Shown: positions 1 to 64,000 of the stretch, in pieces
Layout: every line of letters starts with the position of its first letter
Position numbering within the stretch: position 1 is the stretch's first letter
DNA from: Candidatus Ozemibacter sibiricus
Lineage (GTDB): Bacteria > Muiribacteriota > Ozemobacteria > Ozemobacterales > Ozemobacteraceae
DNA length: 64,000 nt
Reading direction: 5' to 3'
NCBI GenBank assembly: GCA_003327425.1
Contig: QOQW01000001.1
Location: 124,001 to 188,000, forward strand
The notes under the pieces: generated by a model
What the model was told of the DNA's origin: nothing
Database searches by the model: none
The model's input: the letters and a program-made list of their open reading frames with translations, nothing else
Made by a program: the position numbers and the translations under genes

Positions 1-123
1 AAACTCTCGTTTCAGTCTTACCCGCGGTCTGGGGGAAGAGCATGATGGTGCCCCCTGAGAAAATCGATCGCCGCTGATCGATCTCCCCAGGACGATCGGA
101 TCGGAGGTGCAGAACCCTCGGCG

Positions 124-1089
124 TCAGAACTGGAGGTTGTCCTCCCGCGTCCAGCCTTCTTTGCGGCCTTGGTGGTAGCTGATCTGGAACCAGTGATACT
201 TGCCGATCTTTTTGCAGCTCTTGATCTTGACCACTACCCCTTTGGGAATACGGCCGAGCAAAGCGGCTTTCGTGCTGGGGGCGTCACGAACCTTGGCGCC
301 GGCATCGCTGCAGATGGTTCCCTCGGAGGGGAGTTTATCGAGAGAAGCGAACCCTTTCACAGTCTGGTCCGGCGGAACGGGCTTGGCCATGGCCACGCTG
401 ACCGTCTGCAGCACCGCCGGTGCTTTGGCGCCCGCTTTGGCTTCGGTTCCGATGGCCATTTTCCCGCCGGGGCCGGGGGCAGGGGCGGCGGTGCCCGAGG
501 CGGCTGACGTCGTAGGAAGGCCGGTCAGCGTGTCTTTGGGGCCGATGATGAGCAGGTCATCACGAGTCCAGCCGATTTTTTTGTTGAAATCCCATTTGAC
601 CTTGGTCCAGCCATCCTTCTGTTCGAGGACGTGCCCCCTTGTACCATTCCCGATTTTCATGATGACCTTGGAATCGAGCGTGGGCTGATCGCGAACGTTG
701 ATGCCGTTCCCATTGGCGAACGCGACCAGGGGCACTTTCGACGCAGCGGCTGCCGAGAGAGGCCCCGTAGGCGACGATGACGAGGGGAGGCCCTTATCAG
801 GATTCGTCGCAGGAAGAGGGCCGCCCGATTTTGCAGGCGAAGCGTTGGACACAGAGGTGAGGGGTAGCGGTTCGGTCCCCTGCGCGGTATACAGCACCTG
901 GCTGGTGCCCTGTGCAGGGGCCGCCTCGACGGTGCTCAGCAATCCCTGGTTGGTTGGTGCCCCGGCCGGTGCAGCTGGCGGAGCCGCTCGAGATTCGAGA
1001 TAGGCGAACATCTGCTTGCCCATGAAGATCCCGACGGTGACAACGGAAACAATGATCACCAGAACGGATACCAGCTTGATTTTCTTCAC
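124..1089 (-). CDS. Membrane-anchored protein with two SH3-like domains
   Basis: A 321-aa protein of unknown specific role, probably binding peptidoglycan or another envelope ligand. Residues 5-25 form one hydrophobic segment (signal anchor). A Pro/Ala/Gly-rich linker follows, then two bacterial SH3 (SH3b) domains. The first, about residues 118-183, has the pattern GNGINVRDQP...GWTKVKW...GWTRDDLL. The second, about residues 255-321, repeats it as GAKVRDAPSTKAALLG...GWTREDNL. The start is GTG, 7 nt after GGAG. It is transcribed alone from a strong promoter at 1119-1147. SH3b family membership is known from sequence; ligand and role are inference. Confidence 0.8.
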   Translation of the reverse strand: MKKIKLVSVLVIIVSVVTVGIFMGKQMFAYLESRAAPPAAPAGAPTNQGLLSTVEAAPAQGTSQVLYTAQGTEPLPLTSVSNASPAKSGGPLPATNPDKGLPSSSSPTGPLSAAAASKVPLVAFANGNGINVRDQPTLDSKVIMKIGNGTRGHVLEQKDGWTKVKWDFNKKIGWTRDDLLIIGPKDTLTGLPTTSAASGTAAPAPGPGGKMAIGTEAKAGAKAPAVLQTVSVAMAKPVPPDQTVKGFASLDKLPSEGTICSDAGAKVRDAPSTKAALLGRIPKGVVVKIKSCKKIGKYHWFQISYHQGRKEGWTREDNLQF

Positions 1090-1118
1090 TGCGGTGCTCC
1101 TGCGGATAACTCTCGCCT

Positions 1119-1147
1119 ATCATAGTACTCCCTGGGGGTGGTGTCAA
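1119..1147 (-). promoter_or_regulatory. Sigma-70-type promoter of the SH3-domain gene
   Basis: On the minus strand TTGACA (1147-1142) is separated by 17 bp from TATGAT (1124-1119). Transcription would begin near 1112 and leave a leader of about 23 nt that contains the GGAG ribosome site. It is a near-consensus promoter. Confidence 0.75.
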
Positions 1148-1244
1148 TACCATGTTGCTCGGCTTGGAATAACTACTGCTACGTCCTGAATGGGAAGCGC
1201 TGGATTTACCCCCCAGGCATGATCTAAGAGCTGGCCGCAGGGAC

Positions 1245-1276
1245 AAAAAAACCGCCCCGACCTTAAAGCCGGGCGG
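1245..1276 (-). terminator. Intrinsic terminator after the first Flp pilin
   Basis: Read on the minus strand, a GC-rich stem (CCGCCCGGC ... GTCGGGGCGG) is followed by seven T residues (1251-1245). It lies about 30 bp beyond the pilin stop codon. Confidence 0.75.
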
Positions 1277-1305
1277 CGAGCGGTTTTTCTGAATGTGGCC
1301 TGCGG

Positions 1306-1479
1306 TCAGGGGTTGAACGCGATTCCCAGTTGTGTGGTGATCTTCTGCCAATTGCCTCCCATGACGCCAGAAACCGAGGTCATGGCGGCAATGCAGACGA
1401 TGGCGATCAACGCGATGATCATCGCATATTCGACCAACCCCTGGCCTCTTCGGGCATGGAGCAGAATCAAAGTGTTCAT
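1306..1479 (-). CDS. Flp/Fap-type pilin (copy 1)
   Basis: A 57-aa Flp-family type IVb prepilin, the subunit of a Tad-like pilus. It has a short basic leader ending ARRG, a predicted prepilin peptidase cut G12|Q13, Glu17 at mature position +5 with Tyr18 at +6, and a hydrophobic stretch that forms the pilin helix (LVEYAMIIALIAIV). I chose the ATG at 1479 because GGAGG lies 7 nt upstream. A longer reading from 1515 would put a non-leader sequence before the prepilin motif. It is monocistronic, with a sigma-54 promoter (1512-1526) and a terminator. No Tad assembly genes (tadA, tadB, cpaF) are in the window. Family assignment is strong. Confidence 0.9.
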   Translation of the reverse strand: MNTLILLHARRGQGLVEYAMIIALIAIVCIAAMTSVSGVMGGNWQKITTQLGIAFNP

Positions 1480-1511
1480 GCAGGTTCCTCCAACCGACTC
1501 ACCATTCTCAA

Positions 1512-1526
1512 GCAATTATCCTGCCA
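1512..1526 (-). promoter_or_regulatory. Sigma-54 (-24/-12) promoter of Flp pilin copy 1
   Basis: The minus strand reads TGGCAGGATAATTGC, with GG and GC separated by exactly 10 bp as RpoN requires. The predicted start is near 1500, giving a leader of about 21 nt with the GGAGG site. Confidence 0.8.
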
Positions 1527-1633
1527 AGCAGGGGCTCTCCGTTGTGTCGGAGGATCAACATTCCCGCTTTCAGGGCATGCCCGGGATTCTGAATGCTGAA
1601 GATACCAGTCTGTCAGACAGGCGGGCAGATTTG

Positions 1634-1662
1634 GGAAAAAAGAATGGGGCCTTGCGGCCCCG
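1634..1662 (-). terminator. Intrinsic terminator after the second Flp pilin
   Basis: On the minus strand GGGGCCGCAAGGCCCC forms a 6-bp stem with a 4-nt loop (1661-1646), followed by ATTCTTTTTT. It lies about 70 bp past the pilin stop. Confidence 0.75.
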
Positions 1663-1731
1663 GAATCTTCTGCCTTCCTCTAGGCTTCCAGGTCGGAAGC
1701 TCCAGCGGAAGGGAATGTCACGCGAAATGGC

Positions 1732-1893
1732 TTACTGCAGCTGCTGCCCGATGTTGCTGAGCATGCCGCTCACGCCACTGCCGGCGAACTGCAGAGCGAC
1801 GATCGCCACGATGGCGATCAGGGCGATGATCAGGGCGTACTCAACCAGGCCTTGTCCCTCTTCTTCGCGAACAAACCGCTTGATCAGTTCCAT
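1732..1893 (-). CDS. Flp/Fap-type pilin (copy 2)
   Basis: A 53-aa Flp-family prepilin closely related to the neighbouring copy. The leader ends REEEG, the predicted cut is G13|Q14, and mature residues +5/+6 are Glu18-Tyr19. The hydrophobic core matches LVEYALIIALIAIVAIV. A short Gly/Ser tail follows (GSGVSGMLSNIGQQL). The ATG at 1893 is preceded by AGGAGG; the longer in-frame reading from 2001 adds 36 unrelated residues and is rejected. It has its own sigma-54 promoter and terminator. Two tandem pilin genes with separate regulation suggest major and minor subunits, or alternative pilins. That division of labour is inference. Confidence 0.9.
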   Translation of the reverse strand: MELIKRFVREEEGQGLVEYALIIALIAIVAIVALQFAGSGVSGMLSNIGQQLQ

Positions 1894-1938
1894 GGTAGTC
1901 CTCCTATCGATGTTTGGCCACTGGCCACGCTCATTATA

Positions 1939-1953
1939 GCAATAGCCATGCCA
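1939..1953 (-). promoter_or_regulatory. Sigma-54 (-24/-12) promoter of Flp pilin copy 2
   Basis: The minus strand reads TGGCATGGCTATTGC, with GG-N10-GC spacing and a following T as in the RpoN consensus. The start would be near 1927, leaving about 34 nt of leader including AGGAGG. Confidence 0.8.
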
Positions 1954-2076
1954 GAATGCCACTCCTTCCTTCCCCGCATCTGGCCTGCATTGGCCAAGCA
2001 TCTCCCCGACATGGCGAAAATTCCGGGGCCATGATTGCGGTAAGTGTACTCTGCGTGTGGCAAACTCACCGCAGTC

Positions 2077-4065
2077 TCAGCGCGGCGGTGTTTCGCGTTT
2101 GATACCCCAGGGATCCAGGCCGTCTGGGAAGGGAACGCTCAAACGATAATCGTACCCCCCTCCCGCCTCATCTTTCATGAAAACCGGCCTGGAAGCCAGG
2201 CTGCCTGGCGCGGAGGCGCACCCCACATAATCCTTCCCGGCTGGGAAGCCCGCAACGGCATTCGGTCCGACCACCGGAAGGCTGGCCGCCCCTCCCAGAT
2301 GTTCGATGCCCTTCAACCCCATGCCACCCGGGCTGCGATCGGCCACCAGAATGTTCTTTCGAATCGGCATGTTCCCTTGGTCGATCCGAATGCCATAGGG
2401 GGCATCGAACGTATTGTATTCAATGCTGGGCGATTTGCTGAGCACATGCAGCCCGACCCCGACGGCAGAGACGAAGAGATTGTTGCGCACCAGCAACGTT
2501 CCCCCCGCTTCATTGGTCATCAACCCGAAATCGGTGAACTCCAGCAGATTGTTCCCCTCGAAGGTGAGCCCGTCATTGTTCGAAGAAGTCACCCCACTGA
2601 GGCAATGGAAGAGGGTGCACCCGGTAACCATCGGAGAAGTATTTCCCGAGATCATCAGCCCTTTCTGGCAGATCTCAAGCGTCAAGCTGGCCAGACGCAA
2701 ACCCTGATTCCGGCTGGCGGCGATCCCGGTCTGGCAATGATGGATCCTGGTGTCGGCGAACGTGCCCGTCGCCTCGGTCAGGGTCAATCCGGTTTCGGCA
2801 TAGGCCAGCGTGACATTGACCAGCGCCGATTCAGGGGAAGGATTCGAGAGGAAGGTGATGCCGCTCCAATCGCCGGCGGCCGGTGTCGACCGCGCCGACG
2901 AGATGATGATGGGGAAATCCTGGCCGGCGCTGGCCACCAGGGTGCCCCGCACCGTCACCTCGACCTTGGCCGGATTGCCGACGCGCAGGGCATCGGTATC
3001 GGCGATCAGGACCTCCACTCCTGGGTCGATCCGCAGGATGCCGGTGCGGTCGATGGTCAGGTCGCCAGACAGCAGATACGGGCTGTTGGCGCGCACCCAG
3101 GTGACCTCCTGGGTCAGCAGGCCAGGGATGACGACCGAGACCGCCTCCGAAGGGCCGCTTTCGTTGCCCGCCAGGTCGACCGCGGAAACGCGGTAGTAGT
3201 ACTTCTTGCCGGTCGTCACGCCCGCATCGAGGAACCGTTCCTGGCCCTTGGCGATGAGCATGCCTTCGATGGCGCTGAACCGCCCGATCGGGCTTTCGCT
3301 GCGGTAGACCCGATACCCGCGCAGATCGCGTTCCGAATTCGGGCTCCAGAAGATGGTGACCGTGTTCGGCTGCTCGGTGAGAGCGGCGGTGACCCCCCGC
3401 GGGGTCGAGGGCACTTCACGGTCGTCGTAGGTGGCGAGGGTGACGAACGAATGCCCCGTCGAGGTTTCGGCCGGCCGGTTCTGGCGGGCCGCCACGATGC
3501 GGAAGAAATACTTGGTGTTGGGCTTGAGATCGGTGATTTCCAGGGAATGGACCGTGGCATACTGCAGGTCGGGCTCCCGCACGGTCCGGCCGTAGGCCTC
3601 GGTCTCGCCATATTCGATGATGCCGTTGGTGTAGTCGGTGGTCTTCCAGGTCACGAGGGCGGTCGTGGCGGAGACTTTCTCGACCTTGACCTCCTTGAAA
3701 TCGAACGAGGCGGTTTCGAGCACCACCTTCGGCAGCACCGAGATGCCGCCCGAATAGATGGCCGCCCGGAAAGTGGTCGGGCGGAAGCCCGTTTTCTCGG
3801 CGATGAACGTCTGTTCGCCGAAGCCGACCCCTTCGACGAAGAACTTGCCGGAGGCATCAGACAGGCCCCAGCGGGTGCGGTCGAGCGTCCAGCTGACGAG
3901 AACATACTGGAGAGGCTTGCCGCTCACGTCGAAGACCTTCCCCTCGAGCGCGCCCTCCCGCGGGGTGACGTTGTTGTTGGCATCGCAGCCCAGCAGCAAC
4001 AGGCCGGCCAGGAACAGGAGGGTCGGCCCCCAGAGGGGCCAGCCGATCCGGCGGAAGGTCGTCAT
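2077..4065 (-). CDS. Lipoprotein with fibronectin type III and right-handed beta-helix domains
   Basis: A 662-aa predicted surface or periplasmic lipoprotein. The N-terminus is a lipoprotein signal with lipobox LLLG-C27. A carboxypeptidase-regulatory-like (CarboxypepD_reg) beta-sandwich follows (about 40-115: LEGKVFDVSGKPL...). Two fibronectin type III domains come next (about 120-215, VTWKTTDYTNGIIEYG; about 220-315, YRVYRSESPIG...YYYRVSAVD). The rest is a parallel beta-helix of the NosD/pectate-lyase type (about 330-600, repeated short N-G/N-N turns). It overlaps the upstream TPR gene by 4 bp (ATGA), so the two are co-translated. It may be an adhesin or carbohydrate-binding protein; no catalytic residues can be assigned. 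Confidence 0.8.
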   Translation of the reverse strand: MTTFRRIGWPLWGPTLLFLAGLLLLGCDANNNVTPREGALEGKVFDVSGKPLQYVLVSWTLDRTRWGLSDASGKFFVEGVGFGEQTFIAEKTGFRPTTFRAAIYSGGISVLPKVVLETASFDFKEVKVEKVSATTALVTWKTTDYTNGIIEYGETEAYGRTVREPDLQYATVHSLEITDLKPNTKYFFRIVAARQNRPAETSTGHSFVTLATYDDREVPSTPRGVTAALTEQPNTVTIFWSPNSERDLRGYRVYRSESPIGRFSAIEGMLIAKGQERFLDAGVTTGKKYYYRVSAVDLAGNESGPSEAVSVVIPGLLTQEVTWVRANSPYLLSGDLTIDRTGILRIDPGVEVLIADTDALRVGNPAKVEVTVRGTLVASAGQDFPIIISSARSTPAAGDWSGITFLSNPSPESALVNVTLAYAETGLTLTEATGTFADTRIHHCQTGIAASRNQGLRLASLTLEICQKGLMISGNTSPMVTGCTLFHCLSGVTSSNNDGLTFEGNNLLEFTDFGLMTNEAGGTLLVRNNLFVSAVGVGLHVLSKSPSIEYNTFDAPYGIRIDQGNMPIRKNILVADRSPGGMGLKGIEHLGGAASLPVVGPNAVAGFPAGKDYVGCASAPGSLASRPVFMKDEAGGGYDYRLSVPFPDGLDPWGIKRETPPR

Positions 4066-6638
4066 TTCAATCGTCCCAGGGCCTCTTGTACGAAGCGCTC
4101 GATCTGCGAATGCTTGGGAGCATGCTGCTGCGCCTTCAAGAAGCAGGCCTTGGCCTCGGGGTACAGGCGTTTTTCTTCGTAGGCCAGCCCCAGATTGAAG
4201 CAGGCGTAGGGATCCTGAGGCGTGAGGTTGACCACTCGTACGAGCGTCTCGATGGCCGAGTCGGGATCGTGGTGATCCATGTATGCCATGGCCAGGTTGT
4301 AGAGGGCATACGTGTCTTCGGGATTGATCTCGATCGCATGCTTGAAGGAGAGAATGGCTTCGTCGAGCTGGCCCTGCTCGTAGAAGGACATGCCGAGGTG
4401 GGAATAGGAATAGGCGTCGTCCGAGTCGAGTTCGATGGCCTTGCTGAAGGCTTTGATGGCCATGGGCAGCCGCCCCGAGTTCTTGTAGATGACGCCGAGG
4501 CTGTATTGGGAGAACGCGTCATCAGGGTTGAGGTCGATCGCTTTCTTGAAGGCTTCCTCGGCACGAGCCAGGTCGCCCAGCGATCGGTAGATGGTGCCCA
4601 GCAGGTAGTGGGCGTAGAACTGCTTGTTGTCGAGGCGGATGGCCATCATCACGCAGTTGAGGGCGTTCTCGATCTGATTGAGGTTTTTGTAGACGGCTCC
4701 CAGCGTGACCAGGGCGGGAACGTGGTCCTCTTTACGCTTCAGCAATTCCTCGAGAACGTCGCGCGCCTCTTCCATCAGCCCGTTGTTCTTGTAGATGAGG
4801 CCGAGCACGAACCGGCTCTCGATATCGTCGGGATTGAGCTTGATCGTCTTCTTGATGGCCTGGACCGCTTCTTCGAGCATGCCTTGGTTGAAATAGGCCT
4901 GCCCGAGGTGGAAGAAGGCCTCCCGGAATTCGGGGTCGAGTTCGATGGTGCGTTGCCAGGCCTTGATGGCCTCGCCCGACTGCCCGATGCTCTTGTAGGC
5001 GATGCCCAGCTGCAGGTGGGCATGCGAGAAGTCGGGATCGATGGCGACCGCTTTTTCCCACTCCCGGATGGCCTCGTCGAGCATGCCTTTCTCTTTGTAG
5101 GCGAGGCCGAGGCGGTAGTGGGCGCCGGCGTTTTCCGGATTGATGGCCACCGAGCGCTTCCAGCGGGCCAGGTTCTGGTCGTCGATGCCCTTGAGGCGGT
5201 AGATGACTTCGAGATTGTAGTGGGCGAAAGAATCGTAGGGGTTGAGCGCCAGCACCTTGCGATACTCGATGATGGCCTCGTCGTACATCTCTTTGTTCTT
5301 GTACGCCGAGGCCAGCTTATAGTGGGCCTCGGCATTGTTGGGATTGCTCATGATCTCGGCCTTGTAGCGCTCGATCATGAGGTCGAGTTCGCTCTTGGCT
5401 CGGATCGGCGTCGGGGCGGGGGCCTTGTCCGGGGTCTCCGGGGATTCGCTCTTCTTGCGCAGGTCGGCAGCCTTGCGCCAATGGGTGACGGCCAGTTCGC
5501 ACTGACCTTTGACGTCGTAGATCTCTCCTAGGAGGTCATGGGCGCGAGCCAGACTCTGGTCGAGGTAGAGCGCGCGCTTGAGTTCGCCGATCGCTTCGTC
5601 GAGCATGCCGCGGTCTTTGTAGGCGAGGCCGAGGTTGAGATGCAGTTCGGCGTCGTTGGGGTTGAGACCGTTCTCGATGCGGAACTCATCGATGGCTTTC
5701 TGGGTCTCGCCCTTCTTGCGCAGGACGGTGCCGATCAGGAAATGCAGGCGGGGAAACTTGGGATCGAGCCGAAGCGCGCGCCGGAACTCGGCGAGGGCGG
5801 CATCATCCATCGATTTGCGCAGCAGGGCCTGGCCGAGGAAGACCCGGGCTTCGGCCATGTCGGGGTTGATGTCGAGCACGCGTTTGAGGGCGTCGATGGC
5901 TTCGTCGAACCGGCCGGCGGAGAAATTCGCCAGGCCCAGGTTGAGGAAGGTATAGGCGTTCTCCGGATTGAGGTCGATCGAGCGTTTCAGGGTGCTGATC
6001 GCCTCGTCATACTGCCGAGTGGCGATGTAGGCGCGCCCCAGTTGGCACAGGGCGTAGGAATCCTGGGGGTTGAGCAGAACGGCTTTCTTGAACTCGACCA
6101 CCGCTTTTTTGGGTTTTCCCACTTCGAGGTAGGTCGACCCGAGGGCGAAGTGGGCGTAGGCATAGTCGTGGTTGAGATCGATGGCGTTGCGGAAGCGGAC
6201 GATCGCCTCGTCGTACAGTTTCTTCAGTTTGAAGATCAGACCGAGTTGCAGATGGGCGAACGCGAAATCGGGTTTGAGGGAGATGGCCTTCTTGAAGCGG
6301 ATGATCGCTTCGTCGAACATGCCCTTGTGCTTGTAGATCACCCCGAGGTTCGCATAGGGGAAGGCGTAGTTGTTGTTGAACATGATCGCCTTCTTGAACT
6401 CGGTGATCGCCTCGTTGATCAGCCCCTTATTGCGGTAGGACAACCCGAGGAAATTGTGGGCATAGGCATCTTTGGGGTTGATGGAAATGGCTTCTTTGAA
6501 GACATTGATGGCCTTGTCGGTCTCGCCGAGGGTTTCAAGGGCACGGGCCAACTGATAGTAGGCGAAGAAATCCCGGGGATTGGCGCTGATCCGCTTCTGG
6601 CAATCCTTGATGATCTGTTCGAGTTTCTGTTCTCTCAT
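4062..6638 (-). CDS. Large TPR-repeat protein
   Basis: About 858 aa made almost entirely of tetratricopeptide repeats, some 22-24 units of the form (A/G)-x-x-Y-x-L-G-x-x-Y...A-x-x-x-(F/Y)-x-x-A-I-x-L-x-P. A short non-TPR linker (about residues 395-425) is rich in Ser, Pro and Lys. No signal peptide is visible, so a cytosolic scaffold is likely. I place the start at 6638: GGAGG lies 9 nt upstream, and the earlier in-frame ATG at 6668 would overlap the Nudix gene. It sits between Nudix and lipoprotein genes in one operon and probably organises a complex with neighbours. Its partners are unknown. Confidence 0.85.
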   Translation of the reverse strand: MREQKLEQIIKDCQKRISANPRDFFAYYQLARALETLGETDKAINVFKEAISINPKDAYAHNFLGLSYRNKGLINEAITEFKKAIMFNNNYAFPYANLGVIYKHKGMFDEAIIRFKKAISLKPDFAFAHLQLGLIFKLKKLYDEAIVRFRNAIDLNHDYAYAHFALGSTYLEVGKPKKAVVEFKKAVLLNPQDSYALCQLGRAYIATRQYDEAISTLKRSIDLNPENAYTFLNLGLANFSAGRFDEAIDALKRVLDINPDMAEARVFLGQALLRKSMDDAALAEFRRALRLDPKFPRLHFLIGTVLRKKGETQKAIDEFRIENGLNPNDAELHLNLGLAYKDRGMLDEAIGELKRALYLDQSLARAHDLLGEIYDVKGQCELAVTHWRKAADLRKKSESPETPDKAPAPTPIRAKSELDLMIERYKAEIMSNPNNAEAHYKLASAYKNKEMYDEAIIEYRKVLALNPYDSFAHYNLEVIYRLKGIDDQNLARWKRSVAINPENAGAHYRLGLAYKEKGMLDEAIREWEKAVAIDPDFSHAHLQLGIAYKSIGQSGEAIKAWQRTIELDPEFREAFFHLGQAYFNQGMLEEAVQAIKKTIKLNPDDIESRFVLGLIYKNNGLMEEARDVLEELLKRKEDHVPALVTLGAVYKNLNQIENALNCVMMAIRLDNKQFYAHYLLGTIYRSLGDLARAEEAFKKAIDLNPDDAFSQYSLGVIYKNSGRLPMAIKAFSKAIELDSDDAYSYSHLGMSFYEQGQLDEAILSFKHAIEINPEDTYALYNLAMAYMDHHDPDSAIETLVRVVNLTPQDPYACFNLGLAYEEKRLYPEAKACFLKAQQHAPKHSQIERFVQEALGRLK

Positions 6639-6655
6639 TCCTGTGTTCCTCCAGG

Positions 6656-7114
6656 TCAGGGGACCCATGGCAGAGTCCGGAAGGGGGTGATCGGTTCTCC
6701 CCGCATCAGGCGCGCCAGATCGTCGGGAAAATGGGGAAAGATCGGACGTCCGGGCAGTTCATCCGGGCCCAGGCAGTCGAAGCCTTCCACCCGGGGATCG
6801 TCGCCGACGGCCAATCGGGAAAAATCGGGGTCGACGGCGGCGAACAGCGGAAACTGGATGTGGCGTCCGCCTTCTGGGGCGATGCTTTCGCGTAACCCCA
6901 GGAAGCGGAAGGCTCCCGCCGTCACCCGGAGTTCTTCCTCCAGTTCGCGGCGGGCGGCGGCTTCGAGCGGCTCGCCGGGGCGCTGGCCGCCGCCGGGGAG
7001 GAGCCAGTACCGACGCCCCTCTTTCAGATGCCGGACGAAAAGCAGGCGCCCGTCCTCCCACCTGAGGAGGATGGTCACCCGAATCCGAATAGCAGGGGCC
7101 AGCAGTTGGGTCAT
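6656..7114 (-). CDS. Nudix hydrolase
   Basis: A 152-aa Nudix-family pyrophosphohydrolase that would cleave a nucleoside diphosphate linked to some other group, using Mg2+. The Nudix box is present at about residues 43-66 (GX5EX7REUXEEXGU): GG...GEPLEAAARRELEEELRV. All acidic metal ligands are kept, but the last Gly is Arg. The start at 7114 (MTQLLAPAIRIRV) is the first Met that precedes the fold; the 120 codons upstream in the same frame look like an antisense shadow of the CheR gene. It lies 62 bp after cheR-like and 17 bp before the TPR gene. Substrate cannot be told. Confidence 0.85.
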   Translation of the reverse strand: MTQLLAPAIRIRVTILLRWEDGRLLFVRHLKEGRRYWLLPGGGQRPGEPLEAAARRELEEELRVTAGAFRFLGLRESIAPEGGRHIQFPLFAAVDPDFSRLAVGDDPRVEGFDCLGPDELPGRPIFPHFPDDLARLMRGEPITPFRTLPWVP

Positions 7115-7176
7115 GATGCCACCACTTCTGTTATCGGCAGAGGTCGAGGCGCGGGATAGCCCCGCGAGGAGAAGGG

Positions 7177-8232
7177 CTATTTGAGGATATCTTCCCGATG
7201 GGTGGTTTTGAGATTGGCCTCGGCGAACATCTTTTCGACCCGGGGTTCGAGCGCCTTGGGCACGTAGATGGCCTTGCGGGGGCGGTTGGGGGCATCCTGG
7301 GGAATGTTCAGGAGATGGTAATCGAATTGATATTTGACCAGGAGATTGAGCGCGCGCAACAGATCGGCCGGCGTCTTGAAGCGGAAGAGGACGAACGGTT
7401 TGGTCTGTCCGGGCTTGCGGTAGATGTATTCGCCATGGATGAAGATCTTCTCGAACGCATTGTCGCCCTGCCAATGCAGGGTCTCGGTGGCGCTGGTGAA
7501 GAACGTTCCTCCGACCGTCAGAACGTTGAAGAACCGTTCGGTGAGGGCGGCCTTGGTTTCCTCATGGAAATAGATCATGGTGTTGCGGCAGAAGATGATG
7601 TCGAACGTGCGATCGGGCCAAGGGTCGAGCAGGTTCAGTTGCTCGAAGGTCACCATGGATCGCAGATCGGGTTTGACCTGGAAGGCCTCGGTGCCGACCG
7701 GGATGAAATACTTCGTCAGCAGGGTGCGGGAAAGGAGTTTGAGTTCCGCCTGGGTGTAGGTGCCCGCGTTGGCTCGCTTGATGGCTTCGTCGGAAATATC
7801 GCTGCCGATGATCGTGATGGTCCAATCCTGGGGGTTGGGGAGCACTTCACGAAGCGTGATGGCGATCGAGTAGGCTTCGGCGCCGATCGACGAGCCGGCC
7901 GACCAGATGCTCAACGAGCGATGTCCGGGGGAATTTCGCTGCTGGATAAGGGGAATGAGGATTTCATCCCGCAGAATGTCGAAATGCCTGGGATGTCGGA
8001 AAAACCAGGTTTCGTTGGTGGTGAGGGCATCCAGCAGTTCCCGGCGCTGGTGAGGGTTCCCCTGGATACAGGCGATGAACTGGTTCATGTCCAGGCATTG
8101 GAGCTTCTCGAGGAAGGGGAAGATCCGGTTTTCCAGGAAAGTCGCTTTGGAGGCGTCGAAAAACAGACCGAACTCGCGGGACAGGAAGTCTCGCAGCTGG
8201 GCGAAGGCATTCGGGGAAAGTCTGGTTCCCAT
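7177..8232 (-). CDS. CheR-like protein-glutamate O-methyltransferase with altered SAM motif
   Basis: A 351-aa protein with CheR architecture: an N-terminal all-alpha domain (about 1-75) and a SAM-dependent methyltransferase domain (about 80-265). CheR hallmarks are TTNETWFFR, GSDISDEAI-RAN-GTY, and FDIIFCRNTMIYF. The SAM-binding loop reads SAGSSIGAEAYSIA where chemotaxis enzymes have AGCSTGEEPYS: the Cys, Thr and acidic residue are replaced. A C-terminal extension (about 270-351) is rich in basic residues and has no recognised domain. There is no clear Shine-Dalgarno site. No chemoreceptor, cheA or cheB is nearby, so the substrate may not be a classical MCP. The fold is certain, the activity less so. 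Confidence 0.85.
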   Translation of the reverse strand: MGTRLSPNAFAQLRDFLSREFGLFFDASKATFLENRIFPFLEKLQCLDMNQFIACIQGNPHQRRELLDALTTNETWFFRHPRHFDILRDEILIPLIQQRNSPGHRSLSIWSAGSSIGAEAYSIAITLREVLPNPQDWTITIIGSDISDEAIKRANAGTYTQAELKLLSRTLLTKYFIPVGTEAFQVKPDLRSMVTFEQLNLLDPWPDRTFDIIFCRNTMIYFHEETKAALTERFFNVLTVGGTFFTSATETLHWQGDNAFEKIFIHGEYIYRKPGQTKPFVLFRFKTPADLLRALNLLVKYQFDYHLLNIPQDAPNRPRKAIYVPKALEPRVEKMFAEANLKTTHREDILK

Positions 8233-8279
8233 CTCAGGGCAAAGCCCGTCCGTGGTTGTTCAAAGGGCAGCGATGGAGA

Positions 8280-8471
8280 TCACAGGTTCTTGGTGCTCCT
8301 TGGGAAAACCCGGCCGGCGATGATCTGCCAGGTGGGGCGCATGTGGTTTTCGATTTCTTTCAAGCACACCGAGCAAACCAGTCGCTCGGTATTCTGGAAC
8401 CGGCAATACTCCTCCGTTTCCACATCGAATTTTCGGATCTGGAGGCAGAGGGGACAACGGCCTTCCTGCAT
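8280..8471 (-). CDS. Small zinc-ribbon protein
   Basis: A 63-aa protein with two Cys pairs, CPLC at residues 6-9 and CSVC at 33-36, a spacing that fits one zinc ribbon. GGAG lies 9 nt before the ATG. It precedes the CheR-like gene on the same strand with a 47-bp gap, so it may be the first gene of that operon. Its role is unknown; such small ribbons can bind nucleic acid or protein. Confidence 0.6.
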   Translation of the reverse strand: MQEGRCPLCLQIRKFDVETEEYCRFQNTERLVCSVCLKEIENHMRPTWQIIAGRVFPRSTKNL

Positions 8472-8596
8472 ATTGGGGACTCCATCGGGAGTCTAGCATA
8501 ACAGGCGGGGCGGCCACAACCTCCTTGGCAGCCTGGCAAAAGGGTACCTTTCCTTGGCCGGACTGAACCCCTCTTAGATTACCCCAAGCCGAAAGT

Positions 8597-8627
8597 TTGT
8601 AACCCTGGGGGTATTTACGAATAAAAT
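8597..8627 (+). promoter_or_regulatory. Possible promoter of the 8662 gene
   Basis: TTGTAA (8597-8602) and TAAAAT (8622-8627) are separated by 19 bp, in an AT-rich patch unlike the surrounding DNA. The spacer is longer than ideal. Confidence 0.35.
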
Positions 8628-8661
8628 TAGATAGGGAAAACAGATTAAAAGGGAGGGCATC

Positions 8662-9864
8662 ATGAATACCATTTCGCGCAAGCTGATCGCGGTACTGGTG
8701 ACCTTGGCTTTTATCGGCCAGTTGGCGATGCCGGCGGTGACGTTCGCCCAGGACGCCCAGCGACAACGGGAAGTCATTGCGAAGGCGGTCGCCGAATACC
8801 AGAAGACCTACGACCAGATCATGGCTCTCAAGCCCCTCGAACTGGGGAGCATGGCCGATTTCACCATTCGGGCCATCGACAAGGTCAAAGATACCTGGAG
8901 TGACATCAAGGACTTCTTCTCCCGGAAATCCAAGGAAGAGAAAGCCCGCCGGGACGCCGAAGAACAGTACAATAGCTACAAAGCCCAGATCGACAGAGCC
9001 AATGCGGACATCAAGAAGCTCAAAGCCGATGCCGAGAAGACCATGCGCCTGCTCAAGAGCGGGGCTGTCGATGCGGCTGGCAAGACCGATACCACGAAAA
9101 GCTACCAGCATATCATCGAAACCGGCGGGGCGCTGGGCGTCTATCAGAAAGCCCTGCGCGAAGCAGGTCAGAGCTTGATGGATATCGGTGAGAAACTGAG
9201 CGCGGCCAGCACGGTGCTGGCAACCATCGCCGCGGTGGTGACGGTCATCGCCGTTCCGTTCCCGGCCGTGGCCTGGGCCCCGCCCATCCTGAAGGGGGTC
9301 TCGCTCGCGCTGACGGTCACCTCTGGAGTGGTCAAGACGGCCGGCAACACCCTGCTCACGGCTGCCGAAAAGGCCATCACGGATGACAAGAGTTTCATGC
9401 GGGAAGCGGCGCTCGAAGCTGCCCTCCAGGCGGCTGAAACCGGATCAGGGTTTGTCACCGGTCGACTCGGGACAGTTGGCGGCACCATCGCCGATGCCAC
9501 CATCGGAGGGGTGACGAGCACCATCCGTGACGTCAACCGCTCCGGCGCCACCGGTACCCAAGCTGGGGGGATCGCGGTTCGCAACTTCGCCAACTCCAGC
9601 ATGTCAGCGGTCACGAGCGCCATTTTCGACGGCATGGTCGGACAGGCTTCCCAAAATATGACCAGAGATATTCTTTCCGATCAAAAGGTCGATGCCACGT
9701 TCAGAACCGACAAATCCCGCGAGGACCTCCAGGAGGCTGTGGAGAAAACGTTGAATTGGGTGACCGATCCTGCGAAATCCAGGGTGCAGGATGACCTGAC
9801 GATCCCTGAGGAGGAAGAAAAACCGCAAGCCAAACCCCAGCCCGGCCTCAGCGGCAGCTGGTAA
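8662..9864 (+). CDS. Exported protein of unknown function
   Basis: A 400-aa protein with a Sec signal peptide (residues 1-29, ending PAVTFAQ), then a charged helical region (about 30-125) likely to form a coiled coil. Next is a Gly/Ala-rich hydrophobic segment (about 165-225) that could contain two membrane spans, then a Gly/Thr-rich region (about 250-320) and a charged Pro-rich tail. The pattern of an amphipathic coiled coil followed by a Gly-rich membrane hairpin recalls secreted pore-forming or effector-like proteins, but no known motif is seen. GGGAGG lies before the ATG. It stands 63 bp ahead of the pseudopilin operon and may be co-transcribed with it. Function unknown. Confidence 0.7.
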   Translation: MNTISRKLIAVLVTLAFIGQLAMPAVTFAQDAQRQREVIAKAVAEYQKTYDQIMALKPLELGSMADFTIRAIDKVKDTWSDIKDFFSRKSKEEKARRDAEEQYNSYKAQIDRANADIKKLKADAEKTMRLLKSGAVDAAGKTDTTKSYQHIIETGGALGVYQKALREAGQSLMDIGEKLSAASTVLATIAAVVTVIAVPFPAVAWAPPILKGVSLALTVTSGVVKTAGNTLLTAAEKAITDDKSFMREAALEAALQAAETGSGFVTGRLGTVGGTIADATIGGVTSTIRDVNRSGATGTQAGGIAVRNFANSSMSAVTSAIFDGMVGQASQNMTRDILSDQKVDATFRTDKSREDLQEAVEKTLNWVTDPAKSRVQDDLTIPEEEEKPQAKPQPGLSGSW

Positions 9865-9927
9865 CCAGGGGGTCAGGGGCAGGTCGGTCTCAGGCGGTGC
9901 CTGGGCTACCGATCTAGATGGCCTGTC

Positions 9928-12246
9928 GTGAGTTCCTCCCAGCCGCCCCTGCTCACCACTGCCCTCATCGCATCTGTGCCGCCCTACCTGTCAGCGTGCC
10001 AGACAACCGTCAGGGGGGCCGAGGCTGACCCGCCCCGGCCCCCGATTCTCCCGCCCAAGGAGGGGCCTCCCACCATCAAGTCGGCCAGTCCAAGCCACCG
10101 TCCCGCCCAGGTCGTTGCGCTCCCGCCTCGGCGGGGGTTCGTGCTTTTCATGGTATGCGTGTTCGCCTTCTTGATGATGGTCATGATCATCGGTCTGGCC
10201 ACCCACAAGAGTGGCGAGGTGTTGCAGCTCGGTCGCACCATCGAACAGGAGCGCCTCGTGTTGTTCGCCGAGGCGGGGCTCAACGAGATGCTGGCCGCCG
10301 TCAAAGTGGCGGCGAACGACCGCCGAACGACGTTGGGGCGGGCCTTTTTCGAGTTCTGGAAGACGCCTCCCGGGTTGCCCACCGTGGTTTTCCGGGCTGA
10401 CCTGCCGGCCTCCCAGTTGCCCGTGGCCAATGCCCTGGCGGCAGAGCAACTGGGGGGGCGCGCCGAGATTTCCGGGCAGGTGAAGGTCGTCATCCTTGAC
10501 CGGATTCCTGGGCCGCGCCCCTCCTATACGGGGTATGTCGAGCTGATCAGCCAGGCTCGCTCCCGGGAACTCCCTGAAATCAAGGTCAAAGAACGGCGTG
10601 AGGTGAAGATCGCCGACCTGTCCTACCCCTTCCTCGATAAATACGCCTTGTTCGTCAAAAGCTTCTGCCGCACATTGAACAATCCCAATCGTCGGCTGAT
10701 CATTCAGGGCATTCCTCCCAGCGACCCGAACCTGTACTCCTTCGTCTACCTTGGGAACCGTTCCTACCCCCCCTGCCCTGAGTTCCCGCAGGGAGCGAAA
10801 AGCACCGAGACTCCGCCGGTCCTTCTGGATATCGCCTTCAAGGACGATCATCGCCTGCTGGGTTCGTTCTATCGCCCGGCCCCCTTCCAGATGACCAATC
10901 CTGAGTTCGTCCAGGCCAGCCGCGACAACCTCTTCTACGTGATCCCGCCCGTCCCATTCAATACCATCGCCAACTCGTTTGCCAAGCCTGCTGATTTCGT
11001 ACGCACTCCTGAATTGATTTCCTTCTACCAATCCATTATCAGAGTCAGCCAACCCTATGCCGATGATGAAGGCTCTCTGGGTTATCTGGTCCTCAAGGAC
11101 TATCAGAGGGCCGGAGGCGATCCTGGACGATCCGAGGTGTTCAAATCGCTGGTTACGACGTTGGTGAGCAAATGGCAGTATCAATACGGCTATTCCGATT
11201 TCGATAGCGTCGCGGGCGATAGCGGGCGCACCTTCGTCAGCAAACCGCCCTTCTGCGGCATTCTCGATTATTTTCTCTATTATTCTCAGGCCAATCCCCA
11301 GAAGGTAATCGGGGGAAAGATGCCCCTCTTATTCGGACCCAATCGCGATACCCCTGTCTTCGTCGAGGGGCCGGTTCGCCTGCGGTTCTTCAAGATCGCG
11401 TTCTGCGACGAGGTCAAGCTCACGTTCGATCTCTACGGGAGCAACTCGATGCAACTTCCCTTCCCGACCCTGCCCCTGCGATTCGAAGAGCAGCCGCGAA
11501 CGTTCGCGGGGAAGCCCTGCACCCCCCAGGTCGATGAGCGCACCAAGGTCCTGATGTCAGAAGCCATCGATGTCCTGTCGATCAACCACCTGTTCTTCGG
11601 GGTGGGTCGAACCATGACGCCCAAACCGACCACCGGTCGGGGCCCTATCGAGGGGCATGATGTATTTCCCGCCTTCGACGAATCATTGCGGAGCGTGGCC
11701 CACGTCTATCCGACCGCCGAGGAGTTCGTGCGCGATCGTCTCAAAACCATCCAGGGAGAACGCATGCTGGACCTCGATGGGGTCGCATTGATTCTCTCCT
11801 GCGGGCGGTCGCCGCTCGACCTGACCTCGGTGAGCCGGTATCGGGGCAAAGGACGCATCGTCATTCGCGAGGGCAATTGTATCCTCGGATCCCTGGCCCC
11901 TCTCGATCAGCGCCTCGATTCCCTGGGCATTTCGCTGATGTTCGGCAACTTCCTGGTGCGCGGGGCGGGCGATGACGTGATCATTCATGCCTCTTTGGCG
12001 GCCACGACCTGCTTCAGCGACAATTCCTCTCCCGATCCTTCGGCCGAAAGCGGCCTCCATTGCGGAGGGAAGAACGTCACCATCCATGGCAACCTGGTGG
12101 TCGACAACCTGTTCGAATTGAAATCCTTACCGGAGGGCGGCCGGCTGACGATCGTCCACGACCCGAACCTCTACCTGCCGGAATACCCGGTGAGGGTCAG
12201 TATCGGCGAGGCGAAATCCCTGGTGGCGGTGGACTATGCGCAATGA
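9928..12246 (+). CDS. Large PilX/GspK-like pseudopilin protein (module 1)
   Basis: A 772-aa protein whose N-terminal part resembles PilX/GspK minor pseudopilins: PPRRG70|FVLFM, a hydrophobic helix (71-92), then the family's AEAGLNEML segment. The remainder (about 190-770) is beta-rich, probably exposed, with repeated short Gly turns. The start is GTG at 9928 (another GTG at 9976 is possible); no ATG or GTG lies nearer to the cleavage-like site, so the leader is unusually long (about 54-70 residues) and Pro-rich. It starts an operon of four genes with overlapping ends. A gene of the same size and type occurs at 18543-20855. Role in a type IV pilus or type II secretion pseudopilus tip is inferred. 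Confidence 0.7.
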   Translation: MSSSQPPLLTTALIASVPPYLSACQTTVRGAEADPPRPPILPPKEGPPTIKSASPSHRPAQVVALPPRRGFVLFMVCVFAFLMMVMIIGLATHKSGEVLQLGRTIEQERLVLFAEAGLNEMLAAVKVAANDRRTTLGRAFFEFWKTPPGLPTVVFRADLPASQLPVANALAAEQLGGRAEISGQVKVVILDRIPGPRPSYTGYVELISQARSRELPEIKVKERREVKIADLSYPFLDKYALFVKSFCRTLNNPNRRLIIQGIPPSDPNLYSFVYLGNRSYPPCPEFPQGAKSTETPPVLLDIAFKDDHRLLGSFYRPAPFQMTNPEFVQASRDNLFYVIPPVPFNTIANSFAKPADFVRTPELISFYQSIIRVSQPYADDEGSLGYLVLKDYQRAGGDPGRSEVFKSLVTTLVSKWQYQYGYSDFDSVAGDSGRTFVSKPPFCGILDYFLYYSQANPQKVIGGKMPLLFGPNRDTPVFVEGPVRLRFFKIAFCDEVKLTFDLYGSNSMQLPFPTLPLRFEEQPRTFAGKPCTPQVDERTKVLMSEAIDVLSINHLFFGVGRTMTPKPTTGRGPIEGHDVFPAFDESLRSVAHVYPTAEEFVRDRLKTIQGERMLDLDGVALILSCGRSPLDLTSVSRYRGKGRIVIREGNCILGSLAPLDQRLDSLGISLMFGNFLVRGAGDDVIIHASLAATTCFSDNSSPDPSAESGLHCGGKNVTIHGNLVVDNLFELKSLPEGGRLTIVHDPNLYLPEYPVRVSIGEAKSLVAVDYAQ

Positions 12247-12706
12247 GCGGCGCGCCGGGAATGGACTCCTGATCAGCATCGGCATCGCCTTTCTGGCCTT
12301 GGTCCTGCTCGGCGTCGTGACCTGGCGCCTGGCTCCCCAGCTGCCGCGGAAGGCCACCACCCTCGGGACAGGGCGGTGGAGCGGAGATTCCACCTTCTGG
12401 GTGGCGGCAGGATCATCGGAAGAACCCGGCCCTGGCAATCTGCTGGCCGGTCGGGCACCCCAAGGGCCGCCTCGCCAGCCTTATTCCGTCGACCTGCCAT
12501 GGCATGGCTTGCCGGGCGGAGAGCTGCCGCCTGATTTCCACAAGCTGCCGAAAGATTTTTTCCAGGCCCAATCCACCAATGAATTCCGTCGGGCGGCCGG
12601 GGTCATGGAAGATCTGTCGCGGGCCCTGGCCGAGGCGACGGCGCCTGGGGCCACCGAGTCCTCGGGGGTGGCGGGCCCTCCCCCGCCCAGGAGGACTGGC
12701 CTGTGA
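12236..12706 (+). CDS. Small membrane-anchored protein in pseudopilin operon
   Basis: 156 aa with one N-terminal membrane segment (about 10-30, GLLISIGIAFLALVLLGVV) after a basic start (MRNERRAGNG), and a Pro/Gly-rich soluble part. The position and the N-terminus suggest a pilin-like anchor, but the conserved Glu at mature position 5 is missing. It overlaps the upstream gene by 11 bp and the downstream one by 4 bp (GTGA), which supports a real, coupled gene. It has no counterpart in the second pseudopilin operon. No family recognised. Confidence 0.6.
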   Translation: MRNERRAGNGLLISIGIAFLALVLLGVVTWRLAPQLPRKATTLGTGRWSGDSTFWVAAGSSEEPGPGNLLAGRAPQGPPRQPYSVDLPWHGLPGGELPPDFHKLPKDFFQAQSTNEFRRAAGVMEDLSRALAEATAPGATESSGVAGPPPPRRTGL

Positions 12707-13239
12707 ATCAGTCACGTCGCCGGCAGGGCTTTTCCTTCGTGGAGATCATCGTGGGATTCGCCATCGCCGTCGTGTTTTTCTCCGGCCTGCTCTTCTTCGC
12801 AACGTCGACGCGGTCGGAAACCAGCAAGGCTGAGCGCTACCTGCGAGCCCTGCAGATCGCCCAGGAGACGATCGAATTGGTGCAGGCCACTCCTTTCGAA
12901 AAAGTGGTCGGTGGGCAGTTGCAGATCTTCGAAGGATCTCTCGTTGACCCGCAGACCGGGCGTTCGGCCGTCCTGCCCGTCCATCCCGATGCTCCCTGGC
13001 AACCGGCGACCCGTGGTTATTCCGATCAGTACACCAAGGCGTATTTCTACCGGCGGGTACGGGTCGATCCGGTCGATCCGGCCCTGCCCAACGCTCGTTT
13101 CCTGCGCAAGGTGACGGTCGAGGTCTTCTGGAACGAGAACAAAGTGCCCGCTCACATCGAGGCGGTGGGCGGCATCCCTGACCGGATGCGCAAACTCGTC
13201 CTGACCACGACCATTTTCGATGAACGGGAGTGGTACTGA
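12703..13239 (+). CDS. Type IV prepilin-like protein, PilV-like (module 1)
   Basis: 178-aa prepilin with a class III leader MNQSRRRQG9|F10SFVE, Glu at mature +5, and the usual hydrophobic helix (IIVGFAIAVVFFSGLLFF). After the helix comes AERYLRALQIAQETIELVQ, the pattern of PilV/GspI-type minor pilins, and a beta-rich globular domain. The start codon is GTG within the GTGA overlap with the preceding stop, so translation is coupled. It should be processed by PilD-type prepilin peptidase, which is not in the window. Confidence 0.85.
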   Translation: MNQSRRRQGFSFVEIIVGFAIAVVFFSGLLFFATSTRSETSKAERYLRALQIAQETIELVQATPFEKVVGGQLQIFEGSLVDPQTGRSAVLPVHPDAPWQPATRGYSDQYTKAYFYRRVRVDPVDPALPNARFLRKVTVEVFWNENKVPAHIEAVGGIPDRMRKLVLTTTIFDEREWY

Positions 13240-13240
13240 C

Positions 13241-13954
13241 ATGCCGTTGGTCTGGCGTGGTGCAGCCAATGCCGATTCCGGCTCGCGGGGGCGACCTGGG
13301 GCGCGGCCTCACCGGGGGTTCACGCTGGTCGAAGCAGTCATCGGCATGATGCTGGCGGCGACCTTGCTGGCCATCTGCTATCGGATCTTCACCCACATCA
13401 ACCGCCAGCGGGCCTTGGGCTCGGTCGACCTCCAGGAACTGCAAGGGGCGCGATTCGCCATCAACCATCTGCGCCGTGATTTCCGCTCGGCCGTGCCCCG
13501 CATCGCCAGAACGGCCTCCCTGGCGCAGAAAGAGCGGGCGGTCCGGAATCCCGCGGTCGAGGCCCGATCCTACAACCGCTCGCCAGATGTCGTTCCGATC
13601 GTCGTCGCCGAGGGCGAGATCCATTTCTTCCGGCAGGTGTTCGATACTCCGGAAACCACCGCCTCGCCGATCCTCGAAGAGGTCAACTACCGCATCGACC
13701 CGACTCGGAAATGCCTGGTCCGGACCAGTGCCGGGAAGGAACAGGTCTTTCCGACCATCCGCGGAGCCCGGTTCGAGCTCTATGGCCATCCTCTGGCGGC
13801 AGAGATTCCCATGCTCCTGGTGACGCTGGTGATCGAAGCGACCAACAAAGAAGGGGCGGGCACCACCGAGATGCTCGAAATGACCACCACCATTTCCAGC
13901 ACGGTGGCGGCCCAGAACATCAACCAACCGTCCTGGCATCGGGTCTATTACTGA
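13241..13954 (+). CDS. Type IV prepilin-like protein, PilW-like (module 1)
   Basis: 237-aa prepilin with leader ending RPHRG|FTLVE (cleavage after Gly26), Glu at +5 and a hydrophobic helix (AVIGMMLAATLLAICYRIF). The stretch ARFAINHLRRDFRSAVPRI is typical of PilW/GspJ-type minor pilins. I chose the ATG at 13241, 10 nt after GGGAG; an in-frame ATG at 13220 lacks a ribosome site. The last 7 bp overlap the end of the convergent gene at 13948. It is the last gene of the operon. Compare the matching gene at 20852-21514, which shares the YRIF-S/T helix end. Confidence 0.85.
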   Translation: MPLVWRGAANADSGSRGRPGARPHRGFTLVEAVIGMMLAATLLAICYRIFTHINRQRALGSVDLQELQGARFAINHLRRDFRSAVPRIARTASLAQKERAVRNPAVEARSYNRSPDVVPIVVAEGEIHFFRQVFDTPETTASPILEEVNYRIDPTRKCLVRTSAGKEQVFPTIRGARFELYGHPLAAEIPMLLVTLVIEATNKEGAGTTEMLEMTTTISSTVAAQNINQPSWHRVYY

Positions 13955-15843
13955 GTTGCGGAGCGGTCTGGCGCGGATCCGGGGTCCACTTTGTAGAGGC
14001 GGAAGGGGGTCGACGCCGCGCGTTCCAGCGGCACTGGATGCAGCCAGGAGGGGATCTCCCCGCGATTCAAGCGGTCGGGCAGGCTGCCCGCCGGCGGCCG
14101 GCCGATCCCTGGCAGGATGACATCGGGATCGTCGAGAAGATAGAGGAAAAGATCGGCCCCCCGTTCCCGGAACACCTTCCGGATGGCCTCGTCATCGGTG
14201 GAGCCGAAGACGGTCACCGTATCGGCCAGGCCGCGCTCGTTCCGATGGATGGGGGTGCCGACCACGCCATGGCGGGTCCGGCAGACGATCTGCGGCCCGT
14301 AGTTCAGCCAGGCCACCACGATGGTCGGGCTGGCGACGATGGCAGGATCGTTCAGATCCTCGCAGACCGCCTTGACCCACCCAGGGTCGAAGGCCGGCGG
14401 AGCGCTGCCTGTCTGGGAGGAGGGGGCGACGATGGTGACCAGGGCGGCCCCTACATAGGGCCCGAGCGTCAGAGCGAACACCGCCAGGCAGGTGCCCGCG
14501 GCTCGGGCGAGAGGCCAGCGCCAGGCTTGCGCACGGGTCAGGAACCAATCCAGGGCGGGACCCGCCGCATACGGCAGGAAAAATTCGATCAGCACCGCCA
14601 TGCGGATATGGGAGACCAGGGCGATGACGAGGACTGGCAGGGGGAGCACCAGAAAAAGCAGGCGCGCGCGGGGAAGGCTGGGCCATTCCGACCAGAGATA
14701 GGCCAGAATGATCGGGATGCCGGCGAGAAACGGGCCGGCCAAGAGGACGAAAAACGGCAGCGTCTTCCAGGTGAAGGGCCAGAGCGGACGCATGTCCATG
14801 AACAGGTTCATCAATTGCGCCATTTGCGGCCCCAAGGTGGCATAGGGACCTCGGATGAACGGCGGGAACGGCACCCAGACGGCCAGGAGCCCGCCCAGCA
14901 CCCCGGCGGCGAGGACCAGGGTCCGCCTGGTGCCGTGGGGAGGCCAGCGGTCTTCCCAGAAGGCGAGCCAGCTCCAGAACAGGGCCGAGATGGCGCCGAC
15001 CCAGACATGGACGATGGAAAAGCGGTCATACTGCACTTCCAGCCAATTCCCTGGCGGTCGTTCCAGGACCAGGGCGACCAGGAGGCCCGCCAGCAGCCAC
15101 CATCCCGCGGCGCGCATGCCGCGCCCGGCCTGGACGACGCCCGCCCACCACCCGATGGCCAGCAGGGTTTGCAGAAGGTAGAGCATGACCGAGCATTCCA
15201 TGCTGACCCACAGCCCCAGGGCTCCCCCGAGCCCGAACCACCTGGGACAGGGAAGCAGAGGATCTGGATGGCTCGTCGCCAGGCCTTCCTGGGCTTCCCG
15301 TTCCCGGAGCATGCTCAAGGCTCCGCCCATCAGCAGCAGATGCGACAGATGGATCAGGCCGTGATGGTCGGCTCGTCCGAGCGACATCTGTTCGCCGATG
15401 GCATCTCCCCACAGGAAGACCAGAAGGGCCAGCCAGCGCGCTCGCGGAGCCATCCAGCCGCGGGTGGTGTGGAAGAACAGCGCCAGCAGTCCGACATGCA
15501 TGAGGGGCGAGATCAGGATGCCGGCCCACCAGAAGGCCGTCTCGGCTGGCAAGAACAGCCCCAACAGGGCCTGGAAGCCGATCAGAATGACGTCCATGAG
15601 CCGGGTCCAATAGCTCCGGTCGCCATGGGGGGCGTTATAGCGGGGCAGGCGATCGTCGAACCAATCCCTTGTTTCCCAGAGGTGTTGAATGCGATAGAGC
15701 CGGTGGTAGCCATCCGCATCGGCGAGGGCGCCCTCGAGAACCCTCTTGGGGGCTAGATGCCACAAGAGGAACAAAAAACTGAATACCACCAGCACGGGAA
15801 GAACAACCCGTTCGGCAGAGGACAATTCGCGATGGGCCGACAT
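13948..15843 (-). CDS. GT-C membrane glycosyltransferase, STT3/oligosaccharyltransferase-like
   Basis: 631-aa polytopic membrane protein with about 11-13 hydrophobic spans and a C-terminal soluble domain (about 470-631). Two loops carry the acidic motifs expected of GT-C enzymes: ADADGYHRLYRIQHLWE after the first span and GRADHHGLIHL later, which resemble the D-x-D-like and DHH-type metal loops of STT3/AglB/PglB. The classic WWD-Y-G motif is not evident. It probably moves a lipid-linked sugar to a protein or glycan outside the inner membrane. Two more glycosyltransferases follow or face it. The assignment to GT-C is good; oligosaccharyltransferase activity is a guess. Confidence 0.65.
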   Translation of the reverse strand: MSAHRELSSAERVVLPVLVVFSFLFLLWHLAPKRVLEGALADADGYHRLYRIQHLWETRDWFDDRLPRYNAPHGDRSYWTRLMDVILIGFQALLGLFLPAETAFWWAGILISPLMHVGLLALFFHTTRGWMAPRARWLALLVFLWGDAIGEQMSLGRADHHGLIHLSHLLLMGGALSMLREREAQEGLATSHPDPLLPCPRWFGLGGALGLWVSMECSVMLYLLQTLLAIGWWAGVVQAGRGMRAAGWWLLAGLLVALVLERPPGNWLEVQYDRFSIVHVWVGAISALFWSWLAFWEDRWPPHGTRRTLVLAAGVLGGLLAVWVPFPPFIRGPYATLGPQMAQLMNLFMDMRPLWPFTWKTLPFFVLLAGPFLAGIPIILAYLWSEWPSLPRARLLFLVLPLPVLVIALVSHIRMAVLIEFFLPYAAGPALDWFLTRAQAWRWPLARAAGTCLAVFALTLGPYVGAALVTIVAPSSQTGSAPPAFDPGWVKAVCEDLNDPAIVASPTIVVAWLNYGPQIVCRTRHGVVGTPIHRNERGLADTVTVFGSTDDEAIRKVFRERGADLFLYLLDDPDVILPGIGRPPAGSLPDRLNRGEIPSWLHPVPLERAASTPFRLYKVDPGSAPDRSATQ

Positions 15844-15892
15844 CTCGGGCTCTTTCTTGGGCGTCAGGGGAAATAGACGTTGTGGTGGGGGG

Positions 15893-16930
15893 TCATGGGG
15901 GTGAGGAGAGGTGGTTTTGCGGGGCTTCAGAGTGGGAGCGAACGCCGGCCGCCTGAGCCGGAAAGGGCGGTGACAGGGGCGGCGCCTGACCAGCCACCTC
16001 GTCGATGATGAACAGAGGGCGGTGTTTGACTTCGGCGTAGATCCTGCCCACGTATTCTCCGAGAATGCCGAACATCAATAGGTTGACCGATCCGAAAATG
16101 ATGGTGGCCAGAATCAATGAGGGCCACCCCCGGACCATCGGTTCGTGGAAATAGAATTGCAAGATGAGGTTGTAGGCGAGATACCCGAGAAAGGGAATGG
16201 TGCAGAGAATGGCCAGAACATAGGCCACCCGCAGCGGGACGAAGGACAGGGAGATGATGGCGTCGGCCGCCAGCCGGAGCATCTTCCACAGGGGGTATTT
16301 GGTTTCGCCGGCTGCTCTCGGTTCCCGATCATACTCGACGATGCCGCGGTGGAACCCCAGCCAGCCGACCAGGCCCCGCACATAGCGGTGGGTCTCAGGA
16401 AACTGGCGCAGGGCGTCCACTGCCTGCCGGTCGAGCAAGCGGAAGTCGCCCACCCCTTCCGGAGCATCCGATTCGGCGATGCGATGCAGCAATTGATAGA
16501 AAAGCCGGGCGGTCAGCAGTTTGAACCAGGTCTCTCCTTCCCGCTTGCGCCGCGCCGCCAGAACGACCTTGTGGCCGGCTTCCCAGGAGCGTACCAGGTC
16601 GAGAATGACTTCGGGAGGATCTTGGAGGTCGGCATCGATGGTCACCAGGGCGTCGCCGGGGACGAGTTCGTAGCCGCAGGAGATGGCCGCCTGATGGCCG
16701 AAGTTGCGGGACAGGCGAATGCCCCGATAGCGAGGATCATGTCGCGCTTGGGCGGTGATCAGCTCCCATGACCGATCGCGGCTGCCGTCGTCGATCAGGA
16801 ACACGTTCCCATCATAGGTGGGGGCCAGGCGATCGAGAACGTCCGTCAGCCGGCGGAAGAGCGTCGGCAGAACGGCCTCTTCATTGTGGACCGGCACGAT
16901 CACAGAAATGGTTTTCCGGGCCATTGGCAT
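15893..16930 (-). CDS. Polyprenyl-phosphate glycosyltransferase (GT2, GtrB/ArnC type)
   Basis: About 345 aa. The N-terminal GT-A domain has VIVPVHNEEAVLP, the nucleotide loop LIDDGSRDRS, and the metal motif IDADLQDPPE. RNFGHQAAISCGY is a hallmark of dolichol/undecaprenyl-phosphate sugar transferases. Two C-terminal transmembrane helices (about 220-245 and 255-290) match the GtrB architecture. It would load a sugar onto undecaprenyl-phosphate on the cytoplasmic side, supplying GT-C enzymes. AAGGAG lies 4 nt before ATG 16930 and 10 nt before ATG 16924, so either start is possible. It is 50 bp upstream of the STT3-like gene on the same strand, consistent with donor synthesis for that enzyme. Confidence 0.85.
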   Translation of the reverse strand: MPMARKTISVIVPVHNEEAVLPTLFRRLTDVLDRLAPTYDGNVFLIDDGSRDRSWELITAQARHDPRYRGIRLSRNFGHQAAISCGYELVPGDALVTIDADLQDPPEVILDLVRSWEAGHKVVLAARRKREGETWFKLLTARLFYQLLHRIAESDAPEGVGDFRLLDRQAVDALRQFPETHRYVRGLVGWLGFHRGIVEYDREPRAAGETKYPLWKMLRLAADAIISLSFVPLRVAYVLAILCTIPFLGYLAYNLILQFYFHEPMVRGWPSLILATIIFGSVNLLMFGILGEYVGRIYAEVKHRPLFIIDEVAGQAPPLSPPFPAQAAGVRSHSEAPQNHLSSPP

Positions 16931-17036
16931 GGGGCTCCTTGCTGGATCGCCTGATGATACCATGGGCGGCCATTAGATAAGAAAACCGTCGGTTGGGGCG
17001 GGGTCGGTCCGTTCGACCTTGCCGCCCTTGCCGCGC

Positions 17037-17065
17037 TTGACAGGCCGGTGGCCGGCTCTTACACT
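17037..17065 (+). promoter_or_regulatory. Promoter giving a probable leaderless mRNA for the GT87 gene
   Basis: TTGACA (17037-17042), 17-bp spacer, TACACT (17060-17065). Only 6 nt separate the -10 box from ATG 17072, so the expected transcription start is the A of the start codon. No Shine-Dalgarno site precedes that ATG. Confidence 0.65.
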
Positions 17066-17071
17066 GCCCGC

Positions 17072-18403
17072 ATGGCAGCCGCACCGACAACGGATCTTCC
17101 TGCCGTTCATCCGGCGTCGTGGGAGGCCCGGGTTCGTTTCTGGGGCCTGGGCATCTGTCTCGCGTTTCTGGTCTTCAATCTCATCTGGATGGCGGCCTCC
17201 CTCCAGGAGCCGCTGGTCTGGAGAAAGGATTTCTTCCAGGATTGGTTGCAGGCCAAAGCCGTCGTGTCAGGGGTGTCGGCCTACACCGAGCTGCCCAAAT
17301 TGGCCGAACAATTCGCCGGGCCGGAGCGTCCCTCGCAATTCCCTACGGCCACTCCTCACACCCCCTTTTCCATTCTTGTGGTCTTGCCTCTCGCGTATGT
17401 ATCTTTCCCTACTGCCACCAAAATCTGGATGGTAATCGAGGGCGCGGCCTGGCTCCTGGCTTTGTGGCTCCTCTGGAACGGTCTGGGAGACCACAAGCCT
17501 CGGACCTTTCCCTCGTTTCTGGGGTTTGCCCTGCTGTCGCTGGCGTGGTTCCCAGTCATGTGGGAGATGGTGATGGGGCAATTGGCGATCTTGCTGAACC
17601 TCTTGTTGGTGATCGCCTTCCTGCAATGGCGGCAGGGGCGGGAGGTTCTGGGGGGAATGGCCCTCGGCGCGGCCATCGCCTTGAAACTGACCGGTTGGCC
17701 GCTCGTGCTCTGGCTGGCTGCCGAACGACGATGGAAGGCGGTTCTCGCGACCGCGGGAAGCACCATCGGGTTCAATCTCCTGGCCCTGACCTACCTCCCC
17801 TGGACAGATCTGCTGAAATACTATCGCGAAGTCGGGCCCCTGGCTTCGCAGCTCTATGCCTGGAATGCCTTGAACATCTCGGTGTTCGGCCTCACCGGGA
17901 TGATGTTCCGTGGATGCGCCACGCGGGCGATTCAGGGATTGTCGGTATCTCCCTTGGTGGAAGCTCCCGCTCTGGTGTTCCCGTTGGGAGCCCTTTTGTT
18001 GCTTGCTCTGTGCGGATTGGCCTGGTGGGGGCTGTCGCGGGCCGATCTGCCAGGGAAATGCCGGTATGATGTGGGGTTCGCGGTTTTCACCTGCCTCAGC
18101 ATCGTCAGCAATCCGGTGGCCTGGGCGTTTTCCCTGCCTATGGCCCTGATCCCGGTGTGGGTCTTGTGGCGTCTCCTGGCCGAAGCCCCCGATCCCCTTC
18201 CCTGGTGGGGCCTGGGCGGCGTCGCGGTCTGCCTGGTGTTTCCCCAGATTTTCCTCGAAAAGATCCTGGGATATGTCTATGATCCAGCTCCCGTGCCGTT
18301 CCTGATCGGACTGGTGTTGCTGATCCCCTTGGCTGGCGTGATCGGCCTGGGGATGCTGCTGATCCGTCAGGCCAGACTCAGCCAGGCTTGCGAGGGGACC
18401 TGA
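17072..18403 (+). CDS. GT87-family (DUF2029) membrane mannosyltransferase-like protein
   Basis: 443-aa polytopic membrane protein with about 10-11 spans. The first periplasmic loop has DFFQDWLQAKAV, corresponding to the acidic catalytic loop of GT-C enzymes. GAAIALKLTGWPLVLWL followed by the basic AERRWKA is the recognisable GT87/PimE-like signature. The family uses polyprenyl-phosphate sugars as donors; here the GT2 protein encoded divergently 140 bp away could supply one. I prefer ATG 17072 over the GTG at 17048 because the promoter's -10 box overlaps the latter's codons. Substrate unknown. Confidence 0.75.
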   Translation: MAAAPTTDLPAVHPASWEARVRFWGLGICLAFLVFNLIWMAASLQEPLVWRKDFFQDWLQAKAVVSGVSAYTELPKLAEQFAGPERPSQFPTATPHTPFSILVVLPLAYVSFPTATKIWMVIEGAAWLLALWLLWNGLGDHKPRTFPSFLGFALLSLAWFPVMWEMVMGQLAILLNLLLVIAFLQWRQGREVLGGMALGAAIALKLTGWPLVLWLAAERRWKAVLATAGSTIGFNLLALTYLPWTDLLKYYREVGPLASQLYAWNALNISVFGLTGMMFRGCATRAIQGLSVSPLVEAPALVFPLGALLLLALCGLAWWGLSRADLPGKCRYDVGFAVFTCLSIVSNPVAWAFSLPMALIPVWVLWRLLAEAPDPLPWWGLGGVAVCLVFPQIFLEKILGYVYDPAPVPFLIGLVLLIPLAGVIGLGMLLIRQARLSQACEGT

Positions 18404-18542
18404 CGGAGCGCATTAAAGGACTACGCGGCTTCCCCTGCTTGCGGCCACCGGCGGCTAACCTCTGCCTCTCACAGGAAACAGGCGTCGCGGCAGGGGGGGC
18501 GGGAACGGATCGTCGCTCGCGGCGTGTGATACGCAGGGACGG

Positions 18543-20855
18543 TCAGAAACCGTTGAAGGCGTCGAGCGACACGCGTTCATCCCGCCAGGAGACCAACCGG
18601 AAAGCGGCATAATCGAGGCTGCCGGTATCGGTCGTCATGCGGGGCAGCGATTCGTCATACAGCTTGCGTCGAGTCGGCTCGGTATAGGACCCGCCGGTGA
18701 TGCGGGGAATGGAATAGAGTTCGAGGCGGATCTCGGACCCGAACATCCGGTGGATCATCTCGCCGCGATCGGAATGCTTGAGGCCGACGCCGGTAGTGAC
18801 GCAGGTCTCATCCGACCCGATCTCATCGTACAATTTGATGTAATCCGGGCCGGCGTAGAACTCGCGATTGCGCTTGCCGCAGGAGATGAACATGCCGTTG
18901 GTGGTCATCTCGGGATAGAACAGGAAATCATCGCTCTTGTCGGGTTTGAGCGGGGCGTTCGGACCGGTGCCATTGCGCAGTTCATTGCGGAGGGCTTTGA
19001 GGAGCTTGTAGACGCCGAACTTCCCCTCGCTGGGGCTGGTGCGCTCCATTTTCTTCGATTCGTAGAGCTCGACGTATTTCTTCCAGACATCTTTGCAGAG
19101 CCTGTCGAAATCGGCGTCGTTGTAGATCGTTCCGGAGTTGTCGCGGTGCTGCGCGAATTTGTCGGCCAGCGCCGTCTCAGCACTCGAATCGAGCAGAGGG
19201 AATTCTTCGAAAAACGAGGCGATCCGGTTTTTGACCACCGCCCCCTCGGAGGCATTGGTCTGAATGCCTCCGGTGCCGGAGATTTTGAGGATGGAATTGC
19301 GCGCCGAGGCTTCATCTTTGAGCTTCTCGGCGATCTTGTATTTCATGTAGGGATACAGCTCGTTCTCGAAGCAGTCGACCGGGCTGCGATAATCGAAGAC
19401 GATCCGGTCATGGGCCACGATGGTGGCCGATTTGTGGTGCTGGAACTTGGTGGGGTCGTGGTCATCGTTCAGCAAGGCGCGACTGGCCGCGGTGTAATCC
19501 TCGTTCTTCATGGCATTGTCGTCGTAGTTCTGGGGAAATCCATACCGCTGCGGATTCTGCCCGCCGCCGGCCGCGGCGTTCGGATCGCCGGCCTGGTTGA
19601 AATCGCCCGCCACGAAGATGTCCTTGCGGGAGACGATCTTCACCTCGCGCGGCGGATTGCCCTTGATGACCAGAGGGCCGTCGCTGAAGATGACGCCGTT
19701 GAAATTCGCGGGGATGGTCACATTGCCCTGACGGAGCTGCGTGCCGAAATCGAGCACCTTGACCTTGATCTTGTTCCCGCCGGACGAGGGCCAGCCCTGG
19801 GTGACGGGGTAATCTTGATTGCAGGCCGACGAGGGCAGGTAGATGCCCCCTTGGGTGGCTTGCTTCTTGTACATTTCGAAAGGCAGTGGCTTGGGGGGAA
19901 TGCTGACGTGGGCGCTCTTGTCTTTGACGCGGTCGGCCAGCACCTTGTCGGGGTCGTGGATGGGGGGATCGGCCTCGAGCAGCTCGGCCGGGTAGGAGCC
20001 GTTCCGCCGGGCGTCATCGGAGACATAGGTGCCGTTGAGCGGGAAATCGGCGTTCTTGCGCAGGTAGGTGTCGAGCGCCGGCAGGCCCGGCCGGGCGCGG
20101 AACTGGGCTTTGATGTCATTGTACAGGAAGATGCCGCCATCCCCGGAGATGATGCTGTTCATGTCGTAGAGTTCCTGGTTGGTGCCGGGTGTGCAGGGAG
20201 ACTGGCGGGTGTTGAGGATGCGGCCGATCTCGATGCCCAGGTGGCCGTAGAGGTGGCCGGTGGAGAACTTGTTGACGTTGTTCAGGCCGGGGGTGCCGTA
20301 GACCAGGGACAGGAAGCCCCCGTCGTACATCAGGAACTCGCGAGCTGGGAACCGGCGCTGGACGACTGCCCGGACGATGCGGACCGTGTCGCCGATCTTG
20401 CCCATCGATTCCACATAGTAGAACGCCTTGGCTTCGTTGATGTTGAGGGTGCGGGGGTCATCCTTGTAGGGGATGGGACCGCAGCGCACCTTGAATTCGC
20501 CGTCGCCGAAGGTGCCGGAATACGTGCCTTTGGTGGCGGGGCGGATCGTGAAATTGAAGGTGCTGTCAGGTTTCAGCGTCTGAGAGGTGTCTTCGGCGGT
20601 GGCCCAGGTCAGATTGGGGTTCACCTTGTGGGTCAGGAAGTTGTAATTGTTGGCCAGCTCGGAAATGACGAAGGCGAGCCCGGCCTCGGCGATGGCGAGC
20701 GCTTTCAAGTTCCGGCTCTCGATGATGGTGTTCTGGATGCGGTAGGACGTGAAGGACCGCACTCCGGCAATGACGATCAACAGGACGATGCCCATGCCGA
20801 GCGCGACCAGAGTGGCGGACCCCCGGGACCGGGCAAGCGTGGAGATGGTGTTCAT
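18543..20855 (-). CDS. Large PilX/GspK-like pseudopilin protein (module 2)
   Basis: 770-aa protein with a prepilin-like N-terminus (STLARSRG12|SATLV), a hydrophobic helix (ALGMGIVLLIVIAGV) and the PilX-type segment LAIAEAGLAFVISEL. The middle (about 360-430) has GVIFSDGPLVIKG...VKIVSRKDIFVAGDF, a pattern like the DUF4900 regions of pilus-associated proteins; the remainder is mixed and probably exposed. It overlaps the upstream prepilin gene by 4 bp (ATGA). It matches the 772-aa gene at 9928 in size, N-terminal design and operon company, but the two exposed parts are not obviously alike. Confidence 0.7.
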   Translation of the reverse strand: MNTISTLARSRGSATLVALGMGIVLLIVIAGVRSFTSYRIQNTIIESRNLKALAIAEAGLAFVISELANNYNFLTHKVNPNLTWATAEDTSQTLKPDSTFNFTIRPATKGTYSGTFGDGEFKVRCGPIPYKDDPRTLNINEAKAFYYVESMGKIGDTVRIVRAVVQRRFPAREFLMYDGGFLSLVYGTPGLNNVNKFSTGHLYGHLGIEIGRILNTRQSPCTPGTNQELYDMNSIISGDGGIFLYNDIKAQFRARPGLPALDTYLRKNADFPLNGTYVSDDARRNGSYPAELLEADPPIHDPDKVLADRVKDKSAHVSIPPKPLPFEMYKKQATQGGIYLPSSACNQDYPVTQGWPSSGGNKIKVKVLDFGTQLRQGNVTIPANFNGVIFSDGPLVIKGNPPREVKIVSRKDIFVAGDFNQAGDPNAAAGGGQNPQRYGFPQNYDDNAMKNEDYTAASRALLNDDHDPTKFQHHKSATIVAHDRIVFDYRSPVDCFENELYPYMKYKIAEKLKDEASARNSILKISGTGGIQTNASEGAVVKNRIASFFEEFPLLDSSAETALADKFAQHRDNSGTIYNDADFDRLCKDVWKKYVELYESKKMERTSPSEGKFGVYKLLKALRNELRNGTGPNAPLKPDKSDDFLFYPEMTTNGMFISCGKRNREFYAGPDYIKLYDEIGSDETCVTTGVGLKHSDRGEMIHRMFGSEIRLELYSIPRITGGSYTEPTRRKLYDESLPRMTTDTGSLDYAAFRLVSWRDERVSLDAFNGF

Positions 20856-21514
20856 TCCGGTTCTCCTCCTCGTTCTTTGACGGAGGTCGTGATGTCGACG
20901 GTGAACTTCTCGGTAGTGGGGCCGGCCCGATCGAGCCGGGTCATGCGCAGGTGCAGGTAGAGATTGCCGTGCCGCGGGGCCCGTGGATTCTTCAATCGAT
21001 AGAACACCAGATGGTCGATGTTGTTCATCACCTCGACCTTGGTCTTGTCGGCGGGGACGGCCTTGCGCCGGTCATCGAAGGGCAGGGTTTCCCGAAAGAG
21101 GGCATAGGGGCCGGTCGCCTGCCCGGGATCCATTTTCTTCACTGAATAGACGACGCGAAGCTGCGTATAGTTCACCTGATCTGGAGCCAGGGTCGCCGGA
21201 TCTTTGGTGAAGTCGTATTTGACCTTGTTGAACATCAGTTGGTTCTTCGGGTCGAGCACGGCGAAATTGCGGGCCTGGGTTTCATCATTGAAGGTGGGGG
21301 GGAGATGCTCGTCGATGAAGTTGGCCTCCCGCAGGTCGTCGGTGATCTTGTTGACCAGACGGAGAACGTCGTCATTGATGATCTGGTTCGACATCACTTC
21401 CTGGGCGCCTCGCTGGGCGCTGGAGAAGATGCGGTAGAGGGCGCCCAGCACCAGGGTCATGAGAATCAGCACCATCATGATCTCGACGATCGTCACCCCG
21501 CGCCGCATGCTCAT
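20852..21514 (-). CDS. Type IV prepilin-like protein, PilW-like (module 2)
   Basis: 220-aa prepilin with a very short leader MSMRRG6|VTIVE, Glu at +5, helix MMVLILMTLVLGALYRIF. After the helix, VNKITDDLREANFI fits GspJ/PilW minor pilins. It overlaps both neighbours by 4 bp (ATGA at each end), so the three pseudopilins are translated as a coupled unit. Confidence 0.85.
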   Translation of the reverse strand: MSMRRGVTIVEIMMVLILMTLVLGALYRIFSSAQRGAQEVMSNQIINDDVLRLVNKITDDLREANFIDEHLPPTFNDETQARNFAVLDPKNQLMFNKVKYDFTKDPATLAPDQVNYTQLRVVYSVKKMDPGQATGPYALFRETLPFDDRRKAVPADKTKVEVMNNIDHLVFYRLKNPRAPRHGNLYLHLRMTRLDRAGPTTEKFTVDITTSVKERGGEPE

Positions 21515-21975
21515 TCCTCCTGGGCGATCGCCGTCGAGATATCGAGCCGGTGGTTGCGTCCATCGGCCCCGGTATATTCGATGGCGAATTTGACCAGAAC
21601 GAGGATGGGCGGCTCATCGGGAGCCAGGGTATTTTTGACGGGGTCGATGCGAGCGTCTTTGACCTCGTATTTGATGCCGTTGACGGTTTTTTCTTTCAAC
21701 TGATGGGTCAGGGCGTATTCGAATGTGGTTTGCTGGATGTCGGGCTTGCCGGCATATTGGTCGGCATCCAGATAGGCGAACTTGTAGTTGCGGGCGGTTT
21801 CCAGAAGATTCTGCGCCACGAAAGCCGCCATGGTGTGATCTCGGGTCCCGGTCACGGCTTTGGTATCGCTGAGGATGACGGTCAAGGACGGGATCATCAC
21901 CAAGGCCAGCAAAATGAGCCCGATCAGGATCTCGACCAGGGATACCCCGGCCAGGCCGAGAGGAGCGCGCCTCAT
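21511..21975 (-). CDS. Type IV prepilin-like protein, PilV-like (module 2)
   Basis: 154-aa prepilin: MRRAPLGLAG10|VSLVE, Glu at +5, helix ILIGLILLALVMIPSL, then MAAFVAQNLLETARNYKF as in PilV/GspI-type minor pilins. GGAGG lies 6 nt before the ATG, which is one base from the stop of the upstream namZ-like gene, so the pilin unit is coupled to a peptidoglycan enzyme. Confidence 0.85.
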   Translation of the reverse strand: MRRAPLGLAGVSLVEILIGLILLALVMIPSLTVILSDTKAVTGTRDHTMAAFVAQNLLETARNYKFAYLDADQYAGKPDIQQTTFEYALTHQLKEKTVNGIKYEVKDARIDPVKNTLAPDEPPILVLVKFAIEYTGADGRNHRLDISTAIAQEE

Positions 21976-21976
21976 G

Positions 21977-23230
21977 TCATTCCTCCGGATAGATCAGAAA
22001 CGCCTTTCGGCGTTTCCGATATTCGAGGAGCCGGGGCTGGATCTCGGCATGGATCTGGAAGAGAGGGGTTCCCTTCTGGATGGCGGTGCGCACCTGGGGG
22101 CCGCCCAGCAAGGTGTCGAGGCCGCCCGAGACCGTCGGGTTGGCCAAGGGAATCTTGTCCGGATAGATCTCCCACAGGTTGCGCAGAATGGCCACGCCGG
22201 TCAGGAAAGGATCATAGATGCCGGGTTCTTCGATGACGATCTCGATCCCTGGAATCTTTTTCTGTTGATAGAGCCCGTAGTAGGATTTGACGCTCGTGGG
22301 CAGGAACCGGACCCCAGGAAGTTGGTGCCGGGAGAGCTTTTGCGCCAGCAGTTCTCCGTCGATCCAGGGGGCGAGCACGTAATGGAAGGGGCGGGTGGTG
22401 CCCACCCCGGTGGAGAACACGCCCATCTCGCCGAGAAAGCCCGTGGTGGCATAATAGAGGGGGGTTTCCGGTTCGGGAAGGTGGTCGGAAGGCGGTAGCC
22501 AATGCAATCCGGTCTGGCGATAGCTCATGCGCCTGGAATAGCCCTCCATGCCGATCACGGTCAGGTTCGCCCCGATGCCGAACACCTTGTTGAAGAACAG
22601 GGCCAGTTCCCCTACGGTCAGGCCATAGACGAGAGGAATGGGGTAGACCCCGAACTGGCTGCGGAAATCGACCTCGAGGACCGGACCAGCGACCGTTTCG
22701 CCACCGAGAGGATTGGGACGGTCGAGGACGAAGACGGGGAGTTTCGCTTCCCGCCCCAGATCGAGGAACTGGGCCAGCAGGGTGACGTAGCTGAAATACC
22801 GGATGCCGATGTCCTGAATGTCGATGACCAGGGCCTGGGCCTTGCCCAGGTCCGTGATGGCGGGCCGCGCCAGCGGATCGAGCACCTCGATCACGCGGGC
22901 GTTGGTCAGGGCGTCGAGTTTCTGCCCGCTGGTCTCGCCAGGCATGGTTTCGCGGAAGAAGGGATCGCCGGTGAAGATGACCTCGATGGTGGCGGCTTTG
23001 GCCAGGCGGTCGATGACATGGCGCAGCCCCTGGTCGTAGGCGGTCGGCGAGACCAGGAGGGCGAGCCGCTTGCCGCGGACCAGTTCCGGGTGCTCGGTGG
23101 CCAGCACCTCGATGCCGAGACGGATGCGGTGAGCGGCGCCAAGGGGGCACGCCGCCCATCCCAGCGACATCAGAATCAGTCCCAGGGAGGGAATCCACCA
23201 CGGAATGGCGCGTCTCATGAGGTTGACCAT
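21977..23230 (-). CDS. namZ: DUF1343/NamZ-type exo-N-acetylmuramidase
   Basis: About 417 aa. Residues 1-32 form a signal peptide or anchor (WIPSLGLILMSLGWAACPLG). The rest is the DUF1343 fold known from Bacillus NamZ, which removes terminal MurNAc from peptidoglycan fragments. Supporting motifs are VIDIQDIGIRYFSYV, VLDRPNPLGGETVAGP, and WLPPSDHLPEPETPLYY. The usual F-x-PEHG loop near the start of the fold is replaced by DPFFRETMPGETSG, so activity needs testing. Starts at 23233, 23230 and 23218 are possible; the promoter position favours 23230 with a leaderless mRNA. It leads the second pseudopilin operon. Confidence 0.8.
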   Translation of the reverse strand: MVNLMRRAIPWWIPSLGLILMSLGWAACPLGAAHRIRLGIEVLATEHPELVRGKRLALLVSPTAYDQGLRHVIDRLAKAATIEVIFTGDPFFRETMPGETSGQKLDALTNARVIEVLDPLARPAITDLGKAQALVIDIQDIGIRYFSYVTLLAQFLDLGREAKLPVFVLDRPNPLGGETVAGPVLEVDFRSQFGVYPIPLVYGLTVGELALFFNKVFGIGANLTVIGMEGYSRRMSYRQTGLHWLPPSDHLPEPETPLYYATTGFLGEMGVFSTGVGTTRPFHYVLAPWIDGELLAQKLSRHQLPGVRFLPTSVKSYYGLYQQKKIPGIEIVIEEPGIYDPFLTGVAILRNLWEIYPDKIPLANPTVSGGLDTLLGGPQVRTAIQKGTPLFQIHAEIQPRLLEYRKRRKAFLIYPEE

Positions 23231-23237
23231 CATTTTT

Positions 23238-23266
23238 ATGGTACACGAGAAGGGTGATCACGGCAA
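23238..23266 (-). promoter_or_regulatory. Promoter of the namZ-pseudopilin operon, probably leaderless
   Basis: On the minus strand TTGCCG (23266-23261), 17-bp spacer, TACCAT (23243-23238). The ATG at 23230 begins 7 nt after the -10 box, at the expected start site. No ribosome site is seen. Confidence 0.5.
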
Positions 23267-23467
23267 CCTTGGAAGAGGGGGAGGGGGTAACCGCGAGAGA
23301 GATGTCGAGAGTATGGGGCCGAGCCCAAGGGTACGGCTTCGGAGGGGGCTGCAGGACCAACTCTACCGGAAGGTTGAAGCGTCATTGGACGGGGAGCTGA
23401 GTTTGGGTGTGGGCCAGGCCGCCCTGGCGGGGCGAACCCTGAAGATCAGGGAGGGGCAGGCGGGGAT

Positions 23468-23496
23468 TTCAAGACGCCTGACGAATGTGGTACAAT
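23468..23496 (+). promoter_or_regulatory. Promoter of the MEMO-family gene
   Basis: TACAAT (23491-23496) is a good -10 box; TTCAAG 17 bp upstream is a weak -35. The leader would be about 28 nt and contain AGGAGG. Confidence 0.45.
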
Positions 23497-23530
23497 CCTT
23501 CTGTCCATCTGGATTGCGAGGAGGGGATCC

Positions 23531-24388
23531 ATGATCCGGGAACCGGTGGTCAGCGGTCGCTTCTATCCGTCATCGCCGAAAGAACTCGTCGCCACCATGG
23601 AGGCGTGCGAGAGCCATGAACTCGGGGTCGGTACGCGCACCATCGAGGCGCAGGGCCGCCTGCGGGGTCTGATTCTGCCGCACGCCGGCTATATGTTCAG
23701 CGGGCCCGTGGCCACCTGGGGCCTGCGCCGTCTGGGCGCCGAGCGCCCTCGCCCGACGCGTCTTCTGCTGCTGGGGCCCAAGCATACGCCGTTCGGGGCG
23801 GCCGCCGCGGTCAGCCTGGCCGAAGGCTGGCGGACGCCCTTGGGCACCGTGCCGCTCGACGAGGAGCTGCGGGCGGCGGTTCTGGCCACCGGGGCCTTCC
23901 GCGGCGACGATGCCGCGCATGCGCAAGAACATTCGCTGGAAGTGCAGCTTCCCTTCTTGCAGTGGCTGTATGGGAAGGACGCCTTCACGATCCTGCCGAT
24001 CGCCATTCACTATGCGGATTTCGCCGAATGCGCCGCCCTGGGCCAGGCGCTGGCCGGGGTGCTAGCCCGTCCCGAGTTCGCCGACGTGCCCATCCTGGTC
24101 AGTTCCGATTTCTCGCACGAAACGCCTCGCGCTGCCGCCTATCGGCTCGACAGCGAAGCGCTCGACCTCATCGAACGTCGGGATGCTCAGGCCTTCCATT
24201 CCCTGGTGGTCACGGAAGATCGCAGCATCTGCGGCTTCATTCCCATCACCGTGGCTCTGGTCGCCCTGCAGAAACGGCCACTCGCGGTCCGTCGGCTCAC
24301 CTACGCCACCTCGATGGATGTCATGCCTCACCCGCGCGGGGTAGGCTATGCGGCGGTCGTGATGGAGGAGGTCGCGGCGAACGCGTGA
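23531..24388 (+). CDS. amrB: AmmeMemoRadiSam system protein B (MEMO1 family)
   Basis: 285 aa covering the full MEMO fold, which is related to extradiol dioxygenases. Recognisable motifs are VSGRFYPSSPKEL at the N-terminus, ILPHAGYMFSG, LLGPKHTPFG, EHSLEVQLPFLQ and VSSDFSH. In many genomes this protein is encoded with AMMECR1 and a radical SAM protein; neither partner is here. The biochemical role is unsettled (RNA or protein modification has been proposed for the three-gene system). AGGAGG precedes the ATG. It overlaps the downstream membrane gene by 4 bp. Confidence 0.9.
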   Translation: MIREPVVSGRFYPSSPKELVATMEACESHELGVGTRTIEAQGRLRGLILPHAGYMFSGPVATWGLRRLGAERPRPTRLLLLGPKHTPFGAAAAVSLAEGWRTPLGTVPLDEELRAAVLATGAFRGDDAAHAQEHSLEVQLPFLQWLYGKDAFTILPIAIHYADFAECAALGQALAGVLARPEFADVPILVSSDFSHETPRAAAYRLDSEALDLIERRDAQAFHSLVVTEDRSICGFIPITVALVALQKRPLAVRRLTYATSMDVMPHPRGVGYAAVVMEEVAANA

Positions 24389-24624
24389 CGCCGGTCGAGG
24401 TCGGCCTGCTGTGCGGGATCCTCTGGGCGTCGACCCTGACGGCATGGGCCCTGGCCGACCAGGTCGGCGATGAGCCTCATCCCCTCCTGGTCGCTATCCA
24501 GGAGATCTATGCCGGGTTCGATCCCACCTGGAAAGGCATCGCGATCGGAGCCCTGTGGGCGTTCGCGGATGGCTTCCTCTCGGGATACGCCCTGGCGACG
24601 ATCTGGAGCTGGCTCCGCGGCTGA
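24385..24624 (+). CDS. Small holin-like membrane protein
   Basis: 79 aa starting with GTG inside a GTGA overlap with the MEMO stop. Two hydrophobic segments (about 5-24 and 50-75) flank a loop with the pattern IQEIYAGFDPTWKGI. The second helix, GALWAFADGFLSGYALATI, matches a small family usually labelled bacteriophage holin in chromosomal settings (typically RGY-x-I-SPLGSLIGL-W-F-DG-I-GG). No phage genes are near, so a phage role is unlikely. Confidence 0.65.
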   Translation: MTPVEVGLLCGILWASTLTAWALADQVGDEPHPLLVAIQEIYAGFDPTWKGIAIGALWAFADGFLSGYALATIWSWLRG

Positions 24625-24657
24625 ACGGCGGGGGAGGGCGGTGGGGGCGGTGGGCGG

Positions 24658-25974
24658 TCAGAAGTCGAAGCTGGCGAACACGCCGAGGCGGCGCTGGCGG
24701 TAGTAATGCTGAAGGGTATCGCCGAACTCGCCGTGGATCCGGCCGGTCTCGAAACGGTAGCTGACATGGACCCCGGCCCCGAATCCCCGCTCGAAGACGG
24801 TCGTGGCGGTGGGAACATCCCGAAAAGAATTCAAGATATAGTTGGTTTCGATGCCCCACCACCAGCGCCCGCCGACGCCGCGTTCCCAGGAAAGAGTCAA
24901 CTGTGCGCTGCGGTAGTCGGAGGGGGCCCAGTAGACATACGGCTTCCCTTGGACATCGGTCTGCCGTTCGAAACTCGTCGAAGAGATTTTGCCATTGAGG
25001 GAAAGCAGTGGGATGCCTCGACGTTGGATGAAGTACAAGACCTCGGTTTCGAAGCGCCGGCGGGCGTTCCCATCGGTCAGATCGCCCGCGGTGATCGATT
25101 GGATGATTCGGGCCCGCTCGTGCAGATCGCCGAACAGGACGAGCGTTCCGTAATCTTCGCCCATAGCCAGGCGGGCGGTGGCGAGGTTCTCCTTGAAGGT
25201 TGTGCGTCCTGCCATGGCGGCCAGATGGAGCTGGTCGGTTCCGGTCACCCCATGGACGGTGTAGTTGTTGACCGCCTGCGAGCGGTCGGTGAACGTCTCG
25301 GGCGCGAACGTGAGGGACACCCGGGTGCGGCGCGAGAGCGCGTAATCGAAGGTCGAGGCGATGATGCGACTGTTGAGTTTCTGGCCGCTTTCCTTGTACT
25401 GCCATGTTTCAAAACGGTACCGGGCCGATAATCTGGGGTAGGTGAACGAGGGGAAATACGCCTCGACCTGGGACACGATCTCCTGCAGACCTCGGGTGTC
25501 TTCGAAGATGCGCAGGCCGACCTCCCCTGTCGAGGTGAGCTTGCTGCGGACGCGGTCGAGATCTTTGCTCAACGCCTCTGAGAGCGGGTAGAGGCGGGTC
25601 AGCCGATCGAAGATCGCCTTGGTCTGGCTGAACCGGCCCTGTTGGTAGTAGACCATGGCCAGTCCTTTGTTGGCCCGCAGATGCTCGGGCTGCATCTCGA
25701 TGGCCATCTCGAAGAAGCGCTCGGCCTCTTCCAGTTTGCCTTGCGCCAGACGCAATTCGCCAAGTTCGACCAGGGCCTCGAGCTTGGTCGGACCCTGGGT
25801 CAGACGCTCGAGGCTCATGTCCCGTTCGATGGCCTGCAGACGGCGCAGCTCGGTGCTCAGGCTGTCTCCTACCGAGGGGTCGGGAACGATCAGATCGAAA
25901 GGCTGCGCCCCGGCCGGCGAGCAGACGACCAGGAACACCAAGGCCACCGTGAAGAGGACTCTGCACCACCTCAT
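24658..25974 (-). CDS. Exported TPR protein with outer-membrane beta-barrel-like domain
   Basis: 438 aa. Signal peptide residues 1-23 (cut after CSPAGA). Residues about 60-140 contain two or three TPR-like repeats (LEALVELGELRLAQGKLEEAERFFEMAI). From about residue 150 the sequence alternates polar and aromatic residues in beta strands and ends with Phe (FASFDF), as in outer-membrane barrels of the YaiO kind. It may sit in the outer membrane and present TPRs to the periplasm. Part of the leader lies next to an AGAGG ribosome site. No operon partner: the next minus gene ends with a terminator upstream. Confidence 0.7.
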   Translation of the reverse strand: MRWCRVLFTVALVFLVVCSPAGAQPFDLIVPDPSVGDSLSTELRRLQAIERDMSLERLTQGPTKLEALVELGELRLAQGKLEEAERFFEMAIEMQPEHLRANKGLAMVYYQQGRFSQTKAIFDRLTRLYPLSEALSKDLDRVRSKLTSTGEVGLRIFEDTRGLQEIVSQVEAYFPSFTYPRLSARYRFETWQYKESGQKLNSRIIASTFDYALSRRTRVSLTFAPETFTDRSQAVNNYTVHGVTGTDQLHLAAMAGRTTFKENLATARLAMGEDYGTLVLFGDLHERARIIQSITAGDLTDGNARRRFETEVLYFIQRRGIPLLSLNGKISSTSFERQTDVQGKPYVYWAPSDYRSAQLTLSWERGVGGRWWWGIETNYILNSFRDVPTATTVFERGFGAGVHVSYRFETGRIHGEFGDTLQHYYRQRRLGVFASFDF

Positions 25975-26019
25975 CGCCCTCTATATCGGCAGGCGGCTGA
26001 CCTTTCTGAGGAGCCGAAG

Positions 26020-26051
26020 AAGCGAAAACCCCCGGGCCAGGCCCGGGGGTT
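26020..26051 (-). terminator. Intrinsic terminator of the 26085-27089 gene
   Basis: An 11-bp perfect stem (AACCCCCGGGC / GCCCGGGGGTT) with a 3-nt loop is followed on the minus strand by TTTCGCTTC. It lies 34 bp after the stop. Confidence 0.75.
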
Positions 26052-26084
26052 CTGACGGTCGGAACGGGAAAAGTGGCGCTCGGC

Positions 26085-27089
26085 CTACTTGCCTTCGTCC
26101 AATTTGGGGGCGCCTTCGGTGCCGCCCTGGGGGGCCGCTTTCATGCGGTCTTGGATCTTCTTCTGGATTTCATCGAGCTTGGCTTTGGGCACCGAGAGGG
26201 AGATCTTGGCCGCGGTATCGACGGCCTCGATCTTGATCAGGTTGAGGATTTCGGCGGCTTCGGGGGTCTGGCCGGCGATCATCTTGATCATGGCCAGGAA
26301 GCCATTGAGGGACGTCATGACGCCATCCATGTTCTTTTTGTCGTCGACTTCGCCGGTGAAGTTGAAGCTCAGATCGTTGTCGTAATTGAACGCGAGGAAG
26401 AAGGCGTTGAGGGCGGCCAGCGGAGCGGCCTGGGGGTTTTCCCGGGCCTTGTCTTTGAGGGATTGGGGAATCTGGCCGACACCCCAGAAGGAGGCGTTGA
26501 CATCGACCTTCTTGAGCAGGTTGCCGAAGGTGCCATGCGAGGTGATGGCTTTGCCCTTGCCGCCTTTGATCGCGGCGACGGATTTGAGCGCTTCGGGGCT
26601 GCCGACCACGGCGGTGGTGCCATCGAGGAAGAGGGCCATGCCTTCACTCTCTTTCTTGGCCTTGATGCAATCGAACCCTTCGAACTTGGTGATGTCGACA
26701 TCGGCGGCGGCCTTCTCGTCGCTCTTGATGGCAGCCAGGATCTTGTTGATGTCGAACGTCCCTTCGATCAGGACGCCGGCTTCCGGTTTGCCTTCCTTGG
26801 GATCGACGTTGCCCGAGGCGAAGATCACGAATTGCTGCAGATGCTGGAGGGGGTTCAGGCCGGTTTTCTGAACGAACTCATCATACATCTTCTTCTGTTC
26901 AGGGGTCTGTTTGGCCATGCCCTCTTCGACCTGCTTCTGGATCTGGGGAGATTTCAGGATCTTGCCCAGATTGATGCCGAACACGAAGTTGGAGGACTCG
27001 GGAACCAGGGGAAGAAGGTCCCCGGCGAGGGCTGCCAGCCCGGAAGCGAGCACCAGGACGAACGTCAACGCACAAATTCGTTTCAACAT
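26085..27089 (-). CDS. Exported protein of unknown function
   Basis: 334 aa. Signal peptide 1-22 (ALTFVLVLASGLAALAG). The mature protein begins with LLPLVPESSNFVFGINLGKI, like DUF3352-type proteins and many uncharacterised planctomycete secreted proteins that start with a statement of threshold-like beta strand. No catalytic motif or membrane span after the signal is visible; the C-terminus is Lys/Gly-rich. It has a strong promoter and its own terminator, so it is probably well expressed. Function unknown. Confidence 0.7.
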   Translation of the reverse strand: MLKRICALTFVLVLASGLAALAGDLLPLVPESSNFVFGINLGKILKSPQIQKQVEEGMAKQTPEQKKMYDEFVQKTGLNPLQHLQQFVIFASGNVDPKEGKPEAGVLIEGTFDINKILAAIKSDEKAAADVDITKFEGFDCIKAKKESEGMALFLDGTTAVVGSPEALKSVAAIKGGKGKAITSHGTFGNLLKKVDVNASFWGVGQIPQSLKDKARENPQAAPLAALNAFFLAFNYDNDLSFNFTGEVDDKKNMDGVMTSLNGFLAMIKMIAGQTPEAAEILNLIKIEAVDTAAKISLSVPKAKLDEIQKKIQDRMKAAPQGGTEGAPKLDEGK

Positions 27090-27149
27090 GGGTGAGCCAA
27101 GCTCCTGTCAGCGAGATGTCTGAAGTTCGTGACCTCAGCGGATGCCTGC

Positions 27150-27179
27150 ATGATATGCAGTGAAGCCCTGGAAAGTCAA
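27150..27179 (-). promoter_or_regulatory. Strong promoter of the 26085-27089 gene
   Basis: On the minus strand TTGACT (27179-27174), 18-bp spacer, TATCAT (27155-27150). The leader would be about 54 nt. It is divergent from the accB-like promoter; the 210 bp between the two promoters hold no gene I can support. Confidence 0.65.
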
Positions 27180-27391
27180 GCGAGATGAGTCAGCTCCCTG
27201 GGTAGGGGCGAGGTTCAGACCCCTTCCTCGGAAGTTGCGACCGGCCGTCTTCTGGCGGTGCCTCGATGGCTGACCAAAATTAGATGGGGACGACCTGGTT
27301 GTCATCTGTCGGGGTTGCTTCCCAGGCTGCTTGGCAGGGAGATTGGCCAGCCTCACCCCAGGGGAGGAACGCTTCGCAGGACCTGGCTGCC

Positions 27392-27420
27392 TTGAAATCC
27401 CCTATTTTCCATGGTAGGAT
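27392..27420 (+). promoter_or_regulatory. Promoter of the accB-like/accC unit
   Basis: TTGAAA (27392-27397), 17-bp spacer, TAGGAT (27415-27420). Transcription would start near 27427, about 53 nt before ATG 27480. Confidence 0.6.
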
Positions 27421-27479
27421 GCGCCCGCTGGAATGAGCCGCCTGGCCTTTCAGCCACCCCCTCCGATGGGAGAACCCCC

Positions 27480-27944
27480 ATGTCTGATGCGAAAATACTC
27501 GCCCGATTGTATGAAGCCATGGCCGAACATGGGTTCCATGAATTGGATCTGAAGGCCGGATCCTGGTCCTGCCATTTGGTGGTCGATCCCCAGGTTGTTG
27601 GCGCTCCTGCCCAAGGAGACCCTGGAGGTGAGGCGGCAGCCCCGTCCCAGGAAACTGGTGGGCCCCTGGAAGACTGGCCAGTGGAAGATGGGGTGGAGGT
27701 CATGCCCATTCGGGTCGTGGCCGAGCGGGTCGGCGTGTTCCGGTTCGGGAAACACCCCCTGGCTCCGGGGATGAAGGTCACCGCCAACCAGGTCCTGGGA
27801 ACCCTCAAAGGCATCAGCGTGCAGGACCAGGTGACGGCCCCTCGCGCAGGTACCATCCTGACCGTAGACATCAAGGACGGTGAGATCGCCGAGTTCGGCC
27901 GTCTCCTGTTCACCCTGGAACCCGCACCCGACGAGGGGAAATAA
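27480..27944 (+). CDS. Biotin-carrier-like (BCCP/BADC-like) protein lacking the biotinyl lysine
   Basis: 154 aa with an N-terminal helix like AccB (ILARLYEAMAEHGFHELDLKAGSW), a variable linker, and a C-terminal biotinyl-domain fold (about 80-150: IRVVAERVGVFRFG...LAPGMKVTANQVLGTLKGISVQDQVTAPRAGTILTV split over the usual hairpins). Aligned by AP-x-AGTI against ordinary BCCP, the EAMKM site becomes KGISV, so Ser sits where biotin is normally attached. Plant BADC proteins share that loss and dampen acetyl-CoA carboxylase. GGGAG precedes ATG 27480. It is 15 bp ahead of accC. Either a regulator of AccC or a divergent carrier. Confidence 0.7.
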   Translation: MSDAKILARLYEAMAEHGFHELDLKAGSWSCHLVVDPQVVGAPAQGDPGGEAAAPSQETGGPLEDWPVEDGVEVMPIRVVAERVGVFRFGKHPLAPGMKVTANQVLGTLKGISVQDQVTAPRAGTILTVDIKDGEIAEFGRLLFTLEPAPDEGK

Positions 27945-27959
27945 TCCGGAGGCATGGCT

Positions 27960-29414
27960 ATGTTCAAGAAGATCCTCATCGCCAATCGTGGTGAAATCGC
28001 GGTGCGGGTGATCCGTTCCTGCCGGCGGCTGGGTGTGAGCACGGTGGCGGTCTTCTCCGAAGTCGATCGCGAGGCCCTGCACGTGCAGATGGCCGACGAA
28101 GCCTACTGCATCGGGCCGGCCCGTTCCGACCTGTCCTACCTCAATATTCCCAACCTGTTGTCGCTGGCGCAGGCCACCAGGTGCGAGGCCATCCACCCCG
28201 GCTATGGCTTCCTCTCGGAGAACCGGAACTTCGCCGAGATCACCGCCAAATGCGGCTTCGTCTTCATCGGACCGCCTCCGGCCGCCATCGGTCGGATGGG
28301 GCAGAAGTCGGTGGCGCGCGATCTCATGCAGCGATCGGGCGTGCCGGTCATGCCCGGGTCGACGGGCAGCCTGGAGGACCCGGCCGAGGCGCTGAAAGTG
28401 GCGCGCGAGGTCGGATTCCCCGTGCTGATCAAGGCTTCGGCTGGGGGGGGCGGCAAAGGCATGCGCCTGGTCGAATCGGAGGCCGAGTTCGAAGCGATGT
28501 TCAACATGGCCCGGACCGAAGCCCAGGCTGCCTTCGGCGACGGGCGGGTCTATGTCGAGAAATACCTGCGGCAGCCCCGGCACATCGAGATCCAGGTGCT
28601 GGCCGACGAGCATGGCAACGTCATCGCGCTCGGGGAACGGGAATGCTCGATCCAGCGGCGGCACCAGAAGCTGGTCGAGGAGGCTCCTTCCCCGGTTCTG
28701 ACCCCCGAATTGCGCCAGCGGATGATGGAGACCGCGGTGCGCGCGGCGCGTGCCATCGAATACCGCAACGCGGGCACGATCGAATTCCTCCTTTCCCAGG
28801 ATGGTGAATTCTATTTCATGGAAATGAACACTCGATTGCAGGTCGAGCATCCGGTGACGGAAATGGTCTACGGGTATGACCTCGTCGAACAGCAACTGCG
28901 CATCGCGGCCGGCGAACCCCTGACCATCAAGCAGGAAGATGTCGTGCCGCGGGGGTGGGCCGTGGAATGCCGCATCAATGCGGAAGATGTCCGTCATGGG
29001 TTCGCCCCCTGCCCGGGCCGGATCCATGAGTATCTCCCGCCTGGTGGCCCCTGGGTGCGGGTCGATTCGGCCGCCTACACCGGCTATACGGTCAGCCCCC
29101 ACTACGACTCGATGGTGGCCAAGCTGATCGTCTGGGCGCCCGATCGTCTGGCCGCCCTCGACCGCATGGAGGCGGCGCTGCGGGAGTATGTCATCCGCGG
29201 CATCGCCACCACCATTCCTCTGCATCGGCTGATCATGAAGCATCCGGAATTCCGTTCGGGCCAGTTCTCGACGGGGTTCATCCCGCAGCATATCGATTCG
29301 CTGCTCGAACAGTTGCGGCATGAGCCCACCGAAGACGGGGAACCGGCCGCGGTGGCGACGACGACCAGGCCGGCCGGCCCCGGTGCGGAGAAGGTGCTGA
29401 CGGCGGGGGCCTGA
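27960..29414 (+). CDS. accC: Biotin carboxylase subunit of acetyl-CoA carboxylase
   Basis: 484 aa, the ATP-grasp enzyme that carboxylates biotin on its carrier. N-terminal domain motif FKKILIANRGEIAVRVIR; ATP loop KASAGGGGKGMR; GERECSIQRRHQKLVEEAPSP; catalytic EMNTRLQVEHPVTE; and RINAED in the C-terminal domain. The length exceeds the usual 450 by a Pro/Ala-rich tail of about 35 residues. ATG 27960 has GGAGG 7 nt upstream, better than ATG 27954. Carboxyltransferase genes accA and accD are not in the window. The carrier-like protein upstream lacks a biotin site, so the functional carrier must be elsewhere. Confidence 0.95.
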   Translation: MFKKILIANRGEIAVRVIRSCRRLGVSTVAVFSEVDREALHVQMADEAYCIGPARSDLSYLNIPNLLSLAQATRCEAIHPGYGFLSENRNFAEITAKCGFVFIGPPPAAIGRMGQKSVARDLMQRSGVPVMPGSTGSLEDPAEALKVAREVGFPVLIKASAGGGGKGMRLVESEAEFEAMFNMARTEAQAAFGDGRVYVEKYLRQPRHIEIQVLADEHGNVIALGERECSIQRRHQKLVEEAPSPVLTPELRQRMMETAVRAARAIEYRNAGTIEFLLSQDGEFYFMEMNTRLQVEHPVTEMVYGYDLVEQQLRIAAGEPLTIKQEDVVPRGWAVECRINAEDVRHGFAPCPGRIHEYLPPGGPWVRVDSAAYTGYTVSPHYDSMVAKLIVWAPDRLAALDRMEAALREYVIRGIATTIPLHRLIMKHPEFRSGQFSTGFIPQHIDSLLEQLRHEPTEDGEPAAVATTTRPAGPGAEKVLTAGA

Positions 29415-29421
29415 CCCCGGG

Positions 29422-30702
29422 ATGAAGCGTCCGTTTTCGGCGGCCCAGGCGGCCGGCAAGATCCTGTCGGTCAGGGATCTGACGGCCCGCATCAAGGACC
29501 TGCTCGAAGGCGATGAAGCCTTGTCAGGGGTCTGGGTGCAGGGCGAGGTCTCCAACCTGGTCAAGGCAGCTTCCGGGCACGTCTATTTCACGCTCAAAGA
29601 CGAGCACGCGGTGATCAAAGCCGCGCTGTGGGCCGGGGTCCAACGGCAGGTCAAGACCGTTCTCAAGAACGGCGATGCGGTGGCGGTCTGCGGCGACATT
29701 TCAGTCTATGCTCCGCGCGGCGAATACCAGATCATCGTGTCCGACGTTCGCCCGGCCGGCATCGGGGCTCTGTATGAAGCCTTCGAAAAGCTCAAGAAGA
29801 AGCTGGAAGCGGAAGGGCTGTTCGATCCGGCCCGCAAACTGCCGCTGCCCTTCCTGCCCAAGGGCATCGGCATCGTCACCTCGCCCAAGGGGGCCGTGAT
29901 TCGCGACATCTATCAGGTGGTCCGGCGGCGGTTCCCCAACATGCCGCTGTATCTGGTCCCGGCCAAAGTGCAGGGGGAAGGCTCGGTCGCCGAGGTGGTG
30001 GCCGGCATCCAGCTGCTCGATCAAGACCCGCGCGTCGACGTGATCATCGTGGCGCGGGGCGGCGGCAGCCTCGAAGACCTCTGGACCTTCAACGAAGAGG
30101 CGGTCTGCCGGGCCATCGCCGCCGCGGTCAAACCGGTGGTCTCGGCGATCGGGCACGAGACCGATTTCACCATCGCCGATTTCGTGGCCGATCGGCGAGC
30201 TGCCACGCCCTCCCAGGCCGGGGAGCTGGTGGTGCCGGTCAAAGACGAGCTGGTGCGCCGCATCCAGGACCGCCGATCACGTCTGCATCGGGCCATGGAG
30301 ACGGCCCTGGCCCTGTGCCGGCAGCGCCTGCGCAAAGCCGAGGCCTGCCGGTTCCTGCAGAAGCCGTCGTTGCTGATCGCCGAGCGGCGCCTGAAAGTGA
30401 TCAACCTGGCCCGCGAGGTCGAGCAACTGGCCGGGCGTCGGTTCGAGGCCTGCCGGCATGCCTATCAGGTGCTGGCGGCCCGACTGGCTGGCCTCAACCC
30501 TCGCACCTTGTTGCGGCGTGGGTTCATCATGGCCACCGATGAGACCGGGACGGTGGTCTCCTCGATCACGCGCCTGCGCCCCGGTCAGGTGCTGCGCTTG
30601 TCGTTCGTCGACGGCCGGGCCGGCGCCCGGATCGAGGAGCCCATCGAGCCGGCCCCCGCTCCGACGAGCGATGCAACTTCGCAGGAGGAACACCCGACAT
30701 GA
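29422..30702 (+). CDS. xseA: Exodeoxyribonuclease VII large subunit
   Basis: 426 aa. N-terminal OB-fold (about 12-110: LSVRDLTARIKDLLEGD...VWVQGEVSNLVKAASGHVYFTLKD) and the catalytic domain with GIGIVTSPKGAVIRDI, ARGGGSLEDLWTFN, and GHETDFTIADFVADRRAATPSQA. C-terminal helices bind XseB. The enzyme degrades single-stranded DNA. It overlaps xseB by 4 bp and follows accC by 7 bp, so the fatty-acid, repair and isoprenoid genes may share a transcript. Confidence 0.95.
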   Translation: MKRPFSAAQAAGKILSVRDLTARIKDLLEGDEALSGVWVQGEVSNLVKAASGHVYFTLKDEHAVIKAALWAGVQRQVKTVLKNGDAVAVCGDISVYAPRGEYQIIVSDVRPAGIGALYEAFEKLKKKLEAEGLFDPARKLPLPFLPKGIGIVTSPKGAVIRDIYQVVRRRFPNMPLYLVPAKVQGEGSVAEVVAGIQLLDQDPRVDVIIVARGGGSLEDLWTFNEEAVCRAIAAAVKPVVSAIGHETDFTIADFVADRRAATPSQAGELVVPVKDELVRRIQDRRSRLHRAMETALALCRQRLRKAEACRFLQKPSLLIAERRLKVINLAREVEQLAGRRFEACRHAYQVLAARLAGLNPRTLLRRGFIMATDETGTVVSSITRLRPGQVLRLSFVDGRAGARIEEPIEPAPAPTSDATSQEEHPT

Positions 30703-30992
30703 GTCCACGCTTCTCGCCCCAGGATCTCGAGGCGCTCACCGCCCTGACCCCCGCCCAGATCGAGGGAATGGGGTATGAAACGGCCATGGCCCGCCTGGAA
30801 CAGGTCGTCGAGGCCCTCGAGCAGGAGGGCACCCCCCTGCAGACCGGCCTGAAACTGTACGAAGTGGGGACCGCCCTCAGCCGCCGGTGCGCCGCTGTGC
30901 TCGATGCCACCGAAGCCCGCATGGTACAACTGCGACATGACCTCGACGGTCGACGGGAAGAGCCCTTCGATCCGGAGAAGGACGGCCGGTGA
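30699..30992 (+). CDS. xseB: Exodeoxyribonuclease VII small subunit
   Basis: 97 aa with the short helical hairpin of XseB: YETAMARLEQVVEALEQEGTPLQTGLKLYEVGTAL. An N-terminal extension of about 25 residues precedes it. It overlaps xseA by ATGA. It forms the small subunit that wraps the XseA C-terminal helix. Confidence 0.9.
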   Translation: MSPRFSPQDLEALTALTPAQIEGMGYETAMARLEQVVEALEQEGTPLQTGLKLYEVGTALSRRCAAVLDATEARMVQLRHDLDGRREEPFDPEKDGR

Positions 30993-31093
30993 CGCTGGAG
31001 GCGGTGCCGGTGCCGACGGCGGAGCGGGCCCTGCCCCGCCCGCTGCCGTTGCTGGTCGCCATGGCCGATCAGCTGCTGGCTCGCACCTCGTGA
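30989..31093 (+). CDS. Possible 34-codon coupled ORF between xseB and ispD
   Basis: A GTG-started frame that overlaps the xseB stop (GTGA at 30989-30992) and ends in TGATG at the ispD start (31091-31095). It encodes 34 residues, VTLEAVPVPTAERALPRPLP then LLVAMADQLLARTS. Both junctions have the geometry of translational coupling, and the ORF fills the gap exactly. It resembles no family. It may simply carry ribosomes from xseB to ispD, or be chance. Confidence 0.3.
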   Translation: MTLEAVPVPTAERALPRPLPLLVAMADQLLARTS

Positions 31094-31803
31094 TGACGAT
31101 GGATGCTGCGGCCCCGCGGCCGGTCGAGGGACGGCCGCCCGTCACCGGCCTGGTGGTGGCCGGCGGCCTGGGCACCCGCCTGGGCGGCCCGTTGCCCAAG
31201 CAGTTCCTGCCGCTGCGCGATCGTCCGGTGGTGCAATGGGCGCTCGAGCGCATCGCGGCCGTGGAAGCGGTGACCGAGGTGATCCTGGTCCTGCCCGCCG
31301 ACTGGCTGGCCGAGGGCGCCGCCCGTCTGGCGGGGTGGCGCCCCGACAAGCCGTTCCGGATCGTGGCGGGGGGGGCACGGCGGCAGGATTCGGTGGCGGC
31401 GGGGCTGGCGGCCATCGCCCACGAGGGCTGGGTGGCGGTCCATGATGGGGCGCGGCCCGCCCTGCCGGTCGAGGTGGCGGCGGGGGCGGTGGCCGCCGCC
31501 TGGGAGCTCGGCAACGCCGTCTGCGCGGTGCCGGCCACCGATACCCTGGTCGAGGCGCGCGAGGGCCTGGTGTGCGGCGAGGTGCCGCGGGAGCGAGTCT
31601 TCCAGGTGCAGACGCCGCAGATCTTCCCGGTAAAGGTGCTGCGTGAGGCCCTGGCCGCCGCCGCCCGCGACGGCGTCACCGGCACCGACGATGCCGGGCT
31701 GGTGCGGCGGCTGGGCATCCCGATCCATCTCGTGCCCGGGTCGCGGCGCAACCTGAAGCTGACGCGGCCCGAAGACCTGCCGCTGCTCGAAGCCCTGGTT
31801 TGA
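31093..31803 (+). CDS. ispD: 2-C-methyl-D-erythritol 4-phosphate cytidylyltransferase
   Basis: 236 aa. MEP-pathway enzyme that makes CDP-methylerythritol. CTP-binding loop GLVVAGGLGTRLGGPLPKQFLPL, then VHDGARPALP and VPATDTLVEA, RVFQVQTPQIF, and TGTDDAGLVRRLG, all expected in IspD. Start at ATG 31093 or 31099; the longer in-frame region upstream is a shadow of xseB and the small ORF. It is the first of four MEP genes in a row. Confidence 0.93.
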   Translation: MTMDAAAPRPVEGRPPVTGLVVAGGLGTRLGGPLPKQFLPLRDRPVVQWALERIAAVEAVTEVILVLPADWLAEGAARLAGWRPDKPFRIVAGGARRQDSVAAGLAAIAHEGWVAVHDGARPALPVEVAAGAVAAAWELGNAVCAVPATDTLVEAREGLVCGEVPRERVFQVQTPQIFPVKVLREALAAAARDGVTGTDDAGLVRRLGIPIHLVPGSRRNLKLTRPEDLPLLEALV

Positions 31804-31829
31804 CTTCCCGCCGATCCTGATGGTACGCT
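31800..31829 (+). promoter_or_regulatory. Internal promoter giving a probable leaderless ispE mRNA
   Basis: TTGACT (31800-31805), 18-bp spacer, TACGCT (31824-31829), then 7 nt to ATG 31837. The -35 overlaps the ispD stop codon. No Shine-Dalgarno is seen before the ATG. Confidence 0.5.
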
Positions 31830-31836
31830 GGCGAGC

Positions 31837-32718
31837 ATGAAGAAGACGTTGATCGTGCAGGCCCACGCCAAGATCAATGTCGGGTTGTGGGTCAAAGAGA
31901 AACGCCCTGACGGCTATCACGAGATCGCCAGTCTGATGCAGTCGATCTCGCTGGCCGACACCATCACCATTCGCGAGACCCGCGAAGAAGGGCTGCGGAT
32001 CGAATGTTCGCACCCCGGCGTGCCGTTGGGGCCCGACAATCTGGTGCACAAAGCCGCCCGCATCGTCCTCGAGCATTTCCGGCTCCCGGCCTGCCATGTC
32101 TTCCAGATCGAGAAGAACATCCCGGTGGCGGCCGGCCTGGCGGGGGGAAGCGCCGATGCGGCCGCGGCGATGCTCGGCCTGGTGCGCATGTATGACCAGC
32201 CCATCGCCATGCCGCAACTGATGGAACTGGGCCTGCTGGTCGGGTCCGATGTGCCGTTCGTGCTGCATGGCGGTCTGGCGCTGGCGACCGGCCGCGGCGA
32301 ACACCTGGTGTTCCACGAGCCGCCGCGGCCGCCGCTGGCGGTCGTCGTCGCCGTGCCCAAGGGGGTGCAGGTCTCGACGCGATGGGCCTATGAGAACTAC
32401 CAGCCTGGGCAGAACGAGCGGAAGGAAGAGGCCTTCCGGCAGATCCTGCCGGCCTACCGCAACCGGCAGCTGGTCAACCTGCGCCACGTGCTCTTCAACG
32501 ACCTGGAGTCGGTGACCCTGCACCGGCATCCGGAAGTGGCCGAGCTGAAAGAGCGTCTCGCGGCCGGGCGCGAGGGAGTGGTGCTGATGTCGGGGTCGGG
32601 GCCGGCGGTCTTCGGGTTGTTCCCGGATCGCCGTCTGGCGGCGCAGGCGGCGGCCAACCTCGATCCGCAGCGGTATGACGTCTTCCTCGAACATACCATC
32701 CGCGCCTCCGGCAAGTGA
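31837..32718 (+). CDS. ispE: 4-diphosphocytidyl-2-C-methyl-D-erythritol kinase
   Basis: 293-aa GHMP-family kinase, third cytosolic step after Dxr and IspD. Motif 1 is AHAKINVGLWVKEKRPDGYHE; the ATP loop is IPVAAGLAGGSADAAA; motif 3 near the C-terminus is VLMSGSGPAVFGLF. Length is normal. The gene lies 33 bp after ispD and 10 bp before dxr. Confidence 0.95.
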   Translation: MKKTLIVQAHAKINVGLWVKEKRPDGYHEIASLMQSISLADTITIRETREEGLRIECSHPGVPLGPDNLVHKAARIVLEHFRLPACHVFQIEKNIPVAAGLAGGSADAAAAMLGLVRMYDQPIAMPQLMELGLLVGSDVPFVLHGGLALATGRGEHLVFHEPPRPPLAVVVAVPKGVQVSTRWAYENYQPGQNERKEEAFRQILPAYRNRQLVNLRHVLFNDLESVTLHRHPEVAELKERLAAGREGVVLMSGSGPAVFGLFPDRRLAAQAAANLDPQRYDVFLEHTIRASGK

Positions 32719-32728
32719 TGGGGGGGCG

Positions 32729-33970
32729 ATGAAGACTGCCTGTTCGCGCCGTCTGGCCATCCTCGGATCGACCGGATCGATCGGTCGCAGCACGCTCGAC
32801 GTCGTGCGCACGCATCGCGATCGGCTCGAGGTGGTGGGCCTGGCCGCCCACAACAACTGGCGCAAGCTGCACAAGCAGATCGAAGAGTTCCGGCCGGCGG
32901 TGGTCGCCCTCTATTCCGAAGAGGCGGCCGCTCGGCTGCGGGAGGCCCTGGGGCCGTCGTCGCCCGTGGCAGTGCGTGCGGGCATGGCGGGCCTGCTCGA
33001 GGTGGCCGGGCTGGCCGCCGCCGATACCGTGGTCTCGGCGCTGGTCGGCGCGGTGGGCCTGCGGCCGGTGCTCGAGGCCATCCGCGCCCGCAAGAAGATC
33101 TGCCTGGCCAACAAAGAGCCGCTGGTGGTCGGGGGCAAGCTGGTCATGGAGGCGGCCCGGGCGGCCGCGGTGCCCATTCTGCCGGTCGATTCCGAGCATT
33201 CGGCGATCTTCCAGTGCCTCGATGACGGCGAGGCGCGCTTCGTCGAACGGCTGATCATCACCGCCTCGGGGGGGCCCTTCCGCTGCCATGCCGCCGAGCG
33301 CCTGTCCGAAGTCACGCCCGATGAGGCGCTGCGGCACCCCAATTGGGAGATGGGAGGCAAGATCACCATCGATTCGGCCACCCTGATGAACAAAGGGCTG
33401 GAAGTCATCGAAGCGCACTGGCTGTTCGGGGTGCCCTTCGACCGGATCCATGTGGTCGTGCATCCGCAGTCGATCATCCACTCGATGATCGAGTTCCAGG
33501 ATGGGTCGATCCTGGCCCAACTGGGGTCGCCCGACATGCGGCTGCCGATCCAGTATGCGCTGAGCCATCCCGAACGGTGGGCGGCGAGCGGGAAGCGGGT
33601 CGACCTGCTGACGCTGGGCAGCCTGACCTTCGAGGCCCCCCGCCGGGAGACCTTCCCCTGCCTGGAGCTGGCCTACGAAGCGGGGCGACGCGGCGGGAAC
33701 CTGCCCTGTCTGATGAACGCCGCCAACGAAGTGGCGGTCGAAGCGTTCCTCGATCGCCGCCTCGGTTTCACCGATATCCCGCGAGTGATCAAGGCGACCA
33801 TGGACAGCCTGCCCTTCACCCCAGACCTCACGCTGGCCAGCTTGTTGGAAGACGACGCCCGGGCGCGGCGGCGCGCCGCCGAGGTCATCGCCACCCTCAA
33901 CGCCGCTCGCCACGCCTCGCGGCCAAACGTCCCCACTCCGACTGGATCGGAAGGAGGGCTGGGACCATGA
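32729..33970 (+). CDS. dxr: 1-deoxy-D-xylulose 5-phosphate reductoisomerase
   Basis: 413 aa. Converts DXP to MEP with NADPH. Rossmann loop AILGSTGSIGRSTLDVV, NKEPLVVGG, metal and substrate site PVDSEHSAIFQCL, SGGPFR, HPNWEMGGKITIDSATLMNKGLEVIEA (read as adjacent motifs), and VVHPQSIIHSMI. The ATG at 32729 follows GGGGGGC; the in-frame ORF upstream overlaps ispE. It overlaps ispF by 4 bp. Confidence 0.95.
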   Translation: MKTACSRRLAILGSTGSIGRSTLDVVRTHRDRLEVVGLAAHNNWRKLHKQIEEFRPAVVALYSEEAAARLREALGPSSPVAVRAGMAGLLEVAGLAAADTVVSALVGAVGLRPVLEAIRARKKICLANKEPLVVGGKLVMEAARAAAVPILPVDSEHSAIFQCLDDGEARFVERLIITASGGPFRCHAAERLSEVTPDEALRHPNWEMGGKITIDSATLMNKGLEVIEAHWLFGVPFDRIHVVVHPQSIIHSMIEFQDGSILAQLGSPDMRLPIQYALSHPERWAASGKRVDLLTLGSLTFEAPRRETFPCLELAYEAGRRGGNLPCLMNAANEVAVEAFLDRRLGFTDIPRVIKATMDSLPFTPDLTLASLLEDDARARRRAAEVIATLNAARHASRPNVPTPTGSEGGLGP

Positions 33971-34509
33971 CCAGAGAGCTGGCCCTGCGCATCGGCCAGG
34001 GGCAGGATATCCATGCCTTCGCCCCGGGACGACCGCTGTGGCTCGGCGGGGTCGAGATTCCGCATGACCAGGGGCTGGCGGGGCATTCCGACGCCGATGC
34101 CCTGGTGCACGCCGTGATGGATGCCTTGCTGGGCGCCCTGGCCCTCGGGGATATCGGCATGCACTTTCCCGATACCGACCCGGCCTATCGGGGGATTTCT
34201 TCCATGACGTTGCTGGCTCAGGTCCGGCGATTGATCGAGAGCCGGGGCTACCGGGTGGTCAATCTCGACACCATGATCTGCTGCGAACGGCCGCGCATCG
34301 GGCCCTACCGCGAGGCCATCCGGTCCAGTCTGGCGGCCGCTCTGGGCGTCGATGCAGGGGCGGTCTCGGTCAAAGCCGGGACCCGGGAGAAATTCGATGC
34401 GGTCGGGCGGGGCGAGGCGCTGGAATGCCATGCCATCGTGCTGCTGGCGGCATCGGCAGGGTTGGACTCTGGCTCTGGGGCATCGTCGCCCGGCTTGCCG
34501 TCGACGTAG
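33967..34509 (+). CDS. ispF: 2-C-methyl-D-erythritol 2,4-cyclodiphosphate synthase
   Basis: 180 aa. Makes MEcPP with release of CMP. Zinc ligands lie in GQGQDIHAF (D14, H16) and GHSDADALVHAVMDALLGA; FPDTDPAYRGISS is the conserved flexible loop; TREKFDAVGRGEALE replaces the usual TTTEKLGFTGRGEGI. A C-terminal tail of about 20 Ser/Gly-rich residues exceeds the family norm. Start ATG in an ATGA overlap with dxr. A hairpin (34552-34572, GCCCCCTC/GAGGGGGC) follows 43 bp later without a T tract. Confidence 0.93.
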   Translation: MTRELALRIGQGQDIHAFAPGRPLWLGGVEIPHDQGLAGHSDADALVHAVMDALLGALALGDIGMHFPDTDPAYRGISSMTLLAQVRRLIESRGYRVVNLDTMICCERPRIGPYREAIRSSLAAALGVDAGAVSVKAGTREKFDAVGRGEALECHAIVLLAASAGLDSGSGASSPGLPST

Positions 34510-34641
34510 AAGCTCGGCGGCCCCAGCCCGCACGAGATGGAACCACGGGAGGCCCCCTCTTGTCGAGGGGGCAGAGGTGGAGTAAGCTGAAAGGGTACCG
34601 CTTCGCCAGTCAATGCGAGGTGGATCGCCCAGGAGATCGAT

Positions 34642-35217
34642 GTGAAAGACCAGGAATTTTCGAAATGGCTGCTCAGCCTTGGCTACCTCGTGCTGGCCAT
34701 CGTCATTCTGGTCAATTTCATCCGCCAGGCGCCCGAAGGCTCGCGGCCTCGCACGGTCTCCATCCCCGTGGCGGGGAGCCCCGACGCCGATCTTGAACAG
34801 GTGAAAGCCCAGCTCGAGCAGGAACGCCTGCTCAATCGCGACTTGAAGAAAATGCTGCAAGAGTATCAGCAGGCGTTCGGGGTGGCCATCGACCAGAAGG
34901 GGGGACGACCCCCCGAATTCGCCTTGCGGTCGCTCGAAGACGTGAACCGACTGGGCATTCCGGCCATCGCTTCCCACCTGGCCATCGATCCGGTCGAGAA
35001 ACCCAGTCCTTTCATTCCAGGGAAGAACCCCTTCCTCTCCTTCCTTCCAGAATCCAAGGCGTCCGGGCGTCCTGCGGCGATCGGCATCCCTTCTGATATC
35101 CAGATCCGGTGCGACCCGCGGGTGCCTTTGTTGATGCAGGGCGGCTCCATCTCCTCCCGCTCGCAGCATGGCAGCCTCGATGGTCTCTGGAGGATCACGC
35201 AGCACGGTTCTCCTTGA
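34642..35217 (+). CDS. Membrane-anchored coiled-coil protein of unknown function
   Basis: 191 aa. GTG start, 6 nt after GGAG. One N-terminal membrane helix (about 9-27, WLLSLGYLVLAIVILVNFI), a short heptad-like region (about 50-75, LEQVKAQLEQERLLNRDLKKML), then a Pro/Ser-rich tail. It stands alone between the MEP genes and the LysM gene. No family recognised. Confidence 0.6.
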   Translation: MKDQEFSKWLLSLGYLVLAIVILVNFIRQAPEGSRPRTVSIPVAGSPDADLEQVKAQLEQERLLNRDLKKMLQEYQQAFGVAIDQKGGRPPEFALRSLEDVNRLGIPAIASHLAIDPVEKPSPFIPGKNPFLSFLPESKASGRPAAIGIPSDIQIRCDPRVPLLMQGGSISSRSQHGSLDGLWRITQHGSP

Positions 35218-35327
35218 TCGGTGGCCTGCCTCCCGCTTGTCTCGCCTCCTGCCCGCTAAGGCCTGCCTGAGGAAATGTCGATAGGTTTTCTCGGAGCATA
35301 CCTCGCGGTTAAGGAGACCAGACATCT

Positions 35328-36590
35328 ATGAGGCGAACGATCCTTCCCTTTTTGCTGGCCACGTGCCTGCTCGGTGCGGACCTGCCCGGTCGAGCCGAAC
35401 CGGTCTTGCATGGTCACCGCCTTCCTCAGTCCCTGCCCGGCAAGGCTGGCGTGGCGACTCCCTCCGATAAGGGAGTGATCCTGGCCCACGTCTTCAACGG
35501 GGACGCCTCACCCCTGAACGGTGGTGCCTATGAAATCGGCCTCGAACTCCAGGGCAAGGGGAAACCCCGCACCTTCGTGGTGAAGCCGACCAGCTCGATC
35601 GGAGCCGGCGAATTGCGCACCTTCCGCCTGCAGATTCCGAAGGCCGACCTTGAACGGTATGCGACGTTCCGCATTTTCACCCGCATGGGTGGCAAAGCGA
35701 CCTATTCCGATCTCTTCTCGCTCACGGGGCAACCGACCCGCCCGGTCGAAGTGACCACTTTGTATACCGAAGCGCCGCCTGACCCCGATTCGATGGTGCC
35801 GCCGACCGAAGTCCCCTTCGAAGACGAGACGCTGGGCGCGTTCGAGGTGCATTCTCCTGCGGTGCCTGCCAAACCGGCGGCCTCCAAGTCGGGCGCGAAA
35901 CCTGCGACGGCGACCGCGGCCTCCGCCAAAGCCAGCGCCACGCCTGCTGCCCCCACCAAGGGGCCCACCCCAATCTCGGGGACCGCTGCGACTTCCGTGG
36001 CCGCGACCACCGGGGCGGCGGTCGCGGCTCCCACCGAGACGCCGGCGCGCACCATCGGTCCGGCCGAGTTCAAGACCCTGCGCACGATCGACGAAGAGCT
36101 GGTCATCTACGTCATCAAGAAAGGCGATACCCTGCGCCAGGTGGCGGCCCGCTACTACGGCGATGCCAGCCAGGAGCGCAAGATCATGGAGTTGAACTTC
36201 ATCGACAATCCCGCCTCGGTCCGGGTCGGGGAAGAGATCATCGTCGATGTCCGGCCGATCGGCAAGACGGGCCCCTCATCGCTGACCGGGGCCTCGTCGG
36301 CCGTCGGCGCCGCCACCGCCCCGGCCAAATCCGCGGGTTCGGCCAAGACCACCGCCGTCTCCGCGCCGTCTCCTGCTGCCGTCGCCCCCGCGGCCGGGGC
36401 AGCCTGCGCGACCGGCGGGCAGACCTATGTCATCCAGTCCGGCGACACCCTCGAGAAAATCGCCAAGCGGTTCTATGGGAAAGGGACCAAAGCCGGTCTG
36501 ATCTTGCAGGCCAATCCCTGTCTCAACCCCAGGAATCTGAAGATCGGGACCACCATCGTGATCCCGGCTGGAAAGGGGAATGAAGCATGA
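35328..36590 (+). CDS. Exported protein with two LysM domains
   Basis: 420 aa. Signal peptide 1-23. Residues about 40-135 form a beta-rich domain of unknown type. A long Ala/Pro/Thr-rich linker (180-250) precedes the first LysM (about 263-308, VIYVIKKGDTLRQVAARYYGD...NPASVRVGEEIIV), then a second linker and a second LysM (about 365-415, TYVIQSGDTLEKIAKRFYG...IGTTIVIP). LysM binds glycan chains of peptidoglycan. The gene overlaps the helicase gene by ATGA, an odd partnership of an envelope protein with a nucleic-acid motor. Confidence 0.85.
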   Translation: MRRTILPFLLATCLLGADLPGRAEPVLHGHRLPQSLPGKAGVATPSDKGVILAHVFNGDASPLNGGAYEIGLELQGKGKPRTFVVKPTSSIGAGELRTFRLQIPKADLERYATFRIFTRMGGKATYSDLFSLTGQPTRPVEVTTLYTEAPPDPDSMVPPTEVPFEDETLGAFEVHSPAVPAKPAASKSGAKPATATAASAKASATPAAPTKGPTPISGTAATSVAATTGAAVAAPTETPARTIGPAEFKTLRTIDEELVIYVIKKGDTLRQVAARYYGDASQERKIMELNFIDNPASVRVGEEIIVDVRPIGKTGPSSLTGASSAVGAATAPAKSAGSAKTTAVSAPSPAAVAPAAGAACATGGQTYVIQSGDTLEKIAKRFYGKGTKAGLILQANPCLNPRNLKIGTTIVIPAGKGNEA

Positions 36591-38731
36591 TGCCGATCGA
36601 ATCGACCACCAGAGACAGGCGTGTGAAATCCCCGCTCATCAACGTCGCCAGCGCCGACGCGCGTTCGGTGACCTTCCAGGTCAAAGGCAAGGCCTTCCAG
36701 GAAGGGTACCTGTTCCTCTCGCCCGCCATGCAGGCCCTCTTCCCCTTCAAAGAGGACCTGAGTTCGGTCACCTTCATCGATGAGGATGAAGTGGTCCATT
36801 CCGCTATCTTCCACCGCGCTCGCGGCTACATGGTGTGCCTGACCTTCGGGGAATGGTGGGAACGCCACCCGCTCAAAGAAGGCGATCTGCTGGGCATCGA
36901 GCTGATCGATCTGAGCGCCCGCCAGTACCGCTTGCGGCATCTGAAGCCGCAGACCGCCCCTGCGGTCGATCCCGCCGGCGAGGTCAGTCTGCAGGTCCGG
37001 CCGGTGGTCGATTTCCCCCTCACCTACAATCCCTCCAACCTGGAGGTGCTGCGGAAGCTGATTCTGGGCGAGTTCTCCCCCTATGCCGAAACGGGGCTGA
37101 TCCTGCGAGGCGAGGAAATGAATGCGCCCGCGCCCGGCGAGGAGCTGATGGCGTTGAAGACCTGCTTCGGCGTGACCGCCTACGAGCATCAACTGCAGAC
37201 CGTGCGCACGGTGCTGGAGCGGATGAACGGCCGGGCCCTGCTGGCCGACGAGGTCGGTCTGGGCAAGACGATCGAAGCCGGCCTGGTGCTCAAGGAATAC
37301 CTGCTGCGCGGTCTGGTCAAGCGGGTGCTGATCCTGACCCCCGCCTCGCTGATCACCCAATGGCAGCAGGAGCTGAAGACCAAGTTCGACCTCCATTTCA
37401 AGAACCACCAGGAGATCAGCGACTGGGAGGATTCGGACCTGGTCATCGCTTCGCTCGATACCGCCAAGAGCCAGAAGAACCAGAAGGCGGTGCAGAAAAT
37501 CCAGTATGATCTGTTGATCATCGACGAAGCGCACAAGCTCAAGAACAAGAAGACGCAGAACTGGAAGTTCGTCAACTCGATCAAGACCAAGTATCTGCTG
37601 ATGCTGACCGCGACTCCCATCCAGAACGATCTGCTCGAATTGTTCAATCTCATCGCGATCCTGAAACCCGGATTGCTGTCGACCCAGCAGAAGTTCAAGG
37701 CCGACTTCCTGACCAATCGCGACAAGCGCATCCCGAAGAACTCGGCGAAGCTGCGCCAGATGCTGAGCGAGATCATGATCCGGCATCGCCGGTCGGACAC
37801 CATGATCAAGTTCCCCCAGCGGTTCGTCCACACCGAATCGATCGCGCTCAACCCCGATGAGGCCAGGCTCTACGAGGAGTTGACCGAGTTCATCCGGCGC
37901 CGGTATTTCACCCTGCCCACCCAGAACAACCCCCGCGGCATCAATCGCTTGACCCTGATCTTGTTGCAGAAGTTGATGGGCAGCTCGACCCAGGCGCTCG
38001 AGCGGGCCCTGACCAAGATGATCAACAGCAACTTCTACAAGGACGATTTCGATCAATCGCTGCGGCGCCTGCTCGAGATGGCTCGCAATACCTCGCTCTC
38101 GCGCAAGGCCGAAGTGCTGCTCGATCTGGTCGGCAAGGTCGATTCGAAAGTCATCATCTTCACCCAGTTCCGGGGCACCCAGGATTTCCTGCGCGATCTG
38201 CTGACCAGGCATGGGTATTCGATCTCGATCTTCAACGGGCAGCTCTCGCAGAGCGAAAAGGATGCCTGCATCGAGAGCTTCCGCACCAAGAATCAAATCC
38301 TGATCTCGACCGAATCAGGCGGCGAAGGTCGCAACCTGCAGTTCTGCAAGGTGCTGATCAACTACGATCTGCCCTGGAATCCCATGCGCATCGAGCAGCG
38401 GATCGGCCGTATCCATCGCCTCGGGCAGACCGAGGACGTGCACATCATCAATCTCAACGCCAAGGACACCATCGAATCCTATGTGCTGGAGCTGCTCGAT
38501 CGCAAGATCAATCTGTTCCGGCTGATCATCGGCGAACTGGAGATGATCCTGGGGAACCTGCATTCCAAGAAGACCCTCGAGCAGATCATCATCGACATCG
38601 TGACGCTGTCGCCCAACCGCGAAGCCATGAAACGCAAGTTCCTCAGTCTGGGGAACAAGCTGGAGAAGGCACTGAAAACCCATCAGGACATCACCCAGGC
38701 GCAAGAGGAGATTTTCCATGGCGGCGAATAA
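36587..38731 (+). CDS. SNF2-family helicase-like ATPase
   Basis: 714 aa. The SNF2/RapA-type motor has motif I GLGKT (224-228) within ADEVGLGKTIEAG, motif II DEAH (313-316), motif III LMLTATPIQN, IIFTQFRGTQDFL, STESGGEGRNLQFC and motif VI QRIGRIHRLGQ near residue 605. The first 190 residues are a separate domain with no recognised motif. The C-terminus (640-714) is helical. The plan resembles the YqhH/RapA group of bacterial SWI2/SNF2 proteins that act on RNA polymerase or nucleic acids. It overlaps the next gene by 14 bp, so the pair is coupled. Confidence 0.9.
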   Translation: MMPIESTTRDRRVKSPLINVASADARSVTFQVKGKAFQEGYLFLSPAMQALFPFKEDLSSVTFIDEDEVVHSAIFHRARGYMVCLTFGEWWERHPLKEGDLLGIELIDLSARQYRLRHLKPQTAPAVDPAGEVSLQVRPVVDFPLTYNPSNLEVLRKLILGEFSPYAETGLILRGEEMNAPAPGEELMALKTCFGVTAYEHQLQTVRTVLERMNGRALLADEVGLGKTIEAGLVLKEYLLRGLVKRVLILTPASLITQWQQELKTKFDLHFKNHQEISDWEDSDLVIASLDTAKSQKNQKAVQKIQYDLLIIDEAHKLKNKKTQNWKFVNSIKTKYLLMLTATPIQNDLLELFNLIAILKPGLLSTQQKFKADFLTNRDKRIPKNSAKLRQMLSEIMIRHRRSDTMIKFPQRFVHTESIALNPDEARLYEELTEFIRRRYFTLPTQNNPRGINRLTLILLQKLMGSSTQALERALTKMINSNFYKDDFDQSLRRLLEMARNTSLSRKAEVLLDLVGKVDSKVIIFTQFRGTQDFLRDLLTRHGYSISIFNGQLSQSEKDACIESFRTKNQILISTESGGEGRNLQFCKVLINYDLPWNPMRIEQRIGRIHRLGQTEDVHIINLNAKDTIESYVLELLDRKINLFRLIIGELEMILGNLHSKKTLEQIIIDIVTLSPNREAMKRKFLSLGNKLEKALKTHQDITQAQEEIFHGGE

Positions 38732-39689
38732 GATCCAGGAACTGGTCACTTCCTTCATGCAGATGGTCGGGATCACGGCCACCCACGAGGGCAACGGGAT
38801 CTGGCGGGCCCGCATCCCCGCCGCGGAACGGGCCTTCTTCAACGGCTTCGAGGAGCTGTCCTTCACCTTCGATCGCGCGGTGGCCGAAAAGCATCGCGAT
38901 CTCGAACTGATCGCCGAGGGGTCCTACCTATTGAAGAAGATCGTCGAACGGCTGGTCGGCATTCCCAAGGTCAGTCGATTGTTCAAGATGGGGCCGCCCG
39001 AGCTGCCGTCGACCGAAGCGAGCCGTCCGGCCGAGCTGCGTCTGATCACCCCTGGCAAGGCCTACTACCGCCAGCAGGTCGTGTTCAATTTCAAGGTGGC
39101 GTTCCTGGCGGACGACCGGCGAGAGCGGCTGTTTTCCGTGCTTGCTGACCCGGCGCGCCATGAGCTATATTTGAATGAGGGATTGGGGGGGCTCGATCCC
39201 ACCCAGTTCCGGGAAGACCCTGAACCCGGGCTGCCCATCGACGAATCCGGAGCAGACCTCCTCCGTTTGTACCTGCAGGCCTGTCGGCAGCTCGAAACGA
39301 TTATCGGTCCCGAGGTGGCGGAACGGCGCGCCCGGAACCAGCAGCGGTTCCAGGCCGAATTCGAGCGGTATCGCGAGTTCCTCGAGGAGCAGAAACGCGA
39401 ACTGCTCAAGAAAAAGGAAAATGTCTGTTTCCATCTCTATTTCTTCCAGAAGGAAGAAGAGATCGATAAAATGATTCGAGACCTGGAGGCGGAACACGAA
39501 CGCAAGGTGGCCGAACTGGAGGAAAAATACCGGCTCAAGGTTGAGGTCAGCCTGATCAATGCCATTGTCCTGTGCATTCCGACGGTCGGGGCGCCGGCGG
39601 CCCAGGCGCGCAAGAAGACCCGTGAGGGGGTGCCGCTGCCCCTGGCCATGATGGGGCCCGCGCGGCAGGAGGTCCGGCCGGCGGTCTAA
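38718..39689 (+). CDS. Coiled-coil partner of the SNF2 protein
   Basis: 323 aa. An N-terminal globular region (about 1-140) is followed by a long charged helix (about 205-290, repeated E/K/R heptads such as EEQKRELLKKKENV and DLEAEHERKVAELEEKY). The start lies 14 bp inside the helicase gene, so the two products are probably made together. In Bacillus the SNF2 protein YqhH has a co-encoded partner YqhG; whether this protein is homologous to YqhG cannot be told by eye. No catalytic motif. Confidence 0.7.
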   Translation: MAANKIQELVTSFMQMVGITATHEGNGIWRARIPAAERAFFNGFEELSFTFDRAVAEKHRDLELIAEGSYLLKKIVERLVGIPKVSRLFKMGPPELPSTEASRPAELRLITPGKAYYRQQVVFNFKVAFLADDRRERLFSVLADPARHELYLNEGLGGLDPTQFREDPEPGLPIDESGADLLRLYLQACRQLETIIGPEVAERRARNQQRFQAEFERYREFLEEQKRELLKKKENVCFHLYFFQKEEEIDKMIRDLEAEHERKVAELEEKYRLKVEVSLINAIVLCIPTVGAPAAQARKKTREGVPLPLAMMGPARQEVRPAV

Positions 39690-39710
39690 CCACGCAAGGA
39701 GGAGCCACGG

Positions 39711-40013
39711 ATGTTCTTCAAGCAGATCCTGGTGTTGTTCATCGTGCTGGGGGTGTTGGGGTTCATCTACGGTGATCGCCTGTTCTACTTCCAGGCCAAC
39801 ATCATGATCAACTGGCAATATGATTTCCCCGCCTATGAAGCCTATGAACGGATCGTCCATTACTACCCCAAGAGCCCCTACCGGCAGGAAGCCCTCAAGA
39901 TGATGGAGATCCTGGTCAAGCGGAATGGCGATCTGCGGCGGTATCTCGACAAGCGCGACAGCGGCCTGAAAAAGCTGGAGAAAGAACGCGCCAAGCAGAT
40001 GGAGTTCCGATAA
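39711..40013 (+). CDS. Small membrane-anchored TPR-like protein
   Basis: 100 aa. One N-terminal membrane helix (about 4-21, KQILVLFIVLGVLGFIYG), then a helical hairpin with a TPR-like pattern (FPAYEAYERIVHYYPKSPYRQEALKMME) and a charged tail. GGAGG precedes the ATG; the gap to the coiled-coil gene is 21 bp, so it is likely the last gene of the LysM-SNF2 operon. A weak hairpin (40014-40030, AGGCGC/GCGCCT then TGTTCT) may end the transcript. Confidence 0.65.
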   Translation: MFFKQILVLFIVLGVLGFIYGDRLFYFQANIMINWQYDFPAYEAYERIVHYYPKSPYRQEALKMMEILVKRNGDLRRYLDKRDSGLKKLEKERAKQMEFR

Positions 40014-40080
40014 AGGCGCGGAGGGCGCCTTGTTCTGCCCCTGAGCACCCCTCAGGGCACTTGCACGCTCGGGAGAACCC

Positions 40081-40707
40081 ATGGACCCCACGACCTTCTC
40101 GGCGTTTCGTGACCTGGTCACTTCGCGGCGCAGTGTTCGCCGGTTCGCCCCCAAAGCGGTCGATCCTGCCCTGATCACGGCGGTCATGGAGGCGATCCGG
40201 TTTTCGCCTTCTCCGACCAATCGGATGTGCTTCCGCTTCGTGGGCGTCACCGACCCCCTGCTGTTGCAATCGATGAAGAACGATGTCATGCTGCAGGTCG
40301 AAGAGGTCTCGAAAACCCTCGACCGGGAAGCCGCCGAGACGTTTCGCGAGTATGCCCGGTGGTTCTCGTTTTTCGATCAAGCACCGCTGGCCATCGTCGG
40401 GCTGTTCCGGGTCTTCGCCAGCCGTCTCCCTGGCGGCACCGGCACGGAGCCGTCCATCGAGGGGCTCGCTGAAGTCCAGGCGTTTGGCGGGGCGGTGCAC
40501 GCCCTGATGTTGGGCTTGCACGCGCAGGGGCTGGGCAGTTGCTGGATGAGCGGTCCCCTGATCGCCGAATCGCAGATCGAACGATTGCTGCATGTCGAGC
40601 GTCCCTGGCGCGTCGGGGCGGTGATTCCGGTCGGTTGGCCCGAAAAGATGCCGGCCGTCCCCAGAAAACCCGAATTGGGCACCTTCTTCTCCTGGTTCCC
40701 GGCTTGA
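40081..40707 (+). CDS. Nitroreductase-family flavoprotein
   Basis: 208 aa. FMN-binding nitroreductase fold: phosphate-binding TSRRSVRRF near the N-terminus, AIRFSPSPTNRMCFRFV, and the C-terminal GLGSCWMSG followed by VIPVGWPEK. Uses NAD(P)H to reduce nitro groups, quinones or similar acceptors; the substrate cannot be inferred. GGGAG lies 6 nt before the ATG. Confidence 0.88.
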   Translation: MDPTTFSAFRDLVTSRRSVRRFAPKAVDPALITAVMEAIRFSPSPTNRMCFRFVGVTDPLLLQSMKNDVMLQVEEVSKTLDREAAETFREYARWFSFFDQAPLAIVGLFRVFASRLPGGTGTEPSIEGLAEVQAFGGAVHALMLGLHAQGLGSCWMSGPLIAESQIERLLHVERPWRVGAVIPVGWPEKMPAVPRKPELGTFFSWFPA

Positions 40708-40843
40708 GCAGGTCTCTTGACGGCCGGGGCGGGGCCAGGAACCGAACCGGTGCCGTAAGCCAAGCGGCGATCCCTGCCGAGGAATAGTCGTCGATCGCCG
40801 AAGAATGACCGGATGTGATGGATCACCCAGGAGCCATGGACCT

Positions 40844-41260
40844 ATGACAGCGGGAACCCCCAGGAACCGGACCGGCCAGCGTCGCCACTTTTGCGAACGG
40901 GCGGAACGCCTGGTCCCGCAACGGGGCGTCCTCATCGAAGTGCGGGGGCGCTGCCATGGCCTGGGTTCTTTCGAGGGGCAACTGTTCGATCTGTCGCGGA
41001 ACGGCTGCCAGTTCCTGGTGGTGGCCGGGCAGGTTCAACCCAAACGATTGCTGGAAAAGCTGGTGTTCCTCCACGGCGACCGGACCACCGACGTGGCCGG
41101 GGCCGAGGTGACTTGGGTGGAAGCCCTGGGGCCGAATTCCCTCCTGGTCGCGGGGGTGCGTTTCCACACCCCGCAAGACCTCCTCCTCGACGAGTTGCGG
41201 CCGATTCTGCGCGTGGCACCGCCGCCCGCGGTTCCACCACCGGCCGAGCCGGCTTCCTGA
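40844..41260 (+). CDS. PilZ-like protein
   Basis: 138 aa. A single small beta-barrel domain with FEGQLFDLSRNGCQFLV, which fits the D/NxSxxG half of the PilZ c-di-GMP site, and VRFHTPQDLLLDEL at the end of the barrel. The RxxxR half is less clear: RAERLVPQRG near residue 20 could supply it. I chose ATG 40844 because CAGGAG lies 10 nt upstream. If it binds c-di-GMP it could link to pili or envelope genes in this region. Confidence 0.55.
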   Translation: MTAGTPRNRTGQRRHFCERAERLVPQRGVLIEVRGRCHGLGSFEGQLFDLSRNGCQFLVVAGQVQPKRLLEKLVFLHGDRTTDVAGAEVTWVEALGPNSLLVAGVRFHTPQDLLLDELRPILRVAPPPAVPPPAEPAS

Positions 41261-41353
41261 GTCCGGCTTCCTGAGTCCGCCCTCTCCTCCGCGCACCTTC
41301 GAGCGTGCAACGACTGGCTGGGTCTCACAACCCAGGTCGGTGGCGCGAAAAGA

Positions 41354-41384
41354 TTGAAACCTTTCCTGAAAAGAGTGGTAATAT
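41354..41384 (+). promoter_or_regulatory. Possible promoter of the LysM-glucosaminidase gene
   Basis: TTGAAA (41354-41359) and TAATAT (41379-41384) with a 19-bp spacer. The leader would be about 28 nt with GGGAGG. Confidence 0.4.
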
Positions 41385-41418
41385 GCGATGACCCATCGAT
41401 TCGCGAGGGAGGCATCGC

Positions 41419-42489
41419 ATGCAACTGAGACGACGCGACACCCTGTGGGCGGTCCTGATGATCGCCTGGAGCGTGGTGATCACCACGGCTTCCGCCAGCC
41501 CCCAGAATCTGGAGTCGATTCTCGGTATCAACGAATCTTCCCACGAGTCAGCGGTGGTTTTACGGCAATCCGTCGATACGACCAATACCGACGAGCTTGT
41601 ACGAGAAATCGACCGATTGCTGGGCGAGATCGACCACCTCCTCGACGACATCACCCGGATCCTCGAAAACAAAGGCAGTCTGCCAGGCTCGCCTGGCAGT
41701 AGACCACCTGCCACGACCACGACCTCTTCCCCTGCGAATTCGTCTTCCCGCCCACCCACCGGAACGGGTCGGTCCTTCACCTACACCGTCGTGCCCGGCG
41801 ACTCGCTCTGGAAGATCGCCCAGAGATTCCTGGGCAGAGGCAGTCGGTATTGGGAACTCGTCGAAGCCAACAAAGGCCGCTACCCGTCGCTGGCCAAAAA
41901 CCCCAATCTCATCTACCCTGGGTGGAAGCTGACGATTCCTGGCGTATCAGGGGCGCCCCCCTCGCCGCCTCCGGGCTCTCCGCCGCCGTCTTCCAGTTCG
42001 GGCGAATCAGCCGCCCTCAACAACTGGAAGGGGGGCAAGCTGCCTCCGTCAGAGTTCTGCCGGTTGCTAGGGCCGGTGGCCCGTGAATCCATGCGGGTGA
42101 CCGGGGTCCCCGCGTCGGTCACCCTGGCCCAGGCCGCTCTCGAAACCGGATGGGGCGCCGCCACCATCGGCGATGCCAAGAACCTGTTCGGCATCAAAGG
42201 CACCGGCCCGGCCGGCTCGATCACCGTGCCGACCCGGGAATACATCAACGGACGGTATGTAACCGTGCAAGGGACGTTCCGCAAATATCATACCTGGCGT
42301 GAATCCATCGACGATCACGCTCGCTTGCTGACGACCGCGCCACGCTACCGCAACTGCATGGCCAACAAGCACGATCCCGACCAGTTCGCCCGCGAGCTGC
42401 AAAAAGCCGGGTATGCCACCAGTCCCACCTATGCTTCGACCTTGATCAGCATCATGCGGCAGTACAATCTCTACCAATATGACAGGTAA
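41419..42489 (+). CDS. Exported LysM-glucosaminidase (FlgJ/LytG-type)
   Basis: 356 aa. Signal peptide 1-26. Residues about 50-80 are a charged helix. LysM at about 119-172 (YTVVPGDSLWKIAQRFLG...LIYPGWKLTIP). A Pro/Ser linker, then a GH73-type glucosaminidase domain (about 215-356): SVTLAQAALETGWG with the catalytic Glu, NLFGIKGTG, TREYINGRYV and FRKYHTWRESIDDHARLL. It should cut between GlcNAc and MurNAc. GGGAGG lies 6 nt before the ATG. Confidence 0.88.
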   Translation: MQLRRRDTLWAVLMIAWSVVITTASASPQNLESILGINESSHESAVVLRQSVDTTNTDELVREIDRLLGEIDHLLDDITRILENKGSLPGSPGSRPPATTTTSSPANSSSRPPTGTGRSFTYTVVPGDSLWKIAQRFLGRGSRYWELVEANKGRYPSLAKNPNLIYPGWKLTIPGVSGAPPSPPPGSPPPSSSSGESAALNNWKGGKLPPSEFCRLLGPVARESMRVTGVPASVTLAQAALETGWGAATIGDAKNLFGIKGTGPAGSITVPTREYINGRYVTVQGTFRKYHTWRESIDDHARLLTTAPRYRNCMANKHDPDQFARELQKAGYATSPTYASTLISIMRQYNLYQYDR

Positions 42490-42508
42490 TGCGGCCAGGA
42501 GTCCCGTC

Positions 42509-43138
42509 ATGAAAACGTCGGTCATCATCATCTGCTTCGTGTTGAGCTGGAACCTCCTCTTGCCGTGGGCCACTGCCGCAGGGGCAACCGAGCCCACCGT
42601 GCTGGCCAGCCAGACCGGTCTGTTGATGGGTCCTGCCCAAGGGGTGTGCGAGGTGCGCAAGCTCAAAGACGACCAGGGGATCACCATCGCTGTCTATGCC
42701 AAGAATGGCAACCCCCTCTGGAAGAGCGAGCCCCTGGGCGAGGACGACAAAACCTTCCTGCTTGGCGAAACGCCCACCACCCTGGCGCTGCAGGACCTCG
42801 ACCGCGACGGCCTACCCGAAATCCTGGTCGCGGCCTTCATCGGGCCCCGCTCCAGCGGGCTGTACGTCTTCCGCTACGATGCGTCGACCAAAGGGTTCGT
42901 GGCGATTCCCTGCCGCTTTCCGAAAGAAGGCCTGGATCGCGATTGCCTCATTTCCGACGTGCATCAAGCGTCAGGCGGCGATCTGGTGATGCGAACCGAT
43001 GGCACCGCGCAGGTGCTCGGCATGATCTATTCAGAGAACCCCGACGAACCGCCGACCCCCGGCCTCTGGACCTTCGCCTTCCAGGGCGGCGCGTTCGTGC
43101 ATCAAACGACTGAGAAGCTGCCCCCGCCGGGCGATTGA
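42509..43138 (+). CDS. Exported protein with FG-GAP/VCBS-like repeat
   Basis: 209 aa. Signal peptide 1-24 (VIIICFVLSWNLLLPWATAAG). The middle has LALQDLDRDGLPEILVAAF, a calcium-binding D-x-D-x-DG loop as in FG-GAP/VCBS propeller blades, and a following blade-like stretch SGLYVFRYD. There is only one clear repeat. CAGGAG lies 7 nt before ATG 42509. It sits 20 bp after the glucosaminidase gene, so they are probably one transcript. Confidence 0.65.
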   Translation: MKTSVIIICFVLSWNLLLPWATAAGATEPTVLASQTGLLMGPAQGVCEVRKLKDDQGITIAVYAKNGNPLWKSEPLGEDDKTFLLGETPTTLALQDLDRDGLPEILVAAFIGPRSSGLYVFRYDASTKGFVAIPCRFPKEGLDRDCLISDVHQASGGDLVMRTDGTAQVLGMIYSENPDEPPTPGLWTFAFQGGAFVHQTTEKLPPPGD

Positions 43139-43237
43139 CCGGCATCCCTCCGCGGTGAGAGGGGCGGCCCCAGGCGATGCCCTCGCTCGCGGCCCTCTGG
43201 CCGGGATGCCCGGGCCGCGGCGGACGCCAGCCGACGA

Positions 43238-44386
43238 TCAGTTGAACGGGGTGCCATGCGGGAATGGCACCTGCAGATGCCTGGCGACCGAAGCGGCGAC
43301 ATCCCAGAATCCTTGTCGGATGCCGAGATCCCGGCCCGGGCGTCCCTTCTGGTAGGTCAACAGGAAGGGGTATTCGCGGGTGTGGTCGCTGCCTTTGAAG
43401 GTGGGATCGCACCCGTGGTCGGCGGTCAGGATCAGCAGATCATCAGCGGTCAGCCGCGGCAGGAAGTCGGCCAGCCAGCGGTCGAACTCCTCGAGGGCGT
43501 TCTTGTACCCGGCCACGTCGCGCCGGTGGCCGTAGACCATGTCGTAGTCGACGAGATTCGTGAAGATGAACCCATGCTTCACGGTGTCGAGGGCGGCCAT
43601 CGTCTTGCGCATGCCGTCGGCGTTGCCTTCGGTGGTCACGTGCGGCTCGACGCCGCGTCCGGCGAAGATGTCGTAGATCTTGCCGATGCCGTAGGTCGGG
43701 ATCTGGCGGGCGTGCAGCACGTCGAGCACGGTCTCGCCGCTGGGCGGCAGGCTGAAGTCATGGCGGTGGCTGGTGCGCTTGTAGGCGCCCGAGGTGCCGA
43801 TGAAGGGGCGGGCGATGACCCGCCCGACCGCCATGTCCGGCGGTTGCAGCATCTCTCGGGCGATCCGACACATCTTGTACAATTCTTCCAAGGGTATCAC
43901 TTCTTCGTGCGCGGCGACCTGGAAGACCGAATCGGCCGAGGTGTAGACGATCGGCTTGCCGGTGCGCACATGCTCGTCGCCGAGCTGCATGATGATCTCG
44001 GTGCCCGAGGCCGGGTAGTTGCCCAGCGTGCCGCGGCCGATGGCGGCTTCGTACCTGGCCAGCCAGTCCTTGGGAAACCCTTGCGGATAGACGGGGAAGG
44101 GGTATTCGAGCTTGACGCCCATCATTTCCCAGTGCCCGGTGGTGGTGTCTTTTCCCGGGGAGAGTTCGAGCATTTTGCCGTAGCCCCCTTCCGGGGCGGG
44201 GGCGGGGGGAACGCCTCTGATCGGCGCGATGTTGCCCAGGCCGAGTCGCCCCATGGTGGGCAGGTGCAGGCCGCCGGCCGCTTCGGCCAGATTGGGCAGG
44301 GTGCCCGATCCGGCATCGCCGTACTGGGCGGCATCCGGCATGGCGCCGATGCCGACGCTGTCGAGAACGATACAGATGGCTCGCAT
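43238..44386 (-). CDS. deoB: Phosphopentomutase
   Basis: 382 aa, alkaline-phosphatase superfamily. Moves phosphate between C1 and C5 of ribose or deoxyribose. Metal-binding motifs ICIVLDSVGIGAMPDA at the start and LTADHGCDP followed by GSDHTREYPFL near the end; substrate motif KDTTTGHWEMMG. Ribosome site GGAGGTGA is ideal. It is the last gene of the BMC operon, 187 bp after rpiB-like, and would feed deoxyribose-5-phosphate from nucleoside phosphorolysis into the pathway. DeoB has no visible encapsulation peptide, so it is probably cytosolic. Confidence 0.95.
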   Translation of the reverse strand: MRAICIVLDSVGIGAMPDAAQYGDAGSGTLPNLAEAAGGLHLPTMGRLGLGNIAPIRGVPPAPAPEGGYGKMLELSPGKDTTTGHWEMMGVKLEYPFPVYPQGFPKDWLARYEAAIGRGTLGNYPASGTEIIMQLGDEHVRTGKPIVYTSADSVFQVAAHEEVIPLEELYKMCRIAREMLQPPDMAVGRVIARPFIGTSGAYKRTSHRHDFSLPPSGETVLDVLHARQIPTYGIGKIYDIFAGRGVEPHVTTEGNADGMRKTMAALDTVKHGFIFTNLVDYDMVYGHRRDVAGYKNALEEFDRWLADFLPRLTADDLLILTADHGCDPTFKGSDHTREYPFLLTYQKGRPGRDLGIRQGFWDVAASVARHLQVPFPHGTPFN

Positions 44387-44572
44387 GGAATCACCTCCAG
44401 GAGGGTGGGCTTCCCCTCACCAGTGTTCTATCACAATCGTGGGGGTTCGGGGTGTCCTGGGCAGGGCCGCGGCACCGCCGGGACACGGAGAAGGAACGAC
44501 CGTCGGCCACGGCAGCCATGTGGTCGCGGCGGGATGGCTGGGCAGGCGGTCAAGGCGCGGACTCGAAGCTCT

Positions 44573-45043
44573 TCACGCCGCAGGCGGGTGGTGGGAGGCG
44601 GGAATCTGCTCGAGTCGCATGATCTTGGCGACCCGGGCGGCGTGGCGGCCGGGGGCCGGGGCGGTGGCCAGCCACAGATCGACGATCTGCCTGGCGAGGC
44701 CGGGGCCCACGACCATGCTGCCCATGGTGAGCACGTTGGCATGGTTGTGTTCGCGGCTGTTGCGGGCGGTGTAGAGATCGTTGCAGCAACCAGCCCGCAC
44801 GCCGGGCACCTTGTTGGCGGCCATGCACGAACCGATGCCGGCGCCATCGATGATGATGCCCAGCGTATGCTCGTTGCGGCCGACCTGGCTGGCCACGAGG
44901 AAGGCGATGTCAGGGTAGTCGACGGGATCGGTCGAATGGGTGCCGACATCCTCGACGACGAAATTCTTTTCGAGCAGGTGCTTCTTCAGCTCTTCCTTGA
45001 GCAGGAAGCCGCCGTGATCAGCGCCGATGATCAGACGTGGCAT
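44573..45043 (-). CDS. rpiB: RpiB/LacAB-family sugar-phosphate isomerase with Cys-to-Asp change
   Basis: 156 aa. RpiB fold: IIGADHGGFLLKEELKKHL (substrate phosphate and ring-opening His), DVGTHSTDPVDYPD, NKVPGVRAGCCND, SREHNHANVLTMG. In RpiB the catalytic Cys precedes GTGIG; here the same position is Asp (IIDGAGIGS), as in the LacB subunit of galactose-6-phosphate isomerase (TID-YGAGS). The expected general base is thus altered, and a Cys appears seven residues later. Start shares one base with the pduT stop (TGATG). It probably acts on a pentose phosphate in this BMC pathway; ribose-5-phosphate isomerase activity should not be assumed. Confidence 0.85.
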   Translation of the reverse strand: MPRLIIGADHGGFLLKEELKKHLLEKNFVVEDVGTHSTDPVDYPDIAFLVASQVGRNEHTLGIIIDGAGIGSCMAANKVPGVRAGCCNDLYTARNSREHNHANVLTMGSMVVGPGLARQIVDLWLATAPAPGRHAARVAKIMRLEQIPASHHPPAA

Positions 45044-45603
45044 CACAGATACTCCCGGAACAGTTCTTCGCGCGGCCGCGGGATCACCACCGAGGAGACG
45101 ACCTGTCCGCGCCCCTGCAGGATGGCGAGGCCGGCGGCCACGCCGGCTTCGACCGCGGCGACGTCGCCGGTGATGGTATAGAAGCCTTTGCCGCCGATGG
45201 CCATGGCCAGCCGGATTTCGCACAGGTCGACCTCGGCCGCCTTGACCGAGGCGTCGGCGGCGAGGATGGTGGCGACCACGTCGAAGGTTTCGACCACGCC
45301 CAGGGCGCCGGGGGCGGGCAGGGTGTTGGTGGCGGTCAGGGCGGGATAGATCTGCGGATGGAGGTTGGGAATGACCAGGTCATTGACCAGATAGCCCTGG
45401 CCGACGCGCACGCCGGCGCTCACGCTGGCTTCGACGGCGGCGACGTCGCCCCAGACGAGCACCATGTACTTGCCCGGGCAGATGGTGCGGGCCAGCACCA
45501 GTTCGACGGTGGCGGCCTTGAGCATGGTATCGGTGGTGAGGTAGCCGACCGCGATGCTGGACAGCTCGATCAGGCCGATGGCGTGGTGGCGGGGGATGGT
45601 CAT
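45043..45603 (-). CDS. pduT: PduT-type BMC-T shell protein with iron-sulfur site
   Basis: 186 aa made of two BMC domains (about 6-90 and 98-182). Both contain the BMC pattern (AIGLIELSSIAVG; GALGVVETFDVV). The first domain has TICPGKYMVLVWGDVAAVE, close to PduT, where the Cys of ICPGK from three subunits holds a [4Fe-4S] cluster in the pore; Cys42 is the counterpart. It would form the electron conduit across the shell for PduS, encoded just upstream. GGGAG lies upstream; the stop overlaps the rpiB start. Confidence 0.92.
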   Translation of the reverse strand: MTIPRHHAIGLIELSSIAVGYLTTDTMLKAATVELVLARTICPGKYMVLVWGDVAAVEASVSAGVRVGQGYLVNDLVIPNLHPQIYPALTATNTLPAPGALGVVETFDVVATILAADASVKAAEVDLCEIRLAMAIGGKGFYTITGDVAAVEAGVAAGLAILQGRGQVVSSVVIPRPREELFREYL

Positions 45604-45610
45604 CGCATGC

Positions 45611-46924
45611 TCACTCCCTGGCGATGGTGATGGCGTCGGCCGTCACCTCGGCGACCCGGCCGCTGATCGAGGCGTGCAGGACGGCTCCCAGCTTCTGAGG
45701 GGGGATGGCCCCGATCTTCTGCCCGGCGGCGACGCGGTCGCCCGGCTTGACCAGCGGCTGGACGGGCACCCCGATGTGCATCTTCAGCGGCAGCCGCACC
45801 CGCTCGACGCGCAGGTCGACGGGGGTGAAGGGGGCCTTGCGGTCGTAGTCGAGCAGGCCGATCTTCTTGAGGAGGCGGTCGATGCTGACCCGGCGGGCCG
45901 ACCGCATCGGATGGACGCTCGGGGCGCCCTTCCAGTCGGACAGCTTGACGCCGCGCGCGAGGTGGGTTTTCTTGGCGGCGACGGCCATTTCGCGGGGCGG
46001 CAGGTCTTCCGGGCAGCTGAAGAGGGAACACAGCCCGCACTCGCAGCAGAAGACCGATTCGATCGACCACGCCTGGTCGTTGGCGGCGCTGAGCTGGGCG
46101 GTGCGCATGGCTTTGTGCGGCTTGATCGGGTAGCCCAGCAGGAAGCGCGGGCACAGTTCGGTGCAATCGGTGCACTGGTCGCAGGCCGAGCGGGCGATGC
46201 GGGTGTGGTCTTTGAGGGAACGGCTCATCTTGCGGATGAGCGGGTGGGCGAGCGGCAGGGCGATCAGGCCGCCGCAGGTCTTGGTCACCACTTCGCGCTC
46301 GAGATCGCCGAGCAGACGGCCCATCATGGGACCGCCGTCGATGATGGCGAGCCCGGTCAGATCGTGCAGACCGGCCAGGGCGAGGGCTTCCCGCACGCTC
46401 AGGCCGATCGGCACTTCGACGGTGACCGGGCGCGGCACCTGGCCGGTGATGGTCAGCACTTTCGTGGTCATGGGCTGGCCGCGCCCGACCAGCAGCAGGG
46501 TCTCGACATTGGCGACCACGCACCCGATATTCAGGGGAATGCCGCCATAGGGAATGAGTCGCTGCGAGGCTTCGTAGACCAGCTCGTACTCATCGCCGGC
46601 CGGGTAGAAATCGCCCAGCGGCAGCAGATCGATGCGGGGGTCGTCGATCGCCGAACGCAGGTGCTCGAGCACCTTGGCGTATTTCTTCTTGACCCCGATG
46701 AACGCTCGCTTGGCGCGGGTCAGGTCGAGGGCCAGCTTCAGCCCCTGCAGGAACGGCGCGGTCTGGTGCAGGAGCAGCTCCTTGTCTTTGTGCAGGAGCG
46801 GCTCGCACTCGGCGCCGTTGACGATGAAATAGTCGATGTCGCGGGCCGCCAGCTTGACGTGGGTGGGGAACCCGGCGCCGCCGCATCCGACGATGCCCAG
46901 TTCTTCGAGGGCCAGTGCTGCCAT
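45611..46924 (-). CDS. pduS: PduS/RnfC-like flavo-iron-sulfur electron-transfer protein
   Basis: 437 aa. N-terminal RnfC-type Rossmann region that binds NADH and flavin (GIVGCGGAGFPTHVKL, VNGAECEPLL), a SLBB domain, two [4Fe-4S] motifs CDQCTDCTELCP (about 250) and CCECGLCSLFSCP (about 294), and a C-terminal barrel-sandwich hybrid domain (about 375-437). In Pdu compartments PduS binds PduT and moves electrons across the shell. No B12-dependent enzyme or alcohol dehydrogenase is present here, which points to NADH reoxidation rather than cobalamin reduction. No clear ribosome site; it lies 27 bp after the aldehyde dehydrogenase gene. Confidence 0.92.
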   Translation of the reverse strand: MAALALEELGIVGCGGAGFPTHVKLAARDIDYFIVNGAECEPLLHKDKELLLHQTAPFLQGLKLALDLTRAKRAFIGVKKKYAKVLEHLRSAIDDPRIDLLPLGDFYPAGDEYELVYEASQRLIPYGGIPLNIGCVVANVETLLLVGRGQPMTTKVLTITGQVPRPVTVEVPIGLSVREALALAGLHDLTGLAIIDGGPMMGRLLGDLEREVVTKTCGGLIALPLAHPLIRKMSRSLKDHTRIARSACDQCTDCTELCPRFLLGYPIKPHKAMRTAQLSAANDQAWSIESVFCCECGLCSLFSCPEDLPPREMAVAAKKTHLARGVKLSDWKGAPSVHPMRSARRVSIDRLLKKIGLLDYDRKAPFTPVDLRVERVRLPLKMHIGVPVQPLVKPGDRVAAGQKIGAIPPQKLGAVLHASISGRVAEVTADAITIARE

Positions 46925-46950
46925 ACGCGGTGGGGACGGCGGCGGGCGGC

Positions 46951-48378
46951 CTAGACGATGCGGAAGGCGTCGACCAGGACGCAGCGTCGCTGACGGGTGA
47001 AGGTGCGAGCGCTGGTCAGGCCCTCGCCGGTGGGCGAGGCGATGGTGAAGGTGGTGAACCCTTCCCCGCCCAGGCCGAGGCCGGCGTAGCTGGGCCCGTT
47101 CTTGACGAAGATCGAGCAGTTGCAGCGGGTGGCCATCTTGTGCAGGTTGTCGAGGTTCTTGCTGTGCATGATGGCGGTGTGGTGATAGCCGTGCTCGACC
47201 TTGACGGCGAGATCGATGGCGGCATGCACATCGCGCACCCGCACCAGCGGCACCACGGGCATCAGCATCTCTTCGAGCACGAAGGGGTGGTCAGGGCCGA
47301 CCTCGCACAGCACCATGCGGATGTCATCGGGCACCTTGACCCCGATGGCATCGAGGATGACGTTGGCATTGCGGCCGACGAACCCGCGATGAGGGCCATG
47401 GGTCTTGGGATCGAGCACGACCTTCTCGAGCTGCAGGATCTCGCGCGCCGAGGCCTCGTAGGCCCCGCTCTGACAGAGGTACTTCTTCAGCTCGTCGGCC
47501 ACCTTCTCGACCACGATGATCTCTTTTTCCGCGATGCACAGGACGTTGTTGTCGAGCGTGGCTCCCGAGACGATGTCGCGGGCGGCCTTCCGCAGATCGG
47601 CCGTCTCGTCGACGACGGCGGGCGGATTGCCCGGACCGGCGGCGATGTATTTCTTGCCTGATTTGGCGGCGGCCGCCACCACGGCGGGGCCCCCGGTGAC
47701 GACGAGCAGCCGGATGTCGGGATGCGTCATCAGGACCTGCGCGGTCTGCACGCTGGGCTTGAGGACGGTGGTCATCAGGTTCTCGGGGCCGCCGGCCTCG
47801 ACCACCGCATCATTGAGGATGCTGACGGCCAGCTGGCTGACGCGGGCCGCGGCGGGGTGCGGGCCGAACACCACGGCGTTGCCGGCGGCGATCATGCCGA
47901 TCGCGTTGCAGATGACCGTTTCCGAGGGGTTGGTCGACGGGGTGATGGCGCCGATCACGCCGTAGGGGGCCTGTTCGACCACCGTCAGGCCGTGATCGCC
48001 CGAATAGGCCACCGGTTGCAGGTCTTCGAGGCCGGGGGTCTTGGTGATGGCCAGCATGTTCTTCTGGATCTTGTCGGCCACCCGGCCGTAGCCGGTCTCC
48101 TCGTGGGCGAGCCGGGCCAGGTCCTCGACCCGTTCGGCCGCCCGCTTGCGCATGTTGGCGATCAGAGCGGCCCGGGTCTTGAGGGGCAGCTCGACCAGCT
48201 TCTTCTGGGCCTGACCGGCGGCGCGAATGGCGTCTTCGACCGCCTCGAAGAGGCCGCGCTGACCGGTCGTCCCTCCCGGGCCGGCCGGCGAGGCCACGGC
48301 CAACGAGGCCCCAGACGCCTGGAGGGCCTTCAGGACCTCCTGCACGATGACGTTCATTTCGTCACGAGTAACGGCCAT
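46951..48378 (-). CDS. pduP: PduP-type CoA-acylating aldehyde dehydrogenase
   Basis: 475 aa. Turns an aldehyde plus CoA and NAD+ into acyl-CoA. The N-terminal residues 3-20 form an amphipathic helix (VTRDEMNVIVQEVLKALQAS) followed by a Gly/Ala/Pro linker, the layout of a BMC encapsulation peptide. Family motifs: GVIGAITPSTNPSETVICNA, GPGNPPAVVDETAD, and catalytic Cys in DNNVLCIAEKE. ATG 48378 has GGGAGG 6 nt upstream; the GTG at 48384 overlaps that site. Likely substrate here is acetaldehyde from a deoxyribose-phosphate aldolase, by inference. Confidence 0.94.
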   Translation of the reverse strand: MAVTRDEMNVIVQEVLKALQASGASLAVASPAGPGGTTGQRGLFEAVEDAIRAAGQAQKKLVELPLKTRAALIANMRKRAAERVEDLARLAHEETGYGRVADKIQKNMLAITKTPGLEDLQPVAYSGDHGLTVVEQAPYGVIGAITPSTNPSETVICNAIGMIAAGNAVVFGPHPAAARVSQLAVSILNDAVVEAGGPENLMTTVLKPSVQTAQVLMTHPDIRLLVVTGGPAVVAAAAKSGKKYIAAGPGNPPAVVDETADLRKAARDIVSGATLDNNVLCIAEKEIIVVEKVADELKKYLCQSGAYEASAREILQLEKVVLDPKTHGPHRGFVGRNANVILDAIGVKVPDDIRMVLCEVGPDHPFVLEEMLMPVVPLVRVRDVHAAIDLAVKVEHGYHHTAIMHSKNLDNLHKMATRCNCSIFVKNGPSYAGLGLGGEGFTTFTIASPTGEGLTSARTFTRQRRCVLVDAFRIV

Positions 48379-48448
48379 GATCACCCTCCCTGTACAAGAG
48401 GAGCAGAAAGGCAGGCTGCGTCAGGACCAGGACGGGGCAGCGGCCGCT

Positions 48449-48733
48449 CTACGGCCTGCCCCGTTCCTGGTCCATGACCACCGCATCGACGATGCCGGCG
48501 ATCGCGGCATCGACGGGTTTGTTCAGCGTCCGGTCGGTGAGGCGGGCCGAACTGCCGGAAACCAGCAGCACGGTTTCGGCCGCCCCCGCGCCGACGGCAT
48601 CCGCCGCGATGACGTACTTGCCGGTGGGCTTGGCGTCGATGGTCAGCTCTTCGACGACCAGGAGCTTGATGCCCTCCAGGCGTTCATCCTTGCGGGTGCA
48701 GACGACGGTCCCGCAGACGCGTCCGAGGTTCAT
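48449..48733 (-). CDS. eutN: BMC-P vertex protein (EutN/CcmL family)
   Basis: 94 aa, single EutN/CcmL domain: LGRVCGTVVCTRKDERLEG, LLVVEELTIDAKPTGKYVIAADAVGAG, ETVLLVSGSSAR. These pentamers cap the twelve vertices of the shell. This is the only BMC-P gene in the window, while many loci have two or three. It lies 70 bp before pduP. Confidence 0.95.
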   Translation of the reverse strand: MNLGRVCGTVVCTRKDERLEGIKLLVVEELTIDAKPTGKYVIAADAVGAGAAETVLLVSGSSARLTDRTLNKPVDAAIAGIVDAVVMDQERGRP

Positions 48734-48751
48734 GCCAGGCGAAGGTCCAGC

Positions 48752-49045
48752 TTATTTCTTGCTGGTCGTGACTTCCCGGATGGGCATGACCTCGTCGAGG
48801 TTGGCGTGCGGCCTCGGGATGACATGGACGCAGACGAGTTCGCCGATCTTCTTGGCGGCGGCTGCGCCGGCGTCGGTGGCGGCCTTGACGGCGGCGACAT
48901 CGCCCCGCACGAAGGCGGTGACGAAGCCGGATCCGATTTTTTCCCAGCCGACCAGCCGGACGTTGGCGGCTTTCACCATGGCGTCGCTGGCTTCGATCAG
49001 GGCGGTCAAACCTTTGGTCTCGATCATTCCGAGGGCTTCCTGCAT
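48752..49045 (-). CDS. pduA: BMC-H shell hexamer protein (PduA/EutM-like)
   Basis: 97 aa, one BMC domain: [20 protein letters not shown], the pore loop KIGSGFVT, and [20 protein letters not shown] matches the hexamers that pass small metabolites through the facets. Short C-terminal extension ([10 protein letters not shown]). AAGGAGG precedes the ATG. Only one BMC-H gene is in this operon. Confidence 0.95.
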
Positions 49046-49101
49046 GACTTCCTCCTTGGGAATTCGTGAAGAGATTGATTTGGCGATGGAGATTCAGGGG
49101 A

Positions 49102-49746
49102 TCAGGCGATGAGTTCGACACGATCGCCGGTCTTGATGTTCCCGGCGTTCGCTTCATCCATGTCGATGTGGAAATCGAGGGCGAACTGGTCGCTGACACG
49201 GACCAGCACATTGCAGAAGATCAGGGCCTTCGGCCCGGAGGTCTTGACGCTGATGCGGTCCATGTCTTTGAGACCGAATTTCTCCGCATCCTTGGAATGC
49301 ATGTGGATGTGGCGGGCGGCGACGATGACGCCTTCCTTGAGGTTGATGGCGCCCTTGGGCCCGACCACGACCAGCCCGGGCGTCCCCTTGGTGTCGCCCG
49401 AATCGCGCACCACGGCCGGAACGCCCAGGGTGTACGAATCGGTGACCGAGATCTCGATCTGCGTGGCTTTGCGCACCGGGCCGAGAATGCGGCATTTCTC
49501 GATGATGCCCTTCTTGCCGATCAGCATGACGCACTCTTCGGCGGCGAACTGGCCCGGCTGGGAAAGATCTTTCATCACCTTCAGCTGGTACCCCGGGCCG
49601 AACAGCAGGTCGAGATCTTCCTGCGACAGGTGGATGTGCCGACCGCTGACCCCGACTGGAATGGTGCCGGGCTTGATGCGGTCCTGCAGGTCGACCTGCT
49701 TGAGAACCTCAGCCACGATTTGCTTCACTTTCTTCTCGTCGAGCAT
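49102..49746 (-). CDS. pduL: Phosphotransacylase PduL
   Basis: 214 aa. Converts acyl-CoA and phosphate to acyl-phosphate and CoA, recycling CoA inside the shell. Two metal-binding beta-barrel halves carry GVSGRHIHLSQEDLDLLFG and VAARHIHMHSKDAEKFGL. The first 20 residues (DEKKVKQIVAEVLKQVDL) form an amphipathic helix typical of an encapsulation peptide and resemble the PduP N-terminus. AGGAAGG precedes the ATG. Confidence 0.95.
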   Translation of the reverse strand: MLDEKKVKQIVAEVLKQVDLQDRIKPGTIPVGVSGRHIHLSQEDLDLLFGPGYQLKVMKDLSQPGQFAAEECVMLIGKKGIIEKCRILGPVRKATQIEISVTDSYTLGVPAVVRDSGDTKGTPGLVVVGPKGAINLKEGVIVAARHIHMHSKDAEKFGLKDMDRISVKTSGPKALIFCNVLVRVSDQFALDFHIDMDEANAGNIKTGDRVELIA

Positions 49747-49755
49747 GCTTCCTTC

Positions 49756-50826
49756 CTATCCTTTGCGTTGGACCGGGCGGTCCAGTTCCTGGTCGTCGAT
49801 CAGGCGAGCTGTCGGCGGCCGGGCCGTGTCGGAGGGCCCTCGAACATCGGGGGTGGCCAGGGGTACGAAGATCGGCGGCGACCGATGGCTCCCGGGATGC
49901 GGGGCCATTATATCACACTCGACGAGCCGTTCAAGGGGGAGGGTGGTGAAAATCGCCAGCCCGCACCGAGCGGCCAGAGCGGCCAGTGATCGCAGATGGG
50001 CGGGGTCGGAATAGGGGGGCGCGGCGGGCAGGATGGCCCCGCGACAGCCCAGGTCGGCCAGCATGGCGATGGAGGTCTCGCCGGTGAAGGCGCCCTGCGA
50101 TGCCCAGTGAACCGTGGAGGCGACCAGGCGATGCCGCAAGGCCGGAAACAGCTCCTGGAAGATGGGGATGAGGGGCGGGGCGAGCACGAACAGCAGCGAG
50201 GGGTGCGCGTGGGCGACCTGGAACAGCCGCTCGCCGGCCGCCTGTAGGTCCTGGCGGGTGGCGGCGCGCACTCGGTACAGGAGACATTGGGGGGCGGGCT
50301 CCGCCTCGGTCAGGCCGAGGGCGGTGGCGACCTCGCGCGCCCAGTCGGTCAAGGGGCGGCCGGCCGGTAGAACGCGGATGCCCTGCCAATGGAGTTCGCG
50401 CACCTCCTCAGCGGTCAGGGCCTGTCGAGGATCGGTCGACGGCGGGGCCTGCCGCGATGCCTGGTCAGAGGCGAGCAGGCTGGCGAGGTCCTGCGGAAGA
50501 ATCGGCTCGAGGCCGAGGTCGACCCAGTCTTTCGGGGGACGGCCGGGAGCGGGGACCAAGGCGCGCACCGGCGGACCGTCAGGATGCTTGAGGAGCTCCC
50601 ATAGGGCTTCCAGCGCGGGCGAATCGCGCAGGCCGAGGGCCGCCTTGCGCAGCAGGTCGGGCGGCACCTCGTGCAGAACGACCGCCGCGAAGCGGGAAAA
50701 CCCTAGCCATCGTACCGATTCGAGACTGGTCAGCAGGAAGGTCTCGGGCTCGAGGCCGAAAGGCGGCTGGCACAGCGTCTCGACGGTGACCTGGGAGGAA
50801 ACGATCAGCAGCGGTCGGGCAGGCAT
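49756..50826 (-). CDS. BMC-operon protein with degenerate triosephosphate-isomerase-like region
   Basis: 356 aa, first gene of the BMC operon. Three parts: residues 1-115, a Rossmann-like region of unknown type (LLIVSSQVTVETL; FAAVVLHEVPPDLL); residues 137-172, LTAEEVRELHWQGIRVLPA then LTDWAREVATALGL, a segment seen in several BMC cargo proteins; residues about 180-300, similar to the first half of triosephosphate isomerase: LFVLAPPLIPIF, VHWASQGAFTGETSIAMLADLG. GAFTGETS is identical to E. coli TpiA. Yet the catalytic Lys (NWK) and His (GHSERR) positions hold other residues and the Glu half is absent. Start chosen from the promoter; ATG 50835 lies in the -10 box. Likely non-enzymatic or changed in function. 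Confidence 0.7.
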   Translation of the reverse strand: MPARPLLIVSSQVTVETLCQPPFGLEPETFLLTSLESVRWLGFSRFAAVVLHEVPPDLLRKAALGLRDSPALEALWELLKHPDGPPVRALVPAPGRPPKDWVDLGLEPILPQDLASLLASDQASRQAPPSTDPRQALTAEEVRELHWQGIRVLPAGRPLTDWAREVATALGLTEAEPAPQCLLYRVRAATRQDLQAAGERLFQVAHAHPSLLFVLAPPLIPIFQELFPALRHRLVASTVHWASQGAFTGETSIAMLADLGCRGAILPAAPPYSDPAHLRSLAALAARCGLAIFTTLPLERLVECDIMAPHPGSHRSPPIFVPLATPDVRGPSDTARPPTARLIDDQELDRPVQRKG

Positions 50827-50833
50827 CGCCGCC

Positions 50834-50862
50834 ATGATAGTGGAGCGGCGTCGTGAAATCAA
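50834..50862 (-). promoter_or_regulatory. Promoter of the BMC operon, probably leaderless
   Basis: On the minus strand TTGATT (50862-50857), 17-bp spacer, TATCAT (50839-50834). ATG 50826 begins 7 nt after the -10 box. It lies 40 nt downstream of the 6S RNA terminator. No operator could be identified. Confidence 0.65.
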
Positions 50863-50895
50863 CGGGCAACCCGGGAGAATCCGACAAAACCGCTG

Positions 50896-50930
50896 GAAAA
50901 ACGGAAGGCCGCGCGTCGCGCGGCCTTCCT
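50896..50930 (-). terminator. Intrinsic terminator of the 6S RNA
   Basis: A perfect 11-bp stem (AGGAAGGCCGCG / CGCGGCCTTCC, 50929-50903) is followed on the minus strand by GTTTTTCC. No T tract follows on the plus strand, so it works for a minus-strand transcript. Confidence 0.8.
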
Positions 50931-51124
50931 CAACGAGCCCCCGCTGATGCCGTGTGAGGAAAAATTGAACCCGAACCTAAAGGTAACGGTTGTCCGCCCA
51001 CGTCAAGACGAGTGCTTCGTAACAGGGAACCCTGTTCGTAAGGGGTGCTCGAAAAGCCGTGGAGACAGATTCCCTCGAGATACAGGTGTCGGCTCAATTA
51101 AACCTGCACCATCACGCGCACCGC
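50930..51124 (-). ncRNA. ssrS: Probable 6S RNA
   Basis: A minus-strand RNA of about 190 nt with the features of 6S RNA, which binds sigma-70 RNA polymerase. The ends pair: CGC(G)TGATG at 51118-51110 with CATCAGCG at 50949-50942. TGAGCCGA at 51096-51089 and CGGCATC at 50952-50946 occur in the places where E. coli 6S RNA has CTGAGCCGAT and CGGCATC. The middle folds into one long arm: CCACG (51062-51058) with CGTGG (51002-50998), and an apical hairpin AACAGGG/CCCTGTT (51036-51021). A promoter and terminator bracket it. This is structure read by eye, not a covariance-model hit. Confidence 0.7.
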
Positions 51125-51130
51125 AGGGAA

Positions 51131-51159
51131 AAATGTGTCAAAGAACGCTACTGTTACAA
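51131..51159 (-). promoter_or_regulatory. Promoter of the 6S RNA
   Basis: On the minus strand TTGTAA (51159-51154), 17-bp spacer, ACATTT (51136-51131). The predicted start near 51124 agrees with the beginning of the closing stem. Confidence 0.45.
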
Positions 51160-51518
51160 AGATATCACATGGCTGGGGGGTGAGCAAGGGGGGCCGTCAA
51201 AAACCAGTGGCCAACCCCGAACCTGCGCTCTCCCGTCCGCCAAGATGTGGCGATCTGGCCTGGGGGGCAACGGCTGATGGAGGCAACGGGCGATTCGCCT
51301 GCTGAACCGCTGCTGTCCACCAGCCCCGACCAGGGGGCCTGGGACCGGCGGTCCTGGGTTCGCCGTCTGCGCAAGAGACGCCCCCTGCGTGTAAAGCTTG
51401 CCTGAGGGGGGTGGCCTGGCCGCTCTCTCATGGCCGCCTCCTCTGCGATCTTGAAACGGGGTCAGCGAGAGGGGGGAACGACCCCAGCTTCGCATGGGGC
51501 GGGAACGCCCTGGCGGGA
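51160..51518. other. Intergenic stretch without a supported gene
   Basis: About 360 bp between the 6S promoter and uvrB. A minus-strand frame of 88 codons (51431-51165) has an AGGAGG site but an Arg/Ser/Pro-rich product with no recognisable fold, so I do not call it a gene. No tRNA, RNase P, tmRNA or SRP RNA signature is seen. Confidence 0.5.
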
Positions 51519-53621
51519 TCAGGGGCGGGAGCGGTGGGGAGGGGAGCCGGCCCGGGCCGCGGGACCGCGGCGCATGGCCTGGCGTCGCGACTGGCCCTTT
51601 TCCCGCCCGGCCTTCAACGCCCCGCGCAAGTTGGACAGCACGCCCTGCTCGAGGTGCTCCTCCTGCAGGGCGATGATCTCATCGCGAATGAGGGCGGCCC
51701 GTTCGAACTGCAGAGCGGCCGCCGCCTGCTCCATTTCCTTCTTGAGGTCTTCGATCAGGCTGGTCAACCGGTCGGGAGCGAGCCGCGCCGGCCCTTCCCC
51801 AGAGCTTGCGCCGGGCACGGTGAAGGCGGACGGCAGTTTCTTGACGATCGAGGTCGGTTCGATGCCGTGCGTGCGGTTGAACTCCTCTTGAATGCGGCGG
51901 CGGCGTTCGGTCTCTTCGATGCACTTCTGCATCGAGGGCGTGATCCGGTCGGCGTAGAGGATCACCTCGCCGTTGACGTTGCGGGCCGCCCGGCCACAGG
52001 TCTGGATCAAGGCCCAGGCTGAACGCAGGAAGCCCTCCTTGTCAGCGTCGAGGATGGCCACCAGGCTGACCTCGGGCAGGTCGAGCCCCTCTCGCAACAG
52101 GTTGATGCCTACCAGCACCGAGAAGACGCCCTGTCGCAGGTCGCGCAGGATCTCGATCCGTTCGAGGGTGTCGATTTCATCATGCAGGTACCGGGCAGGG
52201 ACATCCATCTGGGTCAGCCAGGTCGCCAGCTCCATGGCCATGCGTTTGGTCAGGGTGGTCACCAGCACGCGCTCGCCCCGATCGATCCGCTCGCGGATGC
52301 GCGCCAGCAGGTGGTCGATCTGTCCGGCGGTGGGCACCACCGAGATGCGGGGATCGAGCAGGCCGGTGGGCCGGATCAACTGTTCGACGACGCGCGGACC
52401 GGATTGCTCGAGTTCCCAGGGACCGGGGGTGGCCGAGACGAACAGCAGGGGACGCTGGCGCGCCAGGAATTCCTCGAAGGTCAAGGGGCGGTTGTCGAGC
52501 GCCGACGGCAGGCGGAAGCCATAATCGACGAGCGTCTGCTTGCGGCTGCGGTCGCCATGGCACATGCCCTTGAACTGCGGCACGGTCATGTGCGATTCAT
52601 CGAGAATGATGAGGCAGTCTTTCGGCAGGTAGTCGATCAGCGTGTCGGGGGCTTCCCCGGGCTGCCGTCCGGCCAGGTGGCGGGAATAGTTCTCGATGCC
52701 TTTGCAGGTGCCGGTCTCCCGCATCATCTCGAGGTCATAGCGGGTGCGCTCCTGCAGGCGCTGGGCCTCGACCAGCTTCTTCTGGCTCTCGAACCAGGCG
52801 ACCCGCTCGCGCAATTCGGCCTCGATGCTCTGCAAGGCCGCTTCCCGCTTGTGTTTCGGCGTGACGTAATGCTGCGCCGGGAAGATGGACACCTCGTCGA
52901 GGCTGGCCAGCATTTCCCCGGTCAGCGGGTCGAACCGCTCGATCCGTTCGATCTCGTCGCCGAAGAACTTGACTCGCAGCGCCTGTTCGCTCGAGGCGGG
53001 GAAGATGTCGATCGTCTCGCCGCGGGCCCGGAAGCGCGAGCGGTGGAAATCCATGTCGTTGCGCGAATACTGGATCTCGATCAGTTCGCGCACCAGCTGC
53101 TGCCGCGGATGGACGCTGCCCCGCTTCAGGTGGAGCTTGAGCCCGGCATAGTCTTCCGGCGAGCCCAGGCCGTAGATGCAGCTGACCGAGGCGACGATCA
53201 GCACGTCGCGCCGGGTGAACAGGGCCGCGGTGGCGGCATGCCGGAACCGATCGATCTCCTCGTTGATGTCGGAATCCTTCTCGATATACTGGTCGGTGGT
53301 CGGAATGTAGGCTTCGGGCTGATAGTAGTCGTAGTAGCTGACGAAGTATTCCACCGCATTGTGGGGGAAGAACTCCTTGAACTCGCTGTACAACTGGGCG
53401 GCCAGGGTCTTGTTGTGGGTGACGACCAGGACTGGCCGGCCGAGCCGGGCGATCAGGTTGGCCATGGTGAAGGTCTTGCCGGAACCCGTCACGCCCAGCA
53501 GGGTGGCAAACGGGGCGCCGGCCTGGATCCATTCGACCAGGCGCTCGACGGCCTGGGGTTGATCGCCGCGCATCTGGAACGGACTGACCAGCTGGAAGAT
53601 CGCGGGTTGCTTCGCATTCAT
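51519..53621 (-). CDS. uvrB: UvrABC excinuclease subunit B
   Basis: 700 aa. Nucleotide-excision-repair helicase-like subunit. Walker [14 protein letters not shown], beta-hairpin [25 protein letters not shown]-like [11 protein letters not shown], motif [11 protein letters not shown], and a C-terminal UVR motif ([22 protein letters not shown]). A basic tail of about 25 residues extends past the UVR motif. The -10-like TATACT at 53634-53629 lies 7 nt before the ATG, suggesting a leaderless mRNA; no -35 is evident. It is divergent from the DppA-type gene. A LexA box was not found. Confidence 0.96.
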
Positions 53622-53636
53622 GGCTGTCAGTATAAT
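53607..53636 (+). promoter_or_regulatory. Promoter of the DppA-type gene
   Basis: TTGCTT (53607-53612), 18-bp spacer, perfect TATAAT (53631-53636). It overlaps the uvrB start region, so the two divergent promoters share DNA. Leader about 23 nt with GGGAG. Confidence 0.6.
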
Positions 53637-53665
53637 ACACCCGACGATCCAAAGTGGGAGCAGAC

Positions 53666-54484
53666 ATGAAACTCTATATCGTAGCCGACATGGAAGGAAT
53701 CGCTGGCGTGGTCTCGCCGGCCGAGGTCGAGGGCGGCAACAGCTGGGAAACCGAACAAGCCCGCAAGCAGTTCACCAACGAAGTGCTGGCGGTGTGCCAG
53801 GGCGCCATCGAGGCCGGGGCGGAAGAGATCGTGATCAACGATTTCCATGGCCATGGCCGCAATTTGATCCTCGATCGCTTCCCTTCCCAGGTCATGGTGA
53901 TCCGGGGCGGCTTCCGCCGGACGTCCGGCTTCGATCTGCTCGATTCCTCCTTCAGCGGGCTGGTCCTGTTGGGAGCCCACACCCGCACCGCCTCGGTGCA
54001 GGGCGTGCTGTCCCATACCTACAGCCCGCGGTTGCAGTTCGAGATTTTCGGGCAGCCGGTCGGAGAATTCGACCTGCTGGCGCTGCTGGCCGGCGAGAAG
54101 AAAGTGCCGACGATCATGATCTCGGGCGACGACAAGACGATCGAGCAGGCCTCCACCAATCTGCCATCGACCCTGGGCGTGGTGACCAAGTGGGCGGTGG
54201 GCACGCAGGCCGCCTTGTGTCTGCACCCGGCCCAGGTCTGCCAGTTGCTCAAGGAAGAGATCCGCCGGGCGGTCAAGCAGATCGACAAGATCGAACCGCC
54301 GGCCATCACCCCGCCCATCCAACTGCTCATCCGACCTCTCGACGTGGCCCTGGTCGATCGTCTGTCCTGGATTCCCCGTGTCAAGAGCCTGCCGGGCGGG
54401 GCCTTCGAGTTCATCGGCGAGAGCATGGAAGAAGTGGCCAACGTCGTCTACGGGGCGACCCTGCTCAGCACCCCAGGGCACTGA
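53666..54484 (+). CDS. M55-family D-aminopeptidase (DppA-like)
   Basis: 272 aa. Zinc enzyme family that frees D-amino acids from short D-peptides of cell-wall origin. Motifs: [12 protein letters not shown] with the Asp-x-Glu zinc ligands, [57 protein letters not shown] 53666 follows GGGAG by 5 nt. No peptide transporter genes adjoin it. Good family match; D-peptide recycling is inferred. Confidence 0.88.
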
Positions 54485-54610
54485 ATCGGCGCCGCGGGCC
54501 GGCGCGTCCTTCGGTCGTCGCCGCCGCCGCCGACGACGACCGTCGCGGGACGATCGGCGGCCTGGCGAAGCCTCCTCGTCCTGCGCTGCGTTGACCAGCG
54601 CTGATGATCG

Positions 54611-56056
54611 TCAGGCTTTGGTGATACCCAATTCCTTCATCTTGCGCTGGAGGGTGCGTCGGGAAATCTCGAGCATGCGCGCCGTGACCGAGACGTTGTG
54701 CTGATTGTTCTCGAGGGCGCGCAGGATGATCTCGCGTTCGGCCGCCATGAGCTGCTGTTCGAGACTGCCCGAGCCGGGGATGGCGGCCGTCACGGGCCGG
54801 CGCTCGAGAAAATGCGGGGGCAGGTGGCTTGGCAGGATCACGTGGTCGGCCAGCACCACCGCCCGCTTCAACACGTTCTCCAGTTCGCGGATATTGCCGG
54901 GCCAGGAATATCCGAACAGCAGGCGTCGGGTCTGCGGGTCGAGGGTAGGCACGGGCTTGCGGTTCTCGCGGGCGAACTTTTCGAGGAAGTGATCGATCAA
55001 CAGGGGAAGATCGCCTTGCCGTTCCCGCAAGGGGGGCAGCGTGATGGCCATCTCGTTGATGCGGTAGTACAGGTCGTGCCGGAAGGTGCCCTCGCGGACC
55101 AGGGCCGGCAGGTCACGGTTGGTCGCGGCGATGACTCGGATGTCGATGTCGATGGCCTTGACGCCGCCCACCCGCCGGATCTGCCGCTCCTGCAGGACCC
55201 GCAGCAGTTTGACCTGAAAATTCAAGGAGGTTTCGGAGATTTCGTCGAGGAAGATGGTTCCGTGGTTGGCGATCTCGAAGAAGCCGATCTTCTGACCGAC
55301 GGCGCCGGTGAACGCCCCTTTCTCATGGCCGAACAGCTCGCTTTCGATGATGGAATCGGGGAGAGCGCCGCAGTTGACCGGAATGAAATTCTGCTGGGCG
55401 CGGGGCGAGTTGGCGTGGATGGCATGCGCCACCAGCTCCTTGCCGGTGCCGCTTTCTCCCTGGATGAGGACGGAGAGGTTGCTGGCGCTGATCTTTTCGA
55501 TGCAGCTGAACATCGATTGCATCTTCTCGGACTGACCGATGATCCCCTGGAAGCGCGCGCCGGCCGCAGGGCCGCTGCCGGGCCCCCTTCTGGGCTGCGG
55601 CCCGCGGGTCACTTCGAAGACGTTGATCGGGGAGAATTCGAAGATCGCTTTGGTGGAGATCTTCTGGATCCAGGGGGGGAGGATGGTGCCGAGATCGCGG
55701 ATCTCGGCGTCGCGCAGCCCCAGGCGCTTGCCTTCCTTCCAGATGAAGGCCGACAGCTCGTCGGGCGACATCTCGAGCAGCTTGTCGAGGTCCATTTCCA
55801 TCATGCGCTCGAGGAGGTTGAGGTAGCCGAGGTACTTGCCCTGAGCCGCTTCGGCTTCGGGTTCGCCGAAGCCGATGTCCCGCAGCACCTGTTCCCGCAT
55901 GGCGGGGGGCAGCGCCAGACCGAAATTGACCTCCTGCTTCTTGTGGACGCCGCTCTTCCATTGTTCGAAGAGACGGTCGAGATCGGTCACTTCACGGGGG
56001 GAGATTTCGGAAAAGAACTGGGTGGCGATGTCCTTCAGGCGCTTGAGGTCTTCCAT
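54611..56056 (-). CDS. Sigma-54-dependent transcriptional activator with a novel N-terminal domain
   Basis: 481 aa. AAA+ domain at about 165-400: Walker A GESGTGKE, the RpoN-contact loop ELFGHEKGAFTGAVG, Walker B GTIFLDEIS, and the Arg-finger region LPPLRERQGDLP. The C-terminal Fis-type HTH is NQHNVSVTARMLEISRRTLQRKM. The N-terminal 155 residues are not a response-regulator receiver (no DD...K pattern), nor a GAF or FHA domain that I can see; they are helical and acidic. It could control the sigma-54 pilin promoters at 1.5-1.9 kb, but there is no direct evidence. Confidence 0.9.
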   Translation of the reverse strand: MEDLKRLKDIATQFFSEISPREVTDLDRLFEQWKSGVHKKQEVNFGLALPPAMREQVLRDIGFGEPEAEAAQGKYLGYLNLLERMMEMDLDKLLEMSPDELSAFIWKEGKRLGLRDAEIRDLGTILPPWIQKISTKAIFEFSPINVFEVTRGPQPRRGPGSGPAAGARFQGIIGQSEKMQSMFSCIEKISASNLSVLIQGESGTGKELVAHAIHANSPRAQQNFIPVNCGALPDSIIESELFGHEKGAFTGAVGQKIGFFEIANHGTIFLDEISETSLNFQVKLLRVLQERQIRRVGGVKAIDIDIRVIAATNRDLPALVREGTFRHDLYYRINEMAITLPPLRERQGDLPLLIDHFLEKFARENRKPVPTLDPQTRRLLFGYSWPGNIRELENVLKRAVVLADHVILPSHLPPHFLERRPVTAAIPGSGSLEQQLMAAEREIILRALENNQHNVSVTARMLEISRRTLQRKMKELGITKA

Positions 56057-56064
56057 GGCGGGGG

Positions 56065-57327
56065 TCAGCCTTCCTGGCCGGTCGACGGGGCATCTTCCTC
56101 TTCGGTGGCAGGGGCATGTTCGAGGTCGTCATCGCCGACGCTCGAGGTCGGGCTGGCCGGGGCAGAAGGGAGAGGAGCGGCCCCTGGCGACGGGGCAGGA
56201 AGCGGGGCGGCCGGAGCCGCCACCGCCACCGGCGCCGGCGCCGCGGGAGTGGCGGGCGCAGCCGTTGATTGAGGGCCAGGGGCCGTACTGGGGGCTGGGA
56301 TGCCGGTCGCGGCTGGCGCCGTCTGGCCTGACGAGGCCGGAGAGGCTAACCCTGCCGGCGGCGAAGGTTGAGCCGCGGGCTCGGTTGGCGGGTTGGGAGT
56401 CGGCGGTGGAGCCGACACAGGGTCCTGCGAGGGAACCGGGGCGGCGGGAGCCGTCGCGGGTGGGGCAGGGGGGATCGGCGTGGCCGCCGGCGACACGGAC
56501 GGGGTGGCCGGCGCCACGGTGGCAGGAGGAGCCGGCGGTGTCGGCGGTGTCTTGGGGGCGGTCAGGAGGTGCGGGGGAATGGGGCGTTTCAGCCCGCGCA
56601 GGAAATGGATCGAGGTCTTGTCGCCGGGTTTGGCCTTGAGGGCCTCGAGGTAGGCATCGCCGGCGGCCTGGTACTCCTTGGCCTCGGAATGCAGGCGGCC
56701 GATCCACTGCCAGGCTTCGGCGCACAGGGGATTGGCCGCGACGGCCTCTTTGAAGCGCTTCATGGCTTCTTCCCTCTGGCCCTGTTGATAGAACAGATAG
56801 CCCCATTTGCGCAGGGCATCGGCCAGGAAGGCCTCGATGGTGCGCCGTTTGGGAGTGTCGGGGAATTCTTTCAGATATTCCTGCCAGGCCTGGGCCTCAC
56901 GGGAGGCGAAATCCATCTGACGGAAGATGCGGGCTCGACGATAGAGATAGACTTTGCGATTGGCCGGATCTTTTTCCAATTGGAATTCGAGCTTGCGCAA
57001 TTCGCGTTCGAGCTGGGCCCGTTCGCTCGCCCCGAGGCGCAATTCCTCCCGGACATCGGAAGCGATGGTCGACAGGATCCGCATTTCGGCCAGGGGCTCG
57101 AAGCAGGTGACGCAGTAGTCTTCTGCCACCTTGTTCTCGGTGCCGCATGACAGGCATTTGTTGAGAACCCGCCCGCATTTGGCGCAGTGCGTCTGATCGA
57201 GCTGGGCGGTCGCTCCGCAATTCGGACAGACGTTTTTCAAGGCCAGCAGGGGGCCTGACAGCCAAGCGACGACCAGGACCAGCGTCAAAAGGATGGGAGG
57301 GAGCCTGCGCAAGTGGAACTGTGACAT
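56065..57327 (-). CDS. Membrane-anchored double zinc-ribbon and TPR protein
   Basis: 420 aa. N-terminal hydrophobic helix (about 10-30, PPILLTLVLVVAWLSGPLL), then a pair of zinc ribbons (CPNCGA...CAKCGR; CLSCGT...CVTCFE, residues 34-80), a coiled region, two or three TPR units (about 140-240) and a Pro/Ala-rich tail of about 160 residues. Zinc ribbons right after a membrane helix are unusual: if the helix is a signal peptide the ribbons would be outside the reducing cytosol. GGAG lies 7 nt before ATG 57327. It is 8 bp upstream of the sigma-54 activator gene, so the two are an operon and may be functionally linked. Confidence 0.75.
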   Translation of the reverse strand: MSQFHLRRLPPILLTLVLVVAWLSGPLLALKNVCPNCGATAQLDQTHCAKCGRVLNKCLSCGTENKVAEDYCVTCFEPLAEMRILSTIASDVREELRLGASERAQLERELRKLEFQLEKDPANRKVYLYRRARIFRQMDFASREAQAWQEYLKEFPDTPKRRTIEAFLADALRKWGYLFYQQGQREEAMKRFKEAVAANPLCAEAWQWIGRLHSEAKEYQAAGDAYLEALKAKPGDKTSIHFLRGLKRPIPPHLLTAPKTPPTPPAPPATVAPATPSVSPAATPIPPAPPATAPAAPVPSQDPVSAPPPTPNPPTEPAAQPSPPAGLASPASSGQTAPAATGIPAPSTAPGPQSTAAPATPAAPAPVAVAAPAAPLPAPSPGAAPLPSAPASPTSSVGDDDLEHAPATEEEDAPSTGQEG

Positions 57328-57370
57328 GAATGTTCTCCGTCGTGGGGTCAATCTTGAACCACCGGGGTGG

Positions 57371-58231
57371 TCAGGAGGATGGGGTACAGGTGGGATGGAA
57401 GAGGTCCCACAGGGGGGTGTCGTTCTGGAAGGGCAGGTCGGCGGCTTCGGCTGCCTTCTTGGACAACAGAATTCTGCCGGGATGCAAGCTGGCGAGCGTC
57501 AACAGAATCGGGCGGATGGCCTCGCGGTCGAGTTCATGCCGGGCTTTGCGAAAGACGAACCATTCGCGGCCATCGAAGCAGGCGAGATATTCGACGCCCT
57601 GGACCCGCAATCGGTACAAAGCCGGCCGGGCATGATGGAACACCCCATAGGAGGCCGCCATGAACGATCGGACCAGGACAAAACGAGGGGGCAGGGGAGG
57701 GCCAAGGAAGGGGAGGAGGGCTTCCCCCATGACTTCGTCGAGGGTGAGCGAGACGGGTTGGCTCTCGGCCATGGGGCCGGGGTCGAGGTCGGCAGGTTGC
57801 ACCCACCCGTAGCTGCGATCGCGCTTGAGACCGATGCGCTCGAGATCGGTCAGCATTTCCTCCCCGTCGGCCAGGAAGACCAGCCCCGAATAGTTGCGAA
57901 GGCGGGCTTGCTGGGTCAGGCCGTCCAGGAGTTTGCGGGCGACGATCGGGTTGCGAAAATCGGGATGGAGGCGCCAGGTGATGACGCAGCCGGTGCCATC
58001 CCCGGCGGGGACCATGTCGGCATACGCGAAGATGGTTTTGCCGAAGGCCAGAACCCACGAGGAGCCAGGAGTGCGCACGACCATTTTGTGGTTCATGCGG
58101 CAGGTTTCGGCCGAATCGAGCCAGCCGCCGTCGAGGATTTCCCGGCATCGCTGCATGTCGACCACCGATTCGGGGTCTTCCTCGTAGGAGAATTCCCGGA
58201 ATTCGAGGCGGCGGAGCAAGTCGTTCATCAT
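57371..58231 (-). CDS. GNAT-like acyltransferase-related protein
   Basis: 286 aa. The N-terminal half looks like a GNAT fold: LEFREFSYEEDPESV, WVLAFGKTIFAYADMVP, then ITWRLHPDFRNPIVARKLLDG in the place of the acetyl-CoA loop, and a strand-helix SGLVFLADGEEMLTDLERIGL. The expected Q/R-x-x-G-x-G/A is not clean, so catalysis is uncertain. The C-terminal half has no recognised motif. AGGA lies 7 nt before the first of two ATGs. Driven by its own promoter. Confidence 0.55.
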   Translation of the reverse strand: MMNDLLRRLEFREFSYEEDPESVVDMQRCREILDGGWLDSAETCRMNHKMVVRTPGSSWVLAFGKTIFAYADMVPAGDGTGCVITWRLHPDFRNPIVARKLLDGLTQQARLRNYSGLVFLADGEEMLTDLERIGLKRDRSYGWVQPADLDPGPMAESQPVSLTLDEVMGEALLPFLGPPLPPRFVLVRSFMAASYGVFHHARPALYRLRVQGVEYLACFDGREWFVFRKARHELDREAIRPILLTLASLHPGRILLSKKAAEAADLPFQNDTPLWDLFHPTCTPSS

Positions 58232-58248
58232 GGGAGAATCCTGTCTTC

Positions 58249-58277
58249 AATCTACTCAATCCATTCGCGCATGGCAA
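58249..58277 (-). promoter_or_regulatory. Promoter of the GNAT-like gene
   Basis: On the minus strand TTGCCA (58277-58272), 17-bp spacer, TAGATT (58254-58249). The leader would be about 12-16 nt with AGGA. Confidence 0.5.
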
Positions 58278-58297
58278 GAACTCTTCGCGCATGAACG

Positions 58298-58334
58298 AAC
58301 ACCCGGGCTTCCCTTGCGGGAACCCGGGTGTGTG
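58298..58334 (-). terminator. Hairpin after the 58348-58731 gene
   Basis: ACACCCGGG ... CCCGGGTGT pairs around a loop (58333-58300). The minus-strand tail TCGTTC is only weakly U-rich, so termination is likely but not certain. Confidence 0.45.
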
Positions 58335-58347
58335 AGGCGAAGAGAGC

Positions 58348-58731
58348 TTACTTGCCGCCCTTGCCGCCCACCTTGCGAAAATGACCCTTCACGTGGACGC
58401 CGTCCTTGGTGTAGTGGCCCTTCACGAAGGTCTTGTCTTTTTTCCCGGTGAGGGCTTTCTTCACGGCGACACCAGCGTCCATGACCTTGTTCTGAATGGC
58501 ATCGCCCGCCTTGACGGCGGCCTTCTTGCCGGCCTGGAAGCCCTTCTTGAAGGAATCCTTGATGTGCTGGAAGAAACCGCAGCCACCCTGGCCCTGCTGC
58601 CCGGCTTGCCCGGCCTGTCCAGCCTGTCCAGCCTGACCCGACTGGCCGCTCTGACCGGGGTTGCCGGCGAACGCCGCCGGGGCGATCAACAAGGAACCCA
58701 TCAGGATTGAGGTGATGATCTCTTTGCGCAT
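58348..58731 (-). CDS. Small secreted protein with Gly-Gln repeats
   Basis: 127 aa. Signal peptide 1-22 (cut after AAFAG). Residues 24-50 are a low-complexity tract of GQSGQAG units. A basic helix follows (FKKGFQAGKKAAVKAGDAI), and the C-terminus has two HVKGH/VKGHY motifs like those in bacterial proteins with Y-x-R/KGH repeats. A very basic product, perhaps bound to the envelope or to nucleic acid. AGGAGG precedes the ATG. Function unknown. Confidence 0.6.
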   Translation of the reverse strand: MRKEIITSILMGSLLIAPAAFAGNPGQSGQSGQAGQAGQAGQAGQQGQGGCGFFQHIKDSFKKGFQAGKKAAVKAGDAIQNKVMDAGVAVKKALTGKKDKTFVKGHYTKDGVHVKGHFRKVGGKGGK

Positions 58732-58933
58732 GGGGAAACCCTCCTATCTTCTTATGGCCTTCTAGCGTTTCGGTTGCTCGAACATGGTTGGTCTGCCAAT
58801 AAGCAACCCATGTGCCAGCTCCTGCCTCCTGAAAACCTTCGATTCTTCCGATGTTTCAGAATGGAGCCCTCAGCGGTTGGCGAATTTTTGCCAGCCGCCG
58901 TGCCGAAATTCTAACAGCGGGGAAGCAAACTGC

Positions 58934-60511
58934 ATGGATGTCTCAACCACCCTATGGAAAAGCCTTGCGAGCGGGTGGGTCGCCTTCCTCCTGCCTTCCC
59001 TCCTCGTCCTCATCGGGGGGATCATCTTTTTCCGCTGGGTCAGCCGTTCCCTGCAGGCGCGCACCGCGGGCGAAGATTCTCTGTGGTTCAAGCTCCTCGC
59101 GGCCATCCAGATGCCCGGCCATCTCCTCATCGTGACGCTGGCATTTCGGGTGGGGCTGGAATATGCCGATCCGGCGAAGGTCTCCCGGCAATGGGTGCTG
59201 GGGGGCAATCTGCTCCTCAGCTTCGCCGGAGCGCTGGTGGTCGGCGAGATCATGTTCGCCCTGCTCATCGACTACTATCTGCGCCGTCGTCATGAGACGG
59301 AAGTGCCGAGCATTTTCCAGCAACTCCTGAAAGTCATCGTCTACGGGTTGCTAGGCCTGTCTTTCCTCTCGACCACTTACCGGATCGACATCACTCCCCT
59401 GCTGACCACCTCGGCCGTCTTCACCATGGTCATCGGTCTGGCTCTGCAGGATGTGCTGGGCAACCTCTTTTCCGGCATCTCGGTGCATATTTCGCCGCCT
59501 TTCAAGATCGGCGACTGGATCAAGGTCGGCGGGCATTTCGGGCGGGTCACCGAGTCGAACTGGCGGGCCACCACGCTGCGCTCGCCGGAGCGTGACATCA
59601 TCATCCTGCCCAACAACGAGATCGCCAAAAAAGATATCGTCAACATGTCCCAGCGGCCGGGATTGCTCTACAACGATTTCGTCATCGGGATCTCCTATGA
59701 AGCTTCGCCCGATCAAGTGCGCCGAGCCTTGCTGGGAGCCTGCAGTCAGGTCAAGGAGATCTGCCGGAACCCGGCTCCTCGCGTTTTCATGGATGGATTC
59801 CAGGATTTCAGCATCACCTACCACATCCGCTATTGGTTCAAGGATGGCCACAGTCCGAAAAGCGTGCGAGACCAGCTCACTTCGCGCATCTGGTATCGTC
59901 TGAAGCGCGATGGCATCACCATTCCGTTCCCGATCAGGGAGGTGAATATCCACCCTGAGAAAGACAAGAAGGCAGAGCAGATCGATCGACGGCTGGCGCT
60001 GCTGTCGCAGGTCGATTTCCTGCGCGATCTGGAACGGCCCAATCGGGTCTTCCTGGCCGACCGGCTCAAGGAATTCTGGTATGAAGCAGGCGAGACCATC
60101 GTGCAGAAGGGCTCGACCGGCACCGACTTCTTCATCATCGACCGTGGGCGGGTGGCCGTCTTCCTCGACGATGAGGCGACCTCGCCAGTGGCCGAGCTGG
60201 GAAGCGGCCAGTTCTTCGGGGAGATGTCGTTGCTCACGGGCGAGCCTCGGACCGCCACCGTACGCGCGGAGGAAGAAACCCTCCTGCTGGTGCTCGGGCA
60301 GGAGACGATGAGCCATCTCCTCCGCGACAATCCAGAGCTGGCTACTCTCCTGAGCCGGGTACTGGCCGAACGGTCGGCCAGGAACCAGATGGTGCAGGCT
60401 TCCTCCGAGGCGACGTCCCTGTCCATCGATGAGGTCGAGGCGGAGCGTCGAACCTCCCAGGCCAGCAATCTCCTGCTCGATCGGATCCGCCGGTTCTTCC
60501 GATTGATGTGA
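58934..60511 (+). CDS. MscS-type mechanosensitive channel with cyclic-nucleotide-binding domain
   Basis: 525 aa. Three or four N-terminal membrane helices (about 12-32, 50-75, 85-110, 125-145), the MscS pore helix and beta domain (about 145-260: VIGLALQDVLGNLFSGISVHI, FKIGDWIKVGGHFGRV, LPNNEIAKKDIVNMS), an alpha/beta C-terminal domain, then a CAP-ED cyclic-nucleotide domain (about 385-490): GETIVQKGSTGTDFFIIDRG, GQFFGEMSLLTGEPRTATVRA, with the Glu-Arg pair that holds cAMP/cGMP. Such fusions are known in bacterial bCNG channels, which are nucleotide-gated. The start at 58934 matches the first Met before the helices. Confidence 0.92.
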   Translation: MDVSTTLWKSLASGWVAFLLPSLLVLIGGIIFFRWVSRSLQARTAGEDSLWFKLLAAIQMPGHLLIVTLAFRVGLEYADPAKVSRQWVLGGNLLLSFAGALVVGEIMFALLIDYYLRRRHETEVPSIFQQLLKVIVYGLLGLSFLSTTYRIDITPLLTTSAVFTMVIGLALQDVLGNLFSGISVHISPPFKIGDWIKVGGHFGRVTESNWRATTLRSPERDIIILPNNEIAKKDIVNMSQRPGLLYNDFVIGISYEASPDQVRRALLGACSQVKEICRNPAPRVFMDGFQDFSITYHIRYWFKDGHSPKSVRDQLTSRIWYRLKRDGITIPFPIREVNIHPEKDKKAEQIDRRLALLSQVDFLRDLERPNRVFLADRLKEFWYEAGETIVQKGSTGTDFFIIDRGRVAVFLDDEATSPVAELGSGQFFGEMSLLTGEPRTATVRAEEETLLLVLGQETMSHLLRDNPELATLLSRVLAERSARNQMVQASSEATSLSIDEVEAERRTSQASNLLLDRIRRFFRLM

Positions 60512-60529
60512 TCGAGAAGGGAGCGCCCG

Positions 60530-60558
60530 TTGACGGGATCCTGGCCGGTGGGTATAAT
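60530..60558 (+). promoter_or_regulatory. Strong sigma-70-type promoter of the CxxCxxCC gene
   Basis: TTGACG (60530-60535), 17-bp spacer, perfect TATAAT (60553-60558). Leader about 24 nt with GGGGG before ATG 60589. Confidence 0.7.
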
Positions 60559-60588
60559 TTTGCATTCACGCCTGATGCGGGGGTTGGC

Positions 60589-60948
60589 ATGAATCGCATC
60601 TACAAGAAGTTCATCACCTCCTTCAAAATGCAGTTGAAGCGCCGGTACCTCATGCTGCTGAAGAAGGAAACCGTCGCCAGCGGCCTGGCCCGCCGCCGTG
60701 GCGAATGCCTGGGGTGCGGCGAGTGCTGCAAGGCCTCGTTCGACTGCCCCTTCCTCTACCGCCAGGGGGATCGGCTGTTGTGCCGCATCCACGAGACCAA
60801 ACCCGAAGTGTGCAAGACCTACCCGTTCAACGAACAGGATGTCTTCCCCCACACCATCGGAAAGTGCGGATACTACTTCGTCGACAGCGAAGACGAGGAC
60901 GAAGCCTCCCCGCCGACCCCGCCGTCCCAGACCTCTCAAACTCCCTGA
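60589..60948 (+). CDS. YkgJ-type CxxCxxCC metal-binding protein
   Basis: 119 aa. Members of this family hold iron or zinc through a Cys cluster: CLGCGECCKASFDCPFL, then LLCRIHETKPEVCKTYPF, and a last CGYYF. A basic N-terminal helix (NRIYKKFITSFKMQLKRRY) and an acidic, Pro-rich tail flank the domain. ATG 60589 fits the promoter and GGGGG site; the longer frame from 60508 overlaps the MscS gene and the promoter. Role unknown. Confidence 0.8.
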   Translation: MNRIYKKFITSFKMQLKRRYLMLLKKETVASGLARRRGECLGCGECCKASFDCPFLYRQGDRLLCRIHETKPEVCKTYPFNEQDVFPHTIGKCGYYFVDSEDEDEASPPTPPSQTSQTP

Positions 60949-60982
60949 TTCCCGTCTGAAGTCCGAACTGGTCCTTGCCACG

Positions 60983-61007
60983 ACCGCCCTGCCGGGCGGT
61001 TGTTCGC
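60983..61007 (+). terminator. Probable terminator after the CxxCxxCC gene
   Basis: A 7-bp stem ACCGCCC/GGGCGGT with a 4-nt loop is followed by TGTTCGCTT. The T tract is weak. Confidence 0.4.
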
Positions 61008-61121
61008 TTCCTGGCCGAGTTGCGCCGTCATCCCCCTCCGCCTTTTGACCAGCACCGCTGCCGCAGCAAGCAACCGGTCGGGGCGACAAACCCGGCCGGC
61101 GGGTCAGCCGGAAGCGCGTGA

Positions 61122-62537
61122 TCAGGGGATGCGGTGCAGTTTGATCAGGTTGGTATTGCCCTTGACCCCCAGGGGGACGCCGGCCACGATGACGAGCACG
61201 TCGCCTGAACCGGCGATGCCGCGAGCCTTCATGGTCTTTTCGGCCAGGGCGATCATGGCGTCGGTGTCGCGCAGGTCGTCGACCAGGATCGGTTCCACGC
61301 CCCAGACCAGAGCCAGCCGGCGACAGGCCGCTTCGCGCGGGGTGAGCGCCATCAACCGCACGGGCGGATGATACTTCGAGAGGCACTGCGCCGTGTTGCC
61401 GCTGTGGGTGAAGGCGACGACCGCCTTGGCGCCGATGTCGACCGCCGCTTCGCAGGCGGCATGCGCCACGATCGCTTCGATCTCGCGCCCCACCTCGGGC
61501 AGCAGGGAATCGAACGACCGCCGGCTGGCGGTAAGCTTTTCGGCTTCGCGGGCGATGGTGGCCATCGTCTGCACGGCCGCCACCGGATGTCTGCCGGCGG
61601 CGGTCTCGCCGGACAGCATGACGGCATCGGTGCCGTCGAGGATGGCATTGAAGACGTCGGTGGCTTCGGCGCGGGTGGGGCGACTGTTATCGATCATCGA
61701 TTCCAGCATCTGGGTGGCGGTGATGGCCGGGATGCCGCGCGCGGTGCACCGGGCCAGGATGTGCTTCTGCAGGGCCGGCACCTGCTCCAGGGGCAATTCC
61801 ACGCCGAGATCGCCGCGGGCGATCATGACGCCATCGGAAAGGTCGAGGATGGCCTCGAGCTGCTGCAGCGCCTCGGGCATCTCGATCTTGGTGATGACCC
61901 GGATCGGCGCCTCGCCGATCAGGCTGCGCAGTTCGCGCAGGTCGCCGGCGCGCCGCACGAAGGACAGCGCGACGTAGTCGAGGTTCTGCGCCAGGATGAA
62001 CCGCAGATCCTCGCGGTCCTTGGCGGTGATCGTCTCGATCGAGAGCGGGACGCCGGGCATGTTCATGCCTTTCTTGTCCTTGAGCACGCCGCCGTCCTTG
62101 ACGGTGAACTTCACCCAGTTCGGCCCCTTCTCGCAGGCGACCATGCTGATGTTGCCGTCGTCCAGCAACACGGTGTCGCCCACTTTGAGGTCTTTGACCA
62201 GATACGGGTAGCTCGTCCCCACGCCGGTGGGCGAGCCGGGCAGGGTGGGATCCTCGCTCAGGGTGAACTCCTGTCCGGGGGTCAGCGTGACCGGTCCATT
62301 GGGGAAAGTACCTACCCGGATCTTGGGCCCGCACAGGTCGCCGAGCAGGGCGACATGGGCCTGTTCGAGGCGGGCAGCCTCCCGCACCGCGTTGATGACG
62401 GCCGTGTGCCCGGCGTGGGTACCATGGGAGAAATTGAGCCGGAAGACATTGGCGCCGGCCTGGACGAGCTGGCGGATGACCTCGACGGTGGACGAGGCGG
62501 GGCCCAGGGTGGCGACGATCTTGGTGCGCTTCGACAC
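61122..62537 (-). CDS. pyk: Pyruvate kinase
   Basis: 471 aa. Last step of glycolysis. KRTKIVATLGPASS at the start, NFSHGTHAGH, LGDLCGPKIRVG, TKIEMPEALQQLEAIL (catalytic Lys), MIARGDLGVELPLEQVP and TATQMLESMIDNSRPTRAEATDV in neighbouring motifs. The C-terminal domain is present (about 350-471). I choose the GTG at 62537, after AGGAGAGG, because the family starts right before KRTKIV; an upstream GTG at 62567 adds ten residues. Confidence 0.95.
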   Translation of the reverse strand: MSKRTKIVATLGPASSTVEVIRQLVQAGANVFRLNFSHGTHAGHTAVINAVREAARLEQAHVALLGDLCGPKIRVGTFPNGPVTLTPGQEFTLSEDPTLPGSPTGVGTSYPYLVKDLKVGDTVLLDDGNISMVACEKGPNWVKFTVKDGGVLKDKKGMNMPGVPLSIETITAKDREDLRFILAQNLDYVALSFVRRAGDLRELRSLIGEAPIRVITKIEMPEALQQLEAILDLSDGVMIARGDLGVELPLEQVPALQKHILARCTARGIPAITATQMLESMIDNSRPTRAEATDVFNAILDGTDAVMLSGETAAGRHPVAAVQTMATIAREAEKLTASRRSFDSLLPEVGREIEAIVAHAACEAAVDIGAKAVVAFTHSGNTAQCLSKYHPPVRLMALTPREAACRRLALVWGVEPILVDDLRDTDAMIALAEKTMKARGIAGSGDVLVIVAGVPLGVKGNTNLIKLHRIP

Positions 62538-62698
62538 GGATATCCTCTCCTGAACGGGGATTGCCACCTGCCTGCAAGAGTGGCCGGCCCAGGATAGCCG
62601 AACCCACGGGTGTTGGCAATCCCTTCGGGAAAGAAGCGATCCTGCCGATAGCGGGAAGGGGAAAGAAGCTCCCCCGACCCGCCATAAGGAGGCACGCG

Positions 62699-64000
62699 AT
62701 GCATCGCTTGGGACTGGCCCTGCTCGGCCTCATGCTCATCGGAGTCCCGGGCCTCGCTCTGACCCTGGATACCCTGCCCAACTATCAGGATGCCGGCATG
62801 CGTCTGCTGGTGCGTGGCACCCAGAAGCTGCAGGCCGGCGATGTGGTGGGCGCCGCCCAGGACCTCCGCGAAGCCGCCCGCCTGCGGCCCGATATGCCCG
62901 AGGTCTTCCATAACCTGGGGTTCGCCTTCGAGAAATCCGGCGATACGCGCAACGCCATCAAAGCCTATGAGAAGGCTATCGCCCTCAATCCGAACTACGC
63001 CGCCGCCCTGAACAATCTGGGCTTCCTACTGGCGACCCAGGAGATCGATGTGCAGCGGGCCGTCCAGGTCTGCCAGCGGGCGGTGCAGCTCGAGCCCGCC
63101 TCGGTCAGCTTCCGTGATTCGCTGGGGTGGGCCTGCTACAAGGCCGGCCGCCAGGATGAGGCCATCACTCACTTCCGGGCCGCTCTCAAGGCCGATCCCA
63201 CCTTCTTCAAGTCGCATTTCCACTTGGGTTTTGTCGAATTCACGCGGAAGAACTACGCCGAGGCTTCGCGCCATTTCGTGGCCGTGCTCCGGCTCAATCC
63301 CGATTATCTGAAAGCCTATCTGCCCCTGGCGGTCTGCTATGAAAAGACCAATCAGAACGGCAAGGCGCTGTATGTCTATCAGCAGGCCCTGACCAAGGCG
63401 CCGAACGGCTCTCCCATCCGGCGCCACATCGAACGCGAGGTGCGTCGCCTGACCGGGGAGAGCAAATCGTTCTATTTTTCGCAGGTCAAGCAGATCCAGG
63501 CCAGTTCGCGATTGACCGAATTCCTCAAGCGCAAGGGGAAAGTCAGTCCCGGTCTGGAAGGCCCGGCGGCCGTCGAAACGTCCGGCACCTTCACGCCGGT
63601 GGCCAATCTGCCTGATCCCGGCCTGGCCTTCGAGTCGGGGTTGCCCGAGCCGGCCGCCCTGTCGCGGCCGCCCGCCGCCGGGCGCCCCCGGGCTGGCGCC
63701 AATGCCGATCTGGCTGCCCTGTCGCCCGCGTTCGCCACGCCCCTCGAGGCGCCCGCCCGCCCCGTCCTGCGCACCAGTGCCGCGACCAGGTCGTTGTCGG
63801 TCGAGGACGAACGTCGGCTCGAACGGCAGTATTCCCTCGCCAAGTCGTATCTCGATCGCGGCCTGGTCACCGAGGCGGCGGCCGAGCTGAACCGGATCCT
63901 CGCGGTGGCCGGGGATTCCACGGTCGGCCGCCAGGCGCGCCAGTTGTTGCTGAAGGTGCGCAAAGAACTCGACCAGCGGAACCAGGAGGCGGCCCGGACC
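62699..64000 (+). CDS. Exported TPR protein, cut by window end
   Basis: At least 434 codons open to the end of the window. Signal peptide about 1-21 (GLALLGLMLIGVPGLAL). Five TPR units at about residues 35-235 (for example FHNLGFAFEKSGDTRNAIKAY). A Pro/Ala-rich linker follows, and another helical pair near residue 380 (YSLAKSYLDRGLVTEAAAEL). AAGGAGG lies 6 nt before the ATG. The C-terminus is outside the window. Confidence 0.8.
   Translation, partial: MHRLGLALLGLMLIGVPGLALTLDTLPNYQDAGMRLLVRGTQKLQAGDVVGAAQDLREAARLRPDMPEVFHNLGFAFEKSGDTRNAIKAYEKAIALNPNYAAALNNLGFLLATQEIDVQRAVQVCQRAVQLEPASVSFRDSLGWACYKAGRQDEAITHFRAALKADPTFFKSHFHLGFVEFTRKNYAEASRHFVAVLRLNPDYLKAYLPLAVCYEKTNQNGKALYVYQQALTKAPNGSPIRRHIEREVRRLTGESKSFYFSQVKQIQASSRLTEFLKRKGKVSPGLEGPAAVETSGTFTPVANLPDPGLAFESGLPEPAALSRPPAAGRPRAGANADLAALSPAFATPLEAPARPVLRTSAATRSLSVEDERRLERQYSLAKSYLDRGLVTEAAAELNRILAVAGDSTVGRQARQLLLKVRKELDQRNQEAART

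Follow-up and report, generated by a model that had tools for sequence, protein, structure and literature searches.

In the Eut microcompartment, EutQ, which is also an acetate kinase, serves as the shell-cargo linker. Helices H1/H2 (residues 9-41) of Salmonella EutQ associate with the shell and H3/H4 with the cargo, and loss of either helix pair separates shell from cargo (PMC12487888). PduM, CcmN, CsoS2, and PduB(1-37) are structural linkers of other microcompartments that tie core to shell, and deletion of pduM, like that of eutQ, makes the two come apart. SPU-type (sugar phosphate utilisation) bacterial microcompartments (BMCs) rely on a DeoC aldolase that gives acetaldehyde and glyceraldehyde-3-phosphate (PMC4207490, PMC8217296), and a triosephosphate isomerase (TIM) was reported in one Atribacteria SPU locus in 2014 (PMC4207490). 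Loop 3 of TIM is swapped between subunits and makes up much of the dimer interface (PMC4664265). Here we describe TIMH, a dead-TIM fusion protein and a candidate for the same duty of tying core to shell.

TIMH is the 356 aa product of an ORF, whose presence we confirmed, at positions 49756-50826 (ATG at 50826) of the window, a stretch of 64,000 nucleotides from Candidatus Ozemibacter sibiricus. The ORF, its parts, its promoter, and the operon genes given below are all on the minus strand. The preliminary description had placed TIMH at the head of the BMC operon, and this held in every genome of the family in which the main BMC locus was assembled, with TIMH directly upstream of pduL in 17/17 loci. 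The operon continued with the PduL phosphotransacylase (49102-49746, PF06130 E = 4.8e-79), a BMC-H shell protein (48752-49045, PF00936), a BMC-P (EutN/CcmL) vertex protein (48449-48733, PF03319), an aldehyde dehydrogenase (AldDH) with an N-terminal encapsulation-peptide-like helix (46951-48384, PF00171), an RnfC/PduS-like oxidoreductase (45611-46924; PF01512, PF13375, and PF13534), a BMC-T tandem shell protein with two PF00936 stretches (45043-45603), an RpiB sugar-phosphate isomerase (44573-45046, PF02502 E = 1.2e-49), and a gene whose product we take, from knowledge of its family, to be a DeoB-like phosphopentomutase (43238-44386, PF01676). Where the contig was long enough, pduL was likewise followed by BMC-H, BMC-P, AldDH, RnfC, and BMC-T in the orthologous loci, with RpiB and phosphopentomutase in most.

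Two enzymes that mark the SPU type were present, an RpiB-type isomerase (PF02502) beside the BMC shell genes and a DeoC-type aldolase (PF01791) in a satellite locus rather than in the main operon. This satellite (G000:C7:45.6-47.7 kb) contained the aldolase and two BMC-P genes. The phosphopentomutase, RpiB, AldDH, PduL, RnfC, and shell genes together with the DeoC satellite fit the SPU type; we left the subtype unassigned because satellites of two BMC-P genes and an aldolase have been catalogued for HO-type BMCs (PMC8217296). In the satellite DeoC, encoded in the same genome outside the window (L067:10604-12088, minus strand), a Cys-rich stretch (CTTCIGAGGCTSC) preceded the aldolase, and the protein also had a helix like an encapsulation peptide and a flavoprotein-like domain that keeps S-x-N-T. 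A Cys cluster, possibly a metal site, occurred in the same place in DeoC from other SPU loci.

The start of pduL was 9 bases past the TIMH stop, with the pduL ribosome-binding site over the last TIMH codons, and the conserved C-terminal RKG of TIMH is at least partly this ribosome-binding site. A sigma-70-like promoter, TTGATT-17-TATCAT, was predicted at 50834-50862, its -10 box ending 7 bases before the ATG. Twelve of the 17 orthologous loci had a TANNNT box 5-8 bases before the TIMH start, against 2.0 expected from shuffles. Because this conserved -10 box is 6-7 bases from the start codon, we predict a leaderless operon transcript starting at TIMH. A strong terminator-like hairpin was found at 50903-50929, between uvrB and the BMC operon. 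The region 51519-56056, upstream of the operon, contains uvrB together with a divergent gene at 53654-54484 and the gene for a sigma-54-type activator, a set that stays ahead of the BMC genes in many family genomes (L040, L042-L046). With the activator gene nearby, we looked for a sigma-54 promoter upstream of the BMC operon and found no consistent site.

The C-terminal part of TIMH is what remains of a TIM. By Pfam and hhalign, residues 191-291 are homologous to the first half of the enzyme. PF00121 (TIM) matched residues 211-266 with E = 2.6e-7 (30.8 bits vs a cut-off of 20.1) and matched all 17 orthologues at E ≤ 1 or better. The profile search against TIM that had been suggested as a check, with the orthologue profile and complete TIMs as the two sides, aligned TIM residues 16-122 only (hhalign, probability 98%, E = 2.2e-13). 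NCBIfam and PDB sequence searches agreed weakly on TIM, and the Pfam search of TIMH found no other family, neither a cupin acetate-kinase domain nor a direct match to PF02441. The TIM-like half occupies aa 178-293 (49948-50295) and covers the beta1 to beta5 region. Instead of a full (beta-alpha)8 barrel of ~245 aa, the alignment ends at TIM residue 122 and is followed by ~63 unrelated residues, and this C-terminal tail (aa 294-356, 49759-49947), with a near-invariant CDI, stands in for the catalytic second half.

The catalytic residues were gone from all orthologues. The Lys of NWK and the His of GHSERR were replaced in 17/17 orthologues in the alignment, and the TIM half that contributes the GGS loop and, in AYEPVWAIG, the catalytic Glu had no counterpart in any of the 17. 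The preliminary description was thus right to call this a catalytically dead half of TIM, and the exact GAFTGETS with a preceding APP strand that it had cited are both present. GAFTGETS (aa 245-252, 50071-50094) is TIM loop 3, the dimer-interface loop, and was the best conserved element. Seven of the 12 invariant columns in the TIM part fell in aa 243-255, which span loop 3 and the first part of helix 3 (hypergeometric p = 3e-6), while the invariants elsewhere in this half were mostly hydrophobic, Gly, or Pro and formed no new acid/base cluster. GAxTGExS and CDI were both strongly conserved among the orthologues. That TIMH is a pseudoenzyme is well supported. A separate, complete TIM is encoded elsewhere in the same genome. 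Single-sequence AlphaFold gave a pLDDT of 44 for the whole protein and 59 for aa 174-325, values too low for fold comparison. The TIMH of genome G008 (L041:8274-9146) had no C-terminal tail, and the AldDH of the same locus matched in two pieces, which makes sequencing errors likely in that assembly.

The N-terminal domain (aa 1-126, 50449-50826), which the preliminary description had left unassigned, appears related to BMC flavoproteins (PF02441-like). Such proteins are found either on their own or as a fusion with DeoC in the satellite locus. TIMH aa 44-174 aligned with the stand-alone form (~230 aa, from the same family of genomes) with probability 97% and E = 1.3e-11 (hhalign), including its C-terminal ITRDDV..TDLAREEA segment, and the stand-alone flavoproteins themselves matched PF02441 Flavoprotein near its cut-off. 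The P-x-S-x-N-T or PASANT motif is flavin-binding. The stand-alone proteins have it as P-L-S-L-N-[TS]-x-x-K, whereas TIMH has lost the N-T pair and retained an LGxxD that was invariant in the 17 orthologues. Flavin binding by TIMH is doubtful because the N-T pair is lost. The stand-alone flavoproteins ending in ITRDDV..TDLAREEA (L060-L066) were encoded away from shell genes in the TIMH-bearing family, and those of L060 and L062 adjoined a 214-aa gene of one family.

Between the two pseudo-enzyme domains is a segment like EutQ H1/H2 (aa 136-173, LTAEEVRELH..GIRVLPAGRPLTDWAREVATALGL, 50308-50421). A profile of this 'LTAEEVRELHWQG' segment found E. coli EutQ (sequence from NC_000913) residues 3-46, which include the shell-binding H1/H2, with E = 3.7e-7 when scaled to 20,000 sequences. 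A resemblance to the N-termini of BMC cargo proteins had been remarked on previously; with this test it becomes a homology to the N-terminus of EutQ. EutT and flavoproteins matched the segment profile weakly. When six-frame translations of 41 loci and the window were searched, TIMH alone gave strong matches and weak ones came from stand-alone flavoproteins and from TIMs of family f5; in 17/17 loci the TIMH segment was the sole EutQ-like segment of the BMC locus. Unlike EutQ, TIMH has the segment internally and is without the cupin acetate-kinase domain. The cargo-binding helices H3/H4 were not recognised in TIMH with the segment profile, which covers EutQ 3-46 only, and no encapsulation peptide was recognised. 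PduM, CcmN, CsoS2, and PduB(1-37), which share the duty we propose for TIMH, had no direct sequence match to it. SPU-type loci also contained proteins of 80-93 aa (L078:16681-16926, plus strand; L079:3796-4038, minus strand; L082:19566-19847, plus strand) that combine an amphipathic helix resembling an encapsulation peptide with an ITPLARD-type segment akin to the ends of EutQ, PduM, and TIGR02536. The 93-aa BMC protein of L082, with the same kind of segment, matched the PduM C-terminus weakly. It is possible that these are minimal shell-cargo linkers.

TIMH was found in 17/24 genomes of the family, and the 16 orthologues shared 30-76% identity with the window protein. Of the remaining genomes, the four of genus g11 had neither a EutN-type protein nor TIMH; they keep pduL, and the adjacent phosphopentomutase gene is read in two pieces (L086:4891-6781). 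Three others, 70-84% complete, contained two BMC-P genes only, and since these genomes are incomplete and pduL is absent along with TIMH, their assemblies probably lack the main BMC locus. In 358 genomes from outside the family there was no full-length relative, ordinary TIMs only, so that across these and the 24 family genomes the architecture was limited to one bacterial family. The viral contigs searched yielded no relatives, and a scan of genome contigs gave one TIM-type match only. In a tree with TIMs, TIMH formed a single clade (100/100), but its stem branch was so long that the tree neither fixed its point of attachment nor put it closer to the TIMs of BMC loci than to housekeeping ones. 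For the pairs tested, dN/dS was 0.11-0.36 over the whole gene and 0.09-0.42 per segment, low values that indicate purifying selection. TIMH evolves faster than its neighbour genes.

Loci of other lineages suggest a source for the gene. SPU-type loci of families f80 and f102 (L078-L082) had a complete TIM immediately upstream of pduL, the position of TIMH, and an N-terminal segment similar to that of TIMH occurred on three of these TIMs (in f80), whose start, e.g. YEDILSAARTGGKLFTDGKYMLTPLAKEALKRHNVEI, aligns with the TIMH segment. The f80 and f102 TIMs share with TIMH a homologous first half including loop 3, as does the Atribacteria protein (PMC4207490), whereas in TIMH the catalytic Lys, His, and Glu are gone together with the entire second half, and there is one more domain at the N-terminus. 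Two f5 genomes, from the phylum of the window, contained a second, complete TIM with catalytic residues kept that starts FITADEIRKA..VVTDEARDLARTLGV, with a weak NCBIfam match of this start to EutQ (E = 0.0023). The genes for these second TIMs (L088:9380-10327, L089:9125-10072) adjoin tRNA synthetase genes, not shell genes, and are likely satellite cargo genes. Synteny and architecture lead us to suggest that TIMH descends from a BMC-targeted active TIM, with the order of segments kept, catalysis lost, and the N-terminal domain gained. According to the preliminary description, homologues that keep Lys, His, and Glu would speak against a dead TIM. No orthologue keeps them; the same-position TIMs of other phyla do, and these explain the origin of TIMH and leave the claim of a dead TIM intact.

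We propose, with a probability of about 0.55, that TIMH is a TIM-derived, non-catalytic adaptor that probably links shell and cargo. The TIM ancestor, as cargo of a sugar-phosphate (deoxyribose-5-phosphate) microcompartment, would have lost catalysis and gained a flavoprotein-like N-terminal domain, whose cofactor motif was lost too. By homology with EutQ, the central helical segment would dock onto the shell's inner face. The flanking pseudo-enzyme domains would bind other proteins, with the TIM half using the loop 3/helix 3 interface that it has kept. The N-terminal domain would do so by oligomerising in the manner of flavoproteins, possibly with its relative on the satellite DeoC aldolase, and the outcome would be cargo tied to the shell. 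Among the three roles offered in the preliminary description (scaffold, triose phosphate sensor, or enzyme with a new site), the scaffold comes closest to this putative linker. More tentatively, and at somewhat under even odds, an enzyme of the encapsulated pathway became the shell-cargo linker of the same organelle, as a family-unique arrangement of two dead enzymes around a EutQ-type segment that replaced the active TIM and holds cargo via the TIM dimer loop and the flavoprotein-type interface.

The strong conservation of loop 3 and helix 3, the best kept part of the TIM half, could also mean that TIMH is a docking subunit. Its loop 3 would enter the pocket of the housekeeping TIM, and the heterodimer would bring active TIM to the microcompartment, where DeoC gives glyceraldehyde-3-phosphate, or would regulate TIM. 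The swapping of this loop between TIM subunits (PMC4664265) favours such docking, as does an operon without an active TIM in a genome with a complete one elsewhere, while other SPU loci have their own. However, the residues of TIMH's own pocket are gone, so only half of the reciprocal contact could form, and the conservation of loop 3 may instead serve folding or the pairing of TIMH with itself. We regard this docking as conceivable though rather unlikely, and it is compatible with a linker. The EutQ-like segment, for its part, may mark encapsulation only and not linking, because it is present in BMC proteins that are not necessarily linkers (EutT weakly, flavoproteins, and active TIMs). Similar segments on active TIMs, flavoproteins, and other presumed BMC cargo would agree with TIMH being a plain passenger that uses the segment just for entry to the lumen, the rest having another small role such as holding the aldolase. 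We think this improbable. Catalytic or cofactor residues are missing from the two flanking domains, and still no genome with the BMC locus has lost the gene, which points to a structural function; no other protein of the locus has a EutQ-like segment.

A more active role was considered as well, in which TIMH senses triose phosphate or catalyses a reaction at a new active site on the half-barrel. TIM ancestry, a pathway expected to yield glyceraldehyde-3-phosphate, and the conserved GAxTGExS and CDI all lean that way, but the TIM Lys and the phosphate-gripping loops 6-8, part of the missing half, are absent, the TIM half shows no conserved new catalytic cluster, and the flavin motif is degraded as well. 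We rejected the sensor as a main reading on the absence of the phosphate loops and find either role highly unlikely. The position of TIMH ahead of pduL raises the further idea of a decaying gene kept only for the pduL ribosome-binding site and translational coupling, which the 9-base spacing, the overlap of that site with the TIMH end, and the fast evolution relative to the neighbours would suit. Against this, dN/dS was <0.5 in every segment of every computable pair and all three segments had invariant motifs. A decaying pseudogene was rejected on dN/dS and co-occurrence with the BMC locus, and we give it almost no chance.

How cargo is joined to shell in catabolic microcompartments besides Pdu and Eut is mostly unknown, and TIMH is a candidate linker for one of them. 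The deoxyribose/sugar-phosphate microcompartment is among the most widespread kinds, and TIMH would give it a named candidate. The comparison with EutQ, flavoproteins, TIM, and the 80-93 aa proteins suggests that one EutQ-H1/H2-like module is common to very different BMC proteins. For this family, the likely path is one in which a catalytically active cargo enzyme that carried a shell-binding segment became purely structural once its active site was lost.

Follow-up and report, generated by a model that had tools for sequence, protein, structure and literature searches.

A 6S RNA gene with a boxA-like leader and a conserved BMC gene neighbourhood in Riflebacteria

The window, a stretch of 64,000 nucleotides from Candidatus Ozemibacter sibiricus, very probably carries the only 6S RNA (ssrS) gene found in this genome, with a promoter and a terminator of its own, a boxA-like leader seen only in the window's family, and a conserved neighbourhood of microcompartment (BMC) genes. 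RNAs of the 6S family are decoys shaped like an open promoter, which hold sigma-70 RNA polymerase when growth slows and are released from it upon synthesis of a short product RNA. Taken alone, the gene is a further member of this known family; its unusual linkage to BMC genes and its boxA-like leader, a signal typical of rRNA operons, set it apart. A literature search found no report joining Riflebacteria and 6S RNA; our analysis adds 6S RNA to this little-studied phylum.

Results

The 6S RNA gene between uvrB and the BMC operon

The first-pass annotation of this DNA had proposed a minus-strand 6S RNA gene in the gap that separates uvrB (51519-53621) from the first BMC gene, naming the Rfam 6S covariance model as a check and the lack of compensatory stem changes among relatives as grounds for dropping the call. 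We found that RF00013 matched 51132-50934 (minus strand) over its full length (model positions 1-187 of 187) with 36.6 bits against a gathering score of 46.4, the E-value being 5.2e-6 in the 411 bases searched and 1.7e-5 genome-wide. The window copy therefore lies about 10 bits under the Rfam gathering score, and when the whole window was scanned with Rfam at this threshold, nothing matched. This was the sole 6S match in the whole genome; a second copy was rejected, as the whole-genome 6S model search found none. At 199 nt, the match falls within the ~180-200 nt set as the size of a 6S RNA, and the ~190 nt first predicted is shorter than the Rfam match. The fold energy of the stretch tested, which includes the terminator, had a z of -2.97, with 2 of 200 shuffles equally low. 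The two motifs pointed out earlier were located on the minus strand, TGAGCCGA at 51096-51089 and CGGCATC at 50952-50946. GAGCC is invariant in all 20 aligned sequences within GAGCCGAC (51088-51095, minus strand), the likely start region of the product RNA, which we take it to be by analogy with E. coli.

We then counted pairs with changes on both sides in an alignment of 20 sequences, comprising 19 of the 20 from f1 (all but G037) and one from f8, and none from f3, f4 or f7; families are labelled f1, the window's own, to f8. The results showed two-sided changes in 25 of 54 pairs, against 16.0 (sd 1.6) in shuffles, none of 500 of which was as high. Paired cells made up 94.5% of the alignment, and slid versions were 37-44% paired with 7-11 two-sided pairs. 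The changes were concentrated in the long arm (12/17 pairs) and the apical hairpin (7/11); the GAGCC and GGTTC strands are invariant and therefore, by themselves, uninformative on pairing. The stems are those of 6S RNA, as this covariation confirms, and the closing stem, long arm and apical hairpin predicted on the minus strand do fold and covary. The full-length match, the compensatory changes and the homologues found in 28 of the phylum's 39 genomes indicate that a 6S RNA gene does occupy the minus strand of the gap, with its fold at 50934-51132, and the original call is upheld on both of its proposed grounds.

Two further pairings were seen in the central bubble. On its 3' strand, a possible hairpin at 50968-50991 (minus strand), alternative to the inner stem, was noticed by eye in the alignment and not counted. 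The 5' strand, 51107-51082 (minus strand), could form its own hairpin around GAGCC (CAGGT with ACCTG); this was 97.5% paired in the 20 sequences, with one two-sided change, a level reached by 21 of 500 shuffles. The 5'-strand hairpin may be an alternative fold adopted after release.

Promoter, terminator and transcript

A promoter conserved in the family precedes the fold on the minus strand (51159-51187): TTGCTC (51187-51182), 17 bp, and TATCTT (51164-51159), with a TG one base ahead of the -10 (TGATA). TTGC followed by TGnTA stands at the same places in 19/19 aligned f1 loci, and this promoter leaves a leader of ~20 nt before the fold. By eye, a -10-like sequence lies much closer to the fold in f3, f7 and f8. 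The -35/-10 pair with 17-bp spacing proposed earlier had come without coordinates in an interval ending at 51159, an end that would suit TTGTAA and ~17 bp; this pair is weak, and TTGTAA was rejected as the 6S -35 because it is not conserved among the aligned family loci.

The terminator hairpin, at 50903-50929 (minus strand), has a 12-bp stem and a 3-nt loop followed by GTTTTT; the earlier prediction was a perfect terminator of 11 bp. A terminator followed 6S in 10 of 19 f1 loci by a strict rule, which found no more because stems ran on into the T run, and in 17 of 19 by a relaxed rule adopted after the strict rule's result; this count excludes G019, where the contig ends behind 6S. Neither rule found a terminator after any of the eight 6S loci of f3, f7 and f8.

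The primary RNA would be ~250 nt long, from ~51152 to ~50897, running from its own sigma-70-type promoter to the hairpin terminator, and the ~20-nt leader is probably trimmed. By analogy, the mature form is expected to behave as 6S RNAs do elsewhere, with product RNA made from the GAGCCGA strand.

The BMC operon behind 6S

The BMC operon of the window has its own minus-strand promoter, TTGATT-17-TATCAT (50834-50862), which is conserved in G000, G001 and G002, and similar pairs occur in G003, G004, G009 and G037. The BMC promoter reported earlier ~40 nt past the terminator therefore looks real, being kept in two other genomes of the genus. The ATG, at 50826, stands 7 nt past the promoter, as it does similarly in six related loci; across the seven f1 loci inspected, the operon has its own promoter and the ATG lies 6-10 nt behind the -10. 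Because the ATG is so close behind the -10, the sequence suggests that the BMC operon mRNA is leaderless.

The first gene (49756-50826, minus strand), present after 6S in 10 f1 loci, gave a partial triosephosphate isomerase-like protein match and no clear function. The rest of the operon (43238-49746, minus strand) encodes PduL, BMC-H, BMC-P (EutN/CcmL), an aldehyde dehydrogenase, an RnfC-like protein, BMC-T, a further ORF and a phosphopentomutase; the presence of the last means that the operon may be of the sugar-phosphate BMC type. In the window's family, the terminator and the separate BMC promoter divide 6S from the BMC operon, and the two are separate adjacent units. Transcriptional read-through into the operon, raised in the first-pass annotation, is accordingly a weak proposition for the window genome, given the strong terminator and the conserved separate promoter; it is plausible in f3, f7 and f8, where no terminator was found.

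6S RNA across the phylum and beyond

We searched 39 Riflebacteria genomes with RF00013 and obtained matches in 28, of which 8 were over the cut-off, so that the Rfam cut-off misses most copies in the phylum. Within f1, 20 of 24 genomes gave a match, and the four that did not are at most 75% complete; three copies over the cut-off belong to this family (G005, G011, G037). BLASTN of the window copy aligned with G005 at 75%, with G011 at 73% and with a 72-bp piece of G037 at 92%, and BLASTN with the window stretch gave a match in 21 of 56 genomes.

A model named R1, derived from 19 f1 sequences plus a single f8 sequence, added two 6S loci of f4 (60.0 and 64.9 bits; 14 genomes searched), which brought the count to 30 of 39 genomes. 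Of 29 6S loci from other bacteria, R1 also recovered 19 with E < 1, at Rfam's own places. It missed G029, which the RF00013 search finds and which a stricter 6S search missed too. The two f4 loci, L256 (G028) and L258 (G024), were missed by RF00013 at E 0.001; they lie beside prepilin-like ORFs (by eye) and are without the leader box.

6S-BMC linkage across families

Using tblastn of the window proteins, covering ~1.5 kb on each side of each 6S, and a shell-domain search of the 39 genomes, we found that 20 of 30 6S loci, spread over four families, are followed by BMC genes on the same strand. The linked loci of f1 are G000-G006, G009, G012, G017, G036 and G037, with G003 counted by the first gene and PduL only; beyond f1, all four of f3, all three of f7 and the single locus of f8 are linked. 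The ten unlinked loci include five with shell genes on other contigs (G007, G011, G014 and two of f4) and G016, which stands at a contig edge. The domain search found no shell genes in G015, G018, G019 and G020, where 6S is present.

The genes that follow 6S in f3 and f7 are, in order, BMC-H, BMC-P and aldehyde dehydrogenase (named by likeness), as inside the window operon. The upstream neighbour varies: it is uvrB in 11 of 20 f1 loci, asparagine synthase in one f3 genus and polysaccharide deacetylase in f7 and f8. The best match of the window UvrB was in JAAYNI010000067.1 of Candidatus Riflebacteria (67%). Since no terminator was found in f3, f7 and f8, 6S and the shell genes probably share a transcript there.

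Beyond Riflebacteria, 6S and shell matches were obtained together in 24 genomes, 23 of them comparable by eye among the matches listed. Linkage outside the phylum was rejected: among the matches listed, 0 of these 23 had 6S and shell genes within 10 kb, and the nearest were about 16 kb apart. A literature search, judged by titles and the beginnings of abstracts, found nothing on a 6S-BMC neighbourhood.

A boxA-like element in the 6S leader

The 6S leader contains a boxA-like element, TTCTTTGACACA (51134-51145, minus strand), which scores 9.4 bits with a matrix of seven rRNA boxes that were chosen by eye once the 6S box was known. We recognised it by its likeness to boxA as found in E. coli and B. 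subtilis. In the window genome, the 16S-23S spacer holds GATCTTTGACAAG, so that TCTTTGACA is common to the spacer and the 6S leader; the spacers of G022 and G024 carry GGTCTTTGAAAA. As a background, 8 of about 128000 window positions (both strands) reach 9.4 bits.

At 9 bits or more, the matrix found the box in 16 of 20 f1 leaders, with G003, G007, G011 and G020 below; the box that reaches this level in G015 and G019 lies 28-30 nt before the fold. The same threshold gave no box in the eight leaders of f3, f7 and f8 or the two of f4, and a single one, located 44 nt ahead of the fold, among the 29 6S loci from other bacteria. The f1 controls gave none in 16 tmRNA and none in 23 RNase P leaders at 9 bits, and a general use of the box for stable RNAs was rejected on this result. 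In the 18 f1 leaders that could be delimited (all but G009 and G016), TTGA was kept in 17, and any 4-letter word was kept in at most 13 of 18 in 500 Markov shuffles. TTGA lies at most 15 nt from the fold in 19 of 20 f1 loci, the exception being G007. These findings indicate that the f1 6S leader carries a boxA-like signal, and that it does so in f1 only.

In genus g11 (L008, L011, L014, L024), 6S leaders have two TTTGA/TTGA boxes, one 28-30 nt and the other ~7 nt ahead of the fold, and the shell-domain search found no BMC shell gene in these genomes. In G005, G012 and G017 only, the TTTGA box looked by eye as if it could pair with the 3' end of the transcript; this pairing, which was not counted, was rejected.

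Discussion

The RNA might be read as a cis-acting leader of the BMC operon that resembles 6S by chance and does not act in trans. In 20 of 30 loci it does precede BMC genes of its own strand, and before the shell gene of f3, f7 and f8 a terminator was found in 0 of 8. However, the RNA is kept without adjoining BMC genes in G007, G011, G014, two genomes of f4 and four genomes in which no shell gene was found, a terminator and a separate BMC promoter follow it in f1, and the 6S models match in both directions; we consider a chance resemblance very improbable. The neighbourhood itself may have no function and be an old gene order passed on by descent, since relatives are not independent and linkage may be plain inheritance. 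The absence of linkage from 10 of 30 loci (one at a contig edge) that retain 6S, and the separate transcription of 6S and BMC genes in f1, agree with this. Against it, linkage survives in four families though the other neighbour changes among uvrB, asparagine synthase and polysaccharide deacetylase, and it occurs in 0 of the 23 comparable genomes outside the phylum among the matches listed. The chances of descent without function seem to us evenly balanced.

The leader box, too, could be something other than boxA, namely a 5'-end processing site or a portion of a second promoter that immediately precedes the fold. A position 7-10 nt before the fold would suit a trimming signal, in some relatives the box reads TTTGATAAT, which resembles a -10, and the promoters of 6S RNAs elsewhere lie, by eye, much closer to the fold. 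The window's own TTTGACACAT, by contrast, is without a good -10, the invariant letters TTGA (19/20) are unlike a -10, the same nine letters recur in the genome's 16S-23S spacer, and the box is missing from the tmRNA and RNase P leaders (0/39). We give a processing or promoter element a serious chance, somewhat short of even. If the box is boxA, NusB and S10 would be brought to the polymerase through it, as happens in rRNA operons, and these would help the untranslated 6S RNA to be completed or processed. In PMC12691694, boxA is described as binding NusB and S10, and the same complex as protecting CRISPR arrays. A literature search found nothing joining boxA, 6S RNA and NusB.

A wider scenario, which we offer tentatively and regard as rather unlikely, is that the 6S RNA of Riflebacteria was anciently a leader cistron of a BMC operon that coupled polymerase control and BMC expression. 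One family would then have uncoupled the two by a terminator and acquired boxA, and a takeover by rRNA antitermination would tie the decoy level to the Nus factors of ribosome synthesis. Whatever its history, the persistence of 6S beside BMC genes across families offers a testable example in which a global regulator and the genes of a metabolic organelle may belong to one transcription unit. If functional, a boxA on the 6S gene would link two global transcription controls, 6S RNA and the rRNA antitermination complex.

Compared with 6S RNA/SsrS (RF00013), the window copy has the same size, closing stem, central bubble, long arm, GAGCC and GGTTC strands and full-length model match, and it differs in its sub-gathering score, its boxA-like leader and its adjoining BMC genes. 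In the ssrS-ygfA locus, the two genes are co-transcribed. PMC9130861 states that bacteria as a whole share no one gene neighbourhood of 6S, and that ygfA often lies beside it in Proteobacteria. As in the ssrS-ygfA locus described there, 6S is kept in Riflebacteria beside one downstream gene across a large group; here, however, the neighbour is a BMC operon, which in f1 is split from 6S by a terminator and a second promoter. The boxA of rRNA operons and CRISPR arrays, as presented in PMC12691694, is similar in that a TCTTTGACA-like box leads an untranslated RNA, as it does in the window genome's rRNA spacer, whereas the candidate box of the window precedes a 200-nt RNA with its own terminator.
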